This document shows positions 1-64,000 of a stretch of 64,000 bases of DNA, in pieces. Each line of letters starts with the position of its first letter. The first letter of the stretch is position 1. Source of the stretch: Vitreoscilla filiformis. GTDB lineage: Bacteria; Pseudomonadota; Gammaproteobacteria; Burkholderiales; Burkholderiaceae_C. The stretch is taken from positions 2,914,001 to 2,978,000 of the forward strand of contig NZ_CP022423.1 of NCBI RefSeq assembly GCF_002222655.1, read 5' to 3'. Under the pieces are notes generated by a model, which was not told where the DNA came from, made no database searches, and saw only the letters and a list, made by a program, of their open reading frames with translations. The position numbers were made by a program, and so were the translations under genes.

Positions 1-479
1 CACACCACTTGAATGGCTGTTTCTGGCATTTTGTATTTTTCCGTCCACAGCACCAGCCACCCGGATTCAAATTCGCACAAATACTGAAACAGTGCATCGG
101 ACAAAATCACTGCGTCCGATTCCAAGTGAATCATCTTCTGCACACCCCAGGAGCGGGCCATCTTTTCGGAATGCAAAAAACTGCGCCACCATCCAGGGTA
201 AGACAGCGTGGCCGACCGACCCAGTCTGTTTGCAAACGTGACCAACAGCGGCTTCCCCGGCACGCCCAGCATGTTTTCCTCTAACTCGTGCGGGCTCTTG
301 ATCACCGTCACTTCTTCTGGCACGTAGGGTGATGCATCGTCAATCAACACAAAAATAGGGGAAAGCCCATATCGATGCCATTCCAGTTGGGTGACATGGG
401 CCACCCATTTTTGATACCTTAAATCCCACGCGCTTTTATCTTTTATAAAACTGGTGCAAAATACGATGATCTTTTCCAT
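1..479 (-). CDS. Partial hypothetical protein, possibly glycosyltransferase-like
   Basis: An open frame read leftwards from ATG at 479. It has at least 159 codons and no stop before the window edge, so the C-terminus is missing. The family is not recognised. Visible features are a beta-strand-like start (KIIVFCTSF), a VLIDDAS segment near residues 44-50, and HLESDAVILSD near residues 118-128. That last pattern resembles the acidic metal/sugar-nucleotide site of GT-A fold glycosyltransferases, but this is only a resemblance. The DNA is clearly more AT-rich than the next 25 kb, with runs such as ttttataaaa, which suggests a different origin from its neighbour. It is divergent from the M16 peptidase gene. 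I am confident it is coding and not confident of its function. Confidence 0.6.
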   Translation of the reverse strand, partial: MEKIIVFCTSFIKDKSAWDLRYQKWVAHVTQLEWHRYGLSPIFVLIDDASPYVPEEVTVIKSPHELEENMLGVPGKPLLVTFANRLGRSATLSYPGWWRSFLHSEKMARSWGVQKMIHLESDAVILSDALFQYLCEFESGWLVLWTEKYKMPETAIQVV

Positions 480-638
480 GGCGTCTCTTAACCGGTGATT
501 TTGATATTTACAGGGCACCGATTGTAACTTGGTGCAACAGGCCGCCATCACCGCTGTATCCCTGATTGGACACGTCCCTGCCCAACTGACGATACTCACG
601 CCGCACCACTCCACGCGACCTTAACTTTCCCCCCCACC

Positions 639-1940
639 GTGCCCGCATCCCCTGCCCCGCTTCTTTCCCCCCTTCCCAATGGCCTGCGCTTGGTCGGCAT
701 CGCCATGCCGCACCGCCACACCTTGGCCCTGAGCGTCTTCATTCGCACCGGCAGCCTGCATGAGTCGCGGCGCGACAACGGCATCAGCCACGTCGTCGAA
801 CACATGGCGTTCAAGGGCACGCCTACGCGCAACTGTCAACAAATCAACCTGGCGGCCGAACAGCTCGGCGCCGATCTGAACGCCTACACCGACCGCGATC
901 ACACCGCCTACCAAATCGAAGGCTTGGCGGACGATCTGCCCACCTTCGTCGAGTTGTTGGCCGACATCGTGTTGAACGGCACCTTCCCCGAAGAGGAGTT
1001 GGCGCGTGAACGCCAAGTCATCCTGCACGAGCTGACCGAGGTGCAGGAAGACCCGGCAGCCATGGCGTTTCAAGCGTTTGACCGGGCCGCTTATGGTGCC
1101 TCGCATCCGGCAGGGCGGCCCATCATCGGCCAGCGCGCCAACATCGAGCGCTTCAGCCGTGATGAGCTGTGTACCTATGTGCGGCGCCAATACACCGCCT
1201 GCAACACCGTGGTGGCTGTGGCTGGGCCGCTCACGGCCACGCGGTGGCGGGCGCTGGAACGGCAAGTCGCCGCGTGTTTCGGGGCCATGCCGACGGGGCA
1301 ACCGAACACGGTGGCGCCGGCCCTTTGGGCGGGTGGCGTGCGCCAGCATCGCTTGGCGGGCAGTTCACAAACCCAGGTGGTGATCGGGTTTTCCGCACCG
1401 ACGCTGGCCGACGAAACCCGAGGCGGCAGCGTGGCCGCCGATGTGCTGGCAGCCACGCTGCTGGGCGAGGGCATGAGTTCCCCGCTGTTGGACGACATCC
1501 GCGAGCGGCGCGGCCTGGCTTATTACGTCGCGTGCTCGGCGGACGTGCAACCGCTCACCGGCCAATTCGTCATCGAAGCGGCCACGGGGGCGAAGGAGGC
1601 CAGCGAGTACCTCGGCGCCGTGGCCCAGCTCCTGACCCGGTTGGCGCAAGACGGCCCCCAGGACGTGGATTGGGCCCGCGCCCGCAAACAACTGGCGGTG
1701 CGTGCGCTGCGGCACCTGGAGCAACCGGGGCGGCGGCTGGAAACCGCCGCGCAAGATTTGTTCACTTTTGGGCGCTTGCGCGATCCTCACGAGGTGCTGG
1801 CGCGGCTCCAAGCGGTCAGCCCAGCGGAGGTGCAGGCGGTGTTTCAGCGCTTGGTGGCCAGCCCCGCCGCCGTGGCCCTGGCGGGGCATGTGCCGACGCG
1901 CTTGCGTGAACAAGCCCACACGCTGTGGGCCACCGCATGA
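639..1940 (+). CDS. M16 family zinc metallopeptidase (insulinase/processing-peptidase type)
   Basis: A 433-residue protein with the inverted zinc motif HVVEH at residues 51-55 and the distal glutamate in HEL near residue 131, so the active site looks intact. The N-terminal domain shows the usual ERQVILHEL pattern. The C-terminal half has the second M16 fold, including the RERRGLAYYV segment near residues 289-298. The length matches single-unit M16B peptidases such as PqqF of methylotrophs or the catalytic half of a two-subunit peptidase. No inactive partner subunit is adjacent. The start is GTG at 639; no good ribosome binding site is visible and no in-frame ATG would keep the whole domain. 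There is no signal peptide. The next gene overlaps its stop codon. The substrate is unknown; a role in PqqA processing is possible but speculative. Confidence 0.88.
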   Translation: MPASPAPLLSPLPNGLRLVGIAMPHRHTLALSVFIRTGSLHESRRDNGISHVVEHMAFKGTPTRNCQQINLAAEQLGADLNAYTDRDHTAYQIEGLADDLPTFVELLADIVLNGTFPEEELARERQVILHELTEVQEDPAAMAFQAFDRAAYGASHPAGRPIIGQRANIERFSRDELCTYVRRQYTACNTVVAVAGPLTATRWRALERQVAACFGAMPTGQPNTVAPALWAGGVRQHRLAGSSQTQVVIGFSAPTLADETRGGSVAADVLAATLLGEGMSSPLLDDIRERRGLAYYVACSADVQPLTGQFVIEAATGAKEASEYLGAVAQLLTRLAQDGPQDVDWARARKQLAVRALRHLEQPGRRLETAAQDLFTFGRLRDPHEVLARLQAVSPAEVQAVFQRLVASPAAVALAGHVPTRLREQAHTLWATA

Positions 1941-2299
1941 CGGCGCTCTCGCCGCCCGAGCGCTTGCGGTTGATGCTGCGCTTCGACCCTGGCAGCGGCG
2001 TCTGCCTGTGGGCGATCGACGACACCACGCGGGCCGCGTTGGGGGATGGTGCTGTGGAGGTCGAGCGCCTGCCGCTTGATGCCAACCTGCGCCACCGCCT
2101 GTGGCACCTCATCGCCTGGTTCGATACCTCGATCGACTGGAACGACCCGCTGCAACCCGGCCCGTTCTGGTCAGCCGCCGAAGCCGAACGCTTTCAGCAC
2201 GCGTGTCAGGACACGCTGGCCGCCCTGCGGCACGCCCTGCCGCCCGACCGTTATGAGGTGCTGGACGACCCTCAAGCCGCCACCGGCTCTACAGCGTAG
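1937..2299 (+). CDS. Hypothetical protein translationally coupled to the M16 peptidase
   Basis: A 120-residue protein of unknown family. The ATG at 1937 overlaps the TGA of the peptidase gene (ATGA), so the two are probably co-translated. An in-frame upstream start at 1925 would add four residues and is less likely. The sequence is acidic and tryptophan-rich (LWHLIAWFDTSIDWNDP near residues 55-70), with no signal peptide or membrane segment, so it is a small soluble protein. Its 3' end overlaps the convergent DUF2322 gene by about 28 bp. No function is assigned. Confidence 0.65.
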   Translation: MTALSPPERLRLMLRFDPGSGVCLWAIDDTTRAALGDGAVEVERLPLDANLRHRLWHLIAWFDTSIDWNDPLQPGPFWSAAEAERFQHACQDTLAALRHALPPDRYEVLDDPQAATGSTA

Positions 2300-2589
2300 G
2301 CCACCGAGCCCTGAGCCCACGCGATCAACCGATCGATGTTCGGGTGCTTGCCGGGGTGCGCGTGGGCGTCGGCGGTGTGCTCGGCGTAGAGCGCCAGGCC
2401 CTCAGCCGCCGCAGCCGGGGTGATCTTGCCGCCGTGGCGTTGCGCCAGGGCGTGATACACCGCCAGCGAGCCGGCTTGGCCGGGTTTGTTTTCGATGGTG
2501 GCCAGCACTTGGCCATCGGCATCCAACACGCGCAGTGCGGCCAGATGGGCGACGCTGGGCAGCGTTTGCAGGGTTTGTGCGAAGTTCAT
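2272..2589 (-). CDS. DUF2322 family protein
   Basis: A 105-residue protein matching the DUF2322 pattern: LDADGQVLATIENKPGQAGS in the first half, LAVYHALAQ in the middle, then an LALYAEHT segment followed by HPGKHPNIDRL. This small cytoplasmic family is widespread in beta- and gammaproteobacteria and has no known role. I chose ATG at 2589; an in-frame TTG two codons upstream is possible. It converges on the preceding hypothetical gene with a short 3' overlap. Confidence 0.8.
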   Translation of the reverse strand: MNFAQTLQTLPSVAHLAALRVLDADGQVLATIENKPGQAGSLAVYHALAQRHGGKITPAAAAEGLALYAEHTADAHAHPGKHPNIDRLIAWAQGSVAYAVEPVAA

Positions 2590-2616
2590 GGGCAAAGCCG
2601 GGCATCATAGTCCGCC

Positions 2617-3120
2617 ATGCTCAAACCCATCCTGAAATTGCTCGGGGCGTTCCTGTTCAGCGTCTTGGCCATCTATTTCGTTTTGGTTCAAACCGGCAAT
2701 GTCATCGCGGCGGTCGCCTGTTTGGCGTTGTTGGGCGTCTTGCTGCCCTTGCCCATCTTGGAAGTGATCTCGGCTTTTCGCCAACGCTCCAAAGACCTCC
2801 ATTACCGCAACCTCAACGGTCGGCACTACGCTTTTCGCACCCAGTCCATCGAAGTGGACGAAACCGACGACCATGACCGGTGGATCCGCATCGCCAGCAT
2901 CCGCTCCGTGTTGGAAAACTTGCCCGCCAATCCCGTCTTGAAACGCATTTTTCAAGACCAGATGACCGACGGGCCCGCCGCCAGCATCCATGTGGATGCG
3001 CTGATCGATTACTTGCGCCGCGCACACGACCACCGGGCCATCCAGTTCAAACTGTGGCTGGAGCGGGAAGTGTCTCTGCCGGCGCAAAACCGCAAGACAC
3101 GCCGCTCCCGCCCCGCATGA
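2617..3120 (+). CDS. Hypothetical inner-membrane protein
   Basis: A 167-residue protein with two hydrophobic helices at about residues 5-26 and 29-50, followed by a charged cytoplasmic domain. It looks like a two-helix membrane anchor with a soluble tail. The tail ends in a basic cluster (RKTRRSRP). The start ATG at 2617 lies 27 bp from the divergent DUF2322 start, so the two genes share a very short promoter region. I do not recognise the family. The 72-bp gap to the helicase gene has no visible terminator, so co-transcription with the helicase is possible. Confidence 0.6.
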   Translation: MLKPILKLLGAFLFSVLAIYFVLVQTGNVIAAVACLALLGVLLPLPILEVISAFRQRSKDLHYRNLNGRHYAFRTQSIEVDETDDHDRWIRIASIRSVLENLPANPVLKRIFQDQMTDGPAASIHVDALIDYLRRAHDHRAIQFKLWLEREVSLPAQNRKTRRSRPA

Positions 3121-3191
3121 CACCCCCTCTGGCCGCCCGGTCGCCCCCAGCGGATGCGCTACCCTGCCGGCCTTGCTACCCGTTCTGAGAC

Positions 3192-6100
3192 ATGAGTCAT
3201 TCCGCCCAGCGCCTGGCGCGTCTGCTCGATCAAGTGATCGAACAGGCCCGGGACACCGATCCGCAGCATTTCCACCTTGGCCGCCACGCCCACTGGCTGA
3301 AATCCCCCGCTCAATTGCAAGGTCTGTCCGGCCTCAGCGTGGCGCCCAGTCTCAGCGCCGGTGAGCCGGTGTGGTTGCGCCTCGAACGCCCCGACCCCGA
3401 GCCCTTGCCCGCCCCTGGGCTGGAAGAACAACTCGTCGGCCTGATCCACACGCAAGACGACCCAGACGGCCCCCCGCCGCATCTGGACGAGGTCATGCTG
3501 GCCCGTCGCCTGGCCCTGACCGTGACGGATCGCTCCGACGACGCGGTGCAGCGCATTGAAACCCGCGTCAGCGTGTGGGTGAGCCAAGCGCTGGCCGACC
3601 ATCTGGCCGCCTGGACGCAATGGGCCGACGCCGAACGGGCCCGCCGGCGCAGTGTGGCGCTGTACAGCGAGCTGTTCGCGCTCAAGCAGCAAATTGAAGC
3701 CACGCAAACCACCCAGGCGCTGGAATTGGTGTGGGGCTTGGGCGTCAGCGCCTGGCAGTTGCCCACCAAGCCGGACAAATCCACCTCCGCCGTGCAATAC
3801 CCCCTCATCACCCAAGCGCTGGAAGTGGTGTTGGAGGAAGGCAGCTTGGCGCTGCTGCTGCGCCCGCGCACCCTGGCGCCGCGTTTGGCGTTTGATGTGT
3901 GGGGCAGTGCCGGCCTGCCGATGGCCCGAGAAACCGAACGCCGCGCCTTGGAAGCCCTGGCCGCTTGCGAACCGGGTTTGCATCCGAGCACGCCCGGCGC
4001 GTTCGAAAGCGTGTGGCGGGTGGTGGCTGGCACGCTGCACGAGCGGGGGCGCTACCTACCGACCCCCGCTGGCGGTGTGCCCGTGTGGCCCGAACCGGGG
4101 CCGGATCTGCACGTCAGCGACGCCTGGGTGTTGCTGGCCCGCCCGCGCTCGAACAGTTATTTGCACGAGGACATCCAGCGCCTCAAAGATCAACTGGCCA
4201 GCCTGGAGACGATGCCCGAAGGGGTCGATGCCCTGGTGACGCCCTCGCAAGATCGGCTCGCCGCCTCCGAACCGCTGACGCTGCGCGGACGCTCTGGCCT
4301 GACCCGCCCGCCCCAAGGGCCCGCCGGGCTGGTGCATGAGCTGTTTTTCCCGCTGCCCTACAACAGCGAGCAAGTCAGCATCGTGGATTGGCTGGAGCGC
4401 AGCCACGGCGTGGCTGTGCAAGGCCCGCCTGGCACGGGCAAAACGCACACCATCGCCAACATCGTCTGCCACTACCTGGCGCGGGGGCGACGGGTGCTGG
4501 TGTCGGCCAAAGGGGATCGGGCGCTGGAGGTGCTGCAATCCAAAATCCCCGCCCCGGTGCGGCCCCTGACGGTGGCAGTGCTGGCCGGTGATCGCGAGGG
4601 GCTGCGGCAGTTTCGCAGCGCCATTGAGGCCATCACCCACACCGTCACGCAGTTGCATCCGGATGAAGTGCGGGCCCGGCTGCACCAAGCTCACAGCGAC
4701 ATCCACCGCGCCCACAGCGAGCTGGCTTTGCTGGATCGGCGCATTGCTGCCATCGCCCAGCAACAGCTCAGTGACGTCGAGTTTGAGGGCGATCGCTGGC
4801 GCCCGCAGCGCATGGCCGAGCACGTCGCCCAAGGGGAAGCGCGCTACGCCTGGTGGACGGATCGCCCCACCCTCGCCCCCGAACACGCGCCCCCCTTGAG
4901 TGCGTTGGAGGTGGCCCGCCTGCGCGAAGTGCGCCGGGCGCTGGGGCCGGACATGGTGCGCGTCGCCACTGGCATCCCGAGTTGCCAAGACTTGCCCGCT
5001 GCCGACGACGTCGGCGCCATGCACCAAGCCCTGCTCACCCTGCACCAACTGGCACAAGACACCGCCCAAGGCGACCTGCCCGCCCTGCTCGACACCAGTG
5101 CCGCCACCTTGAGCGCCGCGCAAACGCTGCGCGATCTGCTGGCCGATGCCCAGCCGCAGGTGCTGGCGCTGGAGCGGGCCGAACAAGCGTGGCCGGTACA
5201 GGTGCGCCAACGCTGCGCGCAAGCGGGTTTGTCCAGCGAACGCACGGCCTTGCTGGCGCTGCTGGACGATTTGGCGGTGTTGACGCGTGAACGCGCCGCC
5301 TTTTTGCGCCTGCCTGTGGTTTTGCCACCGCAGGACGCGCTCAGCCCGGCCTTGCGTGAGGTGCTAGAGCGGGCCGCCAGCACGGGGCGGCCTTTTGGGC
5401 GCTTCAACCTGGGGGCGGCGGAACTCAAAGCGCGGGTGGCGCACATCCGCGTGGCCGGGCTGGCGCCGGTGACGCCGGCAGATTGGGCGCACACCGTGCG
5501 CTGCCAGCGCCTGCACGAACGCTGTGTGATGTTCCGTGCCCGTTGGCAGGCCATCGCCCCGGCCTTGGGCCTACCAGAATTGCCCTCGGATGCGCCCACC
5601 TTGCTGGGGGAGATCGACGTCATCGCAGCGGCGCTGCGTCCGGCGTTGGCGCTGTCCGAGTCCTTGGATGCGGTCTTGCCGCTGCGTTTGGCCGAGGTGT
5701 TCGCCCCCGTGCCGGCGCTGCCGCCCAGCGTGGGCAGCACAGACATCGCCCGCCTCCTGCGTGCCTTGGATCGACATCTGGCCGGCGCCGAACTGAGCCG
5801 CGCCCAAGCCCAGCACGACAGCCTGCGCCAGCGCATCGCCCAAGCGCCAGAAGGCCCGCTGCGCCAAGCGTGGCACGACTGGTTTGCGCAGCAGCTTGGC
5901 CAACCGGGCGTGCCGGTGGATGTGGCCGTGGCGCAGTACGTCGAATTGCTGGGCGCTTGGCGACGTTTGGAGGCTTTGCTGCCCGCCTACGCCACCTTGG
6001 AAGCCCTGACGACGCGCATTGCCGAAGCGGGCGCACCGCAATGGGCGGCGCGGTTGCGCCAAGCCTGCACGGAGCGCCAAGGCGATGACCCGCAGGTGCC

Positions 6101-7736
6101 CGCCGACTGGCGTGAAGCCTGGCAATGGGCCCGGCTGCGCACGCATGTGGACGGCATCGACGCCCACGCCGAATTGGCACAGCTCACCCAACAGCGCCAA
6201 GCCTTGGAACACACCTTGGCGCGGCGCTACGAGGACGTGGTGGCCCAATCGGCGTGGCTGGCGATGCGGGTCAATGCATCGCCCAAGGTGTTGAGCGCAC
6301 TGGCGCGTTACCAGACCGCTGTGCGCCTCATCGGCAAGGGCACGGGCGCACATGCGCTGCGCCACCGCCAGGACGCCCAACAGGCCATGCAAGAAGCCCA
6401 ATCCGCCGTGCCGTGCTGGATCATGAGCCACGCCCGCGTCTCGGAAATGCTGCCGGCGCAGATCGGCAGTTTCGATTTGGTGATCGTGGACGAGGCCAGC
6501 CAGTCCGACCTGTGGGCGCTGCCGGTGCTGTTGCGCGGGCGCAAACTGTTGATCGTCGGGGATGACAAACAGGTCTCCCCAGAAGCCGGAGGCTTTTTGG
6601 CGGCCTCGCGGGTGCAAGCGCTGCGCGAGCGCTTCTTGGTGGATCAGCCGCACGCGGCGGTGCTCACCCCGTTGCACTCGCTTTACGACATGGCCTCCTC
6701 GGTGTTCGCCGCCAGCAAGGTGATGCTGCGTGAACACTTCCGCTGTGCCGCACCCATCATTGCCTACAGCAACCACACGTTTTACGACGGCGCCATCCAA
6801 CCGCTGCGCGTGCCCACCGCCAGCGAGCGTTTGGATCCGCCGCTGATCGACCTGTTCGTGCCCTCGGGCCGGCGCGATGGCCGCGACATCAACCACGACG
6901 AAGCCCAAGCCATCGCCGATGAAATCGCCGCCGTGCTGGCCGATCCGCGTTGTGCTGGGCGCAGCCTCGGGGTCATTTCGCTGCTGGGCTTCGAGCAAGC
7001 GCGCTACATCGACCACCTCGTGCGCACCCGTTGCGATGCCGCCGAATTGCAGCGCCGCCAGTTCGAATGCGGCGATGCCCGCCAATTCCAGGGCAGCGAG
7101 CGCGACATCCTCTTTTTGAGTTTGGTGGTGTCGCCGGGGGCGTGCAAGGCCTTGTCGGGCAATGTGTTTGAGCAACGCTTCAACGTCGCCACCAGCCGTG
7201 CGCGGGATCGGATGGTGCTGGTGCGTTCGGTGACGATGGCGGATTTGTCCCCCCTCGATTTGCGCCAAGGCTTGCTGGCACATTTCAGCGCCGACACTTG
7301 TGCAGCCCCGAGCCCCCACGGGGACGATGCCCATGCCGCGTTGCGGGCCTTGTGTGAATCGGGATTCGAACGTGAAGTGCTGGACGCTCTGTTAACACGC
7401 GGTTACCACGTACAGCCACAAGTGCGTGTGGGTAGCTATCGGATCGACTTGGTGGTCGAAGGTGAAAGCGACCGGCGTTTGGCGGTGGAATGCGACGGTG
7501 ACGAATTCCACGGCCCCGACCGTTGGGCAGCCGACATGCAACGCCAGCGCGTGCTGGAGCGAGCCGGTTGGGTGTTTTGGCGCTGCTTTGCTTCGACATG
7601 GCACCGGCGCCAAGCCCAGGTGATCGCCGACTTGGAGCACACCTTGCAGCATCACGGCATCCAGCCTTTGGGGCGACAACGCCAGCTCGGGCGTGTATTG
7701 GAGCAGCGCGTATGGCAGCCGCCTGGGTTGGCATGA
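3192..7736 (+). CDS. SF1 (DNA2/NAM7-like) helicase fused to a C-terminal REase-like nuclease domain
   Basis: A 1514-residue protein. Residues 1-390 are an uncharacterised N-terminal region. The helicase core starts with Walker A GPPGTGKT at residues 411-418. A long insertion, rich in leucine, alanine and glutamine and probably coiled coil, separates it from motif II (VDEAS, near 1099-1103) and a GDDKQVSP motif just after. Motifs near the end of the core include REHFRC and the QGSERDILFLS and NVATSRARDRMVL segments typical of DNA2/NAM7 C-terminal helicase domains. Residues about 1395-1500 form a very-short-patch-repair/DUF559-like nuclease fold, with RIDLVVEG, AVECDGDEFH and a GWVFWRCF tail. 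Both enzymatic halves look intact. Helicase-nuclease fusions of this type are often found in defence islands, but the flanking genes here are not recognised defence genes. DNA or RNA targeting is inferred. Confidence 0.88.
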   Translation: MSHSAQRLARLLDQVIEQARDTDPQHFHLGRHAHWLKSPAQLQGLSGLSVAPSLSAGEPVWLRLERPDPEPLPAPGLEEQLVGLIHTQDDPDGPPPHLDEVMLARRLALTVTDRSDDAVQRIETRVSVWVSQALADHLAAWTQWADAERARRRSVALYSELFALKQQIEATQTTQALELVWGLGVSAWQLPTKPDKSTSAVQYPLITQALEVVLEEGSLALLLRPRTLAPRLAFDVWGSAGLPMARETERRALEALAACEPGLHPSTPGAFESVWRVVAGTLHERGRYLPTPAGGVPVWPEPGPDLHVSDAWVLLARPRSNSYLHEDIQRLKDQLASLETMPEGVDALVTPSQDRLAASEPLTLRGRSGLTRPPQGPAGLVHELFFPLPYNSEQVSIVDWLERSHGVAVQGPPGTGKTHTIANIVCHYLARGRRVLVSAKGDRALEVLQSKIPAPVRPLTVAVLAGDREGLRQFRSAIEAITHTVTQLHPDEVRARLHQAHSDIHRAHSELALLDRRIAAIAQQQLSDVEFEGDRWRPQRMAEHVAQGEARYAWWTDRPTLAPEHAPPLSALEVARLREVRRALGPDMVRVATGIPSCQDLPAADDVGAMHQALLTLHQLAQDTAQGDLPALLDTSAATLSAAQTLRDLLADAQPQVLALERAEQAWPVQVRQRCAQAGLSSERTALLALLDDLAVLTRERAAFLRLPVVLPPQDALSPALREVLERAASTGRPFGRFNLGAAELKARVAHIRVAGLAPVTPADWAHTVRCQRLHERCVMFRARWQAIAPALGLPELPSDAPTLLGEIDVIAAALRPALALSESLDAVLPLRLAEVFAPVPALPPSVGSTDIARLLRALDRHLAGAELSRAQAQHDSLRQRIAQAPEGPLRQAWHDWFAQQLGQPGVPVDVAVAQYVELLGAWRRLEALLPAYATLEALTTRIAEAGAPQWAARLRQACTERQGDDPQVPADWREAWQWARLRTHVDGIDAHAELAQLTQQRQALEHTLARRYEDVVAQSAWLAMRVNASPKVLSALARYQTAVRLIGKGTGAHALRHRQDAQQAMQEAQSAVPCWIMSHARVSEMLPAQIGSFDLVIVDEASQSDLWALPVLLRGRKLLIVGDDKQVSPEAGGFLAASRVQALRERFLVDQPHAAVLTPLHSLYDMASSVFAASKVMLREHFRCAAPIIAYSNHTFYDGAIQPLRVPTASERLDPPLIDLFVPSGRRDGRDINHDEAQAIADEIAAVLADPRCAGRSLGVISLLGFEQARYIDHLVRTRCDAAELQRRQFECGDARQFQGSERDILFLSLVVSPGACKALSGNVFEQRFNVATSRARDRMVLVRSVTMADLSPLDLRQGLLAHFSADTCAAPSPHGDDAHAALRALCESGFEREVLDALLTRGYHVQPQVRVGSYRIDLVVEGESDRRLAVECDGDEFHGPDRWAADMQRQRVLERAGWVFWRCFASTWHRRQAQVIADLEHTLQHHGIQPLGRQRQLGRVLEQRVWQPPGLA

Positions 7737-7757
7737 GGGGTGCGTAACGGCGGCGCA

Positions 7758-7794
7758 GGTCAGGCAGAAAGTACCACAACCTTTCTGCCTGACC
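7758..7794. repeat. Perfect 14-bp inverted repeat (hairpin) downstream of the helicase gene
   Basis: Arms GGTCAGGCAGAAAG (7758-7771) and CTTTCTGCCTGACC (7781-7794) are exact reverse complements around a 9-nt loop. It starts 21 bp after the helicase stop. There is no T-run on either side, so it is not a classic intrinsic terminator. It may end or stabilise the helicase mRNA, or act on DNA as a cruciform. The rest of the 7737-7988 gap has no convincing gene. Confidence 0.75.
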
Positions 7795-7933
7795 CACGGG
7801 CCGACGGGCACGGTATTGAGATGCTCACACGGCATCTTCTTGCCCCGGTCAGCAAGGCTGCTGCCGGTGTTTCCCCCCACGCCACGAAACCACGGATTGC
7901 ACGCAGTGTGCCGTGCCACCCCTGAGGTCAGCA

Positions 7934-7947
7934 TCACAAGATTGTGA
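7934..7947. promoter_or_regulatory. Palindrome TCACAA-GA-TTGTGA, candidate operator
   Basis: A perfect 6-2-6 inverted repeat 41 bp upstream of the first possible start of the receiver-PAS-kinase gene. The half-sites contain TCACA/TGTGA, in the opposite order to a Crp site. Its position suits a regulator site for the signalling operon that follows. No factor can be named from sequence alone. Confidence 0.35.
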
Positions 7948-7988
7948 CGTGAGGTGACAGGCGCCGTCCATGATGCAGGACATCTCGG

Positions 7989-9473
7989 ATGAACGCCAGG
8001 GGAATGTCGGCTCCTAGAATCGACCGAATGAACGCCCCTGAATCCGCTGAACCCGTGCTCGACGTGCTGGTCGTCGATGACATTGAGGCCTCACGCCAAG
8101 CGCTGTGCGCCATGGTCGAACAATTGGGCCATCACGTCAGCGGGGTGTGTTGCGGCGAAGCCGCCCTGGTGCGGGTGCAAACCCGCCGCCCCGATGTCGT
8201 GCTGCTCGACTTGCTCATGCCGGATTTGGATGGTTTCGAGGTCACCCGCCGTCTGCGGGCCTTGTGCCGTGATCGCTGGTTGCCGGTGCTGGTCACCTCG
8301 TCCATGCAAGGGGATGAACACTTCATTCACGCCTTGCAGCAAGGCGCAGATGACTATCTGTTGCGCCCTGTGAACCCCGCGCTGCTGAGTGCCAAACTGC
8401 GCCACTATGGCCGTGTGCTGGCGCTGCAAGGACGCTTGTCCTCCGCTTTGCAGCGTCAGCGCGACATTCTGGACAACATCCTGGACGTGGTGATCACCCT
8501 CGATCCTCAGGGCCTGCTGTGTGATGTCAACCTTGCGGCCTGCCTGCGCTTGGGGCGGGGGCTGTCCGATCACGGCCTGCTGGGCCGCCCTTGCGCCGAG
8601 CTGCTGGGCGTTGATCTGGACACTTTGACTCAGCAGCGGGAATTGACCGTCCGCACCCTGGACGGCAGCACGTTCCCGGCGGAAATCAGCGTCAGCCCGT
8701 GGCGCCACGACGGCCAGATCCGCCACACCGTGGTGCTGCGCGACCTGACCGAGCAGCGCCAGATCGACCGCATGAAAGATGAGTTCCTGGCCACCGTCAG
8801 CCATGAGTTGCGCACGCCCTTGACCTCCATCCTGGGCGCGCTGGGCTTGCTGGCTGGTGGTGTGGCGGGGGCCTTGCCGCCAGCAGCCAAACCCCTGGCC
8901 GATGTGGCCCGACGCAACGGGGAGCGCCTCAGCCGTTTGATCGACGACCTGCTCGATCTGACCAAACTCGAAGGCGACCGCATGGTGTTGCACCTGCGCC
9001 CGGTGAGCCTGCCGGCCCTGCTCGGCGAGGCCCTGGCGGCCAACCAGGGTTACGCCGATCGCGGTGGGGTGCGCTTGGTGTACACGCCCCCGCCCGACGC
9101 CGAACGCTGGCGTGCGCGCCTGGACGGGGATCGCTTCTTGCAAGTCATGGCCAACTTGCTGTCCAACGCCATCAAACACACGCCGAGTGGCGCCCATGTG
9201 TACGTCGAACCTTTGAGCGAGGGGCCTTGGCTCCGCGTGCGCGTGCGTGATGAGGGGCCGGGCATCGATCCTGCGTTTCGGCCACGCATATTCGAAAAGT
9301 TCTCCCAAGCGGACGCCTCCGATCGGCGACCCCAAGGCGGCACTGGGTTGGGGCTGTACCTGACGCGGGTGCTGGTCGAGCGCATGGGCGGGCGCATCGT
9401 GGTGGAGGACACGCCCGTGGGCCAGGGGGCGGTGTTCGAAGTGAAATTTCCCCGGCTGGTCGAATCAACCTGA
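7989..9473 (+). CDS. Receiver-PAS-histidine kinase (REC first)
   Basis: A 494-residue cytoplasmic signalling protein, with no membrane segment. The N-terminal receiver (about residues 24-140) has VVDD and the phospho-acceptor Asp in LLDLLMP. A PAS-like domain follows (about 155-255). The HisKA domain has VSHELRTPL near residue 270, and an HATPase domain follows with NLLSNAIKHTP near residue 388 and GGTGLGLYL near its end. The conserved receiver lysine (KP) is replaced by arginine in YLLRPVNP, which could alter phospho-signalling. Starts at 7989, 8004 and 8028 are all in frame before the receiver and none has a clear ribosome binding site. It is followed in the same direction by a lone receiver, an Hpt protein and a STAS protein, which suggests a phosphorelay. 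Confidence 0.88.
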   Translation: MNARGMSAPRIDRMNAPESAEPVLDVLVVDDIEASRQALCAMVEQLGHHVSGVCCGEAALVRVQTRRPDVVLLDLLMPDLDGFEVTRRLRALCRDRWLPVLVTSSMQGDEHFIHALQQGADDYLLRPVNPALLSAKLRHYGRVLALQGRLSSALQRQRDILDNILDVVITLDPQGLLCDVNLAACLRLGRGLSDHGLLGRPCAELLGVDLDTLTQQRELTVRTLDGSTFPAEISVSPWRHDGQIRHTVVLRDLTEQRQIDRMKDEFLATVSHELRTPLTSILGALGLLAGGVAGALPPAAKPLADVARRNGERLSRLIDDLLDLTKLEGDRMVLHLRPVSLPALLGEALAANQGYADRGGVRLVYTPPPDAERWRARLDGDRFLQVMANLLSNAIKHTPSGAHVYVEPLSEGPWLRVRVRDEGPGIDPAFRPRIFEKFSQADASDRRPQGGTGLGLYLTRVLVERMGGRIVVEDTPVGQGAVFEVKFPRLVEST

Positions 9474-9484
9474 GGAGGACGGTG

Positions 9485-9871
9485 ATGCAAAAAGTGATGT
9501 GTGTCGAAGACGATGCCGACATCCGCATGATCTTGGAGTTCAGCTTGAGCGGGGTGGGTGGCCTGCGCGTGCTGTGTTGCGACAGCGGCGCCCAAGCCCT
9601 GGCCCAGGTGCAGGACTTCCAGCCAGATCTGGTGGTGCTCGACGTCATGATGCCCGGCATGAGCGGCCCCGAAACCCTGGCCGCTCTGCGGCGCTTGCCC
9701 GATTTTGATGGCACGCCCGTGGTGTTTCTCACCGCCAAAGCCACCCAAGGTGAGCTGGAGCACTTGCTGCAATACGGGGCCACCGGGGTGATCGTCAAAC
9801 CGTTCGACCCGATGACTTTGCCGCAAAACCTGCTGATGTATTGGGAGTACGGGCGTGGCGGCGCCCACTGA
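9485..9871 (+). CDS. Single-domain response regulator (receiver only)
   Basis: A 128-residue CheY-like receiver: acidic pair ED-D at residues 8-11, phospho-acceptor D53 in VVLDVMMPG, T83 in FLTAK, and K105 in VKPF. It has no output domain, so it probably passes phosphate between the neighbouring kinase and Hpt protein or acts by protein contact. AGGAGG ends 6 nt before ATG 9485, which favours that start over GTG 9482. It begins 11 bp after the kinase stop, and the Hpt gene overlaps its 3' end. Confidence 0.88.
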   Translation: MQKVMCVEDDADIRMILEFSLSGVGGLRVLCCDSGAQALAQVQDFQPDLVVLDVMMPGMSGPETLAALRRLPDFDGTPVVFLTAKATQGELEHLLQYGATGVIVKPFDPMTLPQNLLMYWEYGRGGAH

Positions 9872-10181
9872 AGGGCCGTCCGCTTGGCAGGCGGGTTTTG
9901 CGGCCTTGCAACAGCGGTTTTGCGCGGGTTTGCCAGCACGATGGGCACAGATTGTCCAAGCAGAAGATGCGGACTTGCGGCTGCGCGCCTTGCATCAACT
10001 CGCGGGCGCAGCCGGAAGCTACGGATTTGCAAGGTTGTCACACCTGGCCCGCGAGGCAGAGCAATCGTTGCGGGACGGGGCCACGCCAGCTTGGCAGCCG
10101 GTCGGCTCCTCCTTGGAAACAGAGATCCACGCCTTGCGCCCAGCGCCAGCAACCGATCCTGAATCCGACACAGTTCGATGA
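9855..10181 (+). CDS. Hpt-domain phosphotransfer protein
   Basis: A 108-residue protein with the Hpt signature HQLAGAAGSYGF at residues 47-58. H47 is the expected phospho-accepting histidine. The predicted helices on either side fit a small four-helix Hpt module. The start is GTG at 9855, within the last codons of the receiver gene, so the two are translationally coupled. With the upstream kinase and receiver it completes a His-Asp-His-Asp relay, although no final output regulator is in this operon. An Hpt assignment from this short motif is fairly safe. Confidence 0.75.
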   Translation: MAAPTEGPSAWQAGFAALQQRFCAGLPARWAQIVQAEDADLRLRALHQLAGAAGSYGFARLSHLAREAEQSLRDGATPAWQPVGSSLETEIHALRPAPATDPESDTVR

Positions 10182-10268
10182 CATTTTTCCCCTAACGCTG
10201 AGGTGCAATGGCTTAACTTTCCAAAAAAAAGCCCGCCATCCTTCGGCCCAAGCCTTGTAGGCGACATC

Positions 10269-10607
10269 ATGGAACTCAATAGCTGCATCGAAGGCTCAGA
10301 TGTGCTGGTGCTGGCGCTGCGCGCCGACAACCTCGACGCTGGCAACGTGCGGGATTTCAAAGAGGCCGTCTTGGCTCAAATCCAGTCCCGCCAGCGGGTG
10401 GTGCTGGACTTATCCGGCGTCAAATTCATTGACAGTTCTGGTCTGGGCGCCTTGATCGCCTGCTTGCGCAAGCTCAACGAACAGCGGGGGGACTTGCGGT
10501 TGTGTGAACTGTCCCGCACGGTGCGCGCACTGTTTGAACTGATGCGCATGCATCGGGTGTTCGGCATCTACGCCACACGCGCAGAGGCCGTCCAATCCTT
10601 CGCTTGA
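10269..10607 (+). CDS. STAS-domain anti-sigma factor antagonist
   Basis: A 112-residue SpoIIAA-like STAS protein. The signature LDLSGVKFIDSSGLGALI spans residues 46-63, with S56 after D55 as the likely phosphorylation site. Such proteins are switched by a serine kinase/phosphatase and sequester anti-sigma factors or other partners. No partner kinase (RsbW type) is visible nearby. ATG 10269 fits the domain start; an upstream in-frame ATG at 10203 would add 22 residues with no family match. It lies 87 bp after the Hpt gene in the same direction, so it may be the output side of the relay. Confidence 0.85.
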   Translation: MELNSCIEGSDVLVLALRADNLDAGNVRDFKEAVLAQIQSRQRVVLDLSGVKFIDSSGLGALIACLRKLNEQRGDLRLCELSRTVRALFELMRMHRVFGIYATRAEAVQSFA

Positions 10608-10625
10608 CCCCACCGAGGTGACCTT

Positions 10626-11453
10626 ATGAAACCACTCGTTTTTGGCCCCTCGCGCCGCCACTGGGCCATCGCGCTACCAAGTTTGGCACTGTGGGCCGGG
10701 CTCGCTCTGGCACCCCAAGCCCATGCGGGCCCGGTGCAAGATCGCGTCAAAGCCAGTGGCACGGTGCGGGTGTGCATCTGGCCGGACTATTACGGCATCA
10801 CCTTCCGAAGTCCCCGCACCGATCAGCTTGTCGGCATCGACATCGACCTGTCCGCCGAGTTTGCCAAGCACCTCGGGGTCAAGCTCGAATATGTCGAATC
10901 CTCGTTCGCCAAGCTCATCGAGAACCTGCAAAACGACCGCTGCGATGTGGCCATGCACGCCGTGGGCATCACCCCACAGCGCCAGCAAGCCCTGCGTTTT
11001 TCGCTGCCGTACTTGCAAAGCGACATTTACGGCATCACCACGCGCAGCAACCGCACGATCCGCAGTTGGGACGACATCGACAAGCCCGGCGTGCGCGTGG
11101 CCGTGCAGGCAGGCACTTTCATGGAGCCAGTGATGTCAGGGGCGCTCAAGCAGGCCACGCTGGTGGTGATTCGCCCGCCCAAAACACGCGAAGACGAGTT
11201 GGAAGCGGGCCGCGTCGATGTGTTCATGACCGACTACCCCTACAGCCGCCGCCTGTTGGACAACGCCGATTGGGCACGGCTGGTCTCGCCGAGTCGCCCC
11301 TTCCATCCCCTGCCCTACGCCTACGCCGTCAAACCGGGTGATGAGGGTTGGTTGCAGCAGCTCAACGACTTTGTCACCCGCATCAAACAAGACGGCCGTC
11401 TGGAAGCCGCCGCCAAACGCAACGGCCTGAGCGAAATTGTGGTGCGCCGTTGA
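10626..11453 (+). CDS. Periplasmic solute-binding protein, family 3 (amino-acid type)
   Basis: A 275-residue protein with a signal peptide (hydrophobic core about residues 14-28, AHA cleavage site near 34). The mature part fits the SBP_bac_3 fold: GTVRVCIWPDYYG at the start, LVGIDIDLSAEFAKHLGV, then NDRCDVAMHAVGITPQR. No permease or ATPase gene is adjacent, so it may be a ligand sensor for the upstream signalling proteins rather than a transporter part. It lies 18 bp after the STAS gene. The ligand is unknown. Confidence 0.85.
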   Translation: MKPLVFGPSRRHWAIALPSLALWAGLALAPQAHAGPVQDRVKASGTVRVCIWPDYYGITFRSPRTDQLVGIDIDLSAEFAKHLGVKLEYVESSFAKLIENLQNDRCDVAMHAVGITPQRQQALRFSLPYLQSDIYGITTRSNRTIRSWDDIDKPGVRVAVQAGTFMEPVMSGALKQATLVVIRPPKTREDELEAGRVDVFMTDYPYSRRLLDNADWARLVSPSRPFHPLPYAYAVKPGDEGWLQQLNDFVTRIKQDGRLEAAAKRNGLSEIVVRR

Positions 11454-11504
11454 CCCCCCTGAGTTTGCAGTGATGTGACAGATGCGCGCCCAGGTAAGGT
11501 TCCA

Positions 11505-12567
11505 ATGTTGTCACCGACGGACACCTGCCACCTGACTGCCATGACGTCCCACCCCCACGCCGCCACCCCGACCGTTTCGATCATCCTGCCCACGCGCAAT
11601 GCGGCACGCACCCTGCCGGCCACGTTGCGATCGGTTCAGGCCCAAACCCTGACCGACTGGGAGTTGATCGTCATCGACGACAGTTCCACCGACGCCAGCG
11701 CCGACATCGTGCGGGCCGCCGCCAAGCGGGACACGCGCATCCGCTTGCTGCACAGTTTCGGGCGAGGCATGGCGGCTGCCCGCAACCTGGGCCTGCGCCT
11801 GGCCCGTGCCCGCTTGATGGCATTCCTGAATGCGGACGACCAGTGGATGGCCCACAAACTGGCACGGCATGTCGAGGTGTTGCAGCGCGACCCGGCGGTG
11901 GGGGTGAGCTTCGACCGCGCTTGTGTGGTGGATGCGTACAAGCTGACCTGGAAGCGACGGGCTACGCCGCTTCGACCGCGCTTGTGTGGTGGATGCGTTG
12001 GGGCAGGCAACGGTGTCCACGGCGTGGCCGGCGGGGGCCGAAGCGACACCCAGCGAACTGCTGTGCGAAGCCCCGATGGCCAGCATTTCCACGCTGGTGG
12101 TGCGTCACAGCGTGTTCGATGCGGTGGGAGACTTCGACGAACAAATGCGCTTCGCCGACGATTTGGAGCTGGTGGTGCGGGTGCGCTGCCTCAGCACCTG
12201 GCGGGTTCAAGCGCTGGACGATGTGTTAACGCAACACCCCCTCAACCCCAGCCTGAGCCGCGCCGACTTGGAAGCCATGTTCCGAGGCTGGCAAACGCTG
12301 ATGGCCAAGGTGAGCATCTACGCGCCCGACTTGGTGGAGCGCCACCATGAACGCGCACAGGCGCTGCAACTGCAACGCTTGGCCCAACGGGCTGCCTGCT
12401 TGAAACTGCCGCTGACCCAGGGCCTCAGCCTGTTGGGCCGGGCACTGCGCAGCCATCCGCGCACCTGGTTGCGCCAACCTTTGCGGGCGCTGGGCACGCT
12501 GGCGGCCCTGGCCCGTTCGGCTTGGCACAACCAGCGTTATGCCTTCATGCCCAAGGCGCCGTTCTAA
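11505..12567 (+). pseudogene. Family 2 glycosyltransferase broken by a 61-bp partial duplication
   Basis: The N-terminal part has the GT2 start TVSIILPTRNAARTLP, the nucleotide-sugar motif IDDSSTD and NADDQW. The frame breaks near 11940, and the C-terminal half (FADDLELVVRV and a basic tail ending at 12567) continues in another frame. A 30-bp sequence occurs at 11908-11937 and again at 11969-11998, 61 bp apart. Removing one repeat unit restores a single frame of about 330 residues. As assembled the gene makes a truncated protein. Start codons at 11475 (GTG), 11505 and 11541 are possible; 11505 has AAGG 5 nt upstream. It is convergent with the OmpR-type regulator, and the stop codons overlap. 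It could be a recent mutation, a reversible switch or an assembly error. Confidence 0.8.
11908..11998. repeat. 30-bp direct repeat pair with 31-bp spacer
   Basis: Identical 30-bp copies at 11908-11937 and 11969-11998 inside the glycosyltransferase gene. The 61-bp period is not a multiple of three, so it shifts the frame. The 31-bp spacer has no copy that I can see elsewhere in the window. Slippage or recombination between the copies would delete 61 bp and restore the frame. Confidence 0.9.
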
Positions 12568-13274
12568 CCGGCGCTCTGGGGGGTGGTGTCGGGGCTGTCC
12601 ACGCGGTCGAAGCGGTAGCCGTAGCCGTACACCGGCGCCATGCGCCAGCCGTTGCGGCCATCCAACGCCAGTTTCTTGCGCAAGCGGCTGATGTGGGTGT
12701 CCACCGTGCGGGTGTCCACATCGGTGTTGAGCCCCCAGACCTTGTTCAGCAGGTGATCCCGCGACATGAGTTTGCCCGGGTTCTGAAACAGGTAAACCGC
12801 CAGGTCGAATTCCTTTTGCGTCAGGGCCACCGCCTCACCGTTCAAGGCCAGGCGATGGCGCTGAACATCGATCTCGTAGCTGCCCATGCGCAGCACAGGC
12901 AGGCCCGTGGGCCGCAGGCGCCGCGCCACCGCTTCAATGCGCGCCAGCAAGGCCATGGGCTGGGGCGGCTTGACGATGTAGTCATCGGCCCCAGCGCGCA
13001 GGGCGGTACACACCGTTTCTTCGTCCTCCCGCGCCGTGACAACAATCACCGGCAACTCCCACCCCAAGTTTTGGCGCACCCACGCCAAGAGGTCGGCGCC
13101 TGTGCCGTCGGGCAGCACCCAGTCGATCAGCAGCAGGTCGAAGCGCTCGCGTTTGAGACCTTCGATGAAGGCATGGGCGCTGTCAAACACCCGCGATGGA
13201 TGTTGTCCACCTTGGAGCCACAGCGCCAGCAGCGCAGCCTGATCGGGGTCGTCTTCAGCAATGCCGATGTACAT
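12564..13274 (-). CDS. OmpR/PhoB-family response regulator
   Basis: A 236-residue regulator. The receiver has EDD at residues 7-9, phospho-acceptor D51 in LLLIDWVLPDG, T80 and K102 in IVKPP. The C-terminal winged helix includes LTQKEFDLAVYLFQNPGKLMSRDHLL and RTVDTHISRLRKKL, then a GYGYRF wing. ATG 13274 starts exactly at the receiver. The gene begins 4 bp after the stop of the solute-binding protein gene, so the two form an operon. No cognate kinase is adjacent. It presumably binds DNA as a phosphorylated dimer; targets are unknown. Confidence 0.9.
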   Translation of the reverse strand: MYIGIAEDDPDQAALLALWLQGGQHPSRVFDSAHAFIEGLKRERFDLLLIDWVLPDGTGADLLAWVRQNLGWELPVIVVTAREDEETVCTALRAGADDYIVKPPQPMALLARIEAVARRLRPTGLPVLRMGSYEIDVQRHRLALNGEAVALTQKEFDLAVYLFQNPGKLMSRDHLLNKVWGLNTDVDTRTVDTHISRLRKKLALDGRNGWRMAPVYGYGYRFDRVDSPDTTPQSAG

Positions 13275-13278
13275 GGTT

Positions 13279-14496
13279 TCACTCCTTGCGACGCACCATG
13301 GCAGCGCGTCGGGCATCTTCTGGGTAAGCGTAGGTCAGCGCGCCTTGGCGCCAGGTGCCCAGCCAAATCATGTTGGCGGAGAAGGCATCGTGGTCGCTGG
13401 GGCTGAAAGGCCGGGTGTAGGTGGTCACCACACCACTATAAGAATGCTGGAAGTTTTCGAGCGCACTTTTGAGCGCTGGCCCGCTGGCATCCCCCCGCGT
13501 TTGGAAGAGGGCCAGCGTCACCAGATGGATGGCGTCATAGGTTTGGGCGGCGGCCATGAGCGAGCCCAGCGTGCCGCCCCCCAAATGCCGACGCATCCGC
13601 GCCATGAAACTGATGCGCCGCTCGTTGGAGGGATCCGGCAAGATCGATTGAACCATCAACGCCCCTTCAGCCGTACCGCCGGAACGCTCCCACACGGAGC
13701 GCAAGGACAGCGTCCATGGCCCCATCAATGGCCCGCTGAACTTGGCCGCCGTGCGTGCCCGCGCCAGCACCGCCAACTCTGGCCCCACCCCGTACACCAC
13801 CAAGGCTTCCGCGCCGGCGGCTTTGGCGGCTTGTACATCGGCGAGCAGGTCGTTCGCGCCCAAATCGAACCGCACCACATGCACCAGCGCGATGCGGTGG
13901 CGCGACAGCTCGCGCTCCAAATCGGCCAAACCGCTGTCCCCATAACGGGTGCGATCGGCAAAGATGGCCACCTTTTTCAACCCGCGCCGCGCCACATCTT
14001 GGGCCAAGAAGGCCGATTGCAGCGAGTCTCGCGGCGACATGCGAAACACAAAACTGCTGGCCGCCGGGTAGCGCTGGGTGATCGGTGAACCCGTGGCCAC
14101 CGGCACCATGAGCAAGTGTTGGTGGCTCTGAAACACGTCCAGCGCCCGCAGCGCCACCCCGGTGTTGCAGAAACCCACCGTGAACGCCACCTTTTCCTTG
14201 GTGATCAGCTCCTCGGCGGCTTTGCGACCGGCTTCGGGGTCGGCCCGGTCATCCCGTGTGACCAGCACCAGAGGCCGCCCCCGGTAGCCACCCACTTCGT
14301 TGATTTCCTTGATCGCCAGCTCGGCCCCGTGGCGTGCGCTCTGACCAAAATCAGCCGACCCACCGGTTTGAGGACACACGAATCCAATGCGCAGGGGCTC
14401 TGCCCCCGCAGGCTCTGCGGCCTGCGCAACACCTCCGCTGGCGACGGCGCAGACGATCACCGCCTGGGCCAAGCGGTAGCCCTGTGAATTGACCAT
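13279..14496 (-). CDS. Branched-chain amino acid-type ABC substrate-binding protein (Peripla_BP_6 fold)
   Basis: A 405-residue protein with a signal peptide (cleavage near AQA-AEP, residues 24-27). The mature start LRIGFVCPQTGGSADFGQS and the AELAIKEINEVGGYRGRP segment are typical of LivJ-type receptors. No liv permease genes are present; instead it is followed 4 bp later by an OmpR-type regulator, which suggests a sensory role. ATG 14496 has AGGGAG about 5 nt upstream. A family of such binding proteins (TIGR03863) is linked to PQQ-dependent alcohol dehydrogenase systems. The PQQ operon lies 4 kb away, so that assignment is plausible, but I cannot test membership. Confidence 0.85.
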   Translation of the reverse strand: MVNSQGYRLAQAVIVCAVASGGVAQAAEPAGAEPLRIGFVCPQTGGSADFGQSARHGAELAIKEINEVGGYRGRPLVLVTRDDRADPEAGRKAAEELITKEKVAFTVGFCNTGVALRALDVFQSHQHLLMVPVATGSPITQRYPAASSFVFRMSPRDSLQSAFLAQDVARRGLKKVAIFADRTRYGDSGLADLERELSRHRIALVHVVRFDLGANDLLADVQAAKAAGAEALVVYGVGPELAVLARARTAAKFSGPLMGPWTLSLRSVWERSGGTAEGALMVQSILPDPSNERRISFMARMRRHLGGGTLGSLMAAAQTYDAIHLVTLALFQTRGDASGPALKSALENFQHSYSGVVTTYTRPFSPSDHDAFSANMIWLGTWRQGALTYAYPEDARRAAMVRRKE

Positions 14497-14595
14497 AAAA
14501 CTCCCTTCGAATAACGACATCCTTCGTGGGGCGAGAGGGTAAAGCTTTTGCTCAGGGGCTGTGTCCACAAGCGACGCCCGGTTGTCCCCGCTTCC

Positions 14596-14604
14596 TGTGG
14601 ATAA
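14596..14604 (-). promoter_or_regulatory. Consensus DnaA-box sequence TTATCCACA
   Basis: TGTGGATAA on the + strand is the exact reverse complement of the DnaA box. Weaker look-alikes lie close by (TGTCCACA near 14562-14569 and TGTGG near 14609-14613). There is no dnaA or dnaN gene here, so this is not an obvious replication origin. It may be a chance match or a DnaA-responsive promoter element. Confidence 0.4.
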
Positions 14605-14637
14605 CCCTGTGGAAGACCTGTATTCACCCGACTTAAC

Positions 14638-14653
14638 TGTTTGATTTCAAACA
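14638..14653. promoter_or_regulatory. Palindrome TGTTTGA-TT-TCAAACA, candidate operator
   Basis: A perfect 7-2-7 inverted repeat in an AT-rich stretch between the LuxR-type regulator's stop and the start of the binding protein/OmpR operon. It lies about 140 bp upstream of ATG 14496. It is the best operator candidate in the 187-bp gap, and one of the two nearby response regulators could bind it. Confidence 0.4.
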
Positions 14654-14683
14654 AATTTCAACAGATTGCACTAATTTTAGGCA

Positions 14684-15376
14684 CTAGGGGGCAATCACCC
14701 CCCACCGCAGGGCCAGCAAGGTCAGCTCCGCTTGGTTGCTGGCCGCCAGCTTCTGCTTGATGTTGTAAAGGTGCGTGCCCACCGTGCTGCTGGACAGCTT
14801 GAGGGCCGTTGCAATGTCGTGGACGCTGGCCCCACGCGCCAGCCGAGTGAAGACTTCGAATTCCCGCTCCGACAGCACATCGAACGGGCTGGCCGCCGAG
14901 CCGTCCAACTGGGCCAGCGCCAGGGTTTGCGCGGTTTGGGCATCCAGGTAGCGCCGGCCAGCGGCCACGGCGTGGATCGCTTCGGGCAGGGTTTCCGGGG
15001 CGGCGCGTTTGCTGAGGTAGCCCTGTGCGCCGGCATTGAGGGCGCGTCGGGGATGGGCGCTGTCTTCGTGGGCGGAGAGCACGAGCACCGGGGGAGCCCC
15101 GTCGCGGGCACGCAGGCGGCGCAGGGTTTCGAGCCCGCCCAAACCGGGCATGGACAAGTCCAGCACCACCACATCCAACACCGTGGTGGGCAAGAGGCGC
15201 AACAGGGTTTCGCCGTCATCGGCTTCAGCCACCACGCGCAGGGGTGGTCGGCCATCGGGTGGTTGGGCCTCCAACAACATGCGGAAGCCCATGCGCACCA
15301 CCGCATGGTCATCGACCAGCGCAATGCGCAAGCCCGCAGGTTCGGCAGTGGGGACAGGGGGAACAGGAGGCGTCAT
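14684..15376 (-). CDS. NarL/LuxR-family response regulator
   Basis: A 230-residue regulator. The receiver has VDDH near residues 21-24, phospho-acceptor D73 in VVVLDLSMPG, and K in YLSKRA. The C-terminal LuxR-type helix-turn-helix reads LSEREFEVFTRLARGAS, then LSSSTVGTHLYNIKQKL. It begins 20 bp after the histidine kinase stop on the same strand and is certainly its partner. Kinase/LuxR pairs of this build often control alcohol or redox metabolism next to PQQ genes in pseudomonads; that link here is inference from proximity. Confidence 0.9.
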   Translation of the reverse strand: MTPPVPPVPTAEPAGLRIALVDDHAVVRMGFRMLLEAQPPDGRPPLRVVAEADDGETLLRLLPTTVLDVVVLDLSMPGLGGLETLRRLRARDGAPPVLVLSAHEDSAHPRRALNAGAQGYLSKRAAPETLPEAIHAVAAGRRYLDAQTAQTLALAQLDGSAASPFDVLSEREFEVFTRLARGASVHDIATALKLSSSTVGTHLYNIKQKLAASNQAELTLLALRWGVIAP

Positions 15377-15396
15377 GGCGAAATGGGTTGAAAACT

Positions 15397-16782
15397 TCAG
15401 GAAGGCAGTGTCAGCCGTGCTTCGATGCGGCTGCCCCCTTGGGGGCGCCGTTCGGCACGAAACTCACCGCCCAAGGCCAGCACACGCTCGCGCAAGCCCA
15501 GCAGGCCGAAGCGCGCCGGCCGCTGGTCGGCATCGGGCAAACCTCGGCCATCGTCTTCGACGGCCACGCACACGTGGGTCGTCGTCGGCCACGACAGGTG
15601 CAGCACCACATGCCGGGCGCCGCTGTGCTTGAAGGCATTGGTCAGGGCCTCTTGCGCCACACGGTAGGCCGCCAGCAGCGCAGGGGAGTGGACTCCGGGC
15701 GGGATGGGATCGGGGGCCAGCTCGGTGTGCAATTGCACACCCGGGTGTTTGGGGCGCAAGGTGGTGGCCAGATCGCCCAAAGCTTCGGCCAGCCCGAGCG
15801 GCCCCAGCGACAGCGGTGTCAAGCGTGGAATCAGCCCATGCATGGCCTCATAAAGCCGGCTGGCTTCTTGATCGATGAGGGCTGCGGCTTGGCGGCCAGG
15901 GCCATCGCTCGCCGGCAAACGCAGCGCCAGCGAGCGCGCCAACGAACGAATCCCCGTCACAGACTGGCCCAACTCGTCGTGCAGCATGGCGGCGATTTCC
16001 TTGCGCTCGGTCTCCAGTCGGGCCTCCACCTCTTGGGCCCAATCGCGGCTGCGTGCCAGGCTGCGCTCGGCTTCAATGGCTTGGACACGCGCCGCCAGCG
16101 TCGCCTCAATGGCCTCGCCCAGCCGGTTGACCGCCGCCCCGATGAGCCGCGCCTCGCGCCCAGACAGCACCGGCAAGCGCGTGGCGTAATCGCCCTGCTC
16201 CAGCCGGGCCAGCGCCTGCTCCACCTGGGCCAAGGGCCGAACCAACCGATTCACCGCCGCAAACACCACGCCCAACAAAGCCACCAGCGCCAGCGCGGTT
16301 TGCAACGCCAGTTGGGTGAGATCGTCCCAACCATCGAGGATGGCACGGGAGGGGTCGGCCTCGATGCTGAGCTGGGCATCGCCAGGCAAACGAATCACCT
16401 GCCGCTGGGGCGCTGGGGCCACCAGATGGTGGAACCAATCCGGCACCTGGCGCCCTTGTTTGTAGGTCGGCTGGGGTGAACGGTAGAGCACTTGGCCCTG
16501 GGCGTCGATCAACTGGATGTCGTTGGCCCGCACCCGGCCCAGTTGCTCTAAAAAGGCCAACATGGCTTGCGGGCCAGCACTGACCACAATCCACCCCGTG
16601 CGCTCCAGCAACTGCGTGGCCACGCGGTTGGCCGCTGTGATCTCCTCGCGCACGCTGGCGCGGGTGGCCTCCAACTGCTGCCAAGCCAAACTCAGCGCCA
16701 GCGTGCCAACTGCGATGGCAATAATTCCGTTCAAGCGGAACGACAAGCTATCGGGCCAATGCCGCGAAAAAAAGGGAAACAT
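15397..16782 (-). CDS. Membrane histidine kinase, HisKA_3 type
   Basis: A 461-residue sensor kinase. One membrane helix lies near residues 15-33 and another near 155-180, enclosing a periplasmic sensor domain of about 120 residues. A HAMP-like region follows. The NarX-type dimerisation motif ERKEIAAMLHDELGQ carries the phospho-accepting H268, and an HATPase domain follows with YRVAQEALTNAFKHSGA and DDGRGLPDAD. ATG 16782 has AGGG-like bases only on the opposite strand, but it begins naturally before the first helix. The next gene starts divergently at 16786, only 3 bp away. It probably phosphorylates the LuxR-type regulator downstream. Confidence 0.88.
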   Translation of the reverse strand: MFPFFSRHWPDSLSFRLNGIIAIAVGTLALSLAWQQLEATRASVREEITAANRVATQLLERTGWIVVSAGPQAMLAFLEQLGRVRANDIQLIDAQGQVLYRSPQPTYKQGRQVPDWFHHLVAPAPQRQVIRLPGDAQLSIEADPSRAILDGWDDLTQLALQTALALVALLGVVFAAVNRLVRPLAQVEQALARLEQGDYATRLPVLSGREARLIGAAVNRLGEAIEATLAARVQAIEAERSLARSRDWAQEVEARLETERKEIAAMLHDELGQSVTGIRSLARSLALRLPASDGPGRQAAALIDQEASRLYEAMHGLIPRLTPLSLGPLGLAEALGDLATTLRPKHPGVQLHTELAPDPIPPGVHSPALLAAYRVAQEALTNAFKHSGARHVVLHLSWPTTTHVCVAVEDDGRGLPDADQRPARFGLLGLRERVLALGGEFRAERRPQGGSRIEARLTLPS

Positions 16783-16785
16783 GCG

Positions 16786-18075
16786 ATGCGATCTGCCAAA
16801 GACGCCCAAACGGAGGGAATGCCGCCAATCACTCTGCCATATCTGCTGGTCATGCCGGTGCCGGTGTACCTGGATGCGCAGGGCCAGCGTTGGCTGGATG
16901 CGCTGTGGCTGAAGGATTTGCGCTTGCATTTGGACTATTTGCACGCCTTCACGCTGGCGTGCCCGTGCGTCCCACGCGACCCGCCACCCGGGGCTGAACG
17001 GGTGAACGATCCGCGCATCCGCTTTGTGGATTTGCCGGATCACGGGCGCCAATCGAGCCGGTTTTTCGAAACAGCGCGCCTGCTGTGGCGGGCGGTGGGC
17101 GAGGCGACGCTGGTGCATCACAGCATCGGGGATTGGTGGCCGCTGTCCATGAACTACTTGGCGGCGCTGTTTGCGGCGTGGCGGGGCAAGGTGTCCGTTG
17201 TGGTGGTGGAGTCCTCAGGCTGGCGCTTGATGCCCGGGCAACCTGCCGGTCTGGGGGCACGCTTGAAAGCGTGGTTGGCAGAAACCTGGGGCCGCTGGCA
17301 CGTCAACCGTGCCAGTTTGGCGGTGTTCACCCAGGCGCAGTACCTGCGCAGCCTGCGCACCCGCCGCCAGGACAACGGCCATGTGATTCACGCCTCGTGG
17401 ATCGATGAGGATCACCTGCTGTCCGAGACAGACATCCGCATCGATGGGTCGCACAAAGGGCTGGGGCTGGAAACCCCGCTGCGCGTGCTGTTCGCCGGGC
17501 GCCTGACCTCAGCCAAAGGGGTGGAGGTGCTGCTGGACGCCTTCCGCGCCACCCACTTGGGCGGCGCAGGGCTGGCGTTGGACATCATCGGCAGCGGCGA
17601 GTGCTTGCCGCTGTGCCAAGCCACCAGCCGACTGGCGCATGAAGGCGGCCAACTGCGGGTGCTGGACAGCGTTCCCTACGGCCCGGCGTTTTTCAATTTG
17701 CTGAGGCGGTACCACGCGGTGGTGGTGCCCAGCCTGTCCGACGAACAGCCGCGCATCGTGTACGACGCTTACGCCCAAGGCGTGCCCGTGCTGGTGAGCG
17801 ACACCCCCGGCCTGCTCGATTGCGTGCAAGACGGCATCACGGGCCGCACCTTTGCACGCGGCGATGCGGCGGCGCTGGCTGGGCTGTTCGTGTGGGCGCA
17901 CACCCACCGCGACGCCTTGCAGCGCATGGGTGAAACCGGCTGGCAGCGCGCCCGGGGCCTGACGCACCATCAGATGCACGCCCGGCGCCACCGGCTGTTG
18001 CTGGACACCTTGGCGCGGCGGGGGCTGATCCGCCCCCCTGGGGCAAACCCGGGCAAAGACTCCAGAAAATCATGA
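16786..18075 (+). CDS. Group 1 (GT4-like) glycosyltransferase
   Basis: A 429-residue protein. The C-terminal Rossmann half carries the GT4 signature: RVLFAGRLTSAKGVEVLLDAF near residues 228-248, LDIIGSGE, and VVVPSLSDEQPRIVYDAYAQGVPVLVSD, with the E-x7-E-like region. GT4 enzymes transfer a sugar from a nucleotide donor to lipid- or polysaccharide-linked acceptors in the cytoplasm. ATG 16786 follows an AGGGAA tract by about 10 nt; ATG 16819 is the alternative. Its start codon is 3 bp from the divergent kinase start, so each promoter must lie inside the other gene. It is 130 bp upstream of pqqA. Confidence 0.85.
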   Translation: MRSAKDAQTEGMPPITLPYLLVMPVPVYLDAQGQRWLDALWLKDLRLHLDYLHAFTLACPCVPRDPPPGAERVNDPRIRFVDLPDHGRQSSRFFETARLLWRAVGEATLVHHSIGDWWPLSMNYLAALFAAWRGKVSVVVVESSGWRLMPGQPAGLGARLKAWLAETWGRWHVNRASLAVFTQAQYLRSLRTRRQDNGHVIHASWIDEDHLLSETDIRIDGSHKGLGLETPLRVLFAGRLTSAKGVEVLLDAFRATHLGGAGLALDIIGSGECLPLCQATSRLAHEGGQLRVLDSVPYGPAFFNLLRRYHAVVVPSLSDEQPRIVYDAYAQGVPVLVSDTPGLLDCVQDGITGRTFARGDAAALAGLFVWAHTHRDALQRMGETGWQRARGLTHHQMHARRHRLLLDTLARRGLIRPPGANPGKDSRKS

Positions 18076-18205
18076 GCCCTTGTTCATGAGCCTGACCATG
18101 ACAGCACCGGGGCCAGGGGCCGACACTGTGCCATCGGAACAGCAATTCCGCTGGGCCGGCTGCCCCCGAGGCAGCAGCTTCTGATCCCTCCTGAGGAGAC
18201 GCACC

Positions 18206-18280
18206 ATGACCTGGGAAACCCCGACCGCTGTTGATTTCCGCTTCGGCTTCGAAATCACCATGTACATCGCCGCCCGCTGA
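18206..18280 (+). CDS. pqqA: PqqA, precursor peptide of PQQ
   Basis: A 24-residue peptide, start ATG 18206, with GAGGAG about 7 nt upstream. Glu16 and Tyr20, the residues joined to make PQQ, are spaced E-x3-Y as required (EITMY at 16-20). The length and the N-terminal MTWETP match PqqA of other proteobacteria. It is the substrate of PqqE with PqqD as chaperone. A strong hairpin with a T-run follows before pqqB, so pqqA should be made in excess over the enzymes. Confidence 0.97.
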   Translation: MTWETPTAVDFRFGFEITMYIAAR

Positions 18281-18303
18281 TTCAGCGCGCCCGAGGTACA
18301 CCC

Positions 18304-18346
18304 AAGGCGAGCGTGCGGCTTGGCGCCGTGGCTCGCCTTTTTCTTT
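18304..18346 (+). terminator. Intrinsic terminator/attenuator between pqqA and pqqB
   Basis: Arms AAGGCGAGC (18304-18312) and GCTCGCCTT (18331-18339) form a 9-bp stem followed at once by TTTTTCTTT on the + strand. This is a standard Rho-independent terminator 23 bp after pqqA. Read-through would be needed for pqqB-E, giving a short abundant pqqA transcript and a rarer full one. Confidence 0.85.
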
Positions 18347-18360
18347 GAAAGCCGAGTCTC

Positions 18361-19275
18361 ATGAAACTGGTGGTTCTGGGGTCCGCTGCGGGCGGGGGGT
18401 TTCCGCAGTGGAACTGCAACTGCGCCCAATGTGCTGGCGTGAGAGCCGGGCAACCGGGCTTGCGCGCCCGCACCCAAAGCTCGGTGGCCGTGGGTGGCCC
18501 GGACGATTGGGTGTTGGTGAACGCCTCGCCGGACGTGCTGCAACAAATCCGCGCCACGCCCGCGCTGCAACCGGGGCGGGCGCTGCGCGACACCGGCATC
18601 GCCGGCGTGCTGCTGGCCGATGGCCAGATCGATCACACCACCGGCCTGTTCATGCTGCGCGAGCGCGGCCGTCCGCTGCCGCTGTGGTGTACCGACCCGG
18701 TGTATGACGACCTGACGCAAGGCAACCCGATTTTCAACGTCCTGGGCCACTTCTGCGGCGTGGATCGCCAGCGCGTGACGCTGGACGGCACCGCGTTCGA
18801 GGTGCCCGGCGTACCTGGGTTGCGCATCCGCGCTCTGCCGTTGAAGAGCAAACCGGCGCCCTTTTCGCCGCACCGCGAATGCCCGGTGGATGGGGACAAC
18901 GTCGGTTTCATTTTTGAGAACAGCGCCACGGGCCGACGCATTTTTTACGCACCGGGTTTGGCGGAGATCGAGCCGCACGTCTGGGAAGCCATGACCACGT
19001 CGGACGTGGTGATGGTAGACGGCACCTTCTGGACGGACGACGAAATGGTGCGCCTGGGCATCTCTACCAAGCTGGGCAGCCAGATCGGCCACCTGGCCCA
19101 ATCCGGTGCGAGCGGCATGCTGGATTGGCTGTCCCGCCTGCCGGCGAGCACGCAGAAGTGGCTCATCCACATCAACAACACCAACCCGATTCTGAACGAG
19201 CACTCGCCCGAGCGCGCCGCCTGCACCGCTGCCGGCGTGGGCGTGAGTTTTGACGGGCTGGAGATTGAGTTTTGA
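18361..19275 (+). CDS. pqqB: PqqB, metallo-hydrolase-fold oxygenase of PQQ synthesis
   Basis: A 304-residue protein of the usual PqqB length. The N-terminus has AAGGGFPQWNCNCAQC with the CxCxxC zinc-binding motif near residues 19-24, typical of PqqB. The beta-lactamase-fold metal region includes DGQIDHTTGL and HINNTNPI. PqqB is thought to hydroxylate the crosslinked Glu-Tyr intermediate. It follows the pqqA terminator, with a weak ribosome binding site. Its 3' end is followed by a REP-like element before pqqC. Confidence 0.95.
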   Translation: MKLVVLGSAAGGGFPQWNCNCAQCAGVRAGQPGLRARTQSSVAVGGPDDWVLVNASPDVLQQIRATPALQPGRALRDTGIAGVLLADGQIDHTTGLFMLRERGRPLPLWCTDPVYDDLTQGNPIFNVLGHFCGVDRQRVTLDGTAFEVPGVPGLRIRALPLKSKPAPFSPHRECPVDGDNVGFIFENSATGRRIFYAPGLAEIEPHVWEAMTTSDVVMVDGTFWTDDEMVRLGISTKLGSQIGHLAQSGASGMLDWLSRLPASTQKWLIHINNTNPILNEHSPERAACTAAGVGVSFDGLEIEF

Positions 19276-19284
19276 GTGGGCGAT

Positions 19285-19388
19285 CCCCCTCTCCCCAGCC
19301 CTCTCCCACAAGGGGAGAGGGAGCCAACACAAGGCTGCCTGGTTCAAAGCCCCTCTCCCCTTGTGGGAGAGGGGTTGGGGAGAGGGGG
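19285..19388. repeat. REP/BIME-like inverted repeat between pqqB and pqqC
   Basis: A 104-bp element with long near-perfect inverted arms. It begins CCCCCTCTCCCCAGCCCTC and ends GGTTGGGGAGAGGGGG, and each arm contains its own CCCTCTCCC...GGGAGAGGG hairpin. A second copy with a different centre lies at 54957-55096 inside mccA. Such elements are scattered in many proteobacterial genomes. In the pqq transcript it would form stable structure between pqqB and pqqC. Confidence 0.9.
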
Positions 19389-19429
19389 ACACCCGCCGCC
19401 ACAGACACGACACATAGAAGGAGACCTCC

Positions 19430-20158
19430 ATGACCGCCATCCTGAGTGAACAAGCCAGCGCCTGGTCGCGCACCGAGTTTGAAGCCCGGCTGCGTGAGCA
19501 GGGCAAGGCGTATCACATCTTTCACCCGTTCAACGTCATGCTGAACACGGGCAAGGCCACGCCGGAGCAAATCCGGGGCTGGGTGGCGAATCGCTTCAGC
19601 TATCAGGTGGCGATCCCGGTGAAGGACGCGGCCATTTTGTCGAATTGCCCGGATCGCGACGTGCGCCGCGAGTGGCTGCAACGCATCCTCGATCACGATG
19701 GGTTTGAAATCGGCGGCGTGAAGGACGAAGGCGGCATCGAAGCCTGGATTCGTTTGGGCATCGCCACCGGGTTGACACGCGAGGAAATCACGGACTTTCG
19801 CCACGTCATCCCCGCCGTGCAGTTTGCGGTGGATGCGTATGTGAATTTTGCGCGGCGCTCGCCCTGGCAAGAGGCGGTGTGTTCCTCGCTGACGGAATTG
19901 TTTGCACCGGAAATCCACAAGCAACGCCTGGCCACCTGGCCGGAACACTATCCGTGGATTGAGTCGACCGGCCTGCAATACTTCCGCAACCGCGTGACGC
20001 AGGCGCGACGCGATGTGGAACAAGGGCTGGAAGTCACCCTCAGCCACTTCAACACGAAGCCGCTGCAATTGCGTGCGCTGGACATCTTGAAATTCAAGCT
20101 GGACATCCTCTGGGCCATGAACGACGCCATGGCCACACGCTACGGAGTGACCGCCTGA
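19430..20158 (+). CDS. pqqC: PqqC, cofactorless PQQ synthase (last oxidation)
   Basis: A 242-residue protein of the TenA/haem-oxygenase-like PqqC family. Visible signatures are [14 protein letters not shown] near residues 26-39, the NRFSYQ segment, then [14 protein letters not shown]. PqqC closes the ring and carries out the final eight-electron oxidation to PQQ in the cytoplasm. AAGGAGA lies just upstream of ATG 19430. Its TGA overlaps the ATG of pqqD (TGATGA). Confidence 0.95.
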
Positions 20159-20424
20159 TGAACGACGCCACCCTCCCGCGTCTGGGCCACGGTTTCCGCC
20201 TGCAATGGGAGCCGGTGCAAAACTGCCATGTGCTGCTCTACCCGGAGGGCATGGTGAAGTTGAACCGCAGCGCCGGGGAAATCCTCACCCGCTGCGATGG
20301 TCAGCGCAGCGTTGCGGCGCTGGTGGCCGAGCTGGAAACGGCGTTCAACGCCCAGGGTTTGCGCTCCGAGGTGGAAAAGTTTCTGGAGATCGCCCAGGCG
20401 CAGCGCTGGGTGGTGCTGGCATGA
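20158..20424 (+). CDS. pqqD: PqqD, PqqA-binding peptide chaperone
   Basis: An 88-residue winged-helix-like PqqD. It has the VLLYPEGMVKLNRSAGEIL segment near residues 22-40 and a CDGQRSVAAL turn, both characteristic. PqqD delivers PqqA to the radical SAM enzyme PqqE. Both ends overlap neighbours: its ATG overlaps the pqqC stop and its stop overlaps the pqqE start (ATGA at 20421). Confidence 0.95.
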   Translation: MNDATLPRLGHGFRLQWEPVQNCHVLLYPEGMVKLNRSAGEILTRCDGQRSVAALVAELETAFNAQGLRSEVEKFLEIAQAQRWVVLA

Positions 20425-21566
20425 TCGGCGGCGTGGGGGGTTTGCAACAGGCGGTGGTCGGCCCGCCGCTGTGGTTGCTGGCGGAGATCACCTACCGCTG
20501 CCCGCTGCACTGCGTCTTTTGCTACAACCCGACGGACTTTGCGCGCCACGAAGACGAGTTGAGCACCGACGAATGGTTGCGCGTGCTGCGTGAAGGCCGG
20601 GCGCTGGGGGCGGTGCAGTGTGGGTTTTCCGGCGGTGAGCCGCTGCTGCGCGACGATTTGGAAGCGTTGGTGGCCGAGGCGCACCGCCTGGGTTACTACA
20701 CCAACCTGCTCACCAGCGGCGTGGGGCTGACACCTGAGCGTGCCGCCGCGCTGAAAGCGGCGGGGCTGGATCACATCCAACTCAGCTTTCAGGATTCGAC
20801 CCGCGAGGTGAACGACTTTCTCTCGCACACCAAAACCTTTGCCCTGAAGCAGCGCGTGGGCGAGATGCTCAAGGCCCAAGGCTGGCCGATGGTGATGAAC
20901 GTGGTGATGCACCGCCTCAACATCGAGCACACCGGGCGCATCATCGAAATGGCGCACGAGCTGGGCGCGGAGTATCTGGAGCTGGCGAATTCGCAGTATT
21001 ACTCCTGGGCGCTGGAAAACCGGGGCCATCTCATGCCCACCAGCGAGCAGTTGAAACGCGCCGAAGCGGTGACGGACGAATGGCGCGTCAAACTGGAAGG
21101 CAAGATGAAGCTGTTTTTCGTCTCGCCGGATTACCACGAAGCACGGCCGAAAAAATGCATGAATGGCTGGGGCAACGTCTTCCTCACCATCACGCCGGAC
21201 GGCGCAGCGCTGCCCTGCCACACCGCCCGCATGTTGCCCGGCCTGACCTTCCCGACGGTGCGGGAGATGGATCTCAAAACCCTCTGGTATGACTCGGACG
21301 GCTTCAACCGCTACCGGGGCACCGGCTGGATGAAAGACCCCTGTCGCACCTGCCCGGACCAGGAAAAAGACCTCGGCGGCTGTCGCTGCCAGGCTTATAT
21401 GCTGGCCAAAGACGCCGCAGCCGCCGACCCGGTTTGCCCAAAAAGCCCGCAGCACGGCGTGGTGCAAGCAGCGGTGGCGGCGGCCAATGCGGGTGAGGTG
21501 CCGGCGCGGCCTTTGTTGTTCAGGGATCGGGCCACGTCGCTCAAGCTGTCCTGTTCCGGCGCTTAA
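20421..21566 (+). CDS. pqqE: PqqE, radical SAM PqqA Glu-Tyr crosslinking enzyme
   Basis: A 381-residue radical SAM/SPASM protein. The cluster motif CxxxCxxC is RCPLHCVFC (C27, C31, C34), and the SAM-binding GGEP follows near residues 72-75. The C-terminal SPASM region keeps its cysteines (KKCMNGWGN, LPCHTA, CRTCPDQ, GGCRCQAY). It forms the first carbon-carbon bond between E16 and Y20 of PqqA. I chose ATG 20421, which overlaps the pqqD stop. The last base pairs overlap the convergent SDR gene. No pqqF/pqqG peptidase follows. Confidence 0.96.
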   Translation: MIGGVGGLQQAVVGPPLWLLAEITYRCPLHCVFCYNPTDFARHEDELSTDEWLRVLREGRALGAVQCGFSGGEPLLRDDLEALVAEAHRLGYYTNLLTSGVGLTPERAAALKAAGLDHIQLSFQDSTREVNDFLSHTKTFALKQRVGEMLKAQGWPMVMNVVMHRLNIEHTGRIIEMAHELGAEYLELANSQYYSWALENRGHLMPTSEQLKRAEAVTDEWRVKLEGKMKLFFVSPDYHEARPKKCMNGWGNVFLTITPDGAALPCHTARMLPGLTFPTVREMDLKTLWYDSDGFNRYRGTGWMKDPCRTCPDQEKDLGGCRCQAYMLAKDAAAADPVCPKSPQHGVVQAAVAAANAGEVPARPLLFRDRATSLKLSCSGA

Positions 21567-22348
21567 CCTCGTCCCACAAAGGGCATGCCGGTGGCCAACA
21601 CCGTCATGTTCAACACGTTGGCGCTCAGCGGCAGGCGCGCCATGTTGACCACGGCATCGGCCACATGACTCACGTCCATGCGCGCCTCGGCACGCACGCT
21701 GCCATCGGCTTGCAACATGCCTTGGGCCATGCCGGCGGTCATGTCGGTGGCGGCGTTGCCGATGTCGATCTGGCCGACGGCAATGCTGAAGGCGCGGCCA
21801 TCCAAAGCGGCGGCCTTGGTCATACCCGTCATGGCGTGTTTGGTGGTGGTGTAGGCGATCGAGTTCGGGCGCGGTGCATGAGCCGAAATCGAGCCGTTGT
21901 TGATGATGCGCCCACCCTGCGGCTGCTGGCGCCTCATGAGGCCGAACGCTTCGCGCAGGCAGTAAAACGCGCCATTCAGGTTGACATCGACGGCGCTGCG
22001 CCAGGCGTCCACCGCCAACTGATCGGGCGTGGCGCCGACCGTGAAAATGCCCGCGTTGTTGAACAACAAATCCAACCGCCCGAAACGCTGTTCGATCTCC
22101 GCAAACAGCGCCGCAACTTGGGCGGGATCGGCCACATCGGCCACGATGGGGTAAGCGCGATCGGGATCGGCCTGGGCCTCGGGCGAAGCTGCGAGGGTCG
22201 ATTGCAAGCGATCCAAGCGGCGGCCATTCAAAACCACCGTCCAACCATCGGCCAGCAGGGCCAGGGCGCAGGCCCGGCCAATGCCCGACCCAGCCCCGGT
22301 AACGAGGGCGATGCGTTCAGCGGAGGATGCGTCAAAAGAGCGTGTCAT
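21563..22348 (-). CDS. Short-chain dehydrogenase/reductase (SDR)
   Basis: A 261-residue classical SDR. It has the TGAGSGIG nucleotide-binding motif near residues 17-24, NNAG near 95, and the catalytic Ser plus YTTTK. An NGRR sequence after the second strand favours NADP(H). I chose ATG 22348; an upstream frame extension has no homology-like content. It converges on pqqE with a 4-bp overlap. The substrate cannot be told from sequence. Confidence 0.88.
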   Translation of the reverse strand: MTRSFDASSAERIALVTGAGSGIGRACALALLADGWTVVLNGRRLDRLQSTLAASPEAQADPDRAYPIVADVADPAQVAALFAEIEQRFGRLDLLFNNAGIFTVGATPDQLAVDAWRSAVDVNLNGAFYCLREAFGLMRRQQPQGGRIINNGSISAHAPRPNSIAYTTTKHAMTGMTKAAALDGRAFSIAVGQIDIGNAATDMTAGMAQGMLQADGSVRAEARMDVSHVADAVVNMARLPLSANVLNMTVLATGMPFVGRG

Positions 22349-22432
22349 GGGCAGAAAGCGTGTGGCGAAAAACAGGCAGTCTGCCACTGCCCTGCCACCG
22401 CATGAAACCAGTACACGGGTTCGGGGACACGG

Positions 22433-23689
22433 CTATGCCGTGGCCGCCGCCATGGCCACGGGGGCCGAACAGACGCGATTGCGGCCTTCACGTTTGGCTT
22501 GGTACAGCGCTTGATCCGCCACGATCAAGGCTTCTTCCAACTCAATCGCTTCGGGCATCCACAGCGCCAAGCCAAACGAACCACTGACGCGCACCCCCTG
22601 CGGCAACAGCGGTGGCCCCAACTGTGTCAGCGTCTGGCATAAGCGCTGCGTCACCTCTTGCATGTCCCCGACACTGCGGGGGGCCAAGCAGATGACAAAC
22701 TCCTCGCCCCCCCACCGAGCCAGCACATCGTCGGGCCGCAAATGGGCCTGCAAGGTTTGCGCGGTCAGCACCAGCACTTCATCCCCGACTTGGTGCCCAT
22801 GCTGATCGTTGATCGACTTGAAATGATCCAAGTCCACCAAGCAGAGGCCATACGTTGCCCGGTTCTGCTCCAGCTCGGTCATTCGGGCAAGAAAAGCCCG
22901 GCGATTGAGCTGTTGCGTCAACTCATCGTGCGACGCCAGGTGGCTGACGCGAGAGAGCGCCGCTTGTAACTGGGCATTGGTGTGTGCCACAGCGCGGGAC
23001 TGCTGCAAAGCATCCGCCCGCGCCAGCTCCAGAGCGGTCACCAGAGCCTGATTGCGCAGCTGCAACACCATGGCTTCGTAAGCTTTGCGCTGCTGCCAAA
23101 AACCAAAGTGGCACTGTGCGATCACATAACTGATTGCAGCCAACAGCAACCACCCCTTGCCATCCGCGACGATGAACAGCCCGCGTGCAATGACAGGCAG
23201 CCACAGCGCCAACATGAACATCACCAGCACCCGCCGCGACAGCAGTGCCACGCTGCTCATGAACCCACTGACCGCCACCATCACTAACAACACCAGCGCG
23301 TGTGTCCAGTGGGAGCCCAACGGCTCCTCAATGAAGAGCAGGGCCAGTGCCCAACTCAACCCTGCATAACTCATGCCTAACGCTTGTTGGCGTTCATCGT
23401 CAGCGGTGGGCGAGCGCTCACCCAGGCGCTGCGCCAGACGCATGCTGTGCCACATCGACACCGCCCGCCCCGTGGCAAAAACCAGCAATGTCCAAACCGG
23501 TTGGCTGGCCAATAAAGCACCGATCAGCAGCAAGGTGCCCAGGGCACTGCTGCGACTGAGTTTGCGTTCGCGCTGAACCAGTTGACGCAGCAACTCGCTG
23601 CGCACCGTATGTTCGTCAGGCTCCGCCACCACCACACGGGATGCGGTGTCCGTACTGGGGGCGTCGGAGTAAGCAGGGTCTGGATGCAT
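22433..23689 (-). CDS. Membrane-bound diguanylate cyclase (GGDEF)
   Basis: A 418-residue protein. About five to six hydrophobic helices between residues 45 and 195 form the membrane part. A short coiled coil follows, then a GGDEF domain with DELTQQLNRRAF, LVDLDHFKSINDQHGH, and the active-site RWGGEEF. The catalytic loop is GGEEF, so activity making cyclic di-GMP is expected. No RxxD inhibitory site is obvious just upstream of GGEEF. It is divergent from the carbonic anhydrase gene across a 177-bp gap. Confidence 0.92.
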   Translation of the reverse strand: MHPDPAYSDAPSTDTASRVVVAEPDEHTVRSELLRQLVQRERKLSRSSALGTLLLIGALLASQPVWTLLVFATGRAVSMWHSMRLAQRLGERSPTADDERQQALGMSYAGLSWALALLFIEEPLGSHWTHALVLLVMVAVSGFMSSVALLSRRVLVMFMLALWLPVIARGLFIVADGKGWLLLAAISYVIAQCHFGFWQQRKAYEAMVLQLRNQALVTALELARADALQQSRAVAHTNAQLQAALSRVSHLASHDELTQQLNRRAFLARMTELEQNRATYGLCLVDLDHFKSINDQHGHQVGDEVLVLTAQTLQAHLRPDDVLARWGGEEFVICLAPRSVGDMQEVTQRLCQTLTQLGPPLLPQGVRVSGSFGLALWMPEAIELEEALIVADQALYQAKREGRNRVCSAPVAMAAATA

Positions 23690-23866
23690 CGTGTCCCATT
23701 CTGAGGGAATTGGGGGGGCAACGGAATCGGAAGAAAGAGGTACTCGAAAAGGTTTCGCAAACTTGCTGGCGCGTGGTCAGGCGGTTCTCAGACGGGCTTC
23801 CTACACTGCCCACTCCTATGGCCGATACGCACACTTCGCCGTCCCCTCCGGCGAATGTCTTTGATC

Positions 23867-24571
<705 letters not shown>

Positions 24572-24916
24572 CTTCGCGCCGCACCTCGACCCACTGCAAC
24601 TGCGTGGGGTACTCGCGTGCCATGGCATGCCAGATGTAGGTGCTGAGGTTTTCCAGCGTGGCAGGCCCCAAGCCTTCGACGTGGTCAAGGAAACGGTGAT
24701 CCAAAGTTTCGCGCAGTGCGGCGATGCTGCGACGCAACAGGGCCAAATCCACCACCATGCCGCTCACCGGATCGGGCGTGCCGCCCACGCACACTTCGGC
24801 CACGTAGGTGTGCCCATGGATACGCAAGCTGGGTTCGACCTCGACTTGGCGGCGCAAGGTGTGGGCGGCTTCAAAGAAAAAGGTTTGGCTGAGTTCGTAC
24901 TTCATGCGAGCGGCTT

Positions 24917-25552
24917 TCAACGGATGCCCAAGAGCTTGTGGGTCTGCACCGACAGGCGCCAGCGCGGATCGGCCAAACACAGCGCGACGGCAGCGGCTTG
25001 GTGGGTGGCGGCGTCGGGGCCATCCAGCGCTTGCACCAGATGGTGGGTGAAGGGCAAGGCGGCCAAGGCGTCGAGGTCGAGCCCCGCCTGGGGCACCACC
25101 ACCTTGAGTTCATCGCCCGACGTGATGGCCAGTGCGTTGCCCGCTTTGGGGCTGACGCACACCCAATCCAGCCCAGCGGGCGCGGGCACGGTGCCGTTGG
25201 TTTCCACGGCAATCTCGAAGCCCTGGGCGTGCAAGGCGTCGATCAGTGCGGCATCCACTTGGAGCAGAGGCTCACCGCCTGTGAGCACCACCAGGCGCGG
25301 GCCGGCAGCGCCAGCGGGCCACAGCGCGGCGATGCGCTCGGCCAAGTCGGTGGCTTGGGGGTATTTGCCGCCCAGGGTGCCGTCGGTGCCGACAAAGTCG
25401 GTGTCGCAAAAACGGCAGAGGGCTTGGGCGCGGTCGGCCTCGCGGCCACTCCACAGGTTGCAGCCGGCGAAGCGGCAGAACACGGCCACGCGGCCGGCGT
25501 TGATCCCCTCGCCCTGCAAGGTGAGGAAGATTTCCTTGACGCTGTAAGTCAT
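24917..25552 (-). CDS. queE: QueE, 7-carboxy-7-deazaguanine synthase (radical SAM)
   Basis: A 211-residue radical SAM enzyme with the QueE-type cluster motif CX14CX2C (C31, C46, C49) and the LQGEG start at residues 12-16. TGGEPLL binds SAM, and VETNGT follows. It converts 6-carboxytetrahydropterin to 7-carboxy-7-deazaguanine in the queuosine pathway. It precedes queD in a two-gene operon; queC and queF are not in the window. Confidence 0.94.
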   Translation of the reverse strand: MTYSVKEIFLTLQGEGINAGRVAVFCRFAGCNLWSGREADRAQALCRFCDTDFVGTDGTLGGKYPQATDLAERIAALWPAGAAGPRLVVLTGGEPLLQVDAALIDALHAQGFEIAVETNGTVPAPAGLDWVCVSPKAGNALAITSGDELKVVVPQAGLDLDALAALPFTHHLVQALDGPDAATHQAAAVALCLADPRWRLSVQTHKLLGIR

Positions 25553-25717
25553 GGGATGCTGCGGGTGAGCCGCGAGACAGGCGGCGCCCGGGAAAACGAA
25601 GAAGCGGGGGATTGTCCCGCAGTGGGGCTGGATTCCTCGCTGGGTGTCCCGTTCGCAGATTTTTTGCGGCGTCTACGTTTGAACAGGGAAGGCAGTGTTG
25701 GGTGCCAGCTCAGAAGC

Positions 25718-25756
25718 AACAAGGGCCGGTCGCTCGTCAGCAAACCGGCCCTTGTT
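25718..25756 (-). terminator. Hairpin terminator candidate after the small tricistron
   Basis: Arms AACAAGGGCCGGT (25718-25730) and ACCGGCCCTTGTT (25744-25756) pair perfectly over 13 bp. On the minus strand it follows the 67-residue gene and is followed by TTGTTGCTTCTG, a weak T-rich tail. It separates that operon from queE-queD. It could also stop nothing strongly, because the T-run is interrupted. Confidence 0.6.
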
Positions 25757-25777
25757 GGGATCGGGTTGAACGGGGCG

Positions 25778-25981
25778 TCATCCCTTCGAAGGGACAACTT
25801 TGCCTGATGCCTCTGTTACGGGCCAGTTGCCAAACTTAGCAATCAGCGCTCCCAAAGAAGGAACACCGCCCACACGTTGCACGCGCACACGCGCTTCGGC
25901 TAAGCGCCGCTGCTGAACGTCTTGGGGGCTGAGGATGGGGCTGTTACCTGCAACCAGCTTTTTCTGGGTCTGCGTCTTCAT
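25778..25981 (-). CDS. Small hypothetical protein, third gene of a tricistron
   Basis: A 67-residue basic protein: ATG 25981, a KTQTQKK start, an ILSPQDVQQRRLAEARVRVQRV helix-like middle and a GALIAKFGNW end. It starts one base after the stop of the 207-residue gene, so the two are coupled. No family is recognised. The size and pairing resemble an accessory or antitoxin partner, but that is inference only. Confidence 0.55.
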   Translation of the reverse strand: MKTQTQKKLVAGNSPILSPQDVQQRRLAEARVRVQRVGGVPSLGALIAKFGNWPVTEASGKVVPSKG

Positions 25982-25982
25982 G

Positions 25983-26606
25983 CTAGGCCTCTGCTGGTGG
26001 TTGAACGACGATGTACGAGAGATTTTTCTCACGCACAAGGCCAGTGTAGCCACTGCGGCAGTAGCAGTCCAATGCGTCGGGTAATGGGTTGAGGACGCGC
26101 AAGCCTATTCTTTTGGCAGTTTCTTCCGTGCTAACTTGCGTCTTGAACAGTGACAAGCCCAGCATGGCCATGGGTAACACCAAGCCTTTAAGAGGGTGCC
26201 TCGGCTCGGGGGAACTTTCGAGATGAGTGAGCGAGAGCCACCGTGCATGGGGGGACACCTGGGCCGCCGCCAAGCCGCACAGTCGGGGCTTGCCTGGATA
26301 GCCGGCGTAAAACGCCAAGCCCAACGTCCTGGGGCCATAGGTGAACAGCTTGCGCCTGATTTGCTCCCAGTCCCAGTTCACATGCCGGGCGGCTTGAGGC
26401 CAAGCGTGGCTGTCACACACCGCATCAGTGTTGATGGGGCGAACCTCAACCCGAATACGTCGTTCCTGCAACACAGCATCAGACAGCATCAAACGCACAT
26501 CGGCGCAGATGTTTTTGTAGTGCTCGCATTTATTCAAAAAATCTCGCGCCAACCTTGCCCCCATCACCTTTTTCCAGGCGAACCGCGCATTGTGCCGCAG
26601 TCGCAT
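25983..26606 (-). CDS. Hypothetical protein, possibly GNAT-fold acetyltransferase-like
   Basis: A 207-residue protein. The middle and C-terminal parts have a GNAT-like order: RTLGLAFYAG, LCGLAAAQVS, LSLTHLESSP, HPLKGLVLPMAML (where GNAT proteins bind acetyl-CoA), then KRIGLRVLNPL and a YCRSGYTGL end like the usual YxxxGF. There is no clear Q/RxxGxG/A motif, so catalytic activity is uncertain. The ATG 26606 overlaps the stop of a short upstream frame (TGATG), and the next small gene follows after one base. Codons are more AT-rich than in neighbouring genes, which suggests acquisition, with a tRNA gene close by. Confidence 0.55.
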   Translation of the reverse strand: MRLRHNARFAWKKVMGARLARDFLNKCEHYKNICADVRLMLSDAVLQERRIRVEVRPINTDAVCDSHAWPQAARHVNWDWEQIRRKLFTYGPRTLGLAFYAGYPGKPRLCGLAAAQVSPHARWLSLTHLESSPEPRHPLKGLVLPMAMLGLSLFKTQVSTEETAKRIGLRVLNPLPDALDCYCRSGYTGLVREKNLSYIVVQPPAEA

Positions 26607-26719
26607 CAGCCCTTCACAACCTGCTTAAGCAACACCTCTGCCCATTTTGATCGATTAATAATTGACGTTGCTGAGCCTGTAGCAGCTTCAATCACCGCTC
26701 TCTTGAAATCAGGTGACAA
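26606..26719 (-). CDS. Possible 37-residue leader ORF of the tricistron
   Basis: A short frame from TTG 26719 to the TGA that shares its A with the next ATG. The peptide reads like coding sequence (SPDFKRAVIEAA, then NRSKWAEVLLKQVVKG), amphipathic and basic at the end. The start is weak: no ATG is present in the frame, and a stop lies eight codons upstream. The overlap with the next gene is the main support. Confidence 0.35.
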   Translation of the reverse strand: MSPDFKRAVIEAATGSATSIINRSKWAEVLLKQVVKG

Positions 26720-27043
26720 CCTAGAAAAGTAGAATACTCACTTTTTCCCAACGGAACCGAAATACAGTTTACTTGCTGACCGTTTGCGGTTTGAGCACGC
26801 CCTTCAAATCAGGAACAGGGTTTCCATCGCATCGGCACATGGCGATGCCATCGGCATTACTTTGGTGGAACTCGTGCGCTACGACCTCAAACGTCAATGC
26901 ATTGCTTGCGCTGGCCGTCAAGCGCTCAACTCTGCGCTATCGCGCTGGGTCTGACTTCGAGGTCAAGCCCTGCTGCATTGGTCAGGCGCTGCCGTTTGGC
27001 GTCAGGTGGGCAAGTCGTGCGCTTGCAATCGGTGTCTGTCAAG
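26720..27043. other. Stretch without a convincing gene
   Basis: Between the tricistron and the tRNA terminator. Several short frames exist. One on the + strand (about 26733-26954) reads through GITLVELVRYDLKRQCIACAG without an ATG and could be a remnant of a lost gene, but I recognise no family. No copy of the tRNA 3' end is visible as an attachment site. Confidence 0.4.
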
Positions 27044-27080
27044 AAAAAAGCCCCTAAGCGCTTGATTTTCTTAGGGGCTT
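27044..27080 (-). terminator. Intrinsic terminator of the tRNA transcript
   Basis: On the minus strand the arms AAGCCCCTAAG (27080-27070) and CTTAGGGGCTT (27058-27048) form an 11-bp stem followed by a run of T. It lies 34 bp downstream of the tRNA 3' end. It is a clear Rho-independent terminator. Confidence 0.88.
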
Positions 27081-27113
27081 GAGCTTTTTGTGAAACCTTG
27101 TGATTTCTTGAAT

Positions 27114-27192
27114 TGGTAGGCCGCCCGTGAGTCGAACACGGTACCAACAGATTATGAGTCTGCTGCTCTAACCAAGCGTGAGCTAGCGGCCC
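27114..27192 (-). tRNA. tRNA with CAT anticodon (Met, or Ile2 read as lysidine-modified)
   Basis: The cloverleaf folds by eye. Acceptor GGGCCGC pairs with GCGGCCT (one G-U), the D stem is GCTC/GAGC with an 11-nt loop, and the anticodon stem is GCAGA/TCTGT around loop CTCATAA. A 5-nt variable loop, T stem CCGTG/CACGG with TTCGACT, discriminator A and an encoded CCA follow. It is not an initiator tRNA, because the acceptor end pairs G-U at position 1-72 and lacks the three G-C anticodon-stem pairs. CAT may be elongator Met or the Ile2 type; sequence alone does not settle this by eye. Confidence 0.92.
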
Positions 27193-27220
27193 GGGGTGGG
27201 CGCGTATTATCAGCCGCCCC

Positions 27221-28225
27221 TCAGCGTTGCGTCAATGCGTTGGTCACCAAACGAGAGGTGATGTCCACGATTTGGATCATCCGGTCGTAGGCCATGCGCG
27301 TCGGGCCAATCACGCCTAGGGTGCCGACGATGCAGCCATCCACCTCATAAGGCGCCGTCACCACGGACAGCTCTTCAAACGGCACCACCCGGCTTTCACC
27401 CCCAATGAAAATGCGCACGCCTTCGGCCCGGCTGGAGGTGTCTAGCAAGCGCATCAGCTCGGTTTTGTGCTCGAACAGATCGAACAGTTTGCGCAGCGCA
27501 CCCAGGTCGTGGCCAAAGTCTTGCACGCCCAACAGGTTGCGCTCGCCGCTCACCACCACCTGTTCCTGGGTTTCGGCCATCACTTCCGACCCCACTTGCA
27601 CCGCCGTGCGCATCAGGGCGGCAATCTCGGCGTGCAGCGCATCCAGCTCGGTTTTGAGGCGCTCGCGCACCGCTTCGATCGTCAGCCCGGCATATTGGCT
27701 GTTCAAATAATTGCTGGCCTCAATCAGCTCGGTTTGCGTGTGATCGCGCTGGGTGAAAATGACGCGGTTTTGCACGTCCCCATCCGGGGCCACCAAAATC
27801 AGCAGCACACGCCGATCGCCCAAACGCAAAAACTCAATGTGCCGAAATACACTCGATTTGCGCGGCGCCGTCACCACCCCCACAAAACTCGACAAGCTGG
27901 ACAACAACTGCGCCGCCTGTGCAATCACCCGCTGCGGCTGATCCGGCTGAAGCTGCGGCTCGCTCACGGTGTCCAGCGGGCGCACGGTGAGCATGGTGTC
28001 CACGAACAAACGGTAACCCCGCGCCGTTGGAATGCGCCCAGCGGAAGTGTGTGGGCTGGCGATCAGCCCCAAATCCTCCAGATCGGACATGACGTTGCGA
28101 ATCGTCGCCGGCGACAACTCCAACCCCGACGCCTTGGACAAGGTACGGGAACCGACCGGCTGCCCGTCCGCAATGTAGCGTTCGACCAGGGTTTTCAACA
28201 GAGATCGTGCGCGCTCGTCCAGCAT
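27221..28225 (-). CDS. hrcA: HrcA, heat-inducible transcription repressor
   Basis: A 334-residue HrcA. The N-terminal winged helix has [20 protein letters not shown] and the GSRTLSK and [18 protein letters not shown] segments, followed by [14 protein letters not shown], all typical. It represses groE/dnaK-type genes by binding CIRCE. No CIRCE sequence is visible upstream of this gene. I chose ATG 28225; further upstream frame has no family match. It is divergent from nadK with a 91-bp gap. Confidence 0.95.
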
Positions 28226-28316
28226 GGGTGAAATTGTAGGAGCCTGCGCACACACCCGAGCAAGGGACTCGCCCGCCCAGGGGGCTGAAATGTCCCTGTG
28301 GTGTAATCGAGTGACC

Positions 28317-29195
28317 ATGCCGACCCGTTTCCGACACGCCGCGATCGTGGGCAAATACCAGGCCCAGGGCATTCGCCCCATGCTGGAGAGCATCGTCCAG
28401 TTCCTCGAACGTCAGGGGCTGGAAGTCTCGATCGAACGCGACACCGCCCTCAACACCGACTGGAAAGACCACCCTGCCCTCTGCGCCAAAGAAATCGGCC
28501 AGCAGTGCGACATCGCCGTGGTGGTCGGTGGGGATGGCACCATGCTGGGCATCGCCCGCGAGTTGGCGCCCTACCAAGTGCCGCTGGTGGGCATCAACCA
28601 GGGCCGCCTCGGTTTCATCACCGACGTGCGCGCCACCGATTGGGCCGACGCCCTGCGCCCCATCATCCAAGGCGATTACGAGGAAGAGCGCCGCGCCATG
28701 ATCGCTGGCACGGTCTGGCGGGACGAAGAATGCATCTTCGAAGGTATGGCCCTGAATGACGTGGTGGTTGGCCGAGGCGCCACCTCCAGCATGATCGAGC
28801 TGCGTGTGGACGTGGGTGGCGTGTTCGTCGCCAACATGCGCGCCGATGGGTTGATCGTCGCCTCGCCCACGGGCTCGACGGCGTATGCGCTGTCCGCTGG
28901 CGGGCCGATTTTGCATCCGGCCATTGGCGGCTTGGTGCTGGTGCCGATTGCCTCGCACACCCTGTCGAACCGCCCCATCGTGTTGCCGGATTCGCAGGAA
29001 GTCCAAATCACCATCGTCAACGGCAAGGACTCCAGCGCCAGCTTTGACATGCACAGTTTGGCCAGCCTGATGCTGGGTGACCAAATCCGCATGAAGCGCT
29101 CCGAGCTGCAAGCCGTGCGCTTCCTCCACCCCCGGGGCTGGAGTTATTACGCCACCCTGCGCCGCAAGCTGCGCTGGTACGAAGGCGTGGTTTGA
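28317..29195 (+). CDS. nadK: NAD kinase
   Basis: A 292-residue protein. The catalytic GGDGTML motif lies near residues 70-76, followed by GINQGRLGF, then [17 protein letters not shown], the family signature. It phosphorylates NAD to NADP in the cytoplasm. ATG 28317 starts right at the conserved N-terminus. The hrcA-nadK divergence followed by recN is a common arrangement in Burkholderiales. Confidence 0.96.
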
Positions 29196-29228
29196 TCCTG
29201 GCGGCATCCAGGCCGCTTTTTGGCGTTT

Positions 29229-30887
29229 ATGCTCAAGCACCTGACCCTGAAGGATTTCGTCATCGTCACCACGTTGGACGTGGCGTTCGAGGCGGGATTT
29301 TCGGCACTCACTGGCGAAACCGGCGCCGGTAAATCCATTCTCATCGATGCCTTGCAGCTCACCCTGGGCGCCCGCGCCGACGCAGGTGTGGTGCGCGAAG
29401 GCGCCCCCCGCGCCGATCTGACTGCCTGTTTCGACACCCCCGCCCCGCTGCGCCCCTGGCTGGAAGAAGCCGGCCTGGACGGGGAGGATGAGCTGCTGCT
29501 GCGCCGTGTCATCGATGCGCAAGGCAAAAGCCGCGCCTTCATCAATGGCCGCCCCGCCACGGTGACGCAACTGCGCGATGTGGCCGAACAGCTCATCGAC
29601 ATCCACGGCCAACACGCTTGGCAAGGTTTGACCCGCCCGGCCTCGGTGCGGGCGCTGCTGGACGCTCAGGCCAACCTCGACCTGGCACCCCTCGGCCAAG
29701 CTTACGCCGCGTGGCGCGAGGCGGGTGAAGCGCTGGCCCGTGCCCGCACCCGGCAAGACGAGCTGGAAACCGAACGTGAGCGCTTGCTGTGGCAGCTCAG
29801 TGAGTTGGATCGCCTGGCCCCCGGCGAAGCCGAATGGGAACCGCTGAACGCGGAGCACCAGCGGCTGGCCCACGGCCAAGCCTTGCTCGATGCGGTGGCG
29901 CAGGCCCAACAAGGTCTGCAAGAAGACGACCTCAGCGCCGCACGCCAACTGCGCCGCGCCCTGGGGGTGCTGGACGATGTGCGCGGCTTCGACGCCCGCC
30001 TGACGCCCATCATCGACGTGCTGCACAGCGCCCTGGCCCAACTCGATGACGCCAGCCATTCCTTGGCGGCCTACCTGAGCCGCACTGAACTCGATCCGGC
30101 CCGTTTGGCGGAATTGGATGCGCGCTTGTCGGCTTGGCTGGGGCTGGCGCGACGCCTGCGCCGACCCGCCGCCGACCTGCCCGCCCTGTGGGCCGAAACC
30201 CGCCACGCCCTGGCCGCGCTGGACGCCGCCACCGACCTGCCCGCCCTCGAACAGCAACTCGCCCACGCCCGCACCGTCTGGCAAGAGGAGGCGGATCGCG
30301 TCTCCATCGCCCGGCACCAGGCGGCGGCACCGTTGGCGCAGCGTGTCACAGCGGCGATGCAACAGCTTGGCATGGCGGGTGGGCGCTTCGAAGTCGCCCT
30401 GCGGCCCCACGACGAGCCGCAATCTTTCGGCCAAGAAACGGTGGAGTTTTTGGTCGCGGGCCACGCGGGCAGCACGCCGCGCCCTTTGGCAAAAGTGGCT
30501 TCGGGCGGGGAGCTGTCGCGCTTGGCGTTGGCGATTGCGGTCACCACCGCCCAATCGCGCAGCACGCCGAACACCTTGATTTTTGATGAAATCGACAGCG
30601 GCGTCGGCGGCGCCGTGGCCGACGCCGTTGGGCGTTTGATGCGCCAGCTTGGCCGCGAGGTGCAGGTGCTGGCCGTCACTCACTTGCCGCAAGTGGCGGC
30701 GTGTGCCGACCACCATTTCGTCGTCACCAAGTCCGTCCAAGATGACGGCCGCACGGCCAGCCGCATCGAGCCCCTCCAGGGTGCCGAGCGAGTGGCCGAA
30801 GTGGCGCGCATGCTGGGCAGCGGCCAAGCGAACACCCGCCAAGCCCACGCCCAAGCCCTGCTCGACCATGCGAAGGCCCTTTCCTGA
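29229..30887 (+). CDS. recN: RecN, DNA double-strand break repair ATPase
   Basis: A 552-residue SMC-like protein of standard length. It has Walker A GETGAGKS near residues 30-37, a long central coiled-coil region, the ABC signature VASGGELSRLALAI, and Walker B LIFDEIDSGVGG. RecN tethers broken DNA ends during recombination. ATG 29229 is preferred over a TTG three codons upstream. No LexA-type box is visible in the 33-bp gap after nadK. Confidence 0.95.
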   Translation: MLKHLTLKDFVIVTTLDVAFEAGFSALTGETGAGKSILIDALQLTLGARADAGVVREGAPRADLTACFDTPAPLRPWLEEAGLDGEDELLLRRVIDAQGKSRAFINGRPATVTQLRDVAEQLIDIHGQHAWQGLTRPASVRALLDAQANLDLAPLGQAYAAWREAGEALARARTRQDELETERERLLWQLSELDRLAPGEAEWEPLNAEHQRLAHGQALLDAVAQAQQGLQEDDLSAARQLRRALGVLDDVRGFDARLTPIIDVLHSALAQLDDASHSLAAYLSRTELDPARLAELDARLSAWLGLARRLRRPAADLPALWAETRHALAALDAATDLPALEQQLAHARTVWQEEADRVSIARHQAAAPLAQRVTAAMQQLGMAGGRFEVALRPHDEPQSFGQETVEFLVAGHAGSTPRPLAKVASGGELSRLALAIAVTTAQSRSTPNTLIFDEIDSGVGGAVADAVGRLMRQLGREVQVLAVTHLPQVAACADHHFVVTKSVQDDGRTASRIEPLQGAERVAEVARMLGSGQANTRQAHAQALLDHAKALS

Positions 30888-30902
30888 TTGCTTGGACTTC
30901 CC

Positions 30903-31808
30903 ATGACGAACCCCTCCTCTGCGCTGTCCCCAGCTCCCTCGCACGACATTGTGTTGATCACCGGCATCTCCGGTTCGGGCAAATCGGTGGCGCTGCATGC
31001 GTTGGAAGACGCCGGATTTTTCTGTGTCGATAACCTGCCGCCCGAATTGTTGGCCGCGCTGATTCGAGTGCAAACCGCCCATGGCGTTACCCGCATGGCC
31101 ATTGCAGTGGACGTGCGCACCGCCGGTTCGCTGCCCCAGTTGCTGCCCGTGTTGGAGCAACTGCGCACCGATGGCGTGGCCGTGCGCACTTTGTTCCTCG
31201 ATGCCAACACGCCTTCGCTCATCAAGCGTTTTTCGGAAACCCGCCGCCCGCACCCGCTGAGCAAACCCTCAGCCGACGGCGAAACCGATCACCGCGCCCT
31301 GCTCGAAGCCATCGAGTTGGAACGCCAACTGCTGACCGATGTGCGCGAACAAGCCACCGTGCTCGACACCAGCCAACTGCGCCCCGCCCAACTGCGTCTG
31401 TGGGTGCGCGATCTGGTGGGCAGCACGGCCAGCCGGTTGACGCTGGTGTTCCAATCCTTCGCGTTCAAGCATGGGGTGCCGCTGGACGCCGACTTGGTGT
31501 TCGATGTGCGTGTGCTGCCCAATCCGTTTTATGTGCGCGAGCTGCGCCCGCTCACGGGCCGCGACCCGGCGGTGGCAGACCATCTGCGCGCCCAACCCGA
31601 AGTCGCCGACATGGTGGGGCAGATTCAGCACTTCATCCAGCGCTGGCTGCCGGCTTATGCCGACGACCAGCGCAGTTACCTCACCGTGGCCCTTGGCTGC
31701 ACCGGTGGCCAGCACCGTTCGGTCTACTGCGCGGAAGCCTTGGCCAGCGGCTTCCAGGCCCAAGTCGCCACCCTCATTCGACACCGTGAACTGGACGCCC
31801 GCCCGTGA
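30903..31808 (+). CDS. rapZ: RapZ, RNase adapter / nucleotide-binding protein
   Basis: A 301-residue protein with Walker A GISGSGKS near residues 20-27 and the family motifs [25 protein letters not shown] and [19 protein letters not shown]. The [11 protein letters not shown] box near the C-terminus is diagnostic. In E. coli it controls decay of the small RNA GlmZ. It follows recN by 15 bp. Its stop overlaps the next start (GTGA). Confidence 0.95.
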
Positions 31809-32449
31809 CCTCCGATGCCGCCCTTGCCAGCCCATCGCCTTGGACTGATCCTCTGCCACTGTTCCCACTGCAAGCGGTGCTGTTTCCGCAGGGCCACTTG
31901 CACCTGAAGGTGCAAGAGCCGCGTTTCATCCGCTTGTTGACCGATGCCCAGCGCAGCCAGCAGCCGCTGGGCATCATCTGCCTGCGGCGCGGTTGGAATG
32001 GCTCTCCGCAAGGGGAGCGCATTGAGTTGGAGGAGGTCGGCACGTTGGCGCAGGTGCGCAGCATCGAAGTGGTGGCACCCGACCATGTCAAAGCGCACTG
32101 CGTGGGCGGCCAGCGCTTTCGTTACCACCGGGTGGCGCGCAACGCCCAATCGCTCTGGCAAGCCTACGATGTGCAAACACTGGCCGATGACCCCGTGCTC
32201 AAACCCCGGGAGTGCTTCAAAGACGCCATGATCGCCCTGGCCCGCACCGTGGCAGGGCTGGACATCCGCCACCCCGGCCAGTTCCCCCCCGAAGACCGCC
32301 GTTTCACCGAACTGGGCTGGGTGGCCAACCGCTGGAGTGAGCTGCTGCCGATTCCTTTGGCGGCCCGTCAAGAGTTGATGGCGCTCACCGATCCGGTGTC
32401 GCGCTTGGAAATCATCAACACCTTTTTGCGACAGAAAAAACTGATCTGA
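31805..32449 (+). CDS. Lon-protease N-terminal-domain (LON-like) protein
   Basis: A 214-residue protein matching the stand-alone LON substrate-binding domain: [20 protein letters not shown] at residues 17-36, then IICLRRG and [18 protein letters not shown]. It has no ATPase or protease domain. Such proteins are common beside core genes in betaproteobacteria; the role is unknown. GTG 31805 overlaps the rapZ stop, so translation is coupled. Confidence 0.85.
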
Positions 32450-32456
32450 GCCCGGC

Positions 32457-33500
32457 TCAGGTCAAGGCGCGCACGCGGGTGGTCAGCACATCGGGCAGCG
32501 GGATGGTGAGATCCACCCGGCGGAATACCGCTTGGTTGCGCCCCGTCAGCTTGGCTTGGTACAGCGCCTGATCGGCCACAGCCAACATGCGCAGCGAGCC
32601 TCGGCTCATGCCCGCGATTTCGGCAATCTCCTCCTCCGACGAAGGCTGACCCCAGCCGGGACTGTCCGCATCCACCGTGGCCACGCCCACAGAGGCGGAC
32701 ACTACTTTGCTCACGGTCGCCGGGTGTTCGATGGCCAAGGCATGCAAGCGCTCCAACACTTGGCCGGCCAGGTATTGGGCCCCCGCAGCGTCTGTGTCCG
32801 GCAGCAGCACGGCGAATTCTTCGCCGCCGTAGCGCGCCACCAAATCCGATGGCCGGCGGGCGCAGCCTTGCAGCGACTGTGCCACCGCCACCAAACAGCG
32901 ATCCCCCATCAAATGCCCACACGAATCGTTGTAGAGCTTGAAGTGGTCGATGTCGAGCATCAGCAGGGACAGCGGATGTCCGCCGCGCCGTGAGCGGCGC
33001 CACTCCCGATCCAAAGCTTCGTCCAAGATGCGGCGGTTGGCCACACCGGTCAGGCCATCGGTGCTGGCCAGGCGCTGCAAACGGTCGATGGCTTGCTTGA
33101 GCCGCAATTGTGTGCGAGCTCGCGCCACCACAATGGCCGGGCGGATGGGCTTGGCGATGAAGTCCACCGCCCCCAGCGCCAGCCCGCGCTCTTCCATGGC
33201 TTGCTGGCTGTGGCTGGTGACAAACACCACAGGAACATGCGCCAAAGCAGGATCGGCCTTCATGGTTTGCAGCACCTCGAAGCCGCTCATGCCGGGCATT
33301 TCTGCGTCCAGCAACACCAGGTCGGGAACCGATTGACGGCACAGGTTGAGCGCCTGCTCCCCGTTCATGGCGAAACGCAACCGCCCCAGCTCGGCCAGTG
33401 CCTTGCCCAGCACCTGGATGACGATCGGATCGTCATCCACCAGCAAGATGCTTGCTGGCAAGGTGTCCAGAAACCGCATGTCAAACATCCCCGCTTTCAT
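32457..33500 (-). CDS. Response regulator with GGDEF output (PleD/WspR-like)
   Basis: A 347-residue protein. The receiver has LLVDDDP near residue 20, phospho-acceptor Asp in VLLDAEMPGMSG and K in FIAKPI. The GGDEF domain has ASTDGLTGVANRRILDE, MLDIDHFKLYND and the active-site YGGEEF, so it should make cyclic di-GMP when phosphorylated. Its ATG (33500) overlaps the stop of the large hybrid kinase (ATGA), which is almost certainly its partner. Confidence 0.92.
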   Translation of the reverse strand: MKAGMFDMRFLDTLPASILLVDDDPIVIQVLGKALAELGRLRFAMNGEQALNLCRQSVPDLVLLDAEMPGMSGFEVLQTMKADPALAHVPVVFVTSHSQQAMEERGLALGAVDFIAKPIRPAIVVARARTQLRLKQAIDRLQRLASTDGLTGVANRRILDEALDREWRRSRRGGHPLSLLMLDIDHFKLYNDSCGHLMGDRCLVAVAQSLQGCARRPSDLVARYGGEEFAVLLPDTDAAGAQYLAGQVLERLHALAIEHPATVSKVVSASVGVATVDADSPGWGQPSSEEEIAEIAGMSRGSLRMLAVADQALYQAKLTGRNQAVFRRVDLTIPLPDVLTTRVRALT

Positions 33501-36500
33501 TGCGCACCCACAGGAGCGCCCAGTGCTTGCTCCAGTGCCGCCGCGACGCCCGCAAAATCCAGCCCCTGCATCGCCTGCTGCACACATGCCAGCAGGGATT
33601 CTCCCCCCAAGGCCAGCACAGCCGCCTCAATCTGCGCCATTTGATCCAGCGCGGCCAAATCTTGGGCTTTTAAGAGCGGTAGCACGGAATACAGCAAAGC
33701 TCGGTGTCCTTCTTGGTCGCCGGGTGCCGACGCCTGCACCCCACCCCCGATGGGCCGCTGCAAGCCCTGCAAAGCAGGTTTCGCAGTGTGCATCAAGTGG
33801 CCCAGGGTGTGCGCCAACTGACTCAGCCGCGCAACGGCCCGCTGAGGCCCCGCCACGCCCTCGCCTTCGTCATGTTCGGCCTGCAACTCCAGCTCCACTT
33901 CTCCGGCTTGTTGATGCAACTGGCGCGCCCCCAACATGCCTGCCGCCCCCCGCAGTTTGTGAACGCGGGCCATCAGCGCCCCTCGGTCATTGAGCAGTGC
34001 CCGCTGCGCAGCCGTTTCATCGGCCAACCAACCAAACTCATCGAAAAGATGAGTCAGCAAGGTGGTGAACAGTTCCAGCTCCCCCCCCAGGCGGCGGCGC
34101 ACGTCGGGGATATCGACCCCCTCGATCGTGGGCCATGGCCGGGGGTCGGCCCGCGCCGACGTGGGCTCCGGGCTCCCTTCGGCACCTCGGTCGCGCTTGT
34201 TGGCGTGTGGCCGCAGCACGATCGCTTGCCCCCGGTAGCGCTCCACCCACTGCCGAACCGTGTTGATGAGCAACGCGGGATCCAACGGCTTGCTCAAAAA
34301 GCCGTCCATGCCGGCGGCCATGGCGCGCCAGCGGTCTTCCACCAGCGCCCCCGCCGTCACCGCGACGATGGGCAATTGCGCCAACCCCAACTCTCCACGC
34401 ACCCGGCGGGTGGCCTCGTAGCCATCCATTTCGGGCATTTGGATGTCCATCAGCACGGCGTCGAACCAATCGGGATGCAAGCGCAGGTATTCCACCGCCT
34501 CACGCCCATTGATGCAGCTGTGTACCTCAGCGCCCTCGGCCTGCAACAACCGGCGAGCGACATCCAGGTTGATCGGGCTGTCATCGACCACCAGCACGCG
34601 CACGCTGGGTAAATGTTCCATCATGCCCACATCGTCCGGCGCCACCGCGCTGAGGCGCTGCGCGGGCCACGATTCGGCCTCCACCGCCGTCACATCGATC
34701 GGTGGGGGCGGCGGGGTCACCTCCGGCATCGGCAGGGGCACATCGACCACCGCCAAAGCCATGGGCACGCGCACCCAGAAACAACTGCCCCGCCCTGGCG
34801 TGCTGGTGAATCCGTGGCTGCCGCCCATCAGCGCCACCAAACGCTGCACGATGGACAAACCCAACCCCGTGCCACCGAAACGGCGCGTGGTCGAAGCGTC
34901 CCCCTGGGTGAAGGGCGTGAACAGCCGCGCTTGATCACTTTCAGCGATGCCGCAACCGGTGTCGGTCACGGCCACGCGCAGCCAGAAGCGGGCGCCATCG
35001 TCATCGAGCTGGGCCTCGGCACGCACTTCCACCCGCCCGCGATCGGTGAACTTGATCGCGTTGCCCACCAAGTTGCACACGATCTGGCGCAGGCGCACCA
35101 CGTCGCCGGCCAGTTGCTGCGGCAGCTCGTCCTCACCTTCGGTTTCGAAGGTCAGGCCCTTTTGCTCGGCTTGGGGGCGGAACATGTCCTGCACCTCGTT
35201 GAGCAGCACCGTGGGCGAAAACTCGATCGACTCCAACGTCATCATCCCCGCCTCGATCTTGCCCAGATCGAGCACATCGTTGATGAGGTTCAGCAGGGTG
35301 CGGCTGGCGGTTTGCAATTTGGTGAGCAACTGGCGCTGGTCCGCATCCAATGTGCTGCGCTCCAGCAAATGCGCAATGCCGATGACAGCGTTCATCGGCG
35401 TGCGGATCTCGTGGCTCATATTGGCCAAGAAATCGCCCTTGGCCCGTGCGGCTTTTTCGGCCAGATCGGTGGCCCGGCGCAGTTCCAGCTCGGCTTCTTT
35501 TTGCGTCGAGATGTCCTGATGAGTGCCGAACATCCACAGCGGTTTGCCTTCGTCCGTCCACTCGGCCACGCGCCCGCGATCCAGCACCCACACCCAATGG
35601 CCTTCTTTGTGGCGCAACCGGAGTTGGCACTCGTAGTGCGACGCCTCGCCGTTGAAGTGGCGGGTCAGTTGGGCTTGCGCGCTGGCCAGGTCGTCGGGGT
35701 GGGTCAGGGCCTCCCAGGTCTTGATGGACAGCGGTTGCAATTCCTCCAAGGTGTGGCCCAGCATCTCGGCCCAACGGCGGTTGAAGATCACCCCGCCGGT
35801 TTGCACTTTCCACTCCCAGGTACCGATTTGTGTGCCTTCGATGATGTTGACGAGGCGGGTGCGCTCGATGTCCAACTCACGGGAGCGGCGCCAAGCGTCG
35901 CTTTCCTGGCGCTCCAGATCGGCCAGCATGGCGTTGACGTGCTCGGCCAACTGCCCCAGCTCATCAACGTGGTCCACCTCCAAGCGCACGCCGCGCTCGC
36001 CCATGCGCAACTGTTCTAACGTTTGCAGCAAGCCACCCATGCGCAGGCTGAAGCGTCGTGTGATCAATCCACCCACGCCCGCGCTCAACAACGCCCCCAA
36101 GGCCAGAAAGCCCAGCACCGCTGGCCAACGGTTGTGAGCAGAGGCGGCACCGTGGGTGAGTGCCACCACCGCCCATCCTTGCTGCGGCGCTGGCACGGGC
36201 GCAGCGACATCGGAACGCTCGCTGCCGCTGTACACCACCACCGGGGCGCGGGTGGCGGGGCGCAGGGTGGTCATCAGGGCTTCGTTGGCGGTGTGGCCCA
36301 CCCAGCGCGGATCCGAGTGCGCTTGCACCCGCCCCTGGGCATCGACCACCATGGCGTAAGCCACTTCGGGCACCTGGGCCACGGCGCCCACCAAGGTTTG
36401 CAGCGCGGCGGCGTCGGCCACGGCCACATCGGTGGCGGCTCCGGCGGCCAGGCTTTGGGCCATGCCCTGAGCGTGCTGGGTGTGGGTCGCCAGGGCTTGG

Positions 36501-36667
36501 TTTTGCTGGCTGGCGTGCATGTACCACGCCAGCAACACCATCATCAGCGCCTGCCCCAGCACCACGATGAGGGTGAGCTGCGCCCGCATCGACAGCAACC
36601 CCCAGCGCCCATGCACCCGCCCCGCCCAGCGCCGGGTGGCCAGGCGCAGTCTCAACGTTTTCGCCAT
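33497..36667 (-). CDS. Hybrid histidine kinase with HAMP, PAS, REC and Hpt domains
   Basis: A 1056-residue BarA-like hybrid. A membrane helix near residues 25-48 and a second near 180-205 enclose a periplasmic sensor. HAMP follows (about 205-260), then PAS/PAC (about 270-385). HisKA has FLANMSHEIRTPMNAVIG, HATPase has NLVGNAIKFTD and GGTGLGLSI, and REC has VLVVDDSPINLDVA with D in AVLMDIQMPEMDG. The C-terminal Hpt has MARVHKLRGAAGMLGA. It can run a full internal relay and hand phosphate to the coupled GGDEF regulator downstream. The signal is unknown. Confidence 0.92.
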   Translation of the reverse strand: MAKTLRLRLATRRWAGRVHGRWGLLSMRAQLTLIVVLGQALMMVLLAWYMHASQQNQALATHTQHAQGMAQSLAAGAATDVAVADAAALQTLVGAVAQVPEVAYAMVVDAQGRVQAHSDPRWVGHTANEALMTTLRPATRAPVVVYSGSERSDVAAPVPAPQQGWAVVALTHGAASAHNRWPAVLGFLALGALLSAGVGGLITRRFSLRMGGLLQTLEQLRMGERGVRLEVDHVDELGQLAEHVNAMLADLERQESDAWRRSRELDIERTRLVNIIEGTQIGTWEWKVQTGGVIFNRRWAEMLGHTLEELQPLSIKTWEALTHPDDLASAQAQLTRHFNGEASHYECQLRLRHKEGHWVWVLDRGRVAEWTDEGKPLWMFGTHQDISTQKEAELELRRATDLAEKAARAKGDFLANMSHEIRTPMNAVIGIAHLLERSTLDADQRQLLTKLQTASRTLLNLINDVLDLGKIEAGMMTLESIEFSPTVLLNEVQDMFRPQAEQKGLTFETEGEDELPQQLAGDVVRLRQIVCNLVGNAIKFTDRGRVEVRAEAQLDDDGARFWLRVAVTDTGCGIAESDQARLFTPFTQGDASTTRRFGGTGLGLSIVQRLVALMGGSHGFTSTPGRGSCFWVRVPMALAVVDVPLPMPEVTPPPPPIDVTAVEAESWPAQRLSAVAPDDVGMMEHLPSVRVLVVDDSPINLDVARRLLQAEGAEVHSCINGREAVEYLRLHPDWFDAVLMDIQMPEMDGYEATRRVRGELGLAQLPIVAVTAGALVEDRWRAMAAGMDGFLSKPLDPALLINTVRQWVERYRGQAIVLRPHANKRDRGAEGSPEPTSARADPRPWPTIEGVDIPDVRRRLGGELELFTTLLTHLFDEFGWLADETAAQRALLNDRGALMARVHKLRGAAGMLGARQLHQQAGEVELELQAEHDEGEGVAGPQRAVARLSQLAHTLGHLMHTAKPALQGLQRPIGGGVQASAPGDQEGHRALLYSVLPLLKAQDLAALDQMAQIEAAVLALGGESLLACVQQAMQGLDFAGVAAALEQALGAPVGAQ

Positions 36668-36685
36668 GGCATTCGATCCCGACGG

Positions 36686-37609
36686 TCAGCGCACCGCGCC
36701 GGGGGCCAAACGCAGGAACTCCCACAACTCCTGCGCCACCGGTTTGATGTGGCGTGCAAACTGTGGCCGCTCCCGGTAGATGCGCACCTCCATCGTCAGC
36801 TCGTAGCTGCTGCCAGCGGGCACCAAGCGCCGGGCACGCAGTTCCTTCTTCACCGAGCTGGCGGGCAAAAAAGCCAGGCCGTGGCCTTCCAACGCCATGG
36901 CTTTGAGGCCCTCGGCCATGTCGGTTTCATAAATCGGGTCGAGGTGCGGCTGCACCGAGGCGTGCTTGATGATCTGCTCCACCAAACGCGCCATGTACGC
37001 CCCCGAGGCATAACTCAGCAGCGGCACCGGGTGGCGCGGCGTGCCGGGCAGGCGAAACAGTGGCTGGCCTTCCGCGTCGGCCTTGGCGTAGGGGGCCAGG
37101 GTTTCGTGGCCCAGGCTGAGCATTTCGTAGCGATCCGAACTCAGTTGCAGCGGCTGGGTGATGTGGTGGTATGCGATGAGCAAATCGCAACCGCCCTCGG
37201 TCAAACGCAGCACCGCATCGTGGACGTTCAGCCCGATCAGCCGGCTTTTGAGGTGGCCGAAACGCTGGCGCAAGTCCATCAACCAATGCGGGAAAAAGGT
37301 GAAGGCCAAGGTGTGGGGCACGGCGAACTCGATCGTGTCCTGCCCGGCCACCTGATGGCTGCGCATCATGTTGCGCGTGGCTTGGAGCGCGTCGAGAATC
37401 TCCAGCGCCTGGGCGTGGAAGGTTTCGCCGGCGGGGGTCAAGCGCGTTGGGTAGGAGGAGCGATCGACCAGATCGAGCCCCGCCCACGCTTCCAACGCTT
37501 GGATGCGGCGTGAGAACGCCGGTTGCGTCACATGGCGCAGTTGGGCCGAGCGCGAAAAGCTGCGCGTTTCGGCCAGGCTCACGAAGTCCTCAAGCCATTT
37601 GGTGTCCAT
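36686..37609 (-). CDS. LysR-family transcriptional regulator
   Basis: A 307-residue LysR protein. The helix-turn-helix reads WLEDFVSLAETRSFSRSAQ and VTQPAFSRRIQALE, and the C-terminal effector domain begins near IEFAVPHTLA. It overlaps the 3' end of the upstream ABC transporter gene by about 20 bp and is followed by the hybrid kinase 18 bp later. Its effector and targets are unknown. Confidence 0.9.
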   Translation of the reverse strand: MDTKWLEDFVSLAETRSFSRSAQLRHVTQPAFSRRIQALEAWAGLDLVDRSSYPTRLTPAGETFHAQALEILDALQATRNMMRSHQVAGQDTIEFAVPHTLAFTFFPHWLMDLRQRFGHLKSRLIGLNVHDAVLRLTEGGCDLLIAYHHITQPLQLSSDRYEMLSLGHETLAPYAKADAEGQPLFRLPGTPRHPVPLLSYASGAYMARLVEQIIKHASVQPHLDPIYETDMAEGLKAMALEGHGLAFLPASSVKKELRARRLVPAGSSYELTMEVRIYRERPQFARHIKPVAQELWEFLRLAPGAVR

Positions 37610-39458
37610 GTGTATCGTTCTCCTGGGCAATGTGCCCCGCCGGTGCGCTGCCGGCGTTCTGCAATTGCCACATGCGAGCATAGCGCTCCCCCAGCGCCAG
37701 CAACTGGGGGTGTGACCCGCGTTCCACCACGCGCCCGGCCTCCATCACCAAAATTTCGTAGGCATCGACCACGGTGGACAGCCGGTGCGCAATCACCAAC
37801 GTGGTTTTGCCCACCGACGCGCTGCGCAGTTCGGTTTGGATGGCGCGCTCGTTGGCCGAGTCCAGCGCCGAAGTGGCTTCATCAAAAATCAGGATCGGCG
37901 GGTTCTTCAGGAGGGTGCGGGCAATCGCCACGCGCTGCTTCTCGCCGCCCGACAGCTTGAGGCCGCGCTCGCCCACCACCGTGTCATACCCCTTGGGCTG
38001 GGCGACGATGAAATCGTGGATGTGCGCCGCCCGCGCTGCGGCTTCGACTTCGGCCCGCGTCGCGCCCGGGCGGCCATAGGCGATGTTGTAGGCGATGGTG
38101 TCGTTGAACAACACCGTGTCCTGCGGCACGATGCCGATGCTGCGGCGCAGGCTGTCCTGCGTCACCTGGCGGATGTCTTGGCCGTCCACGGTGATGCGTC
38201 CGCCGTTGTCGGGGCTGACGTCGTAAAAACGGTAGAGCAAGCGGGCCAGCGTCGATTTGCCCGCGCCGCTGGCGCCGACCACCGCCACGGTTTGGCCAGC
38301 GGGAATCTCGAAACTCACGTCGTGCAAGATCGGGCGGGCGGGGTCGTACGCGAAGGCCACGCCTTCGAAGCGCACGGTCGGGCCGCTCAGGGCCACGTCC
38401 GGGGCGCCGGGCGCATCGGCGATTTCTCGCTCACGCGCCATCAGGGTGAACATGCGATCCAAATCGGTCAGGCTTTGTTTGATCTCGCGGTACAGCACGC
38501 CCAGGAAGTTGAGCGGGATGTAAAGCTGAATCAACAGCGCATTGATCATCACCAGATCGCCCAGGCTGAAACGGCCTTCGATCACCCCCGTGGTCGCCCG
38601 CCACAGCATGGCCAGCAGCGACGTGGCGATGATGGCCTGCTGCCCCACATTCAACAGCGACAGCGAGGTTTGCGACTTGAGCTGGGCGCGGCGGTAGGCA
38701 TCCAAACCTTGGTCGTAACGCGCCGCCTCGAAGGCTTCGTTGTTGAAGTATTTGACGGTTTCGTAGTTGAGCAGCGCATCCACGGCGCGGGTGTGGGCCT
38801 GGGCGTCCAGCTCGTTCATTTGGCGGCGAAACTGGGTGCGCCACTCCGTCACGCTGATGGTGTAAACCACGTACACGGCCAGCGCAGCCAGCGTGATCCA
38901 GACAAAACCCAGGTCGAACTGCCGCCCGAGCAACAGCAGCGCCAGGCCCAGCTCAATCGCCGTGGGCAAGATGGTGTAAAGCGAAAAGGACACCAGCGAT
39001 TGCAGGGCGCGGGTGCCGCGTTCGATGTCCCGCGTCATGCCGCCGGTTTGGCGCTCCAGGTGAAAGCGCAGGGACAGGGCGTGCAAATGCTGGAACACCT
39101 CCAGCGCAATTTGGCGGGCAGCGCCGTGGGTGGCTTTGGCAAACACCAGCTCGCGCAATTCCGTGAACAGCGCGCCGGACAGGCGCAAGGCGGCATACGC
39201 CACCAGCAACCCAGCGGGCAGCACGAGCAAGGCGCGGGCGTCACCGGGGGTCACGCCGAGGCTGTCCACCAATTCTTTGAGCAACAGGGGCACGCCCAGA
39301 TTGGCGAGTTTGGCCGCCACCAGACACAGCAGCGCCAGGGCGACGCGCCAACGGTAATGCCAGAAATAGGGCAAGAGGCGTTTCAGGGTGGCCCAGTCGG
39401 AACGCGGGCCGGTGGATGCTGGGGGAAGCTCAGAAGCAGAAAGCGAAGCGCGACGCAC
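37590..39458 (-). CDS. ATM1-type ABC exporter (fused membrane and ATPase domains)
   Basis: About 622 residues. Six membrane helices in the first 310 residues (for example VALALLCLVAAKLANLGVPL) are followed by the ATPase domain with Walker A GASGAGKST, Q-loop IGIVPQD, signature LSGGEKQRVAIART, Walker B ILIFDEATSALD and IAHRLST. The pattern TVKYFNNEAFE is typical of the ATM1/HMT1 class that exports glutathione-linked sulfur or metal conjugates. The start is uncertain: no ATG fits, GTG 39458 is my choice, and TTG 39479 is possible. It is divergent from the DUF1841 gene. Confidence 0.9.
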   Translation of the reverse strand: MRRASLSASELPPASTGPRSDWATLKRLLPYFWHYRWRVALALLCLVAAKLANLGVPLLLKELVDSLGVTPGDARALLVLPAGLLVAYAALRLSGALFTELRELVFAKATHGAARQIALEVFQHLHALSLRFHLERQTGGMTRDIERGTRALQSLVSFSLYTILPTAIELGLALLLLGRQFDLGFVWITLAALAVYVVYTISVTEWRTQFRRQMNELDAQAHTRAVDALLNYETVKYFNNEAFEAARYDQGLDAYRRAQLKSQTSLSLLNVGQQAIIATSLLAMLWRATTGVIEGRFSLGDLVMINALLIQLYIPLNFLGVLYREIKQSLTDLDRMFTLMAREREIADAPGAPDVALSGPTVRFEGVAFAYDPARPILHDVSFEIPAGQTVAVVGASGAGKSTLARLLYRFYDVSPDNGGRITVDGQDIRQVTQDSLRRSIGIVPQDTVLFNDTIAYNIAYGRPGATRAEVEAAARAAHIHDFIVAQPKGYDTVVGERGLKLSGGEKQRVAIARTLLKNPPILIFDEATSALDSANERAIQTELRSASVGKTTLVIAHRLSTVVDAYEILVMEAGRVVERGSHPQLLALGERYARMWQLQNAGSAPAGHIAQENDTHGHQMA

Positions 39459-39524
39459 AGGACAACCGTCTTCAAACAAGGAGACGCGGATTGTGCGGGT
39501 TCGGCTGTTCCACAATCCTGCGCT

Positions 39525-39956
39525 ATGTTTCAACCCTCCCAACACGATGTCCGGCGTTTCTTCTGCGAAACCTGGGCCAAGCAGCGCGCCAGCCAACCCC
39601 TGACGCCCATGGAAACCCTGGCCGCCGGCTGGATCGACGAGCATCCCGAATACCACGGCGATTTGGCCGATGTGGACGCCGCCCTGGCCGCCGTCTACAC
39701 GGTGGACGACGGGCGCACCAATCCGTTTTTGCATCTGTCGATGCACATCACCATCAGCGAGCAGTGCTCGATTGACCAGCCGCGTGGCATCCGCCAAGCC
39801 GTCGAGTTGCTGGCGGCCAAGCGCAACAGCTTGCACACCGCCCACCACGAGGTGATGGAATGCTTGGGCGAGATGATCTGGACGTCGCAGCGCAGCGGCT
39901 TGCCGCCGGATGGGCATGCGTACCTGGATGCGGTGCGGCGCCGGGCGACGCGCTGA
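39525..39956 (+). CDS. DUF1841 family protein
   Basis: A 143-residue protein with the family features: a FFCETWAKQ start, ADVDAALAAVYTVDDGRTNPF, LHLSMHITISEQ and the AHHEVMECLGEMIW helix near the C-terminus. DUF1841 is a cytoplasmic betaproteobacterial/gammaproteobacterial family of unknown role. ATG 39525 lies about 65 bp from the divergent ABC exporter start. Confidence 0.88.
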   Translation: MFQPSQHDVRRFFCETWAKQRASQPLTPMETLAAGWIDEHPEYHGDLADVDAALAAVYTVDDGRTNPFLHLSMHITISEQCSIDQPRGIRQAVELLAAKRNSLHTAHHEVMECLGEMIWTSQRSGLPPDGHAYLDAVRRRATR

Positions 39957-40055
39957 CTTCATAACTGGCCGTCATGAGCACATAGGCGACAAGCCTGCCG
40001 CCTTGCGGCATCATCCGCCGCCATCGATTCGCACTGAGCCGCAAGGAGCCCCCGC

Positions 40056-40991
40056 ATGAAAGCCGCCAACATCCTGGCCACCATTGGCAACACACCGCAC
40101 ATCCGCATCAACCGCCTGTTTGCTGACGCGGGCACCCAGGAAGTCTGGGTCAAGGCCGAACGCGCCAACCCGGGTGGCTCGATTAAGGATCGCATCGCCC
40201 TGGCCATGATCGAAGCCGCTGAAGCCGATGGCCGCTTGCAGCCCGGTGGCACCATCATTGAGCCGACTTCCGGCAACACCGGCGTTGGCCTGGCGATGGT
40301 GGCCGCCGTCAAGGGCTACAAGCTGATTCTGGTGATGCCGGACAGCATGAGCATCGAGCGCCGCCGCCTGATGCTGGCTTATGGCGCCAGTTTCGTGCTC
40401 ACGCCGCGTGCGCAGGGGATGAAGGGGGCCATCGCCAAAGCCCAGGAACTGCTTGAGAGCACGCCGGGCGCTTGGATTCCGCAACAGTTCGAAAACCCGG
40501 CCAACATCGAGGTGCATGTGCGCACCACCGCCGAGGAAATCGCCGCTGATTTTCCCGAGGGGCTGGACGCCATCATCACCGGCGTGGGCACGGGCGGACA
40601 CCTCTCGGGCGTGGCCCAAGTGCTCAAAGCACGCTGGCCGCAACTGAAGGTGTTCGCGGTGGAACCGACGGCCTCGCCGGTGATTTCGGGCGGTTCGCCG
40701 GCGCCGCACCCGATCCAGGGCATTGGCGCGGGGTTCATCCCCAAAAACCTGCAAACCGAGCTGCTGGATGGCGTGATCCAAGTCGATGGCGAAGCCGCCA
40801 AAGACTACGCCCGCCGCGCCGCACGCGAAGAAGGCTTGCTGGTGGGCATCTCCAGCGGTGCGACCCTGGCGGCCATCGCCCAAAAGCTGCCTGAACTGCC
40901 GGCCAACGCCAAGGTGCTGGGCTTCAACTACGACACGGGCGAGCGTTACCTCTCGGTGGACGGCTTCTTGCCGAGTGATGTGGCGGCCTGA
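40056..40991 (+). CDS. cysK: Cysteine synthase A (O-acetylserine sulfhydrylase)
   Basis: A 311-residue PLP enzyme. Lys44 in PGGSIKDR binds PLP, and TSGNTG (near 71-76) and [10 protein letters not shown] (near 178-187) bind the cofactor phosphate and substrate. It joins sulfide to O-acetylserine to make cysteine. AAGGAGC lies just upstream of ATG 40056. The VLMPD..SIERR pattern fits CysK better than CysM. Confidence 0.94.
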
Positions 40992-41013
40992 ACCGTCTCG
41001 CTCACGCCACAAG

Positions 41014-41283
41014 ATGCCCAAGCTGACTGAAGCCGAGTTGATCGCCCGAGATGCCCAGCGCGATCTGGGCGCAGAACTGCTGTCCGGCCCCCGTTGGGAG
41101 TTGATGGCCGCTCGGGCCAGTTCGGGGCTGTCACAAGCCGCATTCGCACAGGCTTTGGGAGTTTCCCGACGCACCTTGGAAAACTGGGAACAAGGCCGTG
41201 TTCAACCCACAGGTGCAGCGCGACGCCTGCTGCAACTGGCTGCACAATTCCCCGACACATTGGAAAGACTGGCTCGCATTTGA
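41014..41283 (+). CDS. XRE-type helix-turn-helix protein, orphan antitoxin-like
   Basis: An 89-residue protein. The C-terminal helix-turn-helix reads LSQAAFAQALGVSRRTLENWEQGRVQPTG, the pattern of NadS/HigA-2-type antitoxins and short regulators. No toxin gene is next to it: cysK is upstream and a deacetylase starts within its stop codon (TGATG). It may regulate the deacetylase or be an antitoxin that has lost its toxin. Confidence 0.8.
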   Translation: MPKLTEAELIARDAQRDLGAELLSGPRWELMAARASSGLSQAAFAQALGVSRRTLENWEQGRVQPTGAARRLLQLAAQFPDTLERLARI

Positions 41284-42125
41284 TGATCCGTACCCGCTGG
41301 AGCGTGGGCTTCGCCGCCCTGATCATGCTGACCAGCAGCTGGCGACTGGGCCAAGCCGACGCCATCGAGTCACCCACCGTAGCCAGCGCGGTCAACGTGG
41401 CATCGGCCGCAGCGCATGCATCAACGCCAGCCGCGTCGGACAGCTTGCACGTCCCTGATGGCGCCCGCGCCGTTGAGCTGCACAGCCGCATCGTCACCCG
41501 CGATGCGACGGACAAGCGCGTCGCCCTCACGCTGGACGCCTGCGCCGGGCTGTACGACGCTGAACTGATCGATTTCCTCATCGCACAGCGCATCCCGGCG
41601 ACGATTTTTGCCACCAAACAGTGGCTGGATCACAACCCCACCGGCCGCGCCGTGCTGCGGGCGCATCCCGATCTGTTCGACATTGAAAACCACGGCGAGC
41701 ACCACATTCCAGCGGTGATCGGCAAAGGGCGCAAGGTGTACGGCATCGCCGGGGCTCCGGATGTGCTGCACCTGCGCCGCGAAGTGGAAAACGGCGCCCA
41801 GGCCGTCGAAGACATCACGGGCGAGCCCAGCCGCTGGTATCGCGCCGCCACTGCCCGATATGACGAGGATGCCGTCGAAGAAATTCAGCGCTTGGGCTAC
41901 CGCATTGCTGGTTTTTCTGTGAACGCGGATGCGGGCGCCACCCTGCCGCAAGCTGAAATCACCGCCCGGCTGAAACACGTTCAAGCTGGGGACATCATCC
42001 TGGCCCACATGAACAAACCGCGCTCCCAGACCGCCGAAGGGTTGCGCCCTGGGTTGCTGGCCTTACAGCAGCGCGGTTTTGTGTTTGTTCACCTGAACGA
42101 TGTGGCGGTTCAAACAACGCCCTGA
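41283..42125 (+). CDS. Polysaccharide deacetylase-family (NodB-like) exported protein
   Basis: A 280-residue protein with a hydrophobic N-terminal segment (about residues 8-18) that may be a signal peptide. The NodB-like motifs are VALTLDACAG (the second Asp of the usual TFDD is Ala) and NHGEHH with the metal-binding histidines, then RAATARYDEDAV and LAHMN. It would remove acetyl groups from an extracellular or cell-wall polysaccharide. The ATG overlaps the HTH gene's stop. The 3' end overlaps the convergent oxidoreductase gene by 16 bp. Confidence 0.82.
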   Translation: MIRTRWSVGFAALIMLTSSWRLGQADAIESPTVASAVNVASAAAHASTPAASDSLHVPDGARAVELHSRIVTRDATDKRVALTLDACAGLYDAELIDFLIAQRIPATIFATKQWLDHNPTGRAVLRAHPDLFDIENHGEHHIPAVIGKGRKVYGIAGAPDVLHLRREVENGAQAVEDITGEPSRWYRAATARYDEDAVEEIQRLGYRIAGFSVNADAGATLPQAEITARLKHVQAGDIILAHMNKPRSQTAEGLRPGLLALQQRGFVFVHLNDVAVQTTP

Positions 42126-45100
42126 TCGGCGCGGAGCTGCTGCCAACGCGCCAACAGCTCGTCACGCCGCCGCTGCGCCGCCTGCATCGCCGCTGCCTTG
42201 ACGGGGCCGAAACCCCGCACGCTCTGCGGCAACTTGGCCAGCGCCAGCGCGGTGCTGACGTTGGCCGCCGTCAGCCCTTGCGCGAGTTGGCGGGCGAGCT
42301 GCTCGAAGTCGGCCAACGCGGCGTGTTCCTCACGGCGTTCGGCGCTGTAGCCGAACACATCGAACACCGTGCTGCGCAGCCGGCGCCCTTGGGCCAGCCA
42401 GCGCATCGCCGGCAGCAACCACGCGCCAAAACGCTGCTTGGCAGGCCGTTCGGCGCTGCCTTGCGCCTCGCTCATGCCACCCCGGCCCCCGCGCCACGGC
42501 GGCACCAGATGAAAGTGGAGCTGGTAATCGCCCTCAAACTGCGCTGCGATGCGGGCCTGAAACTCCGGGCTGCTGAGCTGGCGTGCCACCTCGTATTCAT
42601 CCTTCACCGCCATGAGTTTGTAGAGGCTCACCGCCACCTCGCGGGTGAAGCGGTCGCTGCCGATGCGTTCCCGCTCCAGCGCGGCGATCTCTTGCACGAA
42701 CTGCTCATAACGTCGAGCGTAAGCCGCGTCTTGGTAAGCGGTGAGGCGCGGCAGGCGGTCGGCCAAGAGATCGGCCAGCGCCGGGGTGCGCTCCGGCAAC
42801 AGGATGACGGATTCGCGCACCGGCCCATGCGCCAACTCGGACGGCATGCGCCCCGCCACCGCTTCCACCTTGCCCACATCCAACGCCGCTTGACGGCCCC
42901 AGGCAAACGCCGCCCGGTTCATCGCCACCGACGCGCCGTTGAGCTCAATCGCCCATTCCAGCGAGGCCAGCCGCAACGGCAGCCAGCCTTTTTGCCAAGC
43001 GAACCCCAGCACAAACACGTTCGTCGCCACCGCGTCGCCCAGTAAGGCGGTGGCCAGGTGAGTCGCGCCCAGCGCATGGGCTTCGGCCACGGCGCTGCGG
43101 GCGCGGGCCAGCAGGGCATCGGGCGAAGCTTGCCAATCCGGGTTTTGGGTGAAGGTGCCGGTGGGGGCCACATCGGTGTTGAGCACGGCGCGGGTGCGCT
43201 GTGCATCCATCCCAAGCAGCGCGGAGGCGCTGGCGCTCACCATCAAATCGCAGCCCAGCAGCACATCGGCTTGGTGATCGGGGACGCGGGCGGCGTGCAG
43301 CACGTCCGGGTTCGCCGCAATGCGCACATGCGACATCACCGCCCCGCCCTTTTGCGCCAAACCGGCCATGTCCAGCACCACCACGCCCTTGCCTTCGAGG
43401 TGCGCGGCCATGCCCAGCAGCGCGCCGATTGTCACCACGCCCGTGCCGCCCACGCCGGTGATGAGCACGTTCCAGGTGTGATCCAAAGTCGGCAGCGGCG
43501 GCTCTGGCAGCACGTCTTGCGGCAGGCCGGTGGCGCGGGGTTCAGGCTTGCGCAGTTGGCCGCCTTGCACCGTCACGAAACTCGGGCAAAAGCCCTTCAC
43601 GCACGAAAAATCTTGGTTGCACGCGCTTTGGTCGATGGCGCGCTTGCGCCCCAGCGGCGTTTCCACCGGCACGATGGCCACGCAGTTGCTCTGCACGCCG
43701 CAATCGCCGCAGCCTTCGCAGATGTCGGGGTGAATCACCGCCCGCTGCGCCAGCACCGGCATCAGCCCCTTTTTGCGCCGACGCCGTTTTTCCGCCGCAC
43801 ACGTTTGCACATACACGATGACGGAGACGCCCTTCAGCTCGCGCACGCGGCGTTGCAATGCGTCCATCGCATCGCGGTGCAGGATCTCCACCCCAGCGGG
43901 CAGGCCCGCTGCGCCGTGATGGGGCTGCGGATCGTCACTCACCAAAAAGAGCTGGGTGATGCCCTCGGCGGCGAGCTGTTGCAGCAGTTGCACCGGGGTG
44001 GGGGCGCCTTCGACCGGCTGGCCGCCCGTCATGGCGACTGCGTCGTTCACCAACAGTTTGTAGGTGACGTTGACCCCCGCCGCCCGTGCCGCCCGGATCG
44101 CCAACGAACCCGAGTGCATGTAGGTGCCATCGCCCAGGTTGATGAAACGATGCTTTTGCGCGGTGAAGGGCGCGTGGCCGATCCAGCTCACGCCCTCGCC
44201 GCCCATCTGGGTGAGGGTGGCGGTGCGCCGGTCCATCCACTGCACCATGTAATGGCAGCCAATGCCGGCGCTGGCCTGCGAGCCTTCGGGCACTTTTGTG
44301 CTGGTGTTGTGCGGACAACCGGCGCAAAAGTAGGGCACGCGCTGCGGCAGCGGCGCGGCGCCGTTGGCGGATGCGCTCGCCTTTTGGCACGGCGTCAGCC
44401 ACGCGCGCACCGACTCGGGCAGCGCCGCTTCGCCCAGCACCTTGGCCAAGCGCGAAGCGATGACGCTGGCGATCACCGCTGGCGTCAGCTCGCCATTGGG
44501 GGACAGCAAGATGCCATCGTGCGGCACCTTCACCCATTCGCCGGTTTCGTCGTACTTGCCGACGACACGCGGGCGGGCGCTGGCCGGCTCGTTGTAAAGA
44601 TGCTCTTTGATTTGGTATTCGAGCACCTGGCGTTTTTCTTCCACCACCAGGATTTCGTCCAACCCCTGCGCAAACTCGACCACACATTGCGGCTCCAGCG
44701 GCCACACCACGCCGATCTTCAACAAGCGCAGGCCGAGCACAGCGGCGGCGGCTTCGTCCAAGCCCAACATCACCAAGGCTTCGCGCACATCCAGGTAACT
44801 TTTTCCGGTGGTGCAGATGCCAAGCTTGGCGCTGGGCGCCGCCCAATCTTGCCGATTCAGGCCGTTCACGCGCACGTATTCGAGCAGGGCGTAGAGGCGT
44901 TCGCGTTGCAGGCGGTTTTCTTGCTGCAAGGGCGGATCGGGCCAGCGGATGTGAAAACCGTCCGGCGGAATCGGGTAACTGTCGGGGATGCGGATGTTGA
45001 CCGCCATCGGATCGACTTCCACCGAGGAGGAAGATTCGACCGTGTCGCTGATCGTTTTGAACCCCACCCAGCAGCCCGAGTAGCGCGACATGGCGTAACC

Positions 45101-45691
45101 GTGCAGCCCGAACTCGATGAACTCGCGCACGCCCGACGGGTGCAACACCGGGATCATGGCGGCGATGAAAGCGTGTTCGCTCTGATGCGGCAGGGTGCTG
45201 CTTTTGCAGGCGTGGTCGTCGCCCGCCACCAGCAACACGCCACCGTGTTCGGCACAGCCGGCGATGTTGCCGTGTTTGAACACGTCGCCTGAGCGATCCA
45301 CGCCCGGCCCCTTGCCGTACCAAAGCGAAAACACCCCTTGCACGGTGGCTTCGGGGTCGAGCGCCACCATTTGCGAGCCCCACACCGCCGTGGCGGCCAG
45401 CTCCTCGTTCAAGCCGGGGGTGAAGCGGATGTTGTGGGCGTCCAGGTGCTTTTTGGCGCGCCACATTTCTTGATCGACACCGCCCAGCGGCGAGCCGCGA
45501 TACCCAGAAACGAAGCCGCCGGTGTGGAGGCCCGCGGCCTCGTCACGCGCCTTTTGCGCCAGCAGCAGGCGCACCAGGGCTTGGGTGCCGGTGAGGTACA
45601 CGCGGCCAGTGGCTTGGGTGTATTTGTCGTCCAGCGTGACCCGGGTCAACTGGGGAGGAAGCGTCGGAAGGACGGGGGGCATCGTGCTCAT
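42110..45691 (-). CDS. Fused indolepyruvate ferredoxin oxidoreductase (alpha-beta type)
   Basis: A 1193-residue single-chain 2-oxoacid oxidoreductase. The N-terminal third is a pyrimidine-binding pyruvate oxidoreductase-like domain (GFVSGYRGSPLGGVD near residues 58-72). A TPP-binding region follows (FCAGCPHNTSTKVPEG, GDGTYMHSG). A ferredoxin-like cysteine cluster (CEGCGDCGVQSNC and CNQDFSCVKGFCP) and a gamma-type catalytic domain (GVGGTGVVTIGALLGMAA) complete it. Such enzymes oxidatively decarboxylate aryl or branched 2-oxoacids to acyl-CoA. The TetR regulator gene lies 142 bp upstream on the same strand, which links it with leucine catabolism by context. Confidence 0.93.
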   Translation of the reverse strand: MSTMPPVLPTLPPQLTRVTLDDKYTQATGRVYLTGTQALVRLLLAQKARDEAAGLHTGGFVSGYRGSPLGGVDQEMWRAKKHLDAHNIRFTPGLNEELAATAVWGSQMVALDPEATVQGVFSLWYGKGPGVDRSGDVFKHGNIAGCAEHGGVLLVAGDDHACKSSTLPHQSEHAFIAAMIPVLHPSGVREFIEFGLHGYAMSRYSGCWVGFKTISDTVESSSSVEVDPMAVNIRIPDSYPIPPDGFHIRWPDPPLQQENRLQRERLYALLEYVRVNGLNRQDWAAPSAKLGICTTGKSYLDVREALVMLGLDEAAAAVLGLRLLKIGVVWPLEPQCVVEFAQGLDEILVVEEKRQVLEYQIKEHLYNEPASARPRVVGKYDETGEWVKVPHDGILLSPNGELTPAVIASVIASRLAKVLGEAALPESVRAWLTPCQKASASANGAAPLPQRVPYFCAGCPHNTSTKVPEGSQASAGIGCHYMVQWMDRRTATLTQMGGEGVSWIGHAPFTAQKHRFINLGDGTYMHSGSLAIRAARAAGVNVTYKLLVNDAVAMTGGQPVEGAPTPVQLLQQLAAEGITQLFLVSDDPQPHHGAAGLPAGVEILHRDAMDALQRRVRELKGVSVIVYVQTCAAEKRRRRKKGLMPVLAQRAVIHPDICEGCGDCGVQSNCVAIVPVETPLGRKRAIDQSACNQDFSCVKGFCPSFVTVQGGQLRKPEPRATGLPQDVLPEPPLPTLDHTWNVLITGVGGTGVVTIGALLGMAAHLEGKGVVVLDMAGLAQKGGAVMSHVRIAANPDVLHAARVPDHQADVLLGCDLMVSASASALLGMDAQRTRAVLNTDVAPTGTFTQNPDWQASPDALLARARSAVAEAHALGATHLATALLGDAVATNVFVLGFAWQKGWLPLRLASLEWAIELNGASVAMNRAAFAWGRQAALDVGKVEAVAGRMPSELAHGPVRESVILLPERTPALADLLADRLPRLTAYQDAAYARRYEQFVQEIAALERERIGSDRFTREVAVSLYKLMAVKDEYEVARQLSSPEFQARIAAQFEGDYQLHFHLVPPWRGGRGGMSEAQGSAERPAKQRFGAWLLPAMRWLAQGRRLRSTVFDVFGYSAERREEHAALADFEQLARQLAQGLTAANVSTALALAKLPQSVRGFGPVKAAAMQAAQRRRDELLARWQQLRADQGVV

Positions 45692-45833
45692 CGGGGTCTC
45701 CGGTTGGGGCAGGGCGCCGGCTTTCAGCCTCCGAGGGTGACGGGGCTGGAGCGGCCTGGCATCGGGTGAAACGCCAAGCCCTGCGAGCGGTTTTTAGGCC
45801 GGTTGGAGTGTCCGCAAGTGAGGACGTTCTGCT

Positions 45834-46568
45834 CTATTCGGGTTTGTGCGGGGGTGAAACATTCGCCAACGCCTCAGCCACCTGCCCGCGCAGGCGACGC
45901 AACGCCAGCAACTCCGCATCGGGCACCGCCACGGCGGCCCAGAGCAAGGCCACCATGTCGGCGGCGCGTTGCTCGATGTCGATCTGGTGTTGCAGCCCCA
46001 CGGCCTCCCACAACAAATGCTCCATCGGCCCGAGGATGAGGGCGCGCAGCAAGCGCAGCGGCACATCGGCGCGGATTTCACCGCTGGCTTGGCCACGCGC
46101 CAGCACGTCCATCAGCGGCGCGGTGTAGCGGCGTTGCAGCGGCAAAAAACTCTCGCCCAAATCCTGGCCCTTGGCGCGACCTTCGGAAAGCACCAGCGCA
46201 CACAAGCCCGTGCCCTGCTGCAAAAACAAGCGCAAATGCGTGGCGATGAAAAAGCGCAACTGCTCACGGATGGGCGCCTCACGCGGCATGCCCTGCTCCA
46301 CCACGGCGATGATTTCGTCGTACCAATCGTTGATGACGCGCACGCACAGCTCACGCTTGCCCCGGAAGTAGGTGAACACCGTGGCTTCGCTGATGCCCAG
46401 GCGCTGCGCCATCTCGCCGGTGGTGGCGCGCTCGTAGCCCTTTTCGGCGAAGACCTCGCGGGCCACTTTGAGGATGCCTTGAATGCGCTGCTCGCTGCGG
46501 GCGCTGGCGGCGCTGCGGCGGGTGCTCAGCGTCGCTGCCGACGGGCTAGAGGGTTCGGGTGCTTGCAT
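45834..46568 (-). CDS. TetR-family repressor, probable regulator of the ivd-mcc operon
   Basis: A 244-residue TetR protein. The helix-turn-helix reads REVFAEKGYERATTGEMAQRLGISEATVFTYFRGKREL near residues 37-74. ATG 46568 is chosen because the 15-bp inverted repeat TTGAGTTTCACTCAA lies only 3 bp upstream of it, and the same spacing and half-sites recur upstream of ivd at 49681. The alternative start at 46598 would place that repeat inside the coding region. TetR regulators of leucine degradation (LiuQ type) are known in betaproteobacteria; this is a good candidate, but identity is inferred. Confidence 0.88.
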   Translation of the reverse strand: MQAPEPSSPSAATLSTRRSAASARSEQRIQGILKVAREVFAEKGYERATTGEMAQRLGISEATVFTYFRGKRELCVRVINDWYDEIIAVVEQGMPREAPIREQLRFFIATHLRLFLQQGTGLCALVLSEGRAKGQDLGESFLPLQRRYTAPLMDVLARGQASGEIRADVPLRLLRALILGPMEHLLWEAVGLQHQIDIEQRAADMVALLWAAVAVPDAELLALRRLRGQVAEALANVSPPHKPE

Positions 46569-46571
46569 GGG

Positions 46572-46586
46572 TTGAGTTTCACTCAA
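46572..46586. promoter_or_regulatory. Operator candidate TTGAG-N5-CTCAA upstream of the TetR gene
   Basis: A perfect 5-5-5 inverted repeat ending 3 bp upstream of the TetR start, suited to autorepression. It overlaps the stop codon of the vapC gene. The same half-sites and spacing occur at 49681-49695 before ivd. Confidence 0.75.
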
Positions 46587-46960
46587 TATGCATGCCAACC
46601 TCTCATCACCGACAACAACCCCGCATCGAACGTCAGCAACTCCAACCCGTTGTGCAGGGCGGTGGCAGCAATGAGCGCGTCCGGCAGCTTGATGCGGCGC
46701 TGGCGGCGCAAGGCAATGGCCTGGTCTTCAATTTCCCGGGTGATCGGCAAATAGACGAAGTGCGCCAACCTGAAACGGATCACAGCGTCCTCATTGGCCA
46801 TGATGCCCGCAAAGCCCAGCAGTTCCATGCGTGTCACCGCGCTGTAGGCGCACTCATGGGCTTGCATGTTGCGCAGCGTCGCCATCTCTACGATGTCGGG
46901 CGCGGACTTGAGCAGACCCAGCACAAAGTTGGTGTCCAGCAGGTATTTGACGCCGATCAT
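46583..46960 (-). CDS. vapC: PIN-domain toxin (VapC)
   Basis: A 125-residue PIN RNase. The acidic residues are in LLDTNFVLGLL near the N-terminus, MELLGF, the IKLPDALIAATAL helix and LLTFD near the end, so the active site looks intact. VapC toxins cut tRNA or rRNA. ATG 46960 is used; ATG 46981, inside the antitoxin gene, is possible. Its stop lies inside the operator of the downstream TetR gene, which therefore lacks a promoter region of its own. Confidence 0.85.
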   Translation of the reverse strand: MIGVKYLLDTNFVLGLLKSAPDIVEMATLRNMQAHECAYSAVTRMELLGFAGIMANEDAVIRFRLAHFVYLPITREIEDQAIALRRQRRIKLPDALIAATALHNGLELLTFDAGLLSVMRGWHAY

Positions 46961-46967
46961 CGCCCGC

Positions 46968-47219
46968 TCATTGCCACTCATCACGCAACTGGCGTTGCAG
47001 TGCGACGGCATCCCCGGCAAAAGTCGCTGAAGCCTCCAACCCCCCCTGCAAATCCGCCAACGACACCGCCGGCTGACACGTCAGGGACGCATGCGGCTGG
47101 GCTGCTTGCTGTTTCTGGTGCTTGAGCCGCACAAACTCAGCGAAATCCAGCACCTCGGCCAACAAAGGCTCAGGTAGCGCCTGGGTTGCAGCCCAGAGTT
47201 TTTCCACGGTGGTTGACAT
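46968..47219 (-). CDS. vapB: VapB-type antitoxin (DUF2281-like)
   Basis: An 83-residue protein. The N-terminal STTVEKLWAATQALPEPLLAEVLDFAEFVRLK matches DUF2281 antitoxins, and the disordered acidic C-terminus should wrap the toxin. It is translationally coupled to the PIN toxin. A near-palindrome at 47286-47304 is a possible autoregulatory site. Confidence 0.82.
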   Translation of the reverse strand: MSTTVEKLWAATQALPEPLLAEVLDFAEFVRLKHQKQQAAQPHASLTCQPAVSLADLQGGLEASATFAGDAVALQRQLRDEWQ

Positions 47220-47285
47220 GACGCGGCTCCTCAAACTGAGCCGGTTGGCTCACCTGACAAGGATACAGAAGGGTGTCCCACCGGC

Positions 47286-47304
47286 AATTCAGTTGAACTC
47301 AATT
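47286..47304. promoter_or_regulatory. Near-perfect palindrome upstream of vapBC
   Basis: AATTCAGTTGAACTCAATT is symmetrical except for one pair and the centre base. It lies about 66 bp upstream of the antitoxin start, in a 213-bp gap between two toxin-antitoxin-type pairs that shows no other gene. Confidence 0.4.
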
Positions 47305-47432
47305 CTTCAGCAGAACATCGAACGCGGTTATGTGGCGTTGCAGGCTGGCGCCTCTGCTGAATCGACTAAGTGACACAACAGGAACGCGGGTGACCTGGGG
47401 CCATGTCATCGCTGGCGTGTTGTCCCCTCACC

Positions 47433-47900
47433 TCAACCCACCACCGCCAGCTTGCGCGGGCGTCCGCCTTTGAGGCCATTGGCGCGGGCGGCCTGCACTT
47501 TGGCATGGCTGCTGCGGCTGCCATTGCGCGCCGCCACCACAGTGGAGGCCAAGGCCATCAGCGGCTGACTGGCTTGCACCAGGCCGGCGATGCTGATGTG
47601 CAAATCGCGCTCGTCTAGGCACAGGGCGCTGCCACCAAACCCCAGCGTCAGTTGGGCCAGCTCGGTGGCAGACAGAGCCGCCAACTCCGGGTAGTTTTTC
47701 ACCGGCAGCGCCACGGCGCTTTGGTCGGCAAACCCGATGAGCAAAGACGCAAACGCGGGCAGGTGGTGCAGCGTGGTGGCGTGCAGGCCAGGGCTTTTGC
47801 GCTGGCGAGCACGCTCGGTGGCCTTGGCCAAAACGGTGGGGGTGATCGGTTCATCAAACCGGTCTTGCGCCTTCAGGGGCTTGGGGGTAGGCGTGTTCAC
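47433..47900 (-). CDS. DUF2442-domain protein
   Basis: A 155-residue protein. The DUF2442-like core is LTLGFGGSALCLDERDLHISIAGLV, near residues 84-108. A basic C-terminal tail follows (RNGSRSSHAKVQAARANGLKGGRPRK) that could bind nucleic acid. GTG 47900 overlaps the stop of the DUF4160 gene (GTGA). DUF4160/DUF2442 neighbours occur widely as small mobile pairs with a suspected toxin-antitoxin role. Confidence 0.72.
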   Translation of the reverse strand: MNTPTPKPLKAQDRFDEPITPTVLAKATERARQRKSPGLHATTLHHLPAFASLLIGFADQSAVALPVKNYPELAALSATELAQLTLGFGGSALCLDERDLHISIAGLVQASQPLMALASTVVAARNGSRSSHAKVQAARANGLKGGRPRKLAVVG

Positions 47901-48325
47901 AGTTCAATCTCCAGCGGGTAGGGCTGCCCTGTCAGGTGCAGCACGGTTTTGTTGGCCAGTGGATCAAAACGCGCGGATTGAATGGGCACCGTGCCAAAGC
48001 GGCGCAATTGAGGGCTAACCGCTTCCTCGGCCACCGCGTCCCAGTGTTGGCGCTCCAGGCACAGCGTGCCACGGCTGCGCCACCACAGCGTTCGGGCTCG
48101 GTGCAACACCTGGGACTGTTTGAGCACTTGGCGTAAGGCTTCCAGCACGGCGGCATTCGGCTCGTTTTGTGCGGGTGACACATCCCACAAACGCACGCCG
48201 TTGTGCCAGAAGCTGAACTCAAACCGGGCATCCCATGCGGGTGTGCCGGCGTGAACGTGGGGCGGGCAGTGTTCATTGCGGGTCAGCACCGCCACCTGCA
48301 CACCCTTGTGGCTGCACACTTTCAT
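47897..48325 (-). CDS. DUF4160-like protein paired with DUF2442
   Basis: A 142-residue protein. The N-terminal NEHCPPHVHAGTPAWDARFEF carries the DUF4160 hallmark CPPHVH. The rest (residues about 45-142) is longer than usual for DUF4160 and has no recognised domain. It is coupled to the DUF2442 gene by overlapping codons. It resembles the known pair of small proteins, so a toxin-antitoxin-type function is plausible. Confidence 0.72.
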   Translation of the reverse strand: MKVCSHKGVQVAVLTRNEHCPPHVHAGTPAWDARFEFSFWHNGVRLWDVSPAQNEPNAAVLEALRQVLKQSQVLHRARTLWWRSRGTLCLERQHWDAVAEEAVSPQLRRFGTVPIQSARFDPLANKTVLHLTGQPYPLEIEL

Positions 48326-48372
48326 GGATAAACCAAGCCGTTGGGTTTATTGATTGTAAGGGGGCTTCGGCT

Positions 48373-48762
48373 TCAGTGCCACCCGTCTCCCGGCGCGTAG
48401 CTCACGCCAAACCGCCCGGCCAACGCAGCCAAGCGCTTGTCCAGCGTCCATAAAACGGCCCCCGGCGTCAGCAGCGTCGAGGCCAGCAGCACCAACTCCA
48501 CCACACCACAACCCAGGCCGTAGAGCCGCTCGCGCTCCACAAAAGCCAGGACTTCGGTCAGGCTGGCTTGGCGCACCGGGGGCAGCAGCCCCAAATCAGC
48601 CAGCGTGCGCGCACGCGGTTCAGGTGGGGTGCCACAGGCCAGCTCGGCTTGCACCAGCGGGTGCATCAGCGCGCCATCCAGCGCCAGCAGGCGCACCAGC
48701 TCGGCATTGCACTGACGAAAGTGCGCCACCCACACCGAGGTGTCGATGAGCACCCCCGTCAC
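48373..48762 (-). CDS. vapC: PIN-domain toxin (VapC), second pair
   Basis: A 129-residue PIN protein: DTSVWVAHF at the start, [11 protein letters not shown] in the middle, [13 protein letters not shown] and WTLDKRL near the end. The third acidic position reads GVVEL where many VapC proteins have D. Activity is likely but not certain. GTG 48762 overlaps the antitoxin stop (GTGA). Confidence 0.82.
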
Positions 48763-48962
48763 GCCACCGGCTCCTGGCGCTGGCGTGGTACTTCCGCCAT
48801 GTTCGGCTGTGTGCCCCCCAGCGCAGCCAGCCGTTTGGCAGCCTGCACCCGCACAAAGGTTTTGATGGCCTCGCGGAACAAATCCGCCTTGTCCATGCCC
48901 GGGTCGGCCATTTCCAGGGCGCGTTCATACAGGGCATCTTCAATCGTCACGGTGGTTCGCAT
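48759..48962 (-). CDS. vapB: VapB-type antitoxin, second pair
   Basis: A 67-residue protein with a ribbon-helix-helix start [18 protein letters not shown] typical of DUF2191/VapB antitoxins, and an [22 protein letters not shown] helix after it. AAGG precedes ATG 48962 by about 7 nt, which favours it over ATG 48968. It is divergent from the Uma2 gene across 78 bp. Confidence 0.85.
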
Positions 48963-49040
48963 GGACATCCTTGCATCAAAAGTGATGGAATCATGGGCAA
49001 ATATCAGCATCAAAACAAGCCGCACCGCTAGGAGCACCGC

Positions 49041-49601
49041 ATGGGACTACCCGCCTCCAATGTCTATATGACCCCCGACGAATACCTCGCCTGGGAAGCC
49101 ACCCAAACCGAACGCCACGAGTACATCAACGGTGAACCCTATGCGATGGCCGGCGCTGAAGACCGGCACATCACCGTCTGCGGCAACCTTTATATGGCCC
49201 TGCGCCAACACCTGGCCGGCTCCCCCTGCCGTACCTACATGGCCGACATGAAGCTCCAGGTGGATGCCAGCGCCTGCTACTTCTACCCCGATGTGCTGGT
49301 GACATGCAGCGAGGCCGACCGCGCCAGCCCTCACACCAAACGTGAGCCGCTGCTGCTGGTGGAAGTGCTCTCCCCCAGCACCGCCACGTTTGACCAAGGG
49401 GGCAAGTTCGCCCACTACCGCCAGTTGCCCAGCCTGAAGGAATACGCGCTGGTGGACTTGGCCCGCCGCTGCTGCGATGTGTACCGCAAGGGCGCCGACG
49501 GCCTGTGGGTGCTGCACCCTTTTGAGCCGCCGCAGGGCGTGACGCTGGCCAGCGTGGACGTGAGCCTCCCGCCTGAGCAGCTTTGGGCCGAGGTGGATTG
49601 A
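49041..49601 (+). CDS. Uma2 family (DUF820) PD-(D/E)XK nuclease-like protein
   Basis: A 186-residue protein with the Uma2 order: [36 protein letters not shown] (active-site Asp), [11 protein letters not shown] (Glu) and [14 protein letters not shown] (lysine follows). Uma2 proteins have the restriction-endonuclease fold and are abundant in genomes rich in toxin-antitoxin genes; their role is uncertain. It is the last member of the block between the TetR gene and ivd. Confidence 0.86.
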
Positions 49602-49680
49602 GGGTTGAAGGGAAATCACTGAGCAAAGTTCAATAAACAAGGCTTGATTCGGCTTTTGTGGCTTGCTAATCTGATGAGAA

Positions 49681-49695
49681 TTGAGGTTTACTCAA
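49681..49695. promoter_or_regulatory. Operator candidate TTGAG-N5-CTCAA upstream of ivd
   Basis: TTGAGGTTTACTCAA, 24 bp upstream of the ivd start. Its half-sites and spacing match the repeat before the TetR gene (46572-46586), and the inner base before the right half is A in both. It is the likely binding site of that TetR protein. Confidence 0.75.
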
Positions 49696-49719
49696 ATTTT
49701 CCCAACGGAGACCCGCCCG

Positions 49720-50892
49720 ATGTTCGAATCCACCTTCACTTTCCCCTTGGGCGAGGACATCGCCGCGCTGCGCGATGCCGTCCGCACCTTCGCTCAGGCC
49801 GAGATCGCCCCGCGTGCCGCGCAGATCGACCGCGACAACCTCTTCCCCGCCGACCTCTGGCGCAAGCTGGGTGAGATGGGCGTGCATGGCCTGACGGTGC
49901 CGGAAGAATTGGGCGGCACGAACATGGGTTACGTCGCCCACATGGTGGCGATGGAGGAAATCAGCCGCGCCAGCGCGTCGGTGGGGCTGTCGTACGGCGC
50001 GCATTCCAATTTGTGCGTCAACCAAATCCGCCGCAACGGCACCGATGCCCAGCGCCAGCGTTATCTGCCCAAACTCATCAGCGGTGAGCACATCGGCGCT
50101 TTGGCCATGAGCGAACCCGGCGCCGGTTCGGACGTGGTGAGCATGACCCTGCGCGCCGAAAAGAAGGGCGACCGTTACGTGCTGAACGGCTCGAAGATGT
50201 GGATCACCAACGGCGGCGATGCCGACACGCTGGTGGTCTATGCCAAAACCTCGCCTGAACTCGGCGCCAAGGGCATGACGGCTTTCATCATCGAAAAAGG
50301 TTTTGCCGGTTTCAGCCACGGCCAGCACCTGGACAAGCTCGGGATGCGCGGCTCCAACACCTACCCGCTGTTCTTTGACAACTGCGAGGTGCCCGAAGAC
50401 AACGTGCTGGGCGGCGTGGGCAACGGCGTCAAGGTGCTGATGAGCGGGCTGGATTACGAGCGCGTGGTGCTCTCCGGCGGGCCGCTGGGCATCATGGCGG
50501 CGTGCATGGATGTGGTGGTGCCTTACGTCCACGAGCGCAAGCAGTTCGGCCAGAGCATCGGTGAGTTCCAGCTCATGCAGGGCAAGTTGGCGGACATGTA
50601 TTCCACCTTCCAAGCCTGCCGCGCCTACGCCTACGCCGTGGCCCAAGCCTGCGACCGGGGCGACCACGCCCGCACGCTGCGCAAGGATGCTGCCGGCGTC
50701 ATCCTCTACACCGCCGAGAAGGCGACGTGGATGGCCGGCGAGGCCATTCAAACCCTGGGCGGCGTGGGCTACACCAACGAGTACCCCACGGGCCGGCTGT
50801 GGCGCGATGCCAAGCTGTATGAAATCGGCGCGGGCACGAGTGAGATTCGCCGCATGTTGATTGGCCGCGAACTGTTTTCGGAGACGGCATGA
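49720..50892 (+). CDS. ivd: Isovaleryl-CoA dehydrogenase
   Basis: A 390-residue acyl-CoA dehydrogenase. The segment [16 protein letters not shown] matches isovaleryl-CoA dehydrogenases, where this Glu is the catalytic base in an unusual position. FAD-binding pieces [13 protein letters not shown] and KMWITNGG, and the end [19 protein letters not shown], are intact. It oxidises isovaleryl-CoA from leucine to 3-methylcrotonyl-CoA. ATG 49720 follows an AACGGAGA sequence. Its stop overlaps the mccB start (ATGA). Confidence 0.94.
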
Positions 50893-52511
50893 GCACGCTG
50901 ACCAGCCGCTTCAACCCCCACAGCCCCGCCGCCCAGGCCAGCGCCCAGGCCATGCAGGCGCTGGTGGATGACCTGAACCAGCGCCTCGCCAAAATCGCCC
51001 AAGGCGGCGGTGAGGCGGCGCGTGCCAAACATCTGGGGCGCGGCAAGCTGCTGCCCCGCGAGCGCGTGGAAATGCTGCTCGACCCGGACACGCCGTTTCT
51101 GGAAATCGCCCCGCTGGCTGCGATGGGCGTTTACAAAGAAAAGGACGGCAGTGACGCGGCGCCTTGCGCGGGCGTGATCGCCGGCATCGGGCGGGTGAAT
51201 GGCGTGGAATGTGTCATCGTCTGCAACGACGCGACGGTCAAAGGCGGCACCTACTACCCGCTCACGGTGAAAAAACACCTGCGCGCCCAGGAGATCGCCG
51301 AGCAGAACCGCCTGCCTTGCATCTATCTGGTGGACTCGGGCGGCGCCAACCTGCCGAACCAGGACGAGGTGTTCCCGGATCGTGACCACTTCGGCCGCAT
51401 CTTCTTCAACCAAGCCAACATGAGCGCGGCGGGTATTCCGCAGGTGGCGGTGGTGATGGGCAGTTGCACCGCCGGCGGCGCCTACGTGCCGGCGATGAGC
51501 GATGAAACCATCATCGTCAAGAACCAGGGCACCATCTTTTTGGGCGGCCCGCCGCTGGTGAAAGCCGCCACGGGCGAAGTGGTGAGCGCCGAGGATTTGG
51601 GTGGTGGTGACGTTCACACCCGCCTCTCCGGTGTGGCCGACCATCTGGCGGAAAACGATCTGCACGCCCTGGCCCTGGCCCGCCAAGCGGTGCGCCAGCT
51701 CAACTGGATCAAGCCCGAGCAACTTGCCAAGCGCACCCCGCAGCCGCCCAAGCTGGACGAGGCCGAGCTGCTGGCCATCCTGCCCACGGACACGAAAAAG
51801 CCGTTCGATGTGCGCGAGATCATCGGGCGCATCGTCGATGGCAGTGAGTTCGACGAGTTCAAGGCGCGTTACGGCACCACGCTGGTGTGCGGCTTTGCGC
51901 ACATTGAGGGGATGCCGGTGGGCATCGTCGCCAACAACGGCATCTTGTTTGCGGAGAGCGCCAACAAGGGCGCGCACTTCATCGAGCTGTGCTGCCAGCG
52001 CAAGATTCCGCTGGTGTTCTTGCAGAACATCACCGGTTTCATGGTTGGGCAGAAGTACGAAAACGAGGGCATCGCCCGTGCCGGCGCCAAGATGGTGACC
52101 GCCGTGGCTTGCGCCCAGGTGCCGAAGTTCACCGTCATCATCGGTGGCAGTTTTGGTGCGGGGAATTACGGCATGTGCGGGCGCGCTTACTCGCCCCGGA
52201 TGCTGTGGATGTGGCCCAACGCCCGCATCAGCGTGATGGGCGGGGAACAAGCCGCCAGCGTGCTGGCCACGGTGCGGCGCGATGGCATCGAGGCCAAGGG
52301 CGGCCAATGGAGCGCCGAGGAAGAAGAAGCCTTCAAGGCGCCGATTCGCCAGCAGTACGAAGACCAAGGCCACCCCTACTACGCCAGCGCCCGACTCTGG
52401 GACGATGGCGTGATCGACCCGCGCCACACGCGCCGCGTGCTCGCTTTGGGCCTCTCCGCTGCGCTGAATGCGCCGATTCCGGAAACGCGCTTTGGCGTGT
52501 TCCGCATGTGA
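50889..52511 (+). CDS. mccB: 3-Methylcrotonyl-CoA carboxylase beta (carboxyltransferase) subunit
   Basis: A 540-residue carboxyltransferase. The two oxyanion-hole glycine motifs are [15 protein letters not shown] and [32 protein letters not shown] and [15 protein letters not shown] are typical of MccB/LiuB. It transfers carboxyl from biotin on MccA to 3-methylcrotonyl-CoA. Its start overlaps the ivd stop. Length and motifs are complete. Confidence 0.95.
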
Positions 52512-52521
52512 GGGCCGTGTG

Positions 52522-53340
52522 ATGAGTTCGAATCTTCTGGACATCCGCCGCCCCTCGCCCCATGTCGCCGAGGTGTGGTTGAACCGCCCGGCGCTGCGCA
52601 ACGCTTTCAACAGCGAGGTGATCGCCGAGTTGGCGCGCTGCTTTGGCGCACTTTCCGCCGATTCGGGATTGCGCGCCGTGGTGCTGGCCGCGCACGGCAA
52701 GGCGTTTTGCGCCGGCGCCGATCTGAACTGGATGCGCGCCATGGCCGACTATTCCTGGGCCGAAAACCAAACCGATGCGATGGCCTTGGCGGACATGCTC
52801 TGGGCCATCCGCTCCTGCCCGGTGCCGGTGATCGGGCGGGTGCAGGGCGATGCGTTTGCCGGTGGCGTCGGGCTGGTGGCGTTGTGCGACATCGTCGTCG
52901 CCGCCGACACGGCGCACTTTTGCCTCAGCGAAGCCAAACTCGGTTTGCTGCCCGCCACCATCGGGCCGTATGTGGTGCAGGCCATCGGCGAGCGTGCCGC
53001 GCAGCGTTACTTCACCACCGCCGAGCGCTTCAACGCCGCCGAAGCCCAGCGGCTCGGGCTGGTGCATGAAGTTTGCCCACCGGAGGCGCTGGATGCGCAA
53101 GTGCAAGCCCTGCTGGCCGCGCTGCTGGCCAACGGGCCGGTGTCCGTGCGGGCGAACAAGCGGCTGGTGCGCGACCTGGCGGCGCAACCGCTGGTCGGCC
53201 CGCAAGCCGCTGCGCTGCGTGCCGAAACGGCGCGCTTGATCGCCGACATCCGTTGCAGCCCCGAGGGCCGCGAAGGCGTGCAAGCCTTTCTGGACAAGCG
53301 CGAACCCGCCTGGCGCGCTGCCCCCAGCTCCCCCACCTGA
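52522..53340 (+). CDS. liuC: Enoyl-CoA hydratase family, probable methylglutaconyl-CoA hydratase
   Basis: A 272-residue crotonase-fold protein. The CoA-binding segment is GKAFCAGADLNWMRAMADY near residues 66-84, then PVIGRVQGDAFAGGVGLVALCD with the oxyanion glycine, then SEAKLGLLPATIGPYV with the catalytic Glu region. NWMR after AGADL is typical of LiuC. It hydrates 3-methylglutaconyl-CoA to HMG-CoA. ATG 52522 is 10 bp after the mccB stop. Confidence 0.92.
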   Translation: MSSNLLDIRRPSPHVAEVWLNRPALRNAFNSEVIAELARCFGALSADSGLRAVVLAAHGKAFCAGADLNWMRAMADYSWAENQTDAMALADMLWAIRSCPVPVIGRVQGDAFAGGVGLVALCDIVVAADTAHFCLSEAKLGLLPATIGPYVVQAIGERAAQRYFTTAERFNAAEAQRLGLVHEVCPPEALDAQVQALLAALLANGPVSVRANKRLVRDLAAQPLVGPQAAALRAETARLIADIRCSPEGREGVQAFLDKREPAWRAAPSSPT

Positions 53341-53353
53341 CGCGAGGCCGCGC

Positions 53354-55522
53354 ATGTTCAAGAAAATTCTGATCGCCAACCGGGGCGAGATCGCCTGCCG
53401 CGTGGCCGCCACCGCCCGCCGTTTGGGCGTGTCCACCGTCGCCGTGTATTCCGATGCGGACGCGCACGCCCAGCACGTTGTGGCCTGCGACGAAGCGGTG
53501 CCGCTGGGTGGCCTGTCCGCGCAAGACAGCTATTTGCGCTGGGAGCGCATCCTGGCCGCCGCGCAAGCCACCGGCGCCGAAGCGATTCACCCCGGCTACG
53601 GTTTTTTGAGCGAGAACGAAGCCTTCGCCCGCGCTTGCGCCGAGGCCGGCCTCGTGTTCATCGGCCCGCCGCCCGGCGCCATTGCCGCCATGGGCAGCAA
53701 AGCCGCCGCCAAGGCGCTGATGAGCCAAGCCGGCGTGCCGCTGGTGCCGGGTTACCACGGCGAGAACAACGACCCCGCGTTTTTACTGGGCGAGGCACAG
53801 CGCATCGGCTTCCCGGTGCTCATCAAGGCCAGCGCGGGCGGCGGTGGGCGCGGGATGCGGCGAGTGGATCGGGCGGAGGACTTCCTCGCCGCGCTCGCCT
53901 CCTGTCAGCGCGAGGCGCAGGCGAGTTTCGGTTCGGCGCATGTGCTGGTGGAGCGCTACGTCACCCGGCCGCGCCACATCGAAATTCAGGTGTTTGCCGA
54001 TGGGCGGGGGAACTGCATCCACCTGGGTGAGCGCGATTGCTCGGTGCAGCGTCGCCACCAAAAAGTGCTGGAAGAAGCGCCCGCGCCCGGCCTGAGCGCC
54101 GAGTTGCGCGCCGAAATGGGTGCGGCTGCGGTGGCGGCAGCGCGGGCCGTGGGCTACGTCGGCGCCGGCACGGTGGAGTTCATCGCCGAGCAGCCGGAAG
54201 GCGAAGCCTTGCGCTTCTATTTCATGGAGATGAACACCCGGCTTCAGGTGGAGCACCCCGTCACCGAGGCCATCACCGGGTTCGATCTGGTGGCGTGGCA
54301 ATTGCGCGTGGCCTCAGGCGAAGCGCTGCCAGTGACGCAAGATGCCGTGCGCCTCACCGGCCACGCCATCGAAGCCCGCATCTGCGCCGAGAACCCGGAC
54401 GCGGGTTTTCTGCCCGCCACCGGCACCCTGAGCGTGCTGCGCTGGCCGGCGCATGTGCGCTTTGTGCGCAACGCCGAGCAACTCGCCCACCTGCCGCCCG
54501 CTGCGGTGCGCGTGGACGCCGGCGTGGTGGAAGGCGACGCCATCAGCCCGCATTACGACTCGATGGTGGCCAAGCTCATCGTCTGGGGCGAAGACCGCGA
54601 ACAGGCGCTGGCCCGGCTGGCGGCAGCGCTGCGCGAGACGCACATCGTTGGGCTGAACACCAACGTGGCGTTTTTGCGCCGGGTGGTGGCCTCGCGCTCG
54701 TTTGCCGGGGCGGATTTGGATACGGCGCTGATCGAGCGGGAACGGGCGGCGTTGTTTGAGGCGCCGGGGGTGTCGGCGGAGCTGGCGGCGGCGGGGTTGA
54801 TCGCCCACACGCTGGCGACGGAAGCGCGCCAACAAGCCGCCGATCCGTGGACGCGCCGCGATGGCTGGCGCTTGCACGGTGTGGCGCGGCGGCGGTTCGA
54901 CTTGGTGCAGGGCGATGTGCGCTGGCAGGTTTATTTGGAGCGTGGGGCAGCGGCGGCCCCCTCTCCCCAACCCCTCTCCCACGAGGGGAGAGGGGCTTTG
55001 AGTGGCGCGCAGGGGGTTGCGCCAGGCACCCCAGGCATCCCAAGCGCCCCGGTTTTGCCCCCTCTCCCCTCGTGGGAGAGGGCTGGGGAGAGGGGGAAAC
55101 CGCGCCTGCACCTCCACCTCCCCGATGGCCGCCACCTGCCCTTCCAAGCCGAAGACCTGGGCGCCGAACGCTTCGCCCTGACGTTGGCCGGGCAGCGCCA
55201 CACCGTCAGCGTGCATCGTGCGGGTGACAAGGTGACGGTGTTCGCCGAAGCCGGCCTGGCCGAGCTGCGCGAGTTTGACGCCCTAGCTCACGCTGGCGAT
55301 GGCGCCCACGCAGGTGGCCTCACCGCCCCCATGCCGGGCAAGGTGCTGGCCTACTTGGTGGCCGAAGGCGACACGGTGGCAGCCGGCCAGCCCGTGGCGG
55401 TGATGGAAGCCATGAAAATGGAGCACACCCTGAGCGCCCCACGCGCTGGTACGGTGGCCGAGTTGCGTTTTGGTGTGGGCCAACAAGTCAGCGAGGGCGC
55501 CGAATTGCTGACTTTGGAGTGA
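53354..55522 (+). CDS. mccA: 3-Methylcrotonyl-CoA carboxylase alpha (biotin carboxylase/BCCP) subunit with REP insertion
   Basis: A 722-residue protein. The biotin carboxylase domain (about 1-450) has ILIANRGEIACRV, KASAGGGGRGMR (ATP loop), EMNTRLQVEHPVTE and FLPATG. The biotin-carrier domain at the C-terminus has the biotinylation motif EAMKMEH. It is some 50 residues longer than usual because a REP-like element (54957-55096) is translated in frame between the middle and carrier domains, giving a Pro/Gly/Ser-rich linker with PSPQPLSHEGRG and LPSWERAGERG. Both catalytic ends look intact, so the enzyme probably still works. Confidence 0.95.
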   Translation: MFKKILIANRGEIACRVAATARRLGVSTVAVYSDADAHAQHVVACDEAVPLGGLSAQDSYLRWERILAAAQATGAEAIHPGYGFLSENEAFARACAEAGLVFIGPPPGAIAAMGSKAAAKALMSQAGVPLVPGYHGENNDPAFLLGEAQRIGFPVLIKASAGGGGRGMRRVDRAEDFLAALASCQREAQASFGSAHVLVERYVTRPRHIEIQVFADGRGNCIHLGERDCSVQRRHQKVLEEAPAPGLSAELRAEMGAAAVAAARAVGYVGAGTVEFIAEQPEGEALRFYFMEMNTRLQVEHPVTEAITGFDLVAWQLRVASGEALPVTQDAVRLTGHAIEARICAENPDAGFLPATGTLSVLRWPAHVRFVRNAEQLAHLPPAAVRVDAGVVEGDAISPHYDSMVAKLIVWGEDREQALARLAAALRETHIVGLNTNVAFLRRVVASRSFAGADLDTALIERERAALFEAPGVSAELAAAGLIAHTLATEARQQAADPWTRRDGWRLHGVARRRFDLVQGDVRWQVYLERGAAAAPSPQPLSHEGRGALSGAQGVAPGTPGIPSAPVLPPLPSWERAGERGKPRLHLHLPDGRHLPFQAEDLGAERFALTLAGQRHTVSVHRAGDKVTVFAEAGLAELREFDALAHAGDGAHAGGLTAPMPGKVLAYLVAEGDTVAAGQPVAVMEAMKMEHTLSAPRAGTVAELRFGVGQQVSEGAELLTLE
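54957..55096. repeat. REP/BIME-like inverted repeat inserted in frame in mccA
   Basis: A 140-bp element with 39-bp arms (54957-54995 and 55058-55096) that are near-perfect reverse complements, each also able to fold on itself. The ends match the element between pqqB and pqqC (19285-19388); the centre differs. It leaves the reading frame open and keeps the downstream carrier domain in frame. Confidence 0.92.
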
Positions 55523-55531
55523 CGCTTGCGC

Positions 55532-56761
55532 ATGACCGCCCGACGCTTTTGGCCCGTGCATCGCCTTTCTGGCCCTGGGGTGTGGGCGCTGCTGCTCACA
55601 CTGGCCTTCGGCAGTGGAACGCCCGCCGCTGCCGACCCCACGCCCCCGGCACCAGCATCGGCCACCGAACCGCCCTTGTTGGTGGCGTTGCGTGAAGAAA
55701 TCATCCGCGTGCCCAAGCCGAACGCACCGGGCGTGGCGCTGCAAGTGACCTACTTTCGTCCACCGGGAGCGGGGCCGTTTCCGTGGGTCATCCTCAACCA
55801 CGGCAAGGACAAGGGCGACATCGCCCGCCAACCCCGTGCCCGTTATTTGATCGCCAGTCGAGAGCTGCTGCAACGCGGCTGGGCGGTGGTGATCCCGATG
55901 CGCCAAGGGTTTGCCGACTCGGGTGGACGTTATGCCGGCACAGGCTGCGATGTGTACCGCAACGGCTTGGCGCAGGCTGAGGACATCCAGCTCACCTTGC
56001 AGACTTTCGCCCTGCGCCCAGAACTCGATGCGCAACGGGTGCTGATTTGGGGCCAGTCTCACGGCGGATTGGCGACGCTGGCGGCAGGCACGTTAAAACT
56101 ACCCGGCGTGCGGGGGTTGGTCAGCTTTGCGGGCGGCCTGCGCAACGAGGCGTGCCCGGATTGGGCCAACACCTTGGCCAGCGCTTTTGGTCGCTATGGC
56201 CAAGACACCGCCCTGCCCACCCTGTTCTTTTATGGCGAGAACGACGCCCTCTGGCCCCCCGCCCTCTGGCGCGACATGGTGCAGCGTTACACCCAGGCTG
56301 GTGGCACCGCGCAGTTGGTGGCCTTTGGCACGTTCAAACCCGACGCCCACGCTTTGCTGGGTCACCCGCAGGGCGTGTCGATTTGGCTGCCGGAGGTCGA
56401 GCGTTTTGTGCGCAGCCTCGATTTGCCGTTTGACAAGCGCTTTGACCTCGCCTTGATCCCGCACGCCCAGCCCGTCCCGCCGGCCAGCGGCTTTGCCAAT
56501 GTGCGCGACGTGGACGCCCTGCCCCGCCCCGGCCCCACGATGCGGGCGGGCTACAGTGCTTTTCTGGCTGCATCGCCGCCGAAGGCGTTTGCGCTGTCGA
56601 TGTCCGGGGCGTGGGGCTGGCGTGCCAATGCGGCCCAAGCGATGACCGACGCACTCCAAGCGTGCAACACCCGCGCCGCGCCCGGACGGCCTTGCCAACT
56701 CTATGCGGTGGATGATCAGGTGGTCTGGCATCCGCCCCCCGCTCAGGAGATCTCTCGATGA
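55532..56761 (+). CDS. Exported alpha/beta-hydrolase (dienelactone hydrolase-like)
   Basis: A 409-residue protein with an N-terminal hydrophobic signal segment (about residues 12-30, ending near AAADP). The hydrolase triad can be placed as Ser in WGQSHGG, Asp in YGENDALWP and His in DAHALLGHP. The C-terminal 120 residues have no clear match. It lies inside the leucine operon between mccA and hmgL and overlaps the hmgL start (ATGA), although a secreted hydrolase has no obvious part in leucine breakdown. The substrate is unknown. Confidence 0.82.
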   Translation: MTARRFWPVHRLSGPGVWALLLTLAFGSGTPAAADPTPPAPASATEPPLLVALREEIIRVPKPNAPGVALQVTYFRPPGAGPFPWVILNHGKDKGDIARQPRARYLIASRELLQRGWAVVIPMRQGFADSGGRYAGTGCDVYRNGLAQAEDIQLTLQTFALRPELDAQRVLIWGQSHGGLATLAAGTLKLPGVRGLVSFAGGLRNEACPDWANTLASAFGRYGQDTALPTLFFYGENDALWPPALWRDMVQRYTQAGGTAQLVAFGTFKPDAHALLGHPQGVSIWLPEVERFVRSLDLPFDKRFDLALIPHAQPVPPASGFANVRDVDALPRPGPTMRAGYSAFLAASPPKAFALSMSGAWGWRANAAQAMTDALQACNTRAAPGRPCQLYAVDDQVVWHPPPAQEISR

Positions 56762-57705
56762 CCGCTGCCATGACTGTGCGCCCCGCCGCTTGCCCCGACC
56801 GTGTCACCCTGGTGGATGTCGGCCCACGCGACGGCCTGCAAAACGAAGCCCAGCCCGTGCCCACCGAGGCCAAGATCGAGCTGATTCACCGCCTGCAAGC
56901 CGCTGGGCTGAAGGAGATCGAAGCCACCAGTTTCGTCAGCCCGAAGTGGGTGCCGCAAATAGCCGACGCCGCTCAGGTGCTGGCCGGCATCCAGCGCCAG
57001 CCCGGCGTGCGCTACTCGGTGCTCACGCCCAACTTGAAGGGGTTGGAAGCCGCGCTGCCCGGTCGGCCCGATGAGGTGGTGGTGTTCGCCGCTGCCAGCG
57101 AAGCTTTCAGCCGCAAGAACATCAATTGCAGCATCGAGGAATCGATTGAGCGCTTCGTGCCGGTGGTGCAGGCGGCGCAGGCAGCGGGCATCCGTGTGCG
57201 CGGCGCCATTTCCTGCGCGGTGGGTTGCCCCTACCAAGGTGAGGTGGCGCCCAGCGAGGTGGGCCGCGTGGCGGCGCTGATGAAAAGCATCGGTGTGCAG
57301 CACGTTGGTGTGGCCGACACCATTGGCGTGGGCACCCCGCGTGCCGTGCAAGCGGCGCTGGAAGCTGCGCTGGCGCACTACCCGCTGGCCGAAGTGAGCG
57401 GGCATTTCCACGACACCTACGGCATGGCCGTGGCCAACGTCTACGCCAGTTTGGAAGTCGGCATCCACACCTTTGACACCAGCGTGAGCGGCCTGGGCGG
57501 CTGCCCCTACGCCAAGGGCGCCACCGGCAACGTCGCCACCGAAGATGTGGTGTACCTGCTGCATGGGCTGGGCATTCACACGGGTGTGGACTTGCCGGCG
57601 CTCATTCAGGCCGGCGCCTACATCCGGGGCGTGTTGGGTCAGGCGAATGGCTCGCGGGTGGCGCGGGCGATGATGGCCAAGCAGGCGGGCAGCACTTGCG
57701 GTTGA
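56758..57705 (+). CDS. liuE: Hydroxymethylglutaryl-CoA lyase
   Basis: A 315-residue TIM-barrel lyase. The start VTLVDVGPRDGLQNE carries the catalytic Arg-Asp pair, and the C-terminal signature GCPYAKGATGNVATEDVVY includes the conserved Gly-Cys-Pro loop. It splits HMG-CoA into acetoacetate and acetyl-CoA, ending leucine breakdown. ATG 56758 overlaps the hydrolase stop. Confidence 0.95.
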   Translation: MTAAMTVRPAACPDRVTLVDVGPRDGLQNEAQPVPTEAKIELIHRLQAAGLKEIEATSFVSPKWVPQIADAAQVLAGIQRQPGVRYSVLTPNLKGLEAALPGRPDEVVVFAAASEAFSRKNINCSIEESIERFVPVVQAAQAAGIRVRGAISCAVGCPYQGEVAPSEVGRVAALMKSIGVQHVGVADTIGVGTPRAVQAALEAALAHYPLAEVSGHFHDTYGMAVANVYASLEVGIHTFDTSVSGLGGCPYAKGATGNVATEDVVYLLHGLGIHTGVDLPALIQAGAYIRGVLGQANGSRVARAMMAKQAGSTCG

Positions 57706-57838
57706 GCAGACGGGGGAAGCCCAACAGAATCTCGATAGAACATTCTCACACCAGCAAATATTTCCCCAATTCGAGGTAAATCAGGAGGGAAAACGGCCAG
57801 CACGCTCACCACAATGTCGAGATTTTTGACCTGTGAGC

Positions 57839-60790
57839 ATGCGCAACCCCCCGCCCGAAATGTGTCGGGTTGGCTCCGTCACCCTGACGGTTTCCGACGC
57901 GCCCCAAACCCGCCGCGAAAAACTCGCCCGCATCGTGCTGGATGCGATGTACCAGTTCGTCGGCCTGCTGGACGCGCAAGGCCGCACGCTGGAAATCAAC
58001 CGCTCGGCGCTGGAAGGTGCCGGCATTGCACTCGAAGACATCCAGGGTCAACCGTTTTGGGAAGCGCGTTGGTTCCAGGTGTCGCAGGACACCGTGCAGT
58101 GGCAGCGCGAACTGGTGCAGCGTGCCGCCGCCGGGGAGTTCATCCGCTGCGACATGGAGATCTACGGCCAAGCGGCCGGCGATGAAACCATCGTGGTGGA
58201 TTTCTCGCTCTCCCCCGTGCGCGATGATCAGGGGCGTGTGGCCTTCTTGCTGGCCGAAGGGCGCAACATCACCGCCAAAAAGCAGGCCGAAGCGGAGATC
58301 GCACGCAAAAACGCCGAGTTGCAAGCCTTGCTGGATCGGGTGCGCCAGCTCGATCAGCTCAAAAGTGACTTGTTCGCCAACGTCAGCCACGAGTTGCGCA
58401 CGCCGCTGGCGCTCATCCTCGGGCCGACCGAAGATTTACTCGCCACCAGCCACCACTTGAGCGACGCCCAGCGCCATCAGCTCCAAGTGGTGCAGCGCAA
58501 CGCCGCCACCTTGCTCAAGCATGTGAACGATTTGCTGGACTTAGCGCGGTTGGATGCACGCAAAGTCGGCCAGGTGGATCTTCAGCCGCAGCGCCTGGAC
58601 TTGGCGGCGCTGGTGCGCGACACCGCCGAGCAGTTCCACGCCGTGGCGCCGCAGCGGGCGGTGCGTTACACGGTGTCGGCACCGGGCACGCTGCCAGCGC
58701 AGATCGACGCCGACAAGTTCGAGCGCATCCTCCTCAACCTGCTGTCCAACGCTTTCAAGTTCACGCCGCCGGGCGGGCGGGTGCTGTGTGCGCTGCGTCG
58801 ATTGGAAGGCGGGCAGGCGCTGCTGACGGTGCAGGATTCCGGCCCCGGCGTGCCGCCCGAACAGCGCCTGGCGGTGTTCGAGCGCTTCCGCCAGTTGCAG
58901 CACGGCACCACACGCAGCCACGGCGGCACCGGGCTGGGCTTGGCCATCGCCAAGGAGTTCACCGCGCTGCACCACGGCAGCATCAGCGTGAGTGAGGCGC
59001 CGGGCGGCGGGGCGTTGTTTCAGGTGGTGTTGCCGCTGGAAGTGGCTGCCGAATCGGTGCGGGATGCCGCGCCTGACGCGACGCGCAGCCCCGCCCTGGC
59101 CGGCACCCTGGCCGAGCTGACGCTGGATGCGCCGCCGCCCGACACCGCCGCCATTGCCACCCCCGCCAACGACGCCGCCCCCGACGAGCGCCCCACCGCC
59201 CTGGTGGTGGAAGACAACCCCGACATGCGCCGTTTCATTGCCCAGGCGTTGGCGGGGGAGTTCCGCGTCACGGCGGTGGAAGATGGCCAGCGCGGGTTGG
59301 AACAAGCCCTGGCCACGCCGCCCGATTTGGTGCTGACGGATTTGATGATGCCGCGCCTGGGCGGCGATCAACTGCTGGAGCAGATGCGCGCCCACCCGAG
59401 TTTGGCGGACGTGCCGGCGCTGGTGCTGTCCGCCCGCGATGACGAGGCGCTGCGCACCCGCCTGCTGGCCGAAGCCGCGCAGGACTACCTCACCAAACCC
59501 TTTTCTGCCGCCGAGCTGCGCGCCCGCGCCCGCAACCTCGCCACCATGAAACGCGCCCGCGACGTGCTGCGCCAAGCGCTGGCCTCGCGCAGTGAGGATC
59601 TGGCGCAGTTGACGCGGCGGTTTGTCGTCAGCCGACGGGTGTTGCAGGAATCGGAATACCGCTGGTGGGCGATTTACGAGCACTCGCCCGTCGGCATTGC
59701 ACTGCTGGACGCCAGCGGGCGCATCCGCACCGCCAACCCGGCATTTCGGCAGATGGTGGGTTACGGGCCGCAGGAGGTGCGCGCTTGTAGCTTGCAAACC
59801 CTCACGCCGCTGGAGGATCGCGCCGCCACTCAGGCGCGTATCGAGCGGCTGCTGGCCGGGCAGGTGAGTGAATACCACGTCCAGCGCCGCTACCAGCGCC
59901 AAAACGGCGAGTTGGTGTGGGCCAACACCAGCGTGGCCCTCATCCCCGATGACCAGCCCGCCGAACCGCTGTTGCTGGTGGTGGCCGAGGACATCACCGA
60001 ACACAAGCGCGCCGAACACGCCCTGGCCCGCACCCGCCACGAGCTGGCGCAGGTGACCCGCGCCAGCACGCTGGGCGAGCTGGCGGCCTCCATCGCCCAT
60101 GAGGTGAACCAGCCGCTGGCGGCCATCGTCACCAATGGCCACGCCAGCTTGCGCTGGCTGGACGCCGCACCGCCCGACGAAACCGAAGCCCGCGCCGCCG
60201 TGCAGCGCATCATTCGCGACGCCAACCGCGCCGGCGAGGTCATCACCCGGATTCGACGCTTTTTGCAGCGCGGCGAGGTGGCGCACAGCGCGCTGGCCCT
60301 GGGCGCGGTGCTGGCCGATGTGCTGGCCCTGGTGCGCAGCGAAGCGCAGGCCCGTCAGATCAGCCTGCATCTGGAGGTGGCCGAGGCGCTGCCGCTGGTG
60401 ATGGCCGATCGGGTTCAGATCGAGCAGGTGCTGCTCAACTTGGTGATGAACGCACTCGAAGCGCTGGGCCGCGCCGACGACGCGCCCAGCGACGCCGTGC
60501 AGGAGGTGCGAGAAGTGCGTGAAGTGCATCTGCGCGCCCTGCGCCACAGCCCGAGCTGCGTGCGGCTGGAGGTGGCAGACAGCGGCCCCGGCATCGCCCC
60601 CGCCGTGCGCGAACGCTTGTTCGACGCCTTCCAAACCACCAAACCCGATGGCATGGGCATGGGCCTGGCCATCAGCCGCTCGATTGTGGAAAGCCACGGC
60701 GGGCGGCTGTGGGTGGCGCCCAACGTGGGGGCGCCGGGCGTCACCTTTTCTGTCACCTTGCCGCTGCACGCCGAAAGCTCTTGCGCATGA
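57839..60790 (+). CDS. TodS/TmoS-like double hybrid sensor kinase
   Basis: A 983-residue soluble kinase with the TodS layout. PAS1 (about residues 30-140) holds [24 protein letters not shown] and FWEARWFQ, both near-identical to TodS. HisKA/HATPase 1 has VSHELRTPL near 185. A receiver ([11 protein letters not shown] near 455, [14 protein letters not shown]) and PAS2 (about 615-720) follow, then a second HisKA with [14 protein letters not shown] near 750 and HATPase. TodS itself starts with a short leucine-zipper region; none is obvious here. It should sense toluene-like aromatics in the cytoplasm. ATG 57839 is chosen (GTG 57833 is possible). It is coupled to the next gene (ATGA). Confidence 0.93.
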
Positions 60791-61437
60791 ACACTCCCTT
60801 TTCTGCCACCGACCGGGTCTTCATCGTGGACGACGATCTCTCGATGCGCGAGGCCCTCACCAGCTTGCTGCGCTCCACCGGGCTGCGGGTGCAGGCGTTT
60901 GCCTCGGCGGCGGAGTTTTTGGCGCACCTGGCCCAGCCCGCCCCCGCCACGCCGGACGGCCCCGCCTGCCTGGTGCTGGATGTGCGCATGCCCGGCATGA
61001 GCGGGCTGGAGTTGCAGCGCGAGTTGAGCGAGCGCGGGGCGCGGCTGCCCATCGTTTTCATCACCGGGCATGGCGATATCCCGATGACGGTGCGTGCCAT
61101 GCGGGCCGGGGCGGTGGAGTTCCTACCCAAGCCGTTCCGCGATCAGGAGTTGCTGGAGGCGATTGGGCTGTCGCTGGCGCAAGCACGCACCGCGCAGCAA
61201 GAGGAAAACGCCCTGCGCGGTGTGCGCGCCCGTTTCGACACGCTGACCCCGCGTGAGCGCGAGGTGCTGGCGCTGATGGTGCAAGGCTTGCGCAACAAAC
61301 TCACCGCCGACCGGCTGGGCATCAGCGAAGTGACGGTGAAGGTACACCGGCACAACGTGATGGAGAAGATGCAGGCCAAGTCTTTGCCGGAGTTGGTGGG
61401 GATGTGTGAGCGGTTGGGGATGCGGGCAGGGGCGTAA
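60787..61437 (+). CDS. TodT/TmoT-like FixJ-family response regulator
   Basis: A 216-residue regulator. The receiver has FIVDDDLSMREAL, D in VLDVRMPGMSG, T in FITGHGDI and K in LPKPF. The LuxR-type helix-turn-helix is TPREREVLALMVQGLRNK and ISEVTVKVHRHNVMEKM. It pairs with the kinase just upstream and, as in Pseudomonas, is expected to activate the toluene monooxygenase promoter. No ATAAAC-N4-GTTTAT type box is visible upstream of tmoA. Confidence 0.92.
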   Translation: MNTPFSATDRVFIVDDDLSMREALTSLLRSTGLRVQAFASAAEFLAHLAQPAPATPDGPACLVLDVRMPGMSGLELQRELSERGARLPIVFITGHGDIPMTVRAMRAGAVEFLPKPFRDQELLEAIGLSLAQARTAQQEENALRGVRARFDTLTPREREVLALMVQGLRNKLTADRLGISEVTVKVHRHNVMEKMQAKSLPELVGMCERLGMRAGA

Positions 61438-61464
61438 CCCTGCGGCAGCTCACAGCGCTGCACA

Positions 61465-61851
61465 TCAGATCTTGAGAATCGTGTCGCTGTACGCCGCCAC
61501 ATGGGCGTCATGGGTCATCAAGCGCATGGGCTCGGTGAGGGCTTGTGCGACCAATAAGCGGTCAAACGGGTCTTGATGGTGAGGGGGCAAACCGGCCACC
61601 GCCACCGCATGTTCAGCCTCGATGGCCAGCAGGCGGTAGCCCGAGGCCTGGAAGTACTGCAACGCCTCTTGGCCGGACACCGGCATGTCGCCCCGCCCCA
61701 GGCTGTGTTTGATGGCGATTTCCCACAGGCTGGCCACACTCACCCAAACGGTGGTGCGCGGCGCAGCAATCAGCGCCCGCGCTTGCGGGGGCAGACGTGG
61801 GCTGTCGGTGATGGCCCACAGGGCGACGTGGGTGTCGAGCAGCAGGTTCAT
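61465..61851 (-). CDS. PIN-domain toxin (VapC-like)
   Basis: A 128-residue PIN protein. LLLDTHVALWAI at the start, SLWEIAIKH in the middle and DPFDRLLVAQAL with MTHD near the end hold the acidic residues. Its ATG shares a base with the antitoxin stop (TGATG). It lies between the TodT-like regulator and tmoA, on the opposite strand. Confidence 0.88.
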   Translation of the reverse strand: MNLLLDTHVALWAITDSPRLPPQARALIAAPRTTVWVSVASLWEIAIKHSLGRGDMPVSGQEALQYFQASGYRLLAIEAEHAVAVAGLPPHHQDPFDRLLVAQALTEPMRLMTHDAHVAAYSDTILKI

Positions 61852-62117
61852 CAGGCAGCCCCTTCACCCGTTGGGTTCATGTCGCCCAGGAACAAGCGCG
61901 CTACGTCGTTGTTGTGGGCGTCGATGTCATCGGGCACGTCAAACAAACCCTTGGCCACGCCCAGGCGTGGGCCGGGTGCGGTGACGTCCAGCGGCACCAG
62001 CTTGGCCACGGGGCGACCGTTGCGGGCGATGACGATCTCGCGTTCGCGCCCCAGCTCAATGGCTTCCACCAAGCGTGACAGCGATGTTTTGGCTTCCAGC
62101 ATGTTGACGGCAGGCAT
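61851..62117 (-). CDS. Phd/YefM-type antitoxin
   Basis: An 88-residue protein: NMLEAKTSLSRLVEAI, then EREIVIARNGRPVAKLVPL, the Phd/YefM fold start. The C-terminal half is acidic and would bind the toxin. Upstream of its start are two TAGCCA repeats 10 bp apart (62139-62154), possible operator half-sites. It is divergent from tmoA. Confidence 0.86.
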   Translation of the reverse strand: MPAVNMLEAKTSLSRLVEAIELGREREIVIARNGRPVAKLVPLDVTAPGPRLGVAKGLFDVPDDIDAHNNDVARLFLGDMNPTGEGAA

Positions 62118-62220
62118 GGGCGCAGCTCCTCACAAAGTTAGCCAAGTCTAGCCAGACAAGGCACCTTCGGGCAAACCCGCTAAACCAAAGTGCAATAGCG
62201 CAAAGCCGGCCACGTCTCTA

Positions 62221-62237
62221 GATTCCAGCCCGGAATC
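62221..62237. promoter_or_regulatory. Small dyad GATTCC-N5-GGAATC in the tmoA leader
   Basis: An inverted repeat about 22 bp before tmoA, just ahead of the AGGAGA ribosome binding site. It could be a weak operator or an mRNA hairpin. The 141-bp gap shows no clear promoter or Tod box. Confidence 0.3.
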
Positions 62238-62258
62238 CAACAACAGGAGACAAGCCCC

Positions 62259-63764
62259 ATGGCCTTGCTTGAACGCCACGAGTGGTACGACATCGCCCGC
62301 AGCACCAACTGGACGCCGACTTACGTCGGCGAATCCGAACTCTTCCCCGACCTGATGACCGGCGCCAAAGGCGTGCCGATGGCCGAGTGGGAAGACTACG
62401 ACGAGCCTTACAAAACCTCGTACCCCGAGTACGTGAAGATCCAGCGCGAAAAAGACGCCGGTGCCTACTCGGTGAAGGCCGCGCTGGAGCGCAGCCGCAT
62501 CTTTGAAACCTCGGATCCGGGCTGGCTGTCGATCCTCAAATCGCACTACGGCGCCATTGCGCTGGGCGAGTACGCCGCCATGAGCGCCGAAGCCCGCATG
62601 ACGCGCTTTGGCCGCGCCCCCGGCATGCGCAACATGGCCACCTTCGGGATGATGGACGAGAACCGCCACGCGCAGATCCAGCTCTACTTCCCGCACAGCT
62701 ACTGCCCCAAGGATCGCCAGTTCGATTGGGCGCACAAGGCTTATCACACCAACGAATGGGGCGCGATTGCGGCGCGCCACACCTTCGATGACCTGTTCCT
62801 GGCGCGCAGTGCCACCGACATTGCGGTGATGCTGACCTTCGCCTTCGAGACCGGCTTCACCAACATGCAGTTCCTGGGGCTGGCCGCCGACGCGGCGGAA
62901 GCCGGGGATTTCACCTTCGCCAGCCTGATTTCCAGCATCCAGACCGACGAGTCACGCCACGCGCAAATCGGCGGGCCGGCGCTGCAAGTGCTCATCAAAA
63001 ATGGCCGCAAGGAAGAAGCGCAAAAGCTGGTGGATGTGGCGATTGCCCGCGCCTGGCGCCTGTTCAGCCTGCTGACCGGCACGGCGATGGACTACGCCAC
63101 GCCGCTGGAGCACCGCAAGCAGAGCTTCAAGGAGTTCATGCGCGAGTGGATCGTCGGCCAGTTTGAGCGCACGTTGATCGACCTGGGGCTTGACTTGCCC
63201 TGGTACTGGGATCAGATGATCAACGAGTTCGACTACCAGCACCACGCCTACCAAATGGGCATCTGGTTCTGGCGCCCGACGCTGTGGTGGAACCCCGCCG
63301 CCGGTGTCACGCCCGATTGCCGCGACTGGCTGGAAGAAAAGTACCCCGGCTGGAACGACAGCTTCGGCCAGGCCTGGGACGTCATCATCGAAAACTTGGT
63401 GGCCGGTCGCAACGAGCTGACGCTGCCGGAAACGCTGCCCATCGTCTGCAACATGAGCCAGTTGCCGATCTGCGCCGTGCCGGGCAAGGGCTGGAACGTG
63501 AAGGACTACCCGCTCACCTACCAGGGCCGCACCTACCACTTCAACTCGGAAATCGACCGCTGGGTGTTCCAGCAAGACCCGGTGCGCTACCGCGACCACC
63601 TCTCGCTGGTGGATCGCTTCTTGGCCGGGCACATCCAGCCGGCCAACCTGCTGGGCGCTTTGCAGTACATGAACCTCGCCCCCGGCGAGTGCGGCGACGA
63701 CGCCCACGGCTACGCCTGGGTGGACGCTTACCGCGACCCACGTCAGCAAAAGAAGGCCGCCTGA
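62259..63764 (+). CDS. tmoA: Toluene monooxygenase hydroxylase alpha subunit
   Basis: A 501-residue bacterial multicomponent monooxygenase alpha subunit. The di-iron ligands E104, E134, H137, E197, E231 and H234 sit at exactly the positions numbered so in toluene-4-monooxygenase. Thr201 and the pocket residues G103, A107, F176 and F205 also match. It hydroxylates toluene and related aromatics, with NADH reductase, ferredoxin and effector subunits encoded downstream. AGGAGA precedes ATG 62259. The tmoB start follows 24 bp after its stop. Confidence 0.96.
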   Translation: MALLERHEWYDIARSTNWTPTYVGESELFPDLMTGAKGVPMAEWEDYDEPYKTSYPEYVKIQREKDAGAYSVKAALERSRIFETSDPGWLSILKSHYGAIALGEYAAMSAEARMTRFGRAPGMRNMATFGMMDENRHAQIQLYFPHSYCPKDRQFDWAHKAYHTNEWGAIAARHTFDDLFLARSATDIAVMLTFAFETGFTNMQFLGLAADAAEAGDFTFASLISSIQTDESRHAQIGGPALQVLIKNGRKEEAQKLVDVAIARAWRLFSLLTGTAMDYATPLEHRKQSFKEFMREWIVGQFERTLIDLGLDLPWYWDQMINEFDYQHHAYQMGIWFWRPTLWWNPAAGVTPDCRDWLEEKYPGWNDSFGQAWDVIIENLVAGRNELTLPETLPIVCNMSQLPICAVPGKGWNVKDYPLTYQGRTYHFNSEIDRWVFQQDPVRYRDHLSLVDRFLAGHIQPANLLGALQYMNLAPGECGDDAHGYAWVDAYRDPRQQKKAA

Positions 63765-63788
63765 GGCTGCGCTCCGAGGAGAAAAAAC

Positions 63789-64000
63789 ATGGCCCTGTTT
63801 CCCGTGATTTCCAACTTCCAGCATGACTTCGTGCTGCAACTCCTGCCGGTGGACACCGAGCACACGATGGACGAAGTCGCCGCCGCTGCCGCGCACCATT
63901 CGGTGGGCCGGCGCGTACGTCCGCAGCCGGACAAGGTGATTCGTGTGCGTCGCCAAGGCGCGGCGGAGTTTTTCCCGCGCAGCGCCAAGCTGTGCGAGAC
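63789..64000 (+). CDS. tmoB: Toluene monooxygenase gamma-type subunit, partial
   Basis: ATG 63789 with GAGGAGAAA upstream; 70 codons are seen before the window ends. The sequence (FPVISNFQHDFVLQLLPVDTEH, VGRRVRPQPDKVIRVR, then FFPR) fits TmoB, a small hydroxylase subunit of about 85 residues. The C-terminus is missing. Confidence 0.9.
   Translation, partial: MALFPVISNFQHDFVLQLLPVDTEHTMDEVAAAAAHHSVGRRVRPQPDKVIRVRRQGAAEFFPRSAKLCE

Follow-up and report, generated by a model that had tools for sequence, protein, structure and literature searches.

In the window (the whole 64-kb stretch of DNA analyzed), a tetR gene and the ivd-mcc operon are divergent and flank a block of toxin–antitoxin-type genes. 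The features of the locus are listed below, with roles predicted from sequence.

45834–46568, minus strand: tetR, coding for a 244-residue, probably LiuQ-type TetR-family regulator (Pfam TetR_N, 4.7e-14; matches in the same genus)
46572–46586: candidate operator O1, TTGAGTTTCACTCAA, 3 nt from the tetR ATG and containing the vapC1 stop; matrix score 25.9, rank 2 in the window
46583–46981, minus strand: vapC1, PIN-domain toxin gene (alternative start 46960; Pfam PIN, 1.3e-16)
46968–47219, minus strand: vapB1, DUF2281 antitoxin-like gene (Pfam DUF2281, 6.2e-9)
47237–47252: TGAGCC-N4-GGCTCA, a perfect palindrome within the leader of vapB1 and a candidate site of VapBC1 self-regulation
47260–47287, minus strand: putative vapBC1 promoter TTGCCG-16-TATCCT, found by eye and missed by the consensus scan
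47288–47302: operator-like site O3, TTCAGTTGAACTCAA, directly next to the −35 element of the putative vapBC1 promoter; score 17.5, rank 3 in the window
47433–47900, minus strand: DUF2442 gene (Pfam DUF2442, 1.4e-9)
47897–48325, minus strand: DUF4160-like gene, without a Pfam match
48373–48762, minus strand: vapC2, PIN-domain toxin gene (Pfam PIN, 2.3e-5)
48759–48962, minus strand: vapB2, antitoxin-like (alternative start 48968; VapB_antitoxin, 5.9e-5, 23.3 bits against a cut-off of 23.4, scanned one codon longer)
49041–49601, plus strand: uma2-family gene, oriented towards ivd (Pfam Uma2, 2.6e-35; PADLOC PDC-S03, 2.4e-24)
49619–49633: operator-like site O1′, CTGAGCAAAGTTCAA, beside the ivd promoter at the position of the relatives' first operator; score 13.4, rank 4
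49644–49672, plus strand: predicted ivd promoter TTGATT-17-TAATCT, found with a pattern widened after the first one missed it
49681–49695: candidate operator O2, TTGAGGTTTACTCAA, 8 nt past the ivd −10 element; score 29.9, rank 1 in the window
49720–50892, plus strand: ivd, first gene of the operon (Pfam acyl-CoA dehydrogenase domains; isovaleryl-CoA dehydrogenase by context)

As in type II VapBC modules, the block holds antitoxin–PIN pairs (with a DUF2281 or VapB-like antitoxin); there are two of them, each with overlapping reading frames. By domain content, PIN beside DUF2281 and PIN beside a VapB model match slightly below its cut-off, they are candidate toxin–antitoxin modules. Unlike in such modules, the vapC1 stop codon (46583–46585) falls inside a putative metabolic operator, O1, an overlap already seen in the first-pass annotation. 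The start of the host repressor gene tetR follows 14 nt downstream of this stop, and an operator-like site of the presumed repressor, O3, abuts the putative module promoter.

The TTGAG-N5-CTCAA sites in front of tetR and ivd are perfect inverted repeats (46572–46586 and 49681–49695), and their distances from the start codons were annotated correctly (3 nt from the tetR ATG at 46568 and 24 nt from the ivd ATG at 49720). They had been described as identical, but they agree at only 13 of 15 bases, the spacers being TTTCA and GTTTA. A search of the whole 3.79-Mb genome returned just three perfect sites, O1 and O2 among them, which argues that the pair is more than chance. The third, at C1:1687366, lies inside the start of a transporter-like open reading frame (by eye) and was taken as chance. 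Looser searches gave no excess, either in the window with up to two mismatches (23 sites versus 17.9 expected) or in the genome with up to one (52 versus 44 for the reversed pattern). The same 15 bases as in O2 occur in another locus of the comparison set (L021).

The uninterrupted arrangement was found in all 15 other same-genus genomes. Each has a tetR match (E up to 1e-30; 63–71% identity) adjoining a divergent ivd (86–92.5% identity), with 149–262 bp between the aligned ends, and the gap contains two perfect palindromes in 13 genomes and one in the other two. Since none of them has a block between tetR and ivd, the ~3.0 kb was inserted in this lineage. The block proteins had no match at E up to 1e-6 in 96 loci (L005–L100). 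The earlier proposal that the block entered the control region while keeping both sites thus holds for the insertion but not for a simple parting of two ancestral operators. The ivd side seems to retain the whole operator–promoter–operator region; because O1′ occupies the relatives' first-operator position there, with O2 and the promoter between them also kept, the tetR-side O1 looks like an additional copy.

In a wider set of 80 loci, ten of which repeat same-genus loci, the regulator gene is adjacent to ivd in 46 and to mccB in 22 (68 together). Most of these loci are from Burkholderiales genera; one, L047 (Plasticicumulans), is from a gammaproteobacterium. Among 86 non-redundant loci, 55 carry a perfect-arm site, 63 have two operator-like sites, and 84 have a site scoring at least 12, on a matrix built from those same perfect sites. 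The ivd match starts 1.8–2.6 kb from tetR in seven of the 80 loci (six from Cupriavidus, one from Sphaerotilus). These Liu operons likewise have a gene between tetR and ivd, but it is not a foreign block: the gap contains a long gene in the ivd direction, acyl-CoA ligase-like by eye and evidently part of the same operon, whereas the intervening genes here are of the toxin–antitoxin type.

The regulator fits LiuQ, for which PMC5343134 cites Kazakov et al. 2009. It belongs to the TetR family, although no NCBIfam equivalog cut-off was reached, and it resembles LiuQ in its place beside leucine-degradation genes and in the conserved palindromes of the shared control region; it differs in the intervening block, the missing tetR promoter pattern and the four operator-like sites. 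FadR-type TetR fatty-acid regulators supply the top NCBIfam model (NF053878, 71.5 bits) and the top solved structures by sequence (1vi0 and 3whb, 5.7e-16), but the 200-bit cut-off of NF053878 was missed and the neighbors here are leucine-degradation genes. With conserved palindromes beside tetR, the protein is probably the repressor of the ivd-mcc operon, as first proposed. Its regulatory role is read from sequence, and sites with up to two mismatches are not in excess in the genome (28 versus 73 for the reversed pattern), so one might suppose that it controls something else and that its position beside ivd is historical. This is very improbable: in different genera the palindromes still accompany tetR together with ivd or mccB, and LiuQ has been described as a TetR-family regulator of branched-chain amino-acid utilization in betaproteobacteria (PMC5343134).

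The block itself is a mosaic of unrelated modules. Its DUF2442–DUF4160 pair aligned on a Polaromonas plasmid at 66.5% DNA identity. On a scan that covered the seven annotated block proteins, none of which is an integrase or transposase, an integron or transposon origin was set aside; a search of 46400–49800 against Rfam gave nothing over thresholds. A short repeat (47402–47432) that matches five other genomic places was considered as the entry point and rejected. Being one half of a longer element that breaks off where the DUF2442 gene starts, this repeat marks an inner seam rather than an edge. A match to VapC1 was found in one of 298 other family genomes sampled (38% identity), in two of 299 family genomes at E 1e-10 and two of 369 class genomes at E 1e-22 (own genome included in both), in no viral contig, and in 22 plasmid records, all below 60% identity. 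The VapC1 C-terminus reads SVMRGWHAY, and the WHAY ending is missing in 20 of 22 homologues. A host origin of this tail is only suggestive, because WHAY is present in P0001 (99% identical), P0092 has GWHE near its end, and the tails vary widely.

Two further operator-like sites, O3 with one mismatch and O1′ with two, had been overlooked in the first-pass annotation, bringing the candidate sites at the locus to four. On a matrix made from the relatives' sites, with this genome excluded, O2, O1, O3 and O1′ rank as the top four in the window, all inside the tetR–ivd interval, and the next score is 5.2 after 13.4 for O1′. A looser matrix placed the same four on top (fourth 15.4, fifth 12.0). Under a Markov model, 0.0008 sites are expected in 3.1 kb at a score of 17.4 and 0.005 at 13.4, and O3 is one of four genomic places within one mismatch of TTGAGTNNNACTCAA. 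O1′ starts 25 nt upstream of the −35 element, compared with 20–24 nt in those 14 of 19 loci in which a promoter was recognized. Beyond the window, own-genome scores were taken at selected loci only; of these, L142 (C1:1817542, 17.8) exceeds O3, and L103, L143, L130 and L137 (14.0–15.0) exceed O1′. By eye, L142 falls within a cytidylyltransferase-like coding frame. L103, which scores 15.0, has lipoprotein-like frames next to it, and both loci were taken as chance. Such background loci, the atypical G at the center of O3 (A or T makes up 96% of letters in the relatives' sites) and the two mismatches of O1′ speak for a less probable reading that nevertheless deserves weight: O1 and O2 would be the only real operators, as first annotated, and O3 and O1′ would be chance or sites of other proteins, in the case of O3 VapBC1. 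However, apart from O1 and O2 no position in the 64 kb scores as high as either of them, O1′ is where the relatives have their first operator, and VapBC1 has its own perfect palindrome. Furthermore, an O3-like site was found within 700 bp upstream in none of the four fetched vapC1 homologue loci (fewest mismatches, 4–5).

Alignment of the ivd control region with the region upstream of vapB1 scored 31 on the minus strand, reached by 1 of 1000 shuffles, and 22 on the plus strand (105 of 1000); against the O1 region of tetR, it scored 23 on the plus strand (17 of 1000) and 16 on the minus strand (567 of 1000). The score of 31 does no more than hint at an inverted copy of the O2 region upstream of vapBC1, because the operator itself supplies much of it.

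In 8 of the 15 same-genus relatives, tetR is preceded by a promoter pattern TTGNNN-18-NATACT with the −10 element inside the first operator. This pattern is absent here, where the −10 position reads GAAACT instead of NATACT, and it was not found in the other seven relatives either. An ivd promoter pattern (TTGNNN-17-TAGATT), spaced as in this genome, was found in nine relatives and not in six, and the consensus promoter scan here missed both putative promoters, that of vapBC1 and that of ivd. The suggestion that tetR is now driven from the vapBC promoter is therefore likely, the pattern of the eight relatives being gone, but it is tempered by the seven in which it is also missing; vapBC1 read-through is the likeliest source of the repressor. 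The lost pattern, the degenerate O1′ (13.4) and the lack of a good ribosome-binding site before tetR (by eye) would also suit a neutral insertion with loss of repression, in which a promoterless tetR is hardly expressed, the ivd operon is constitutive and the operators are relics. We consider this unlikely, since tetR is intact and 63–71% identical to its orthologues in the genus, O1 and O2 keep perfect arms, and operator-like sites are more numerous than in the relatives, not fewer.

Here, we propose with a probability of roughly 70% that a LiuQ-type repressor of ivd-mcc has had a mosaic block of ~3 kb inserted between its gene and the ivd control region, with ivd control kept and the tetR promoter lost. 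The TetR protein, presumably responding to a ligand, would bind TTGAGT-N3-ACTCAA palindromes and repress the divergent operon. In the relatives, O1 overlaps both the promoter and the start of tetR, with O2 near the ivd start. With O1′–promoter–O2 kept on the ivd side, regulation of ivd in cis should be unimpaired. On the other side, the operator would be retained without its promoter; tetR, now the third gene after vapB1–vapC1, would most likely be expressed by read-through, and the repressor may have regained self-control through O3 at the vapBC1 promoter. A more elaborate version, which we hold as tentative and rather doubtful, has the toxin–antitoxin genes captured by the metabolic circuit: as the last gene of a vapB1–vapC1–tetR operon, the repressor would shut its own promoter via O3, so that branched-chain amino-acid breakdown sets toxin–antitoxin transcription and toxin–antitoxin self-control sets the repressor level, with operators copied at the block edges on entry.

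No report of such an arrangement was found in open-licence papers. The locus offers a before-and-after view of a toxin–antitoxin block entering the control region of a regulator and its target, with the uninterrupted state in 15 same-genus relatives. If tetR does run off vapBC1, loss of the block would mean loss of repressor expression, and this would be a simple route to chromosomal fixation of a toxin–antitoxin module, its expression tied to metabolism.

The tetR product was matched in all 15 other genomes of the genus with 63–71% identity (E up to 1e-30), and a genus-wide search gave the same 15 matches plus the own genome. At the same threshold, one of eight genomes from the family's other genera had a match, and none of 16 from other families of the order. 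In all 15 same-genus relatives, tetR and ivd are divergent neighbors whose aligned ends lie 149–262 bp apart, bearing out the uninterrupted gap that the first-pass annotation proposed to look for in related genomes. Among the best 80 of 119 tetR loci, tetR is adjoined by ivd in 46 and by mccB in 22; ivd lies 1.8–2.6 kb off in seven (Cupriavidus and Sphaerotilus), where one long gene in the ivd direction, which reads as an acyl-CoA ligase, fills the gap, and the arrangement is different or cut in five. The seven proteins of the block had no match (E up to 1e-6) in 96 loci (L005–L100), the first 16 of which span only ~1.5 kb either side of tetR. The features of the interval, with most genes assigned by domain search, are as follows.

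46572–46586: O1, 3 nt upstream of the tetR start codon
Minus strand: vapB1–vapC1, DUF2281 and PIN
47288–47302: O3, before vapBC1
Minus strand: DUF2442 gene and DUF4160-like gene
Minus strand: vapB2–vapC2
Plus strand: Uma2 gene
49619–49633: O1'
49681–49695: O2, 24 nt upstream of the ivd start codon

The block had been described as flanked by identical repeats; O1 and O2 have both arms in common, but their spacers are unlike at two positions. Perfect TTGAG-N5-CTCAA occurs only three times in the whole genome (3.79 Mb, 3 contigs), and TTGAGTNNNACTCAA with up to one mismatch occurs at four places, three of them inside the 3.1-kb tetR–ivd interval. The regulon of the TetR protein is probably small, because the genome shows no general excess of such sites, either for TTGAGTNNNACTCAA with up to two mismatches (28 versus 73 for the reversed pattern) or for a shorter pattern with up to one (52 versus 44). 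A strict matrix, for which the relatives supplied 67 distinct perfect-arm sites and the own genome none, was scanned over the window and ranked 49681 (29.9), 46572 (25.9), 47288 (17.5), and 49619 (13.4) highest, the fifth site scoring 5.2. With a looser matrix, which also took in one-mismatch sites, the top four were the same (now in the order 49681, 46572, 49619 at 17.8, and 47288 at 15.4), and the fifth came nearer (12.0). The two repeats first noticed rank as the top two, but the operator-like sites number four, with 47288 and 49619 added. Sites scoring at least 12 numbered two in 63, one in 19, three in 2, and none in 2 of 86 non-redundant relative loci, a count that is partly by construction because 55 of these loci supplied the matrix. 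Judged by simulated sequence (8 Mb), a 3.1-kb stretch is expected to hold 0.0008 sites at 17.4 and 0.005 at 13.4. The relatives' own DNA, taken outside the tetR gap (1.05 Mb), has four sites that reach 13.4, including two in the rearranged Plasticicumulans locus L047. Because own-genome background sites reach 17.8, 15.0, 14.3, 14.1, and 14.0 (among the loci scored), and O3 carries G where 96% of the relatives' letters are A or T, O3 and O1' are each probable rather than proven as operators.

An ivd promoter, TTGNNN-17-TAGATT, was found in nine of the 15 same-genus relatives, its -35 element standing 22 nt after the start of the first operator; this distance is 20–24 nt in the 14 loci, out of 19, in which a promoter was recognized. 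In the own genome, where the promoter was recognized only with the pattern widened to admit TAATCT, the start of O1' at 49619 is followed after 25 nt by TTGATT (49644), 17 nt, TAATCT, 8 nt, and O2 at 49681. Locus L058 has the same compact layout, with the second operator after 9 nt. Since order and spacing are as in the relatives, the operator–promoter–operator region of ivd seems complete with the block outside it, and O1 looks like an additional copy. The earlier proposal that the block entered the control region while both sites were kept thus agrees with the presence of both sites, but not with a seemingly whole ivd side. Bound to O1' and O2 on either side of the promoter, the repressor would keep ivd–mcc off, and a pathway intermediate would release it and turn the operon on. 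The ligand might be guessed to be an acyl-CoA, because the nearest named models of the TetR protein, which fall short of the cut-off, are FadR-type regulators.

On the tetR strand, eight of the 15 relatives carry a promoter, TTGNNN-18-NATACT, with its -10 element within the first operator; the pattern was not found in the other seven. The start codon comes a few bases after this -10 element, which suggests a leaderless tetR message. Both divergent promoter patterns are present in eight of the 15 gaps (L005, L006, L007, L010, L014, L016, L017, and L019), where the two -35 elements, by eye, share one short inverted repeat. No TTGNNN-18-NATACT pattern is left before tetR in the own genome: the end of vapC1 occupies the -35 place, and the -10 reads GAAACT. 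The vapC1 stop codon lies within O1, 14 nt upstream of the tetR start, and no terminator was predicted between the two genes. The C terminus of VapC1 is SVMRGWHAY; that its codons came from the host is no more than a suggestion, because the tails differ among the homologues (22 compared out of 262 matches).

Most likely, tetR would now be transcribed from vapBC1. Should O3 be bound, the repressor would close the vapBC1 promoter too, and self-control would be back by a new route; should it be unbound, the repressor level would be set by the self-control of vapBC1, for which another palindrome, at 47237–47252, is a candidate site. Judging from four vapC1 homologue loci, none of which has an O3-like site of fewer than four mismatches within 700 bp upstream, O3 is not general to this vapC family. 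Read-through of tetR might reach the indolepyruvate ferredoxin oxidoreductase family gene (42110–45691), which lies downstream in the same direction.

All block genes run outward, to tetR on the left and to ivd on the right. Separate parts resemble distinct plasmid modules at 65–67% DNA identity: the DUF2442–DUF4160 pair has a counterpart on a Polaromonas plasmid, where a tyrosine recombinase is its neighbor, and the plasmids with counterparts of vapBC2 include some of Pseudomonas and Variovorax. None of the 46 matching plasmid records spans 80% of the block. An inner seam is marked by the stretch 47402–47432, where an intergenic repeat that occurs at five more places in the genome (88–100% identical) is present only as its left half, broken off at the beginning of the DUF2442 gene. 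Given the separate modules and this seam, the block is most simply a mosaic assembled stepwise. Composition gives no strong sign of its origin, because the G+C of its genes (0.60–0.67) is near that of the window (0.65). Uma2-like regions also occur elsewhere in the own genome (C1:3032062–3032562, 72%; C1:868076–868440, 65% DNA identity). The only promoter-like match of a consensus scan of 46400–49800 is GTGGCA-18-TACAAT at 48353–48382 (minus strand), upstream of the DUF4160-like gene, with 0.4 expected by chance. What looks by eye like a translated palindromic intergenic repeat (SPQPLSHEGRG ... LPSWERAGERG, about 54900–55060) stands in frame in the biotin carboxylase-like subunit ORF 53354–55522.

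The regulator is of a known kind, since a TetR-family protein that regulates the use of branched-chain amino acids, LiuQ, has been described; of the groups studied, betaproteobacteria alone were reported to have it (PMC5343134). One of the best 80 of the 119 tetR loci, L047, is however gammaproteobacterial. There, tetR and ivd point in the same direction, and a pair of strong sites, scoring 21.0 and 28.8, lies elsewhere in the locus, ~800–900 bp downstream from where the aligned tetR starts; the system is the same, in rearranged form. No comparable arrangement was found in searches of open-licence papers, and what appears new is a toxin–antitoxin block that splits the regulator from its target, with the tetR promoter lost and operator-like sites added.
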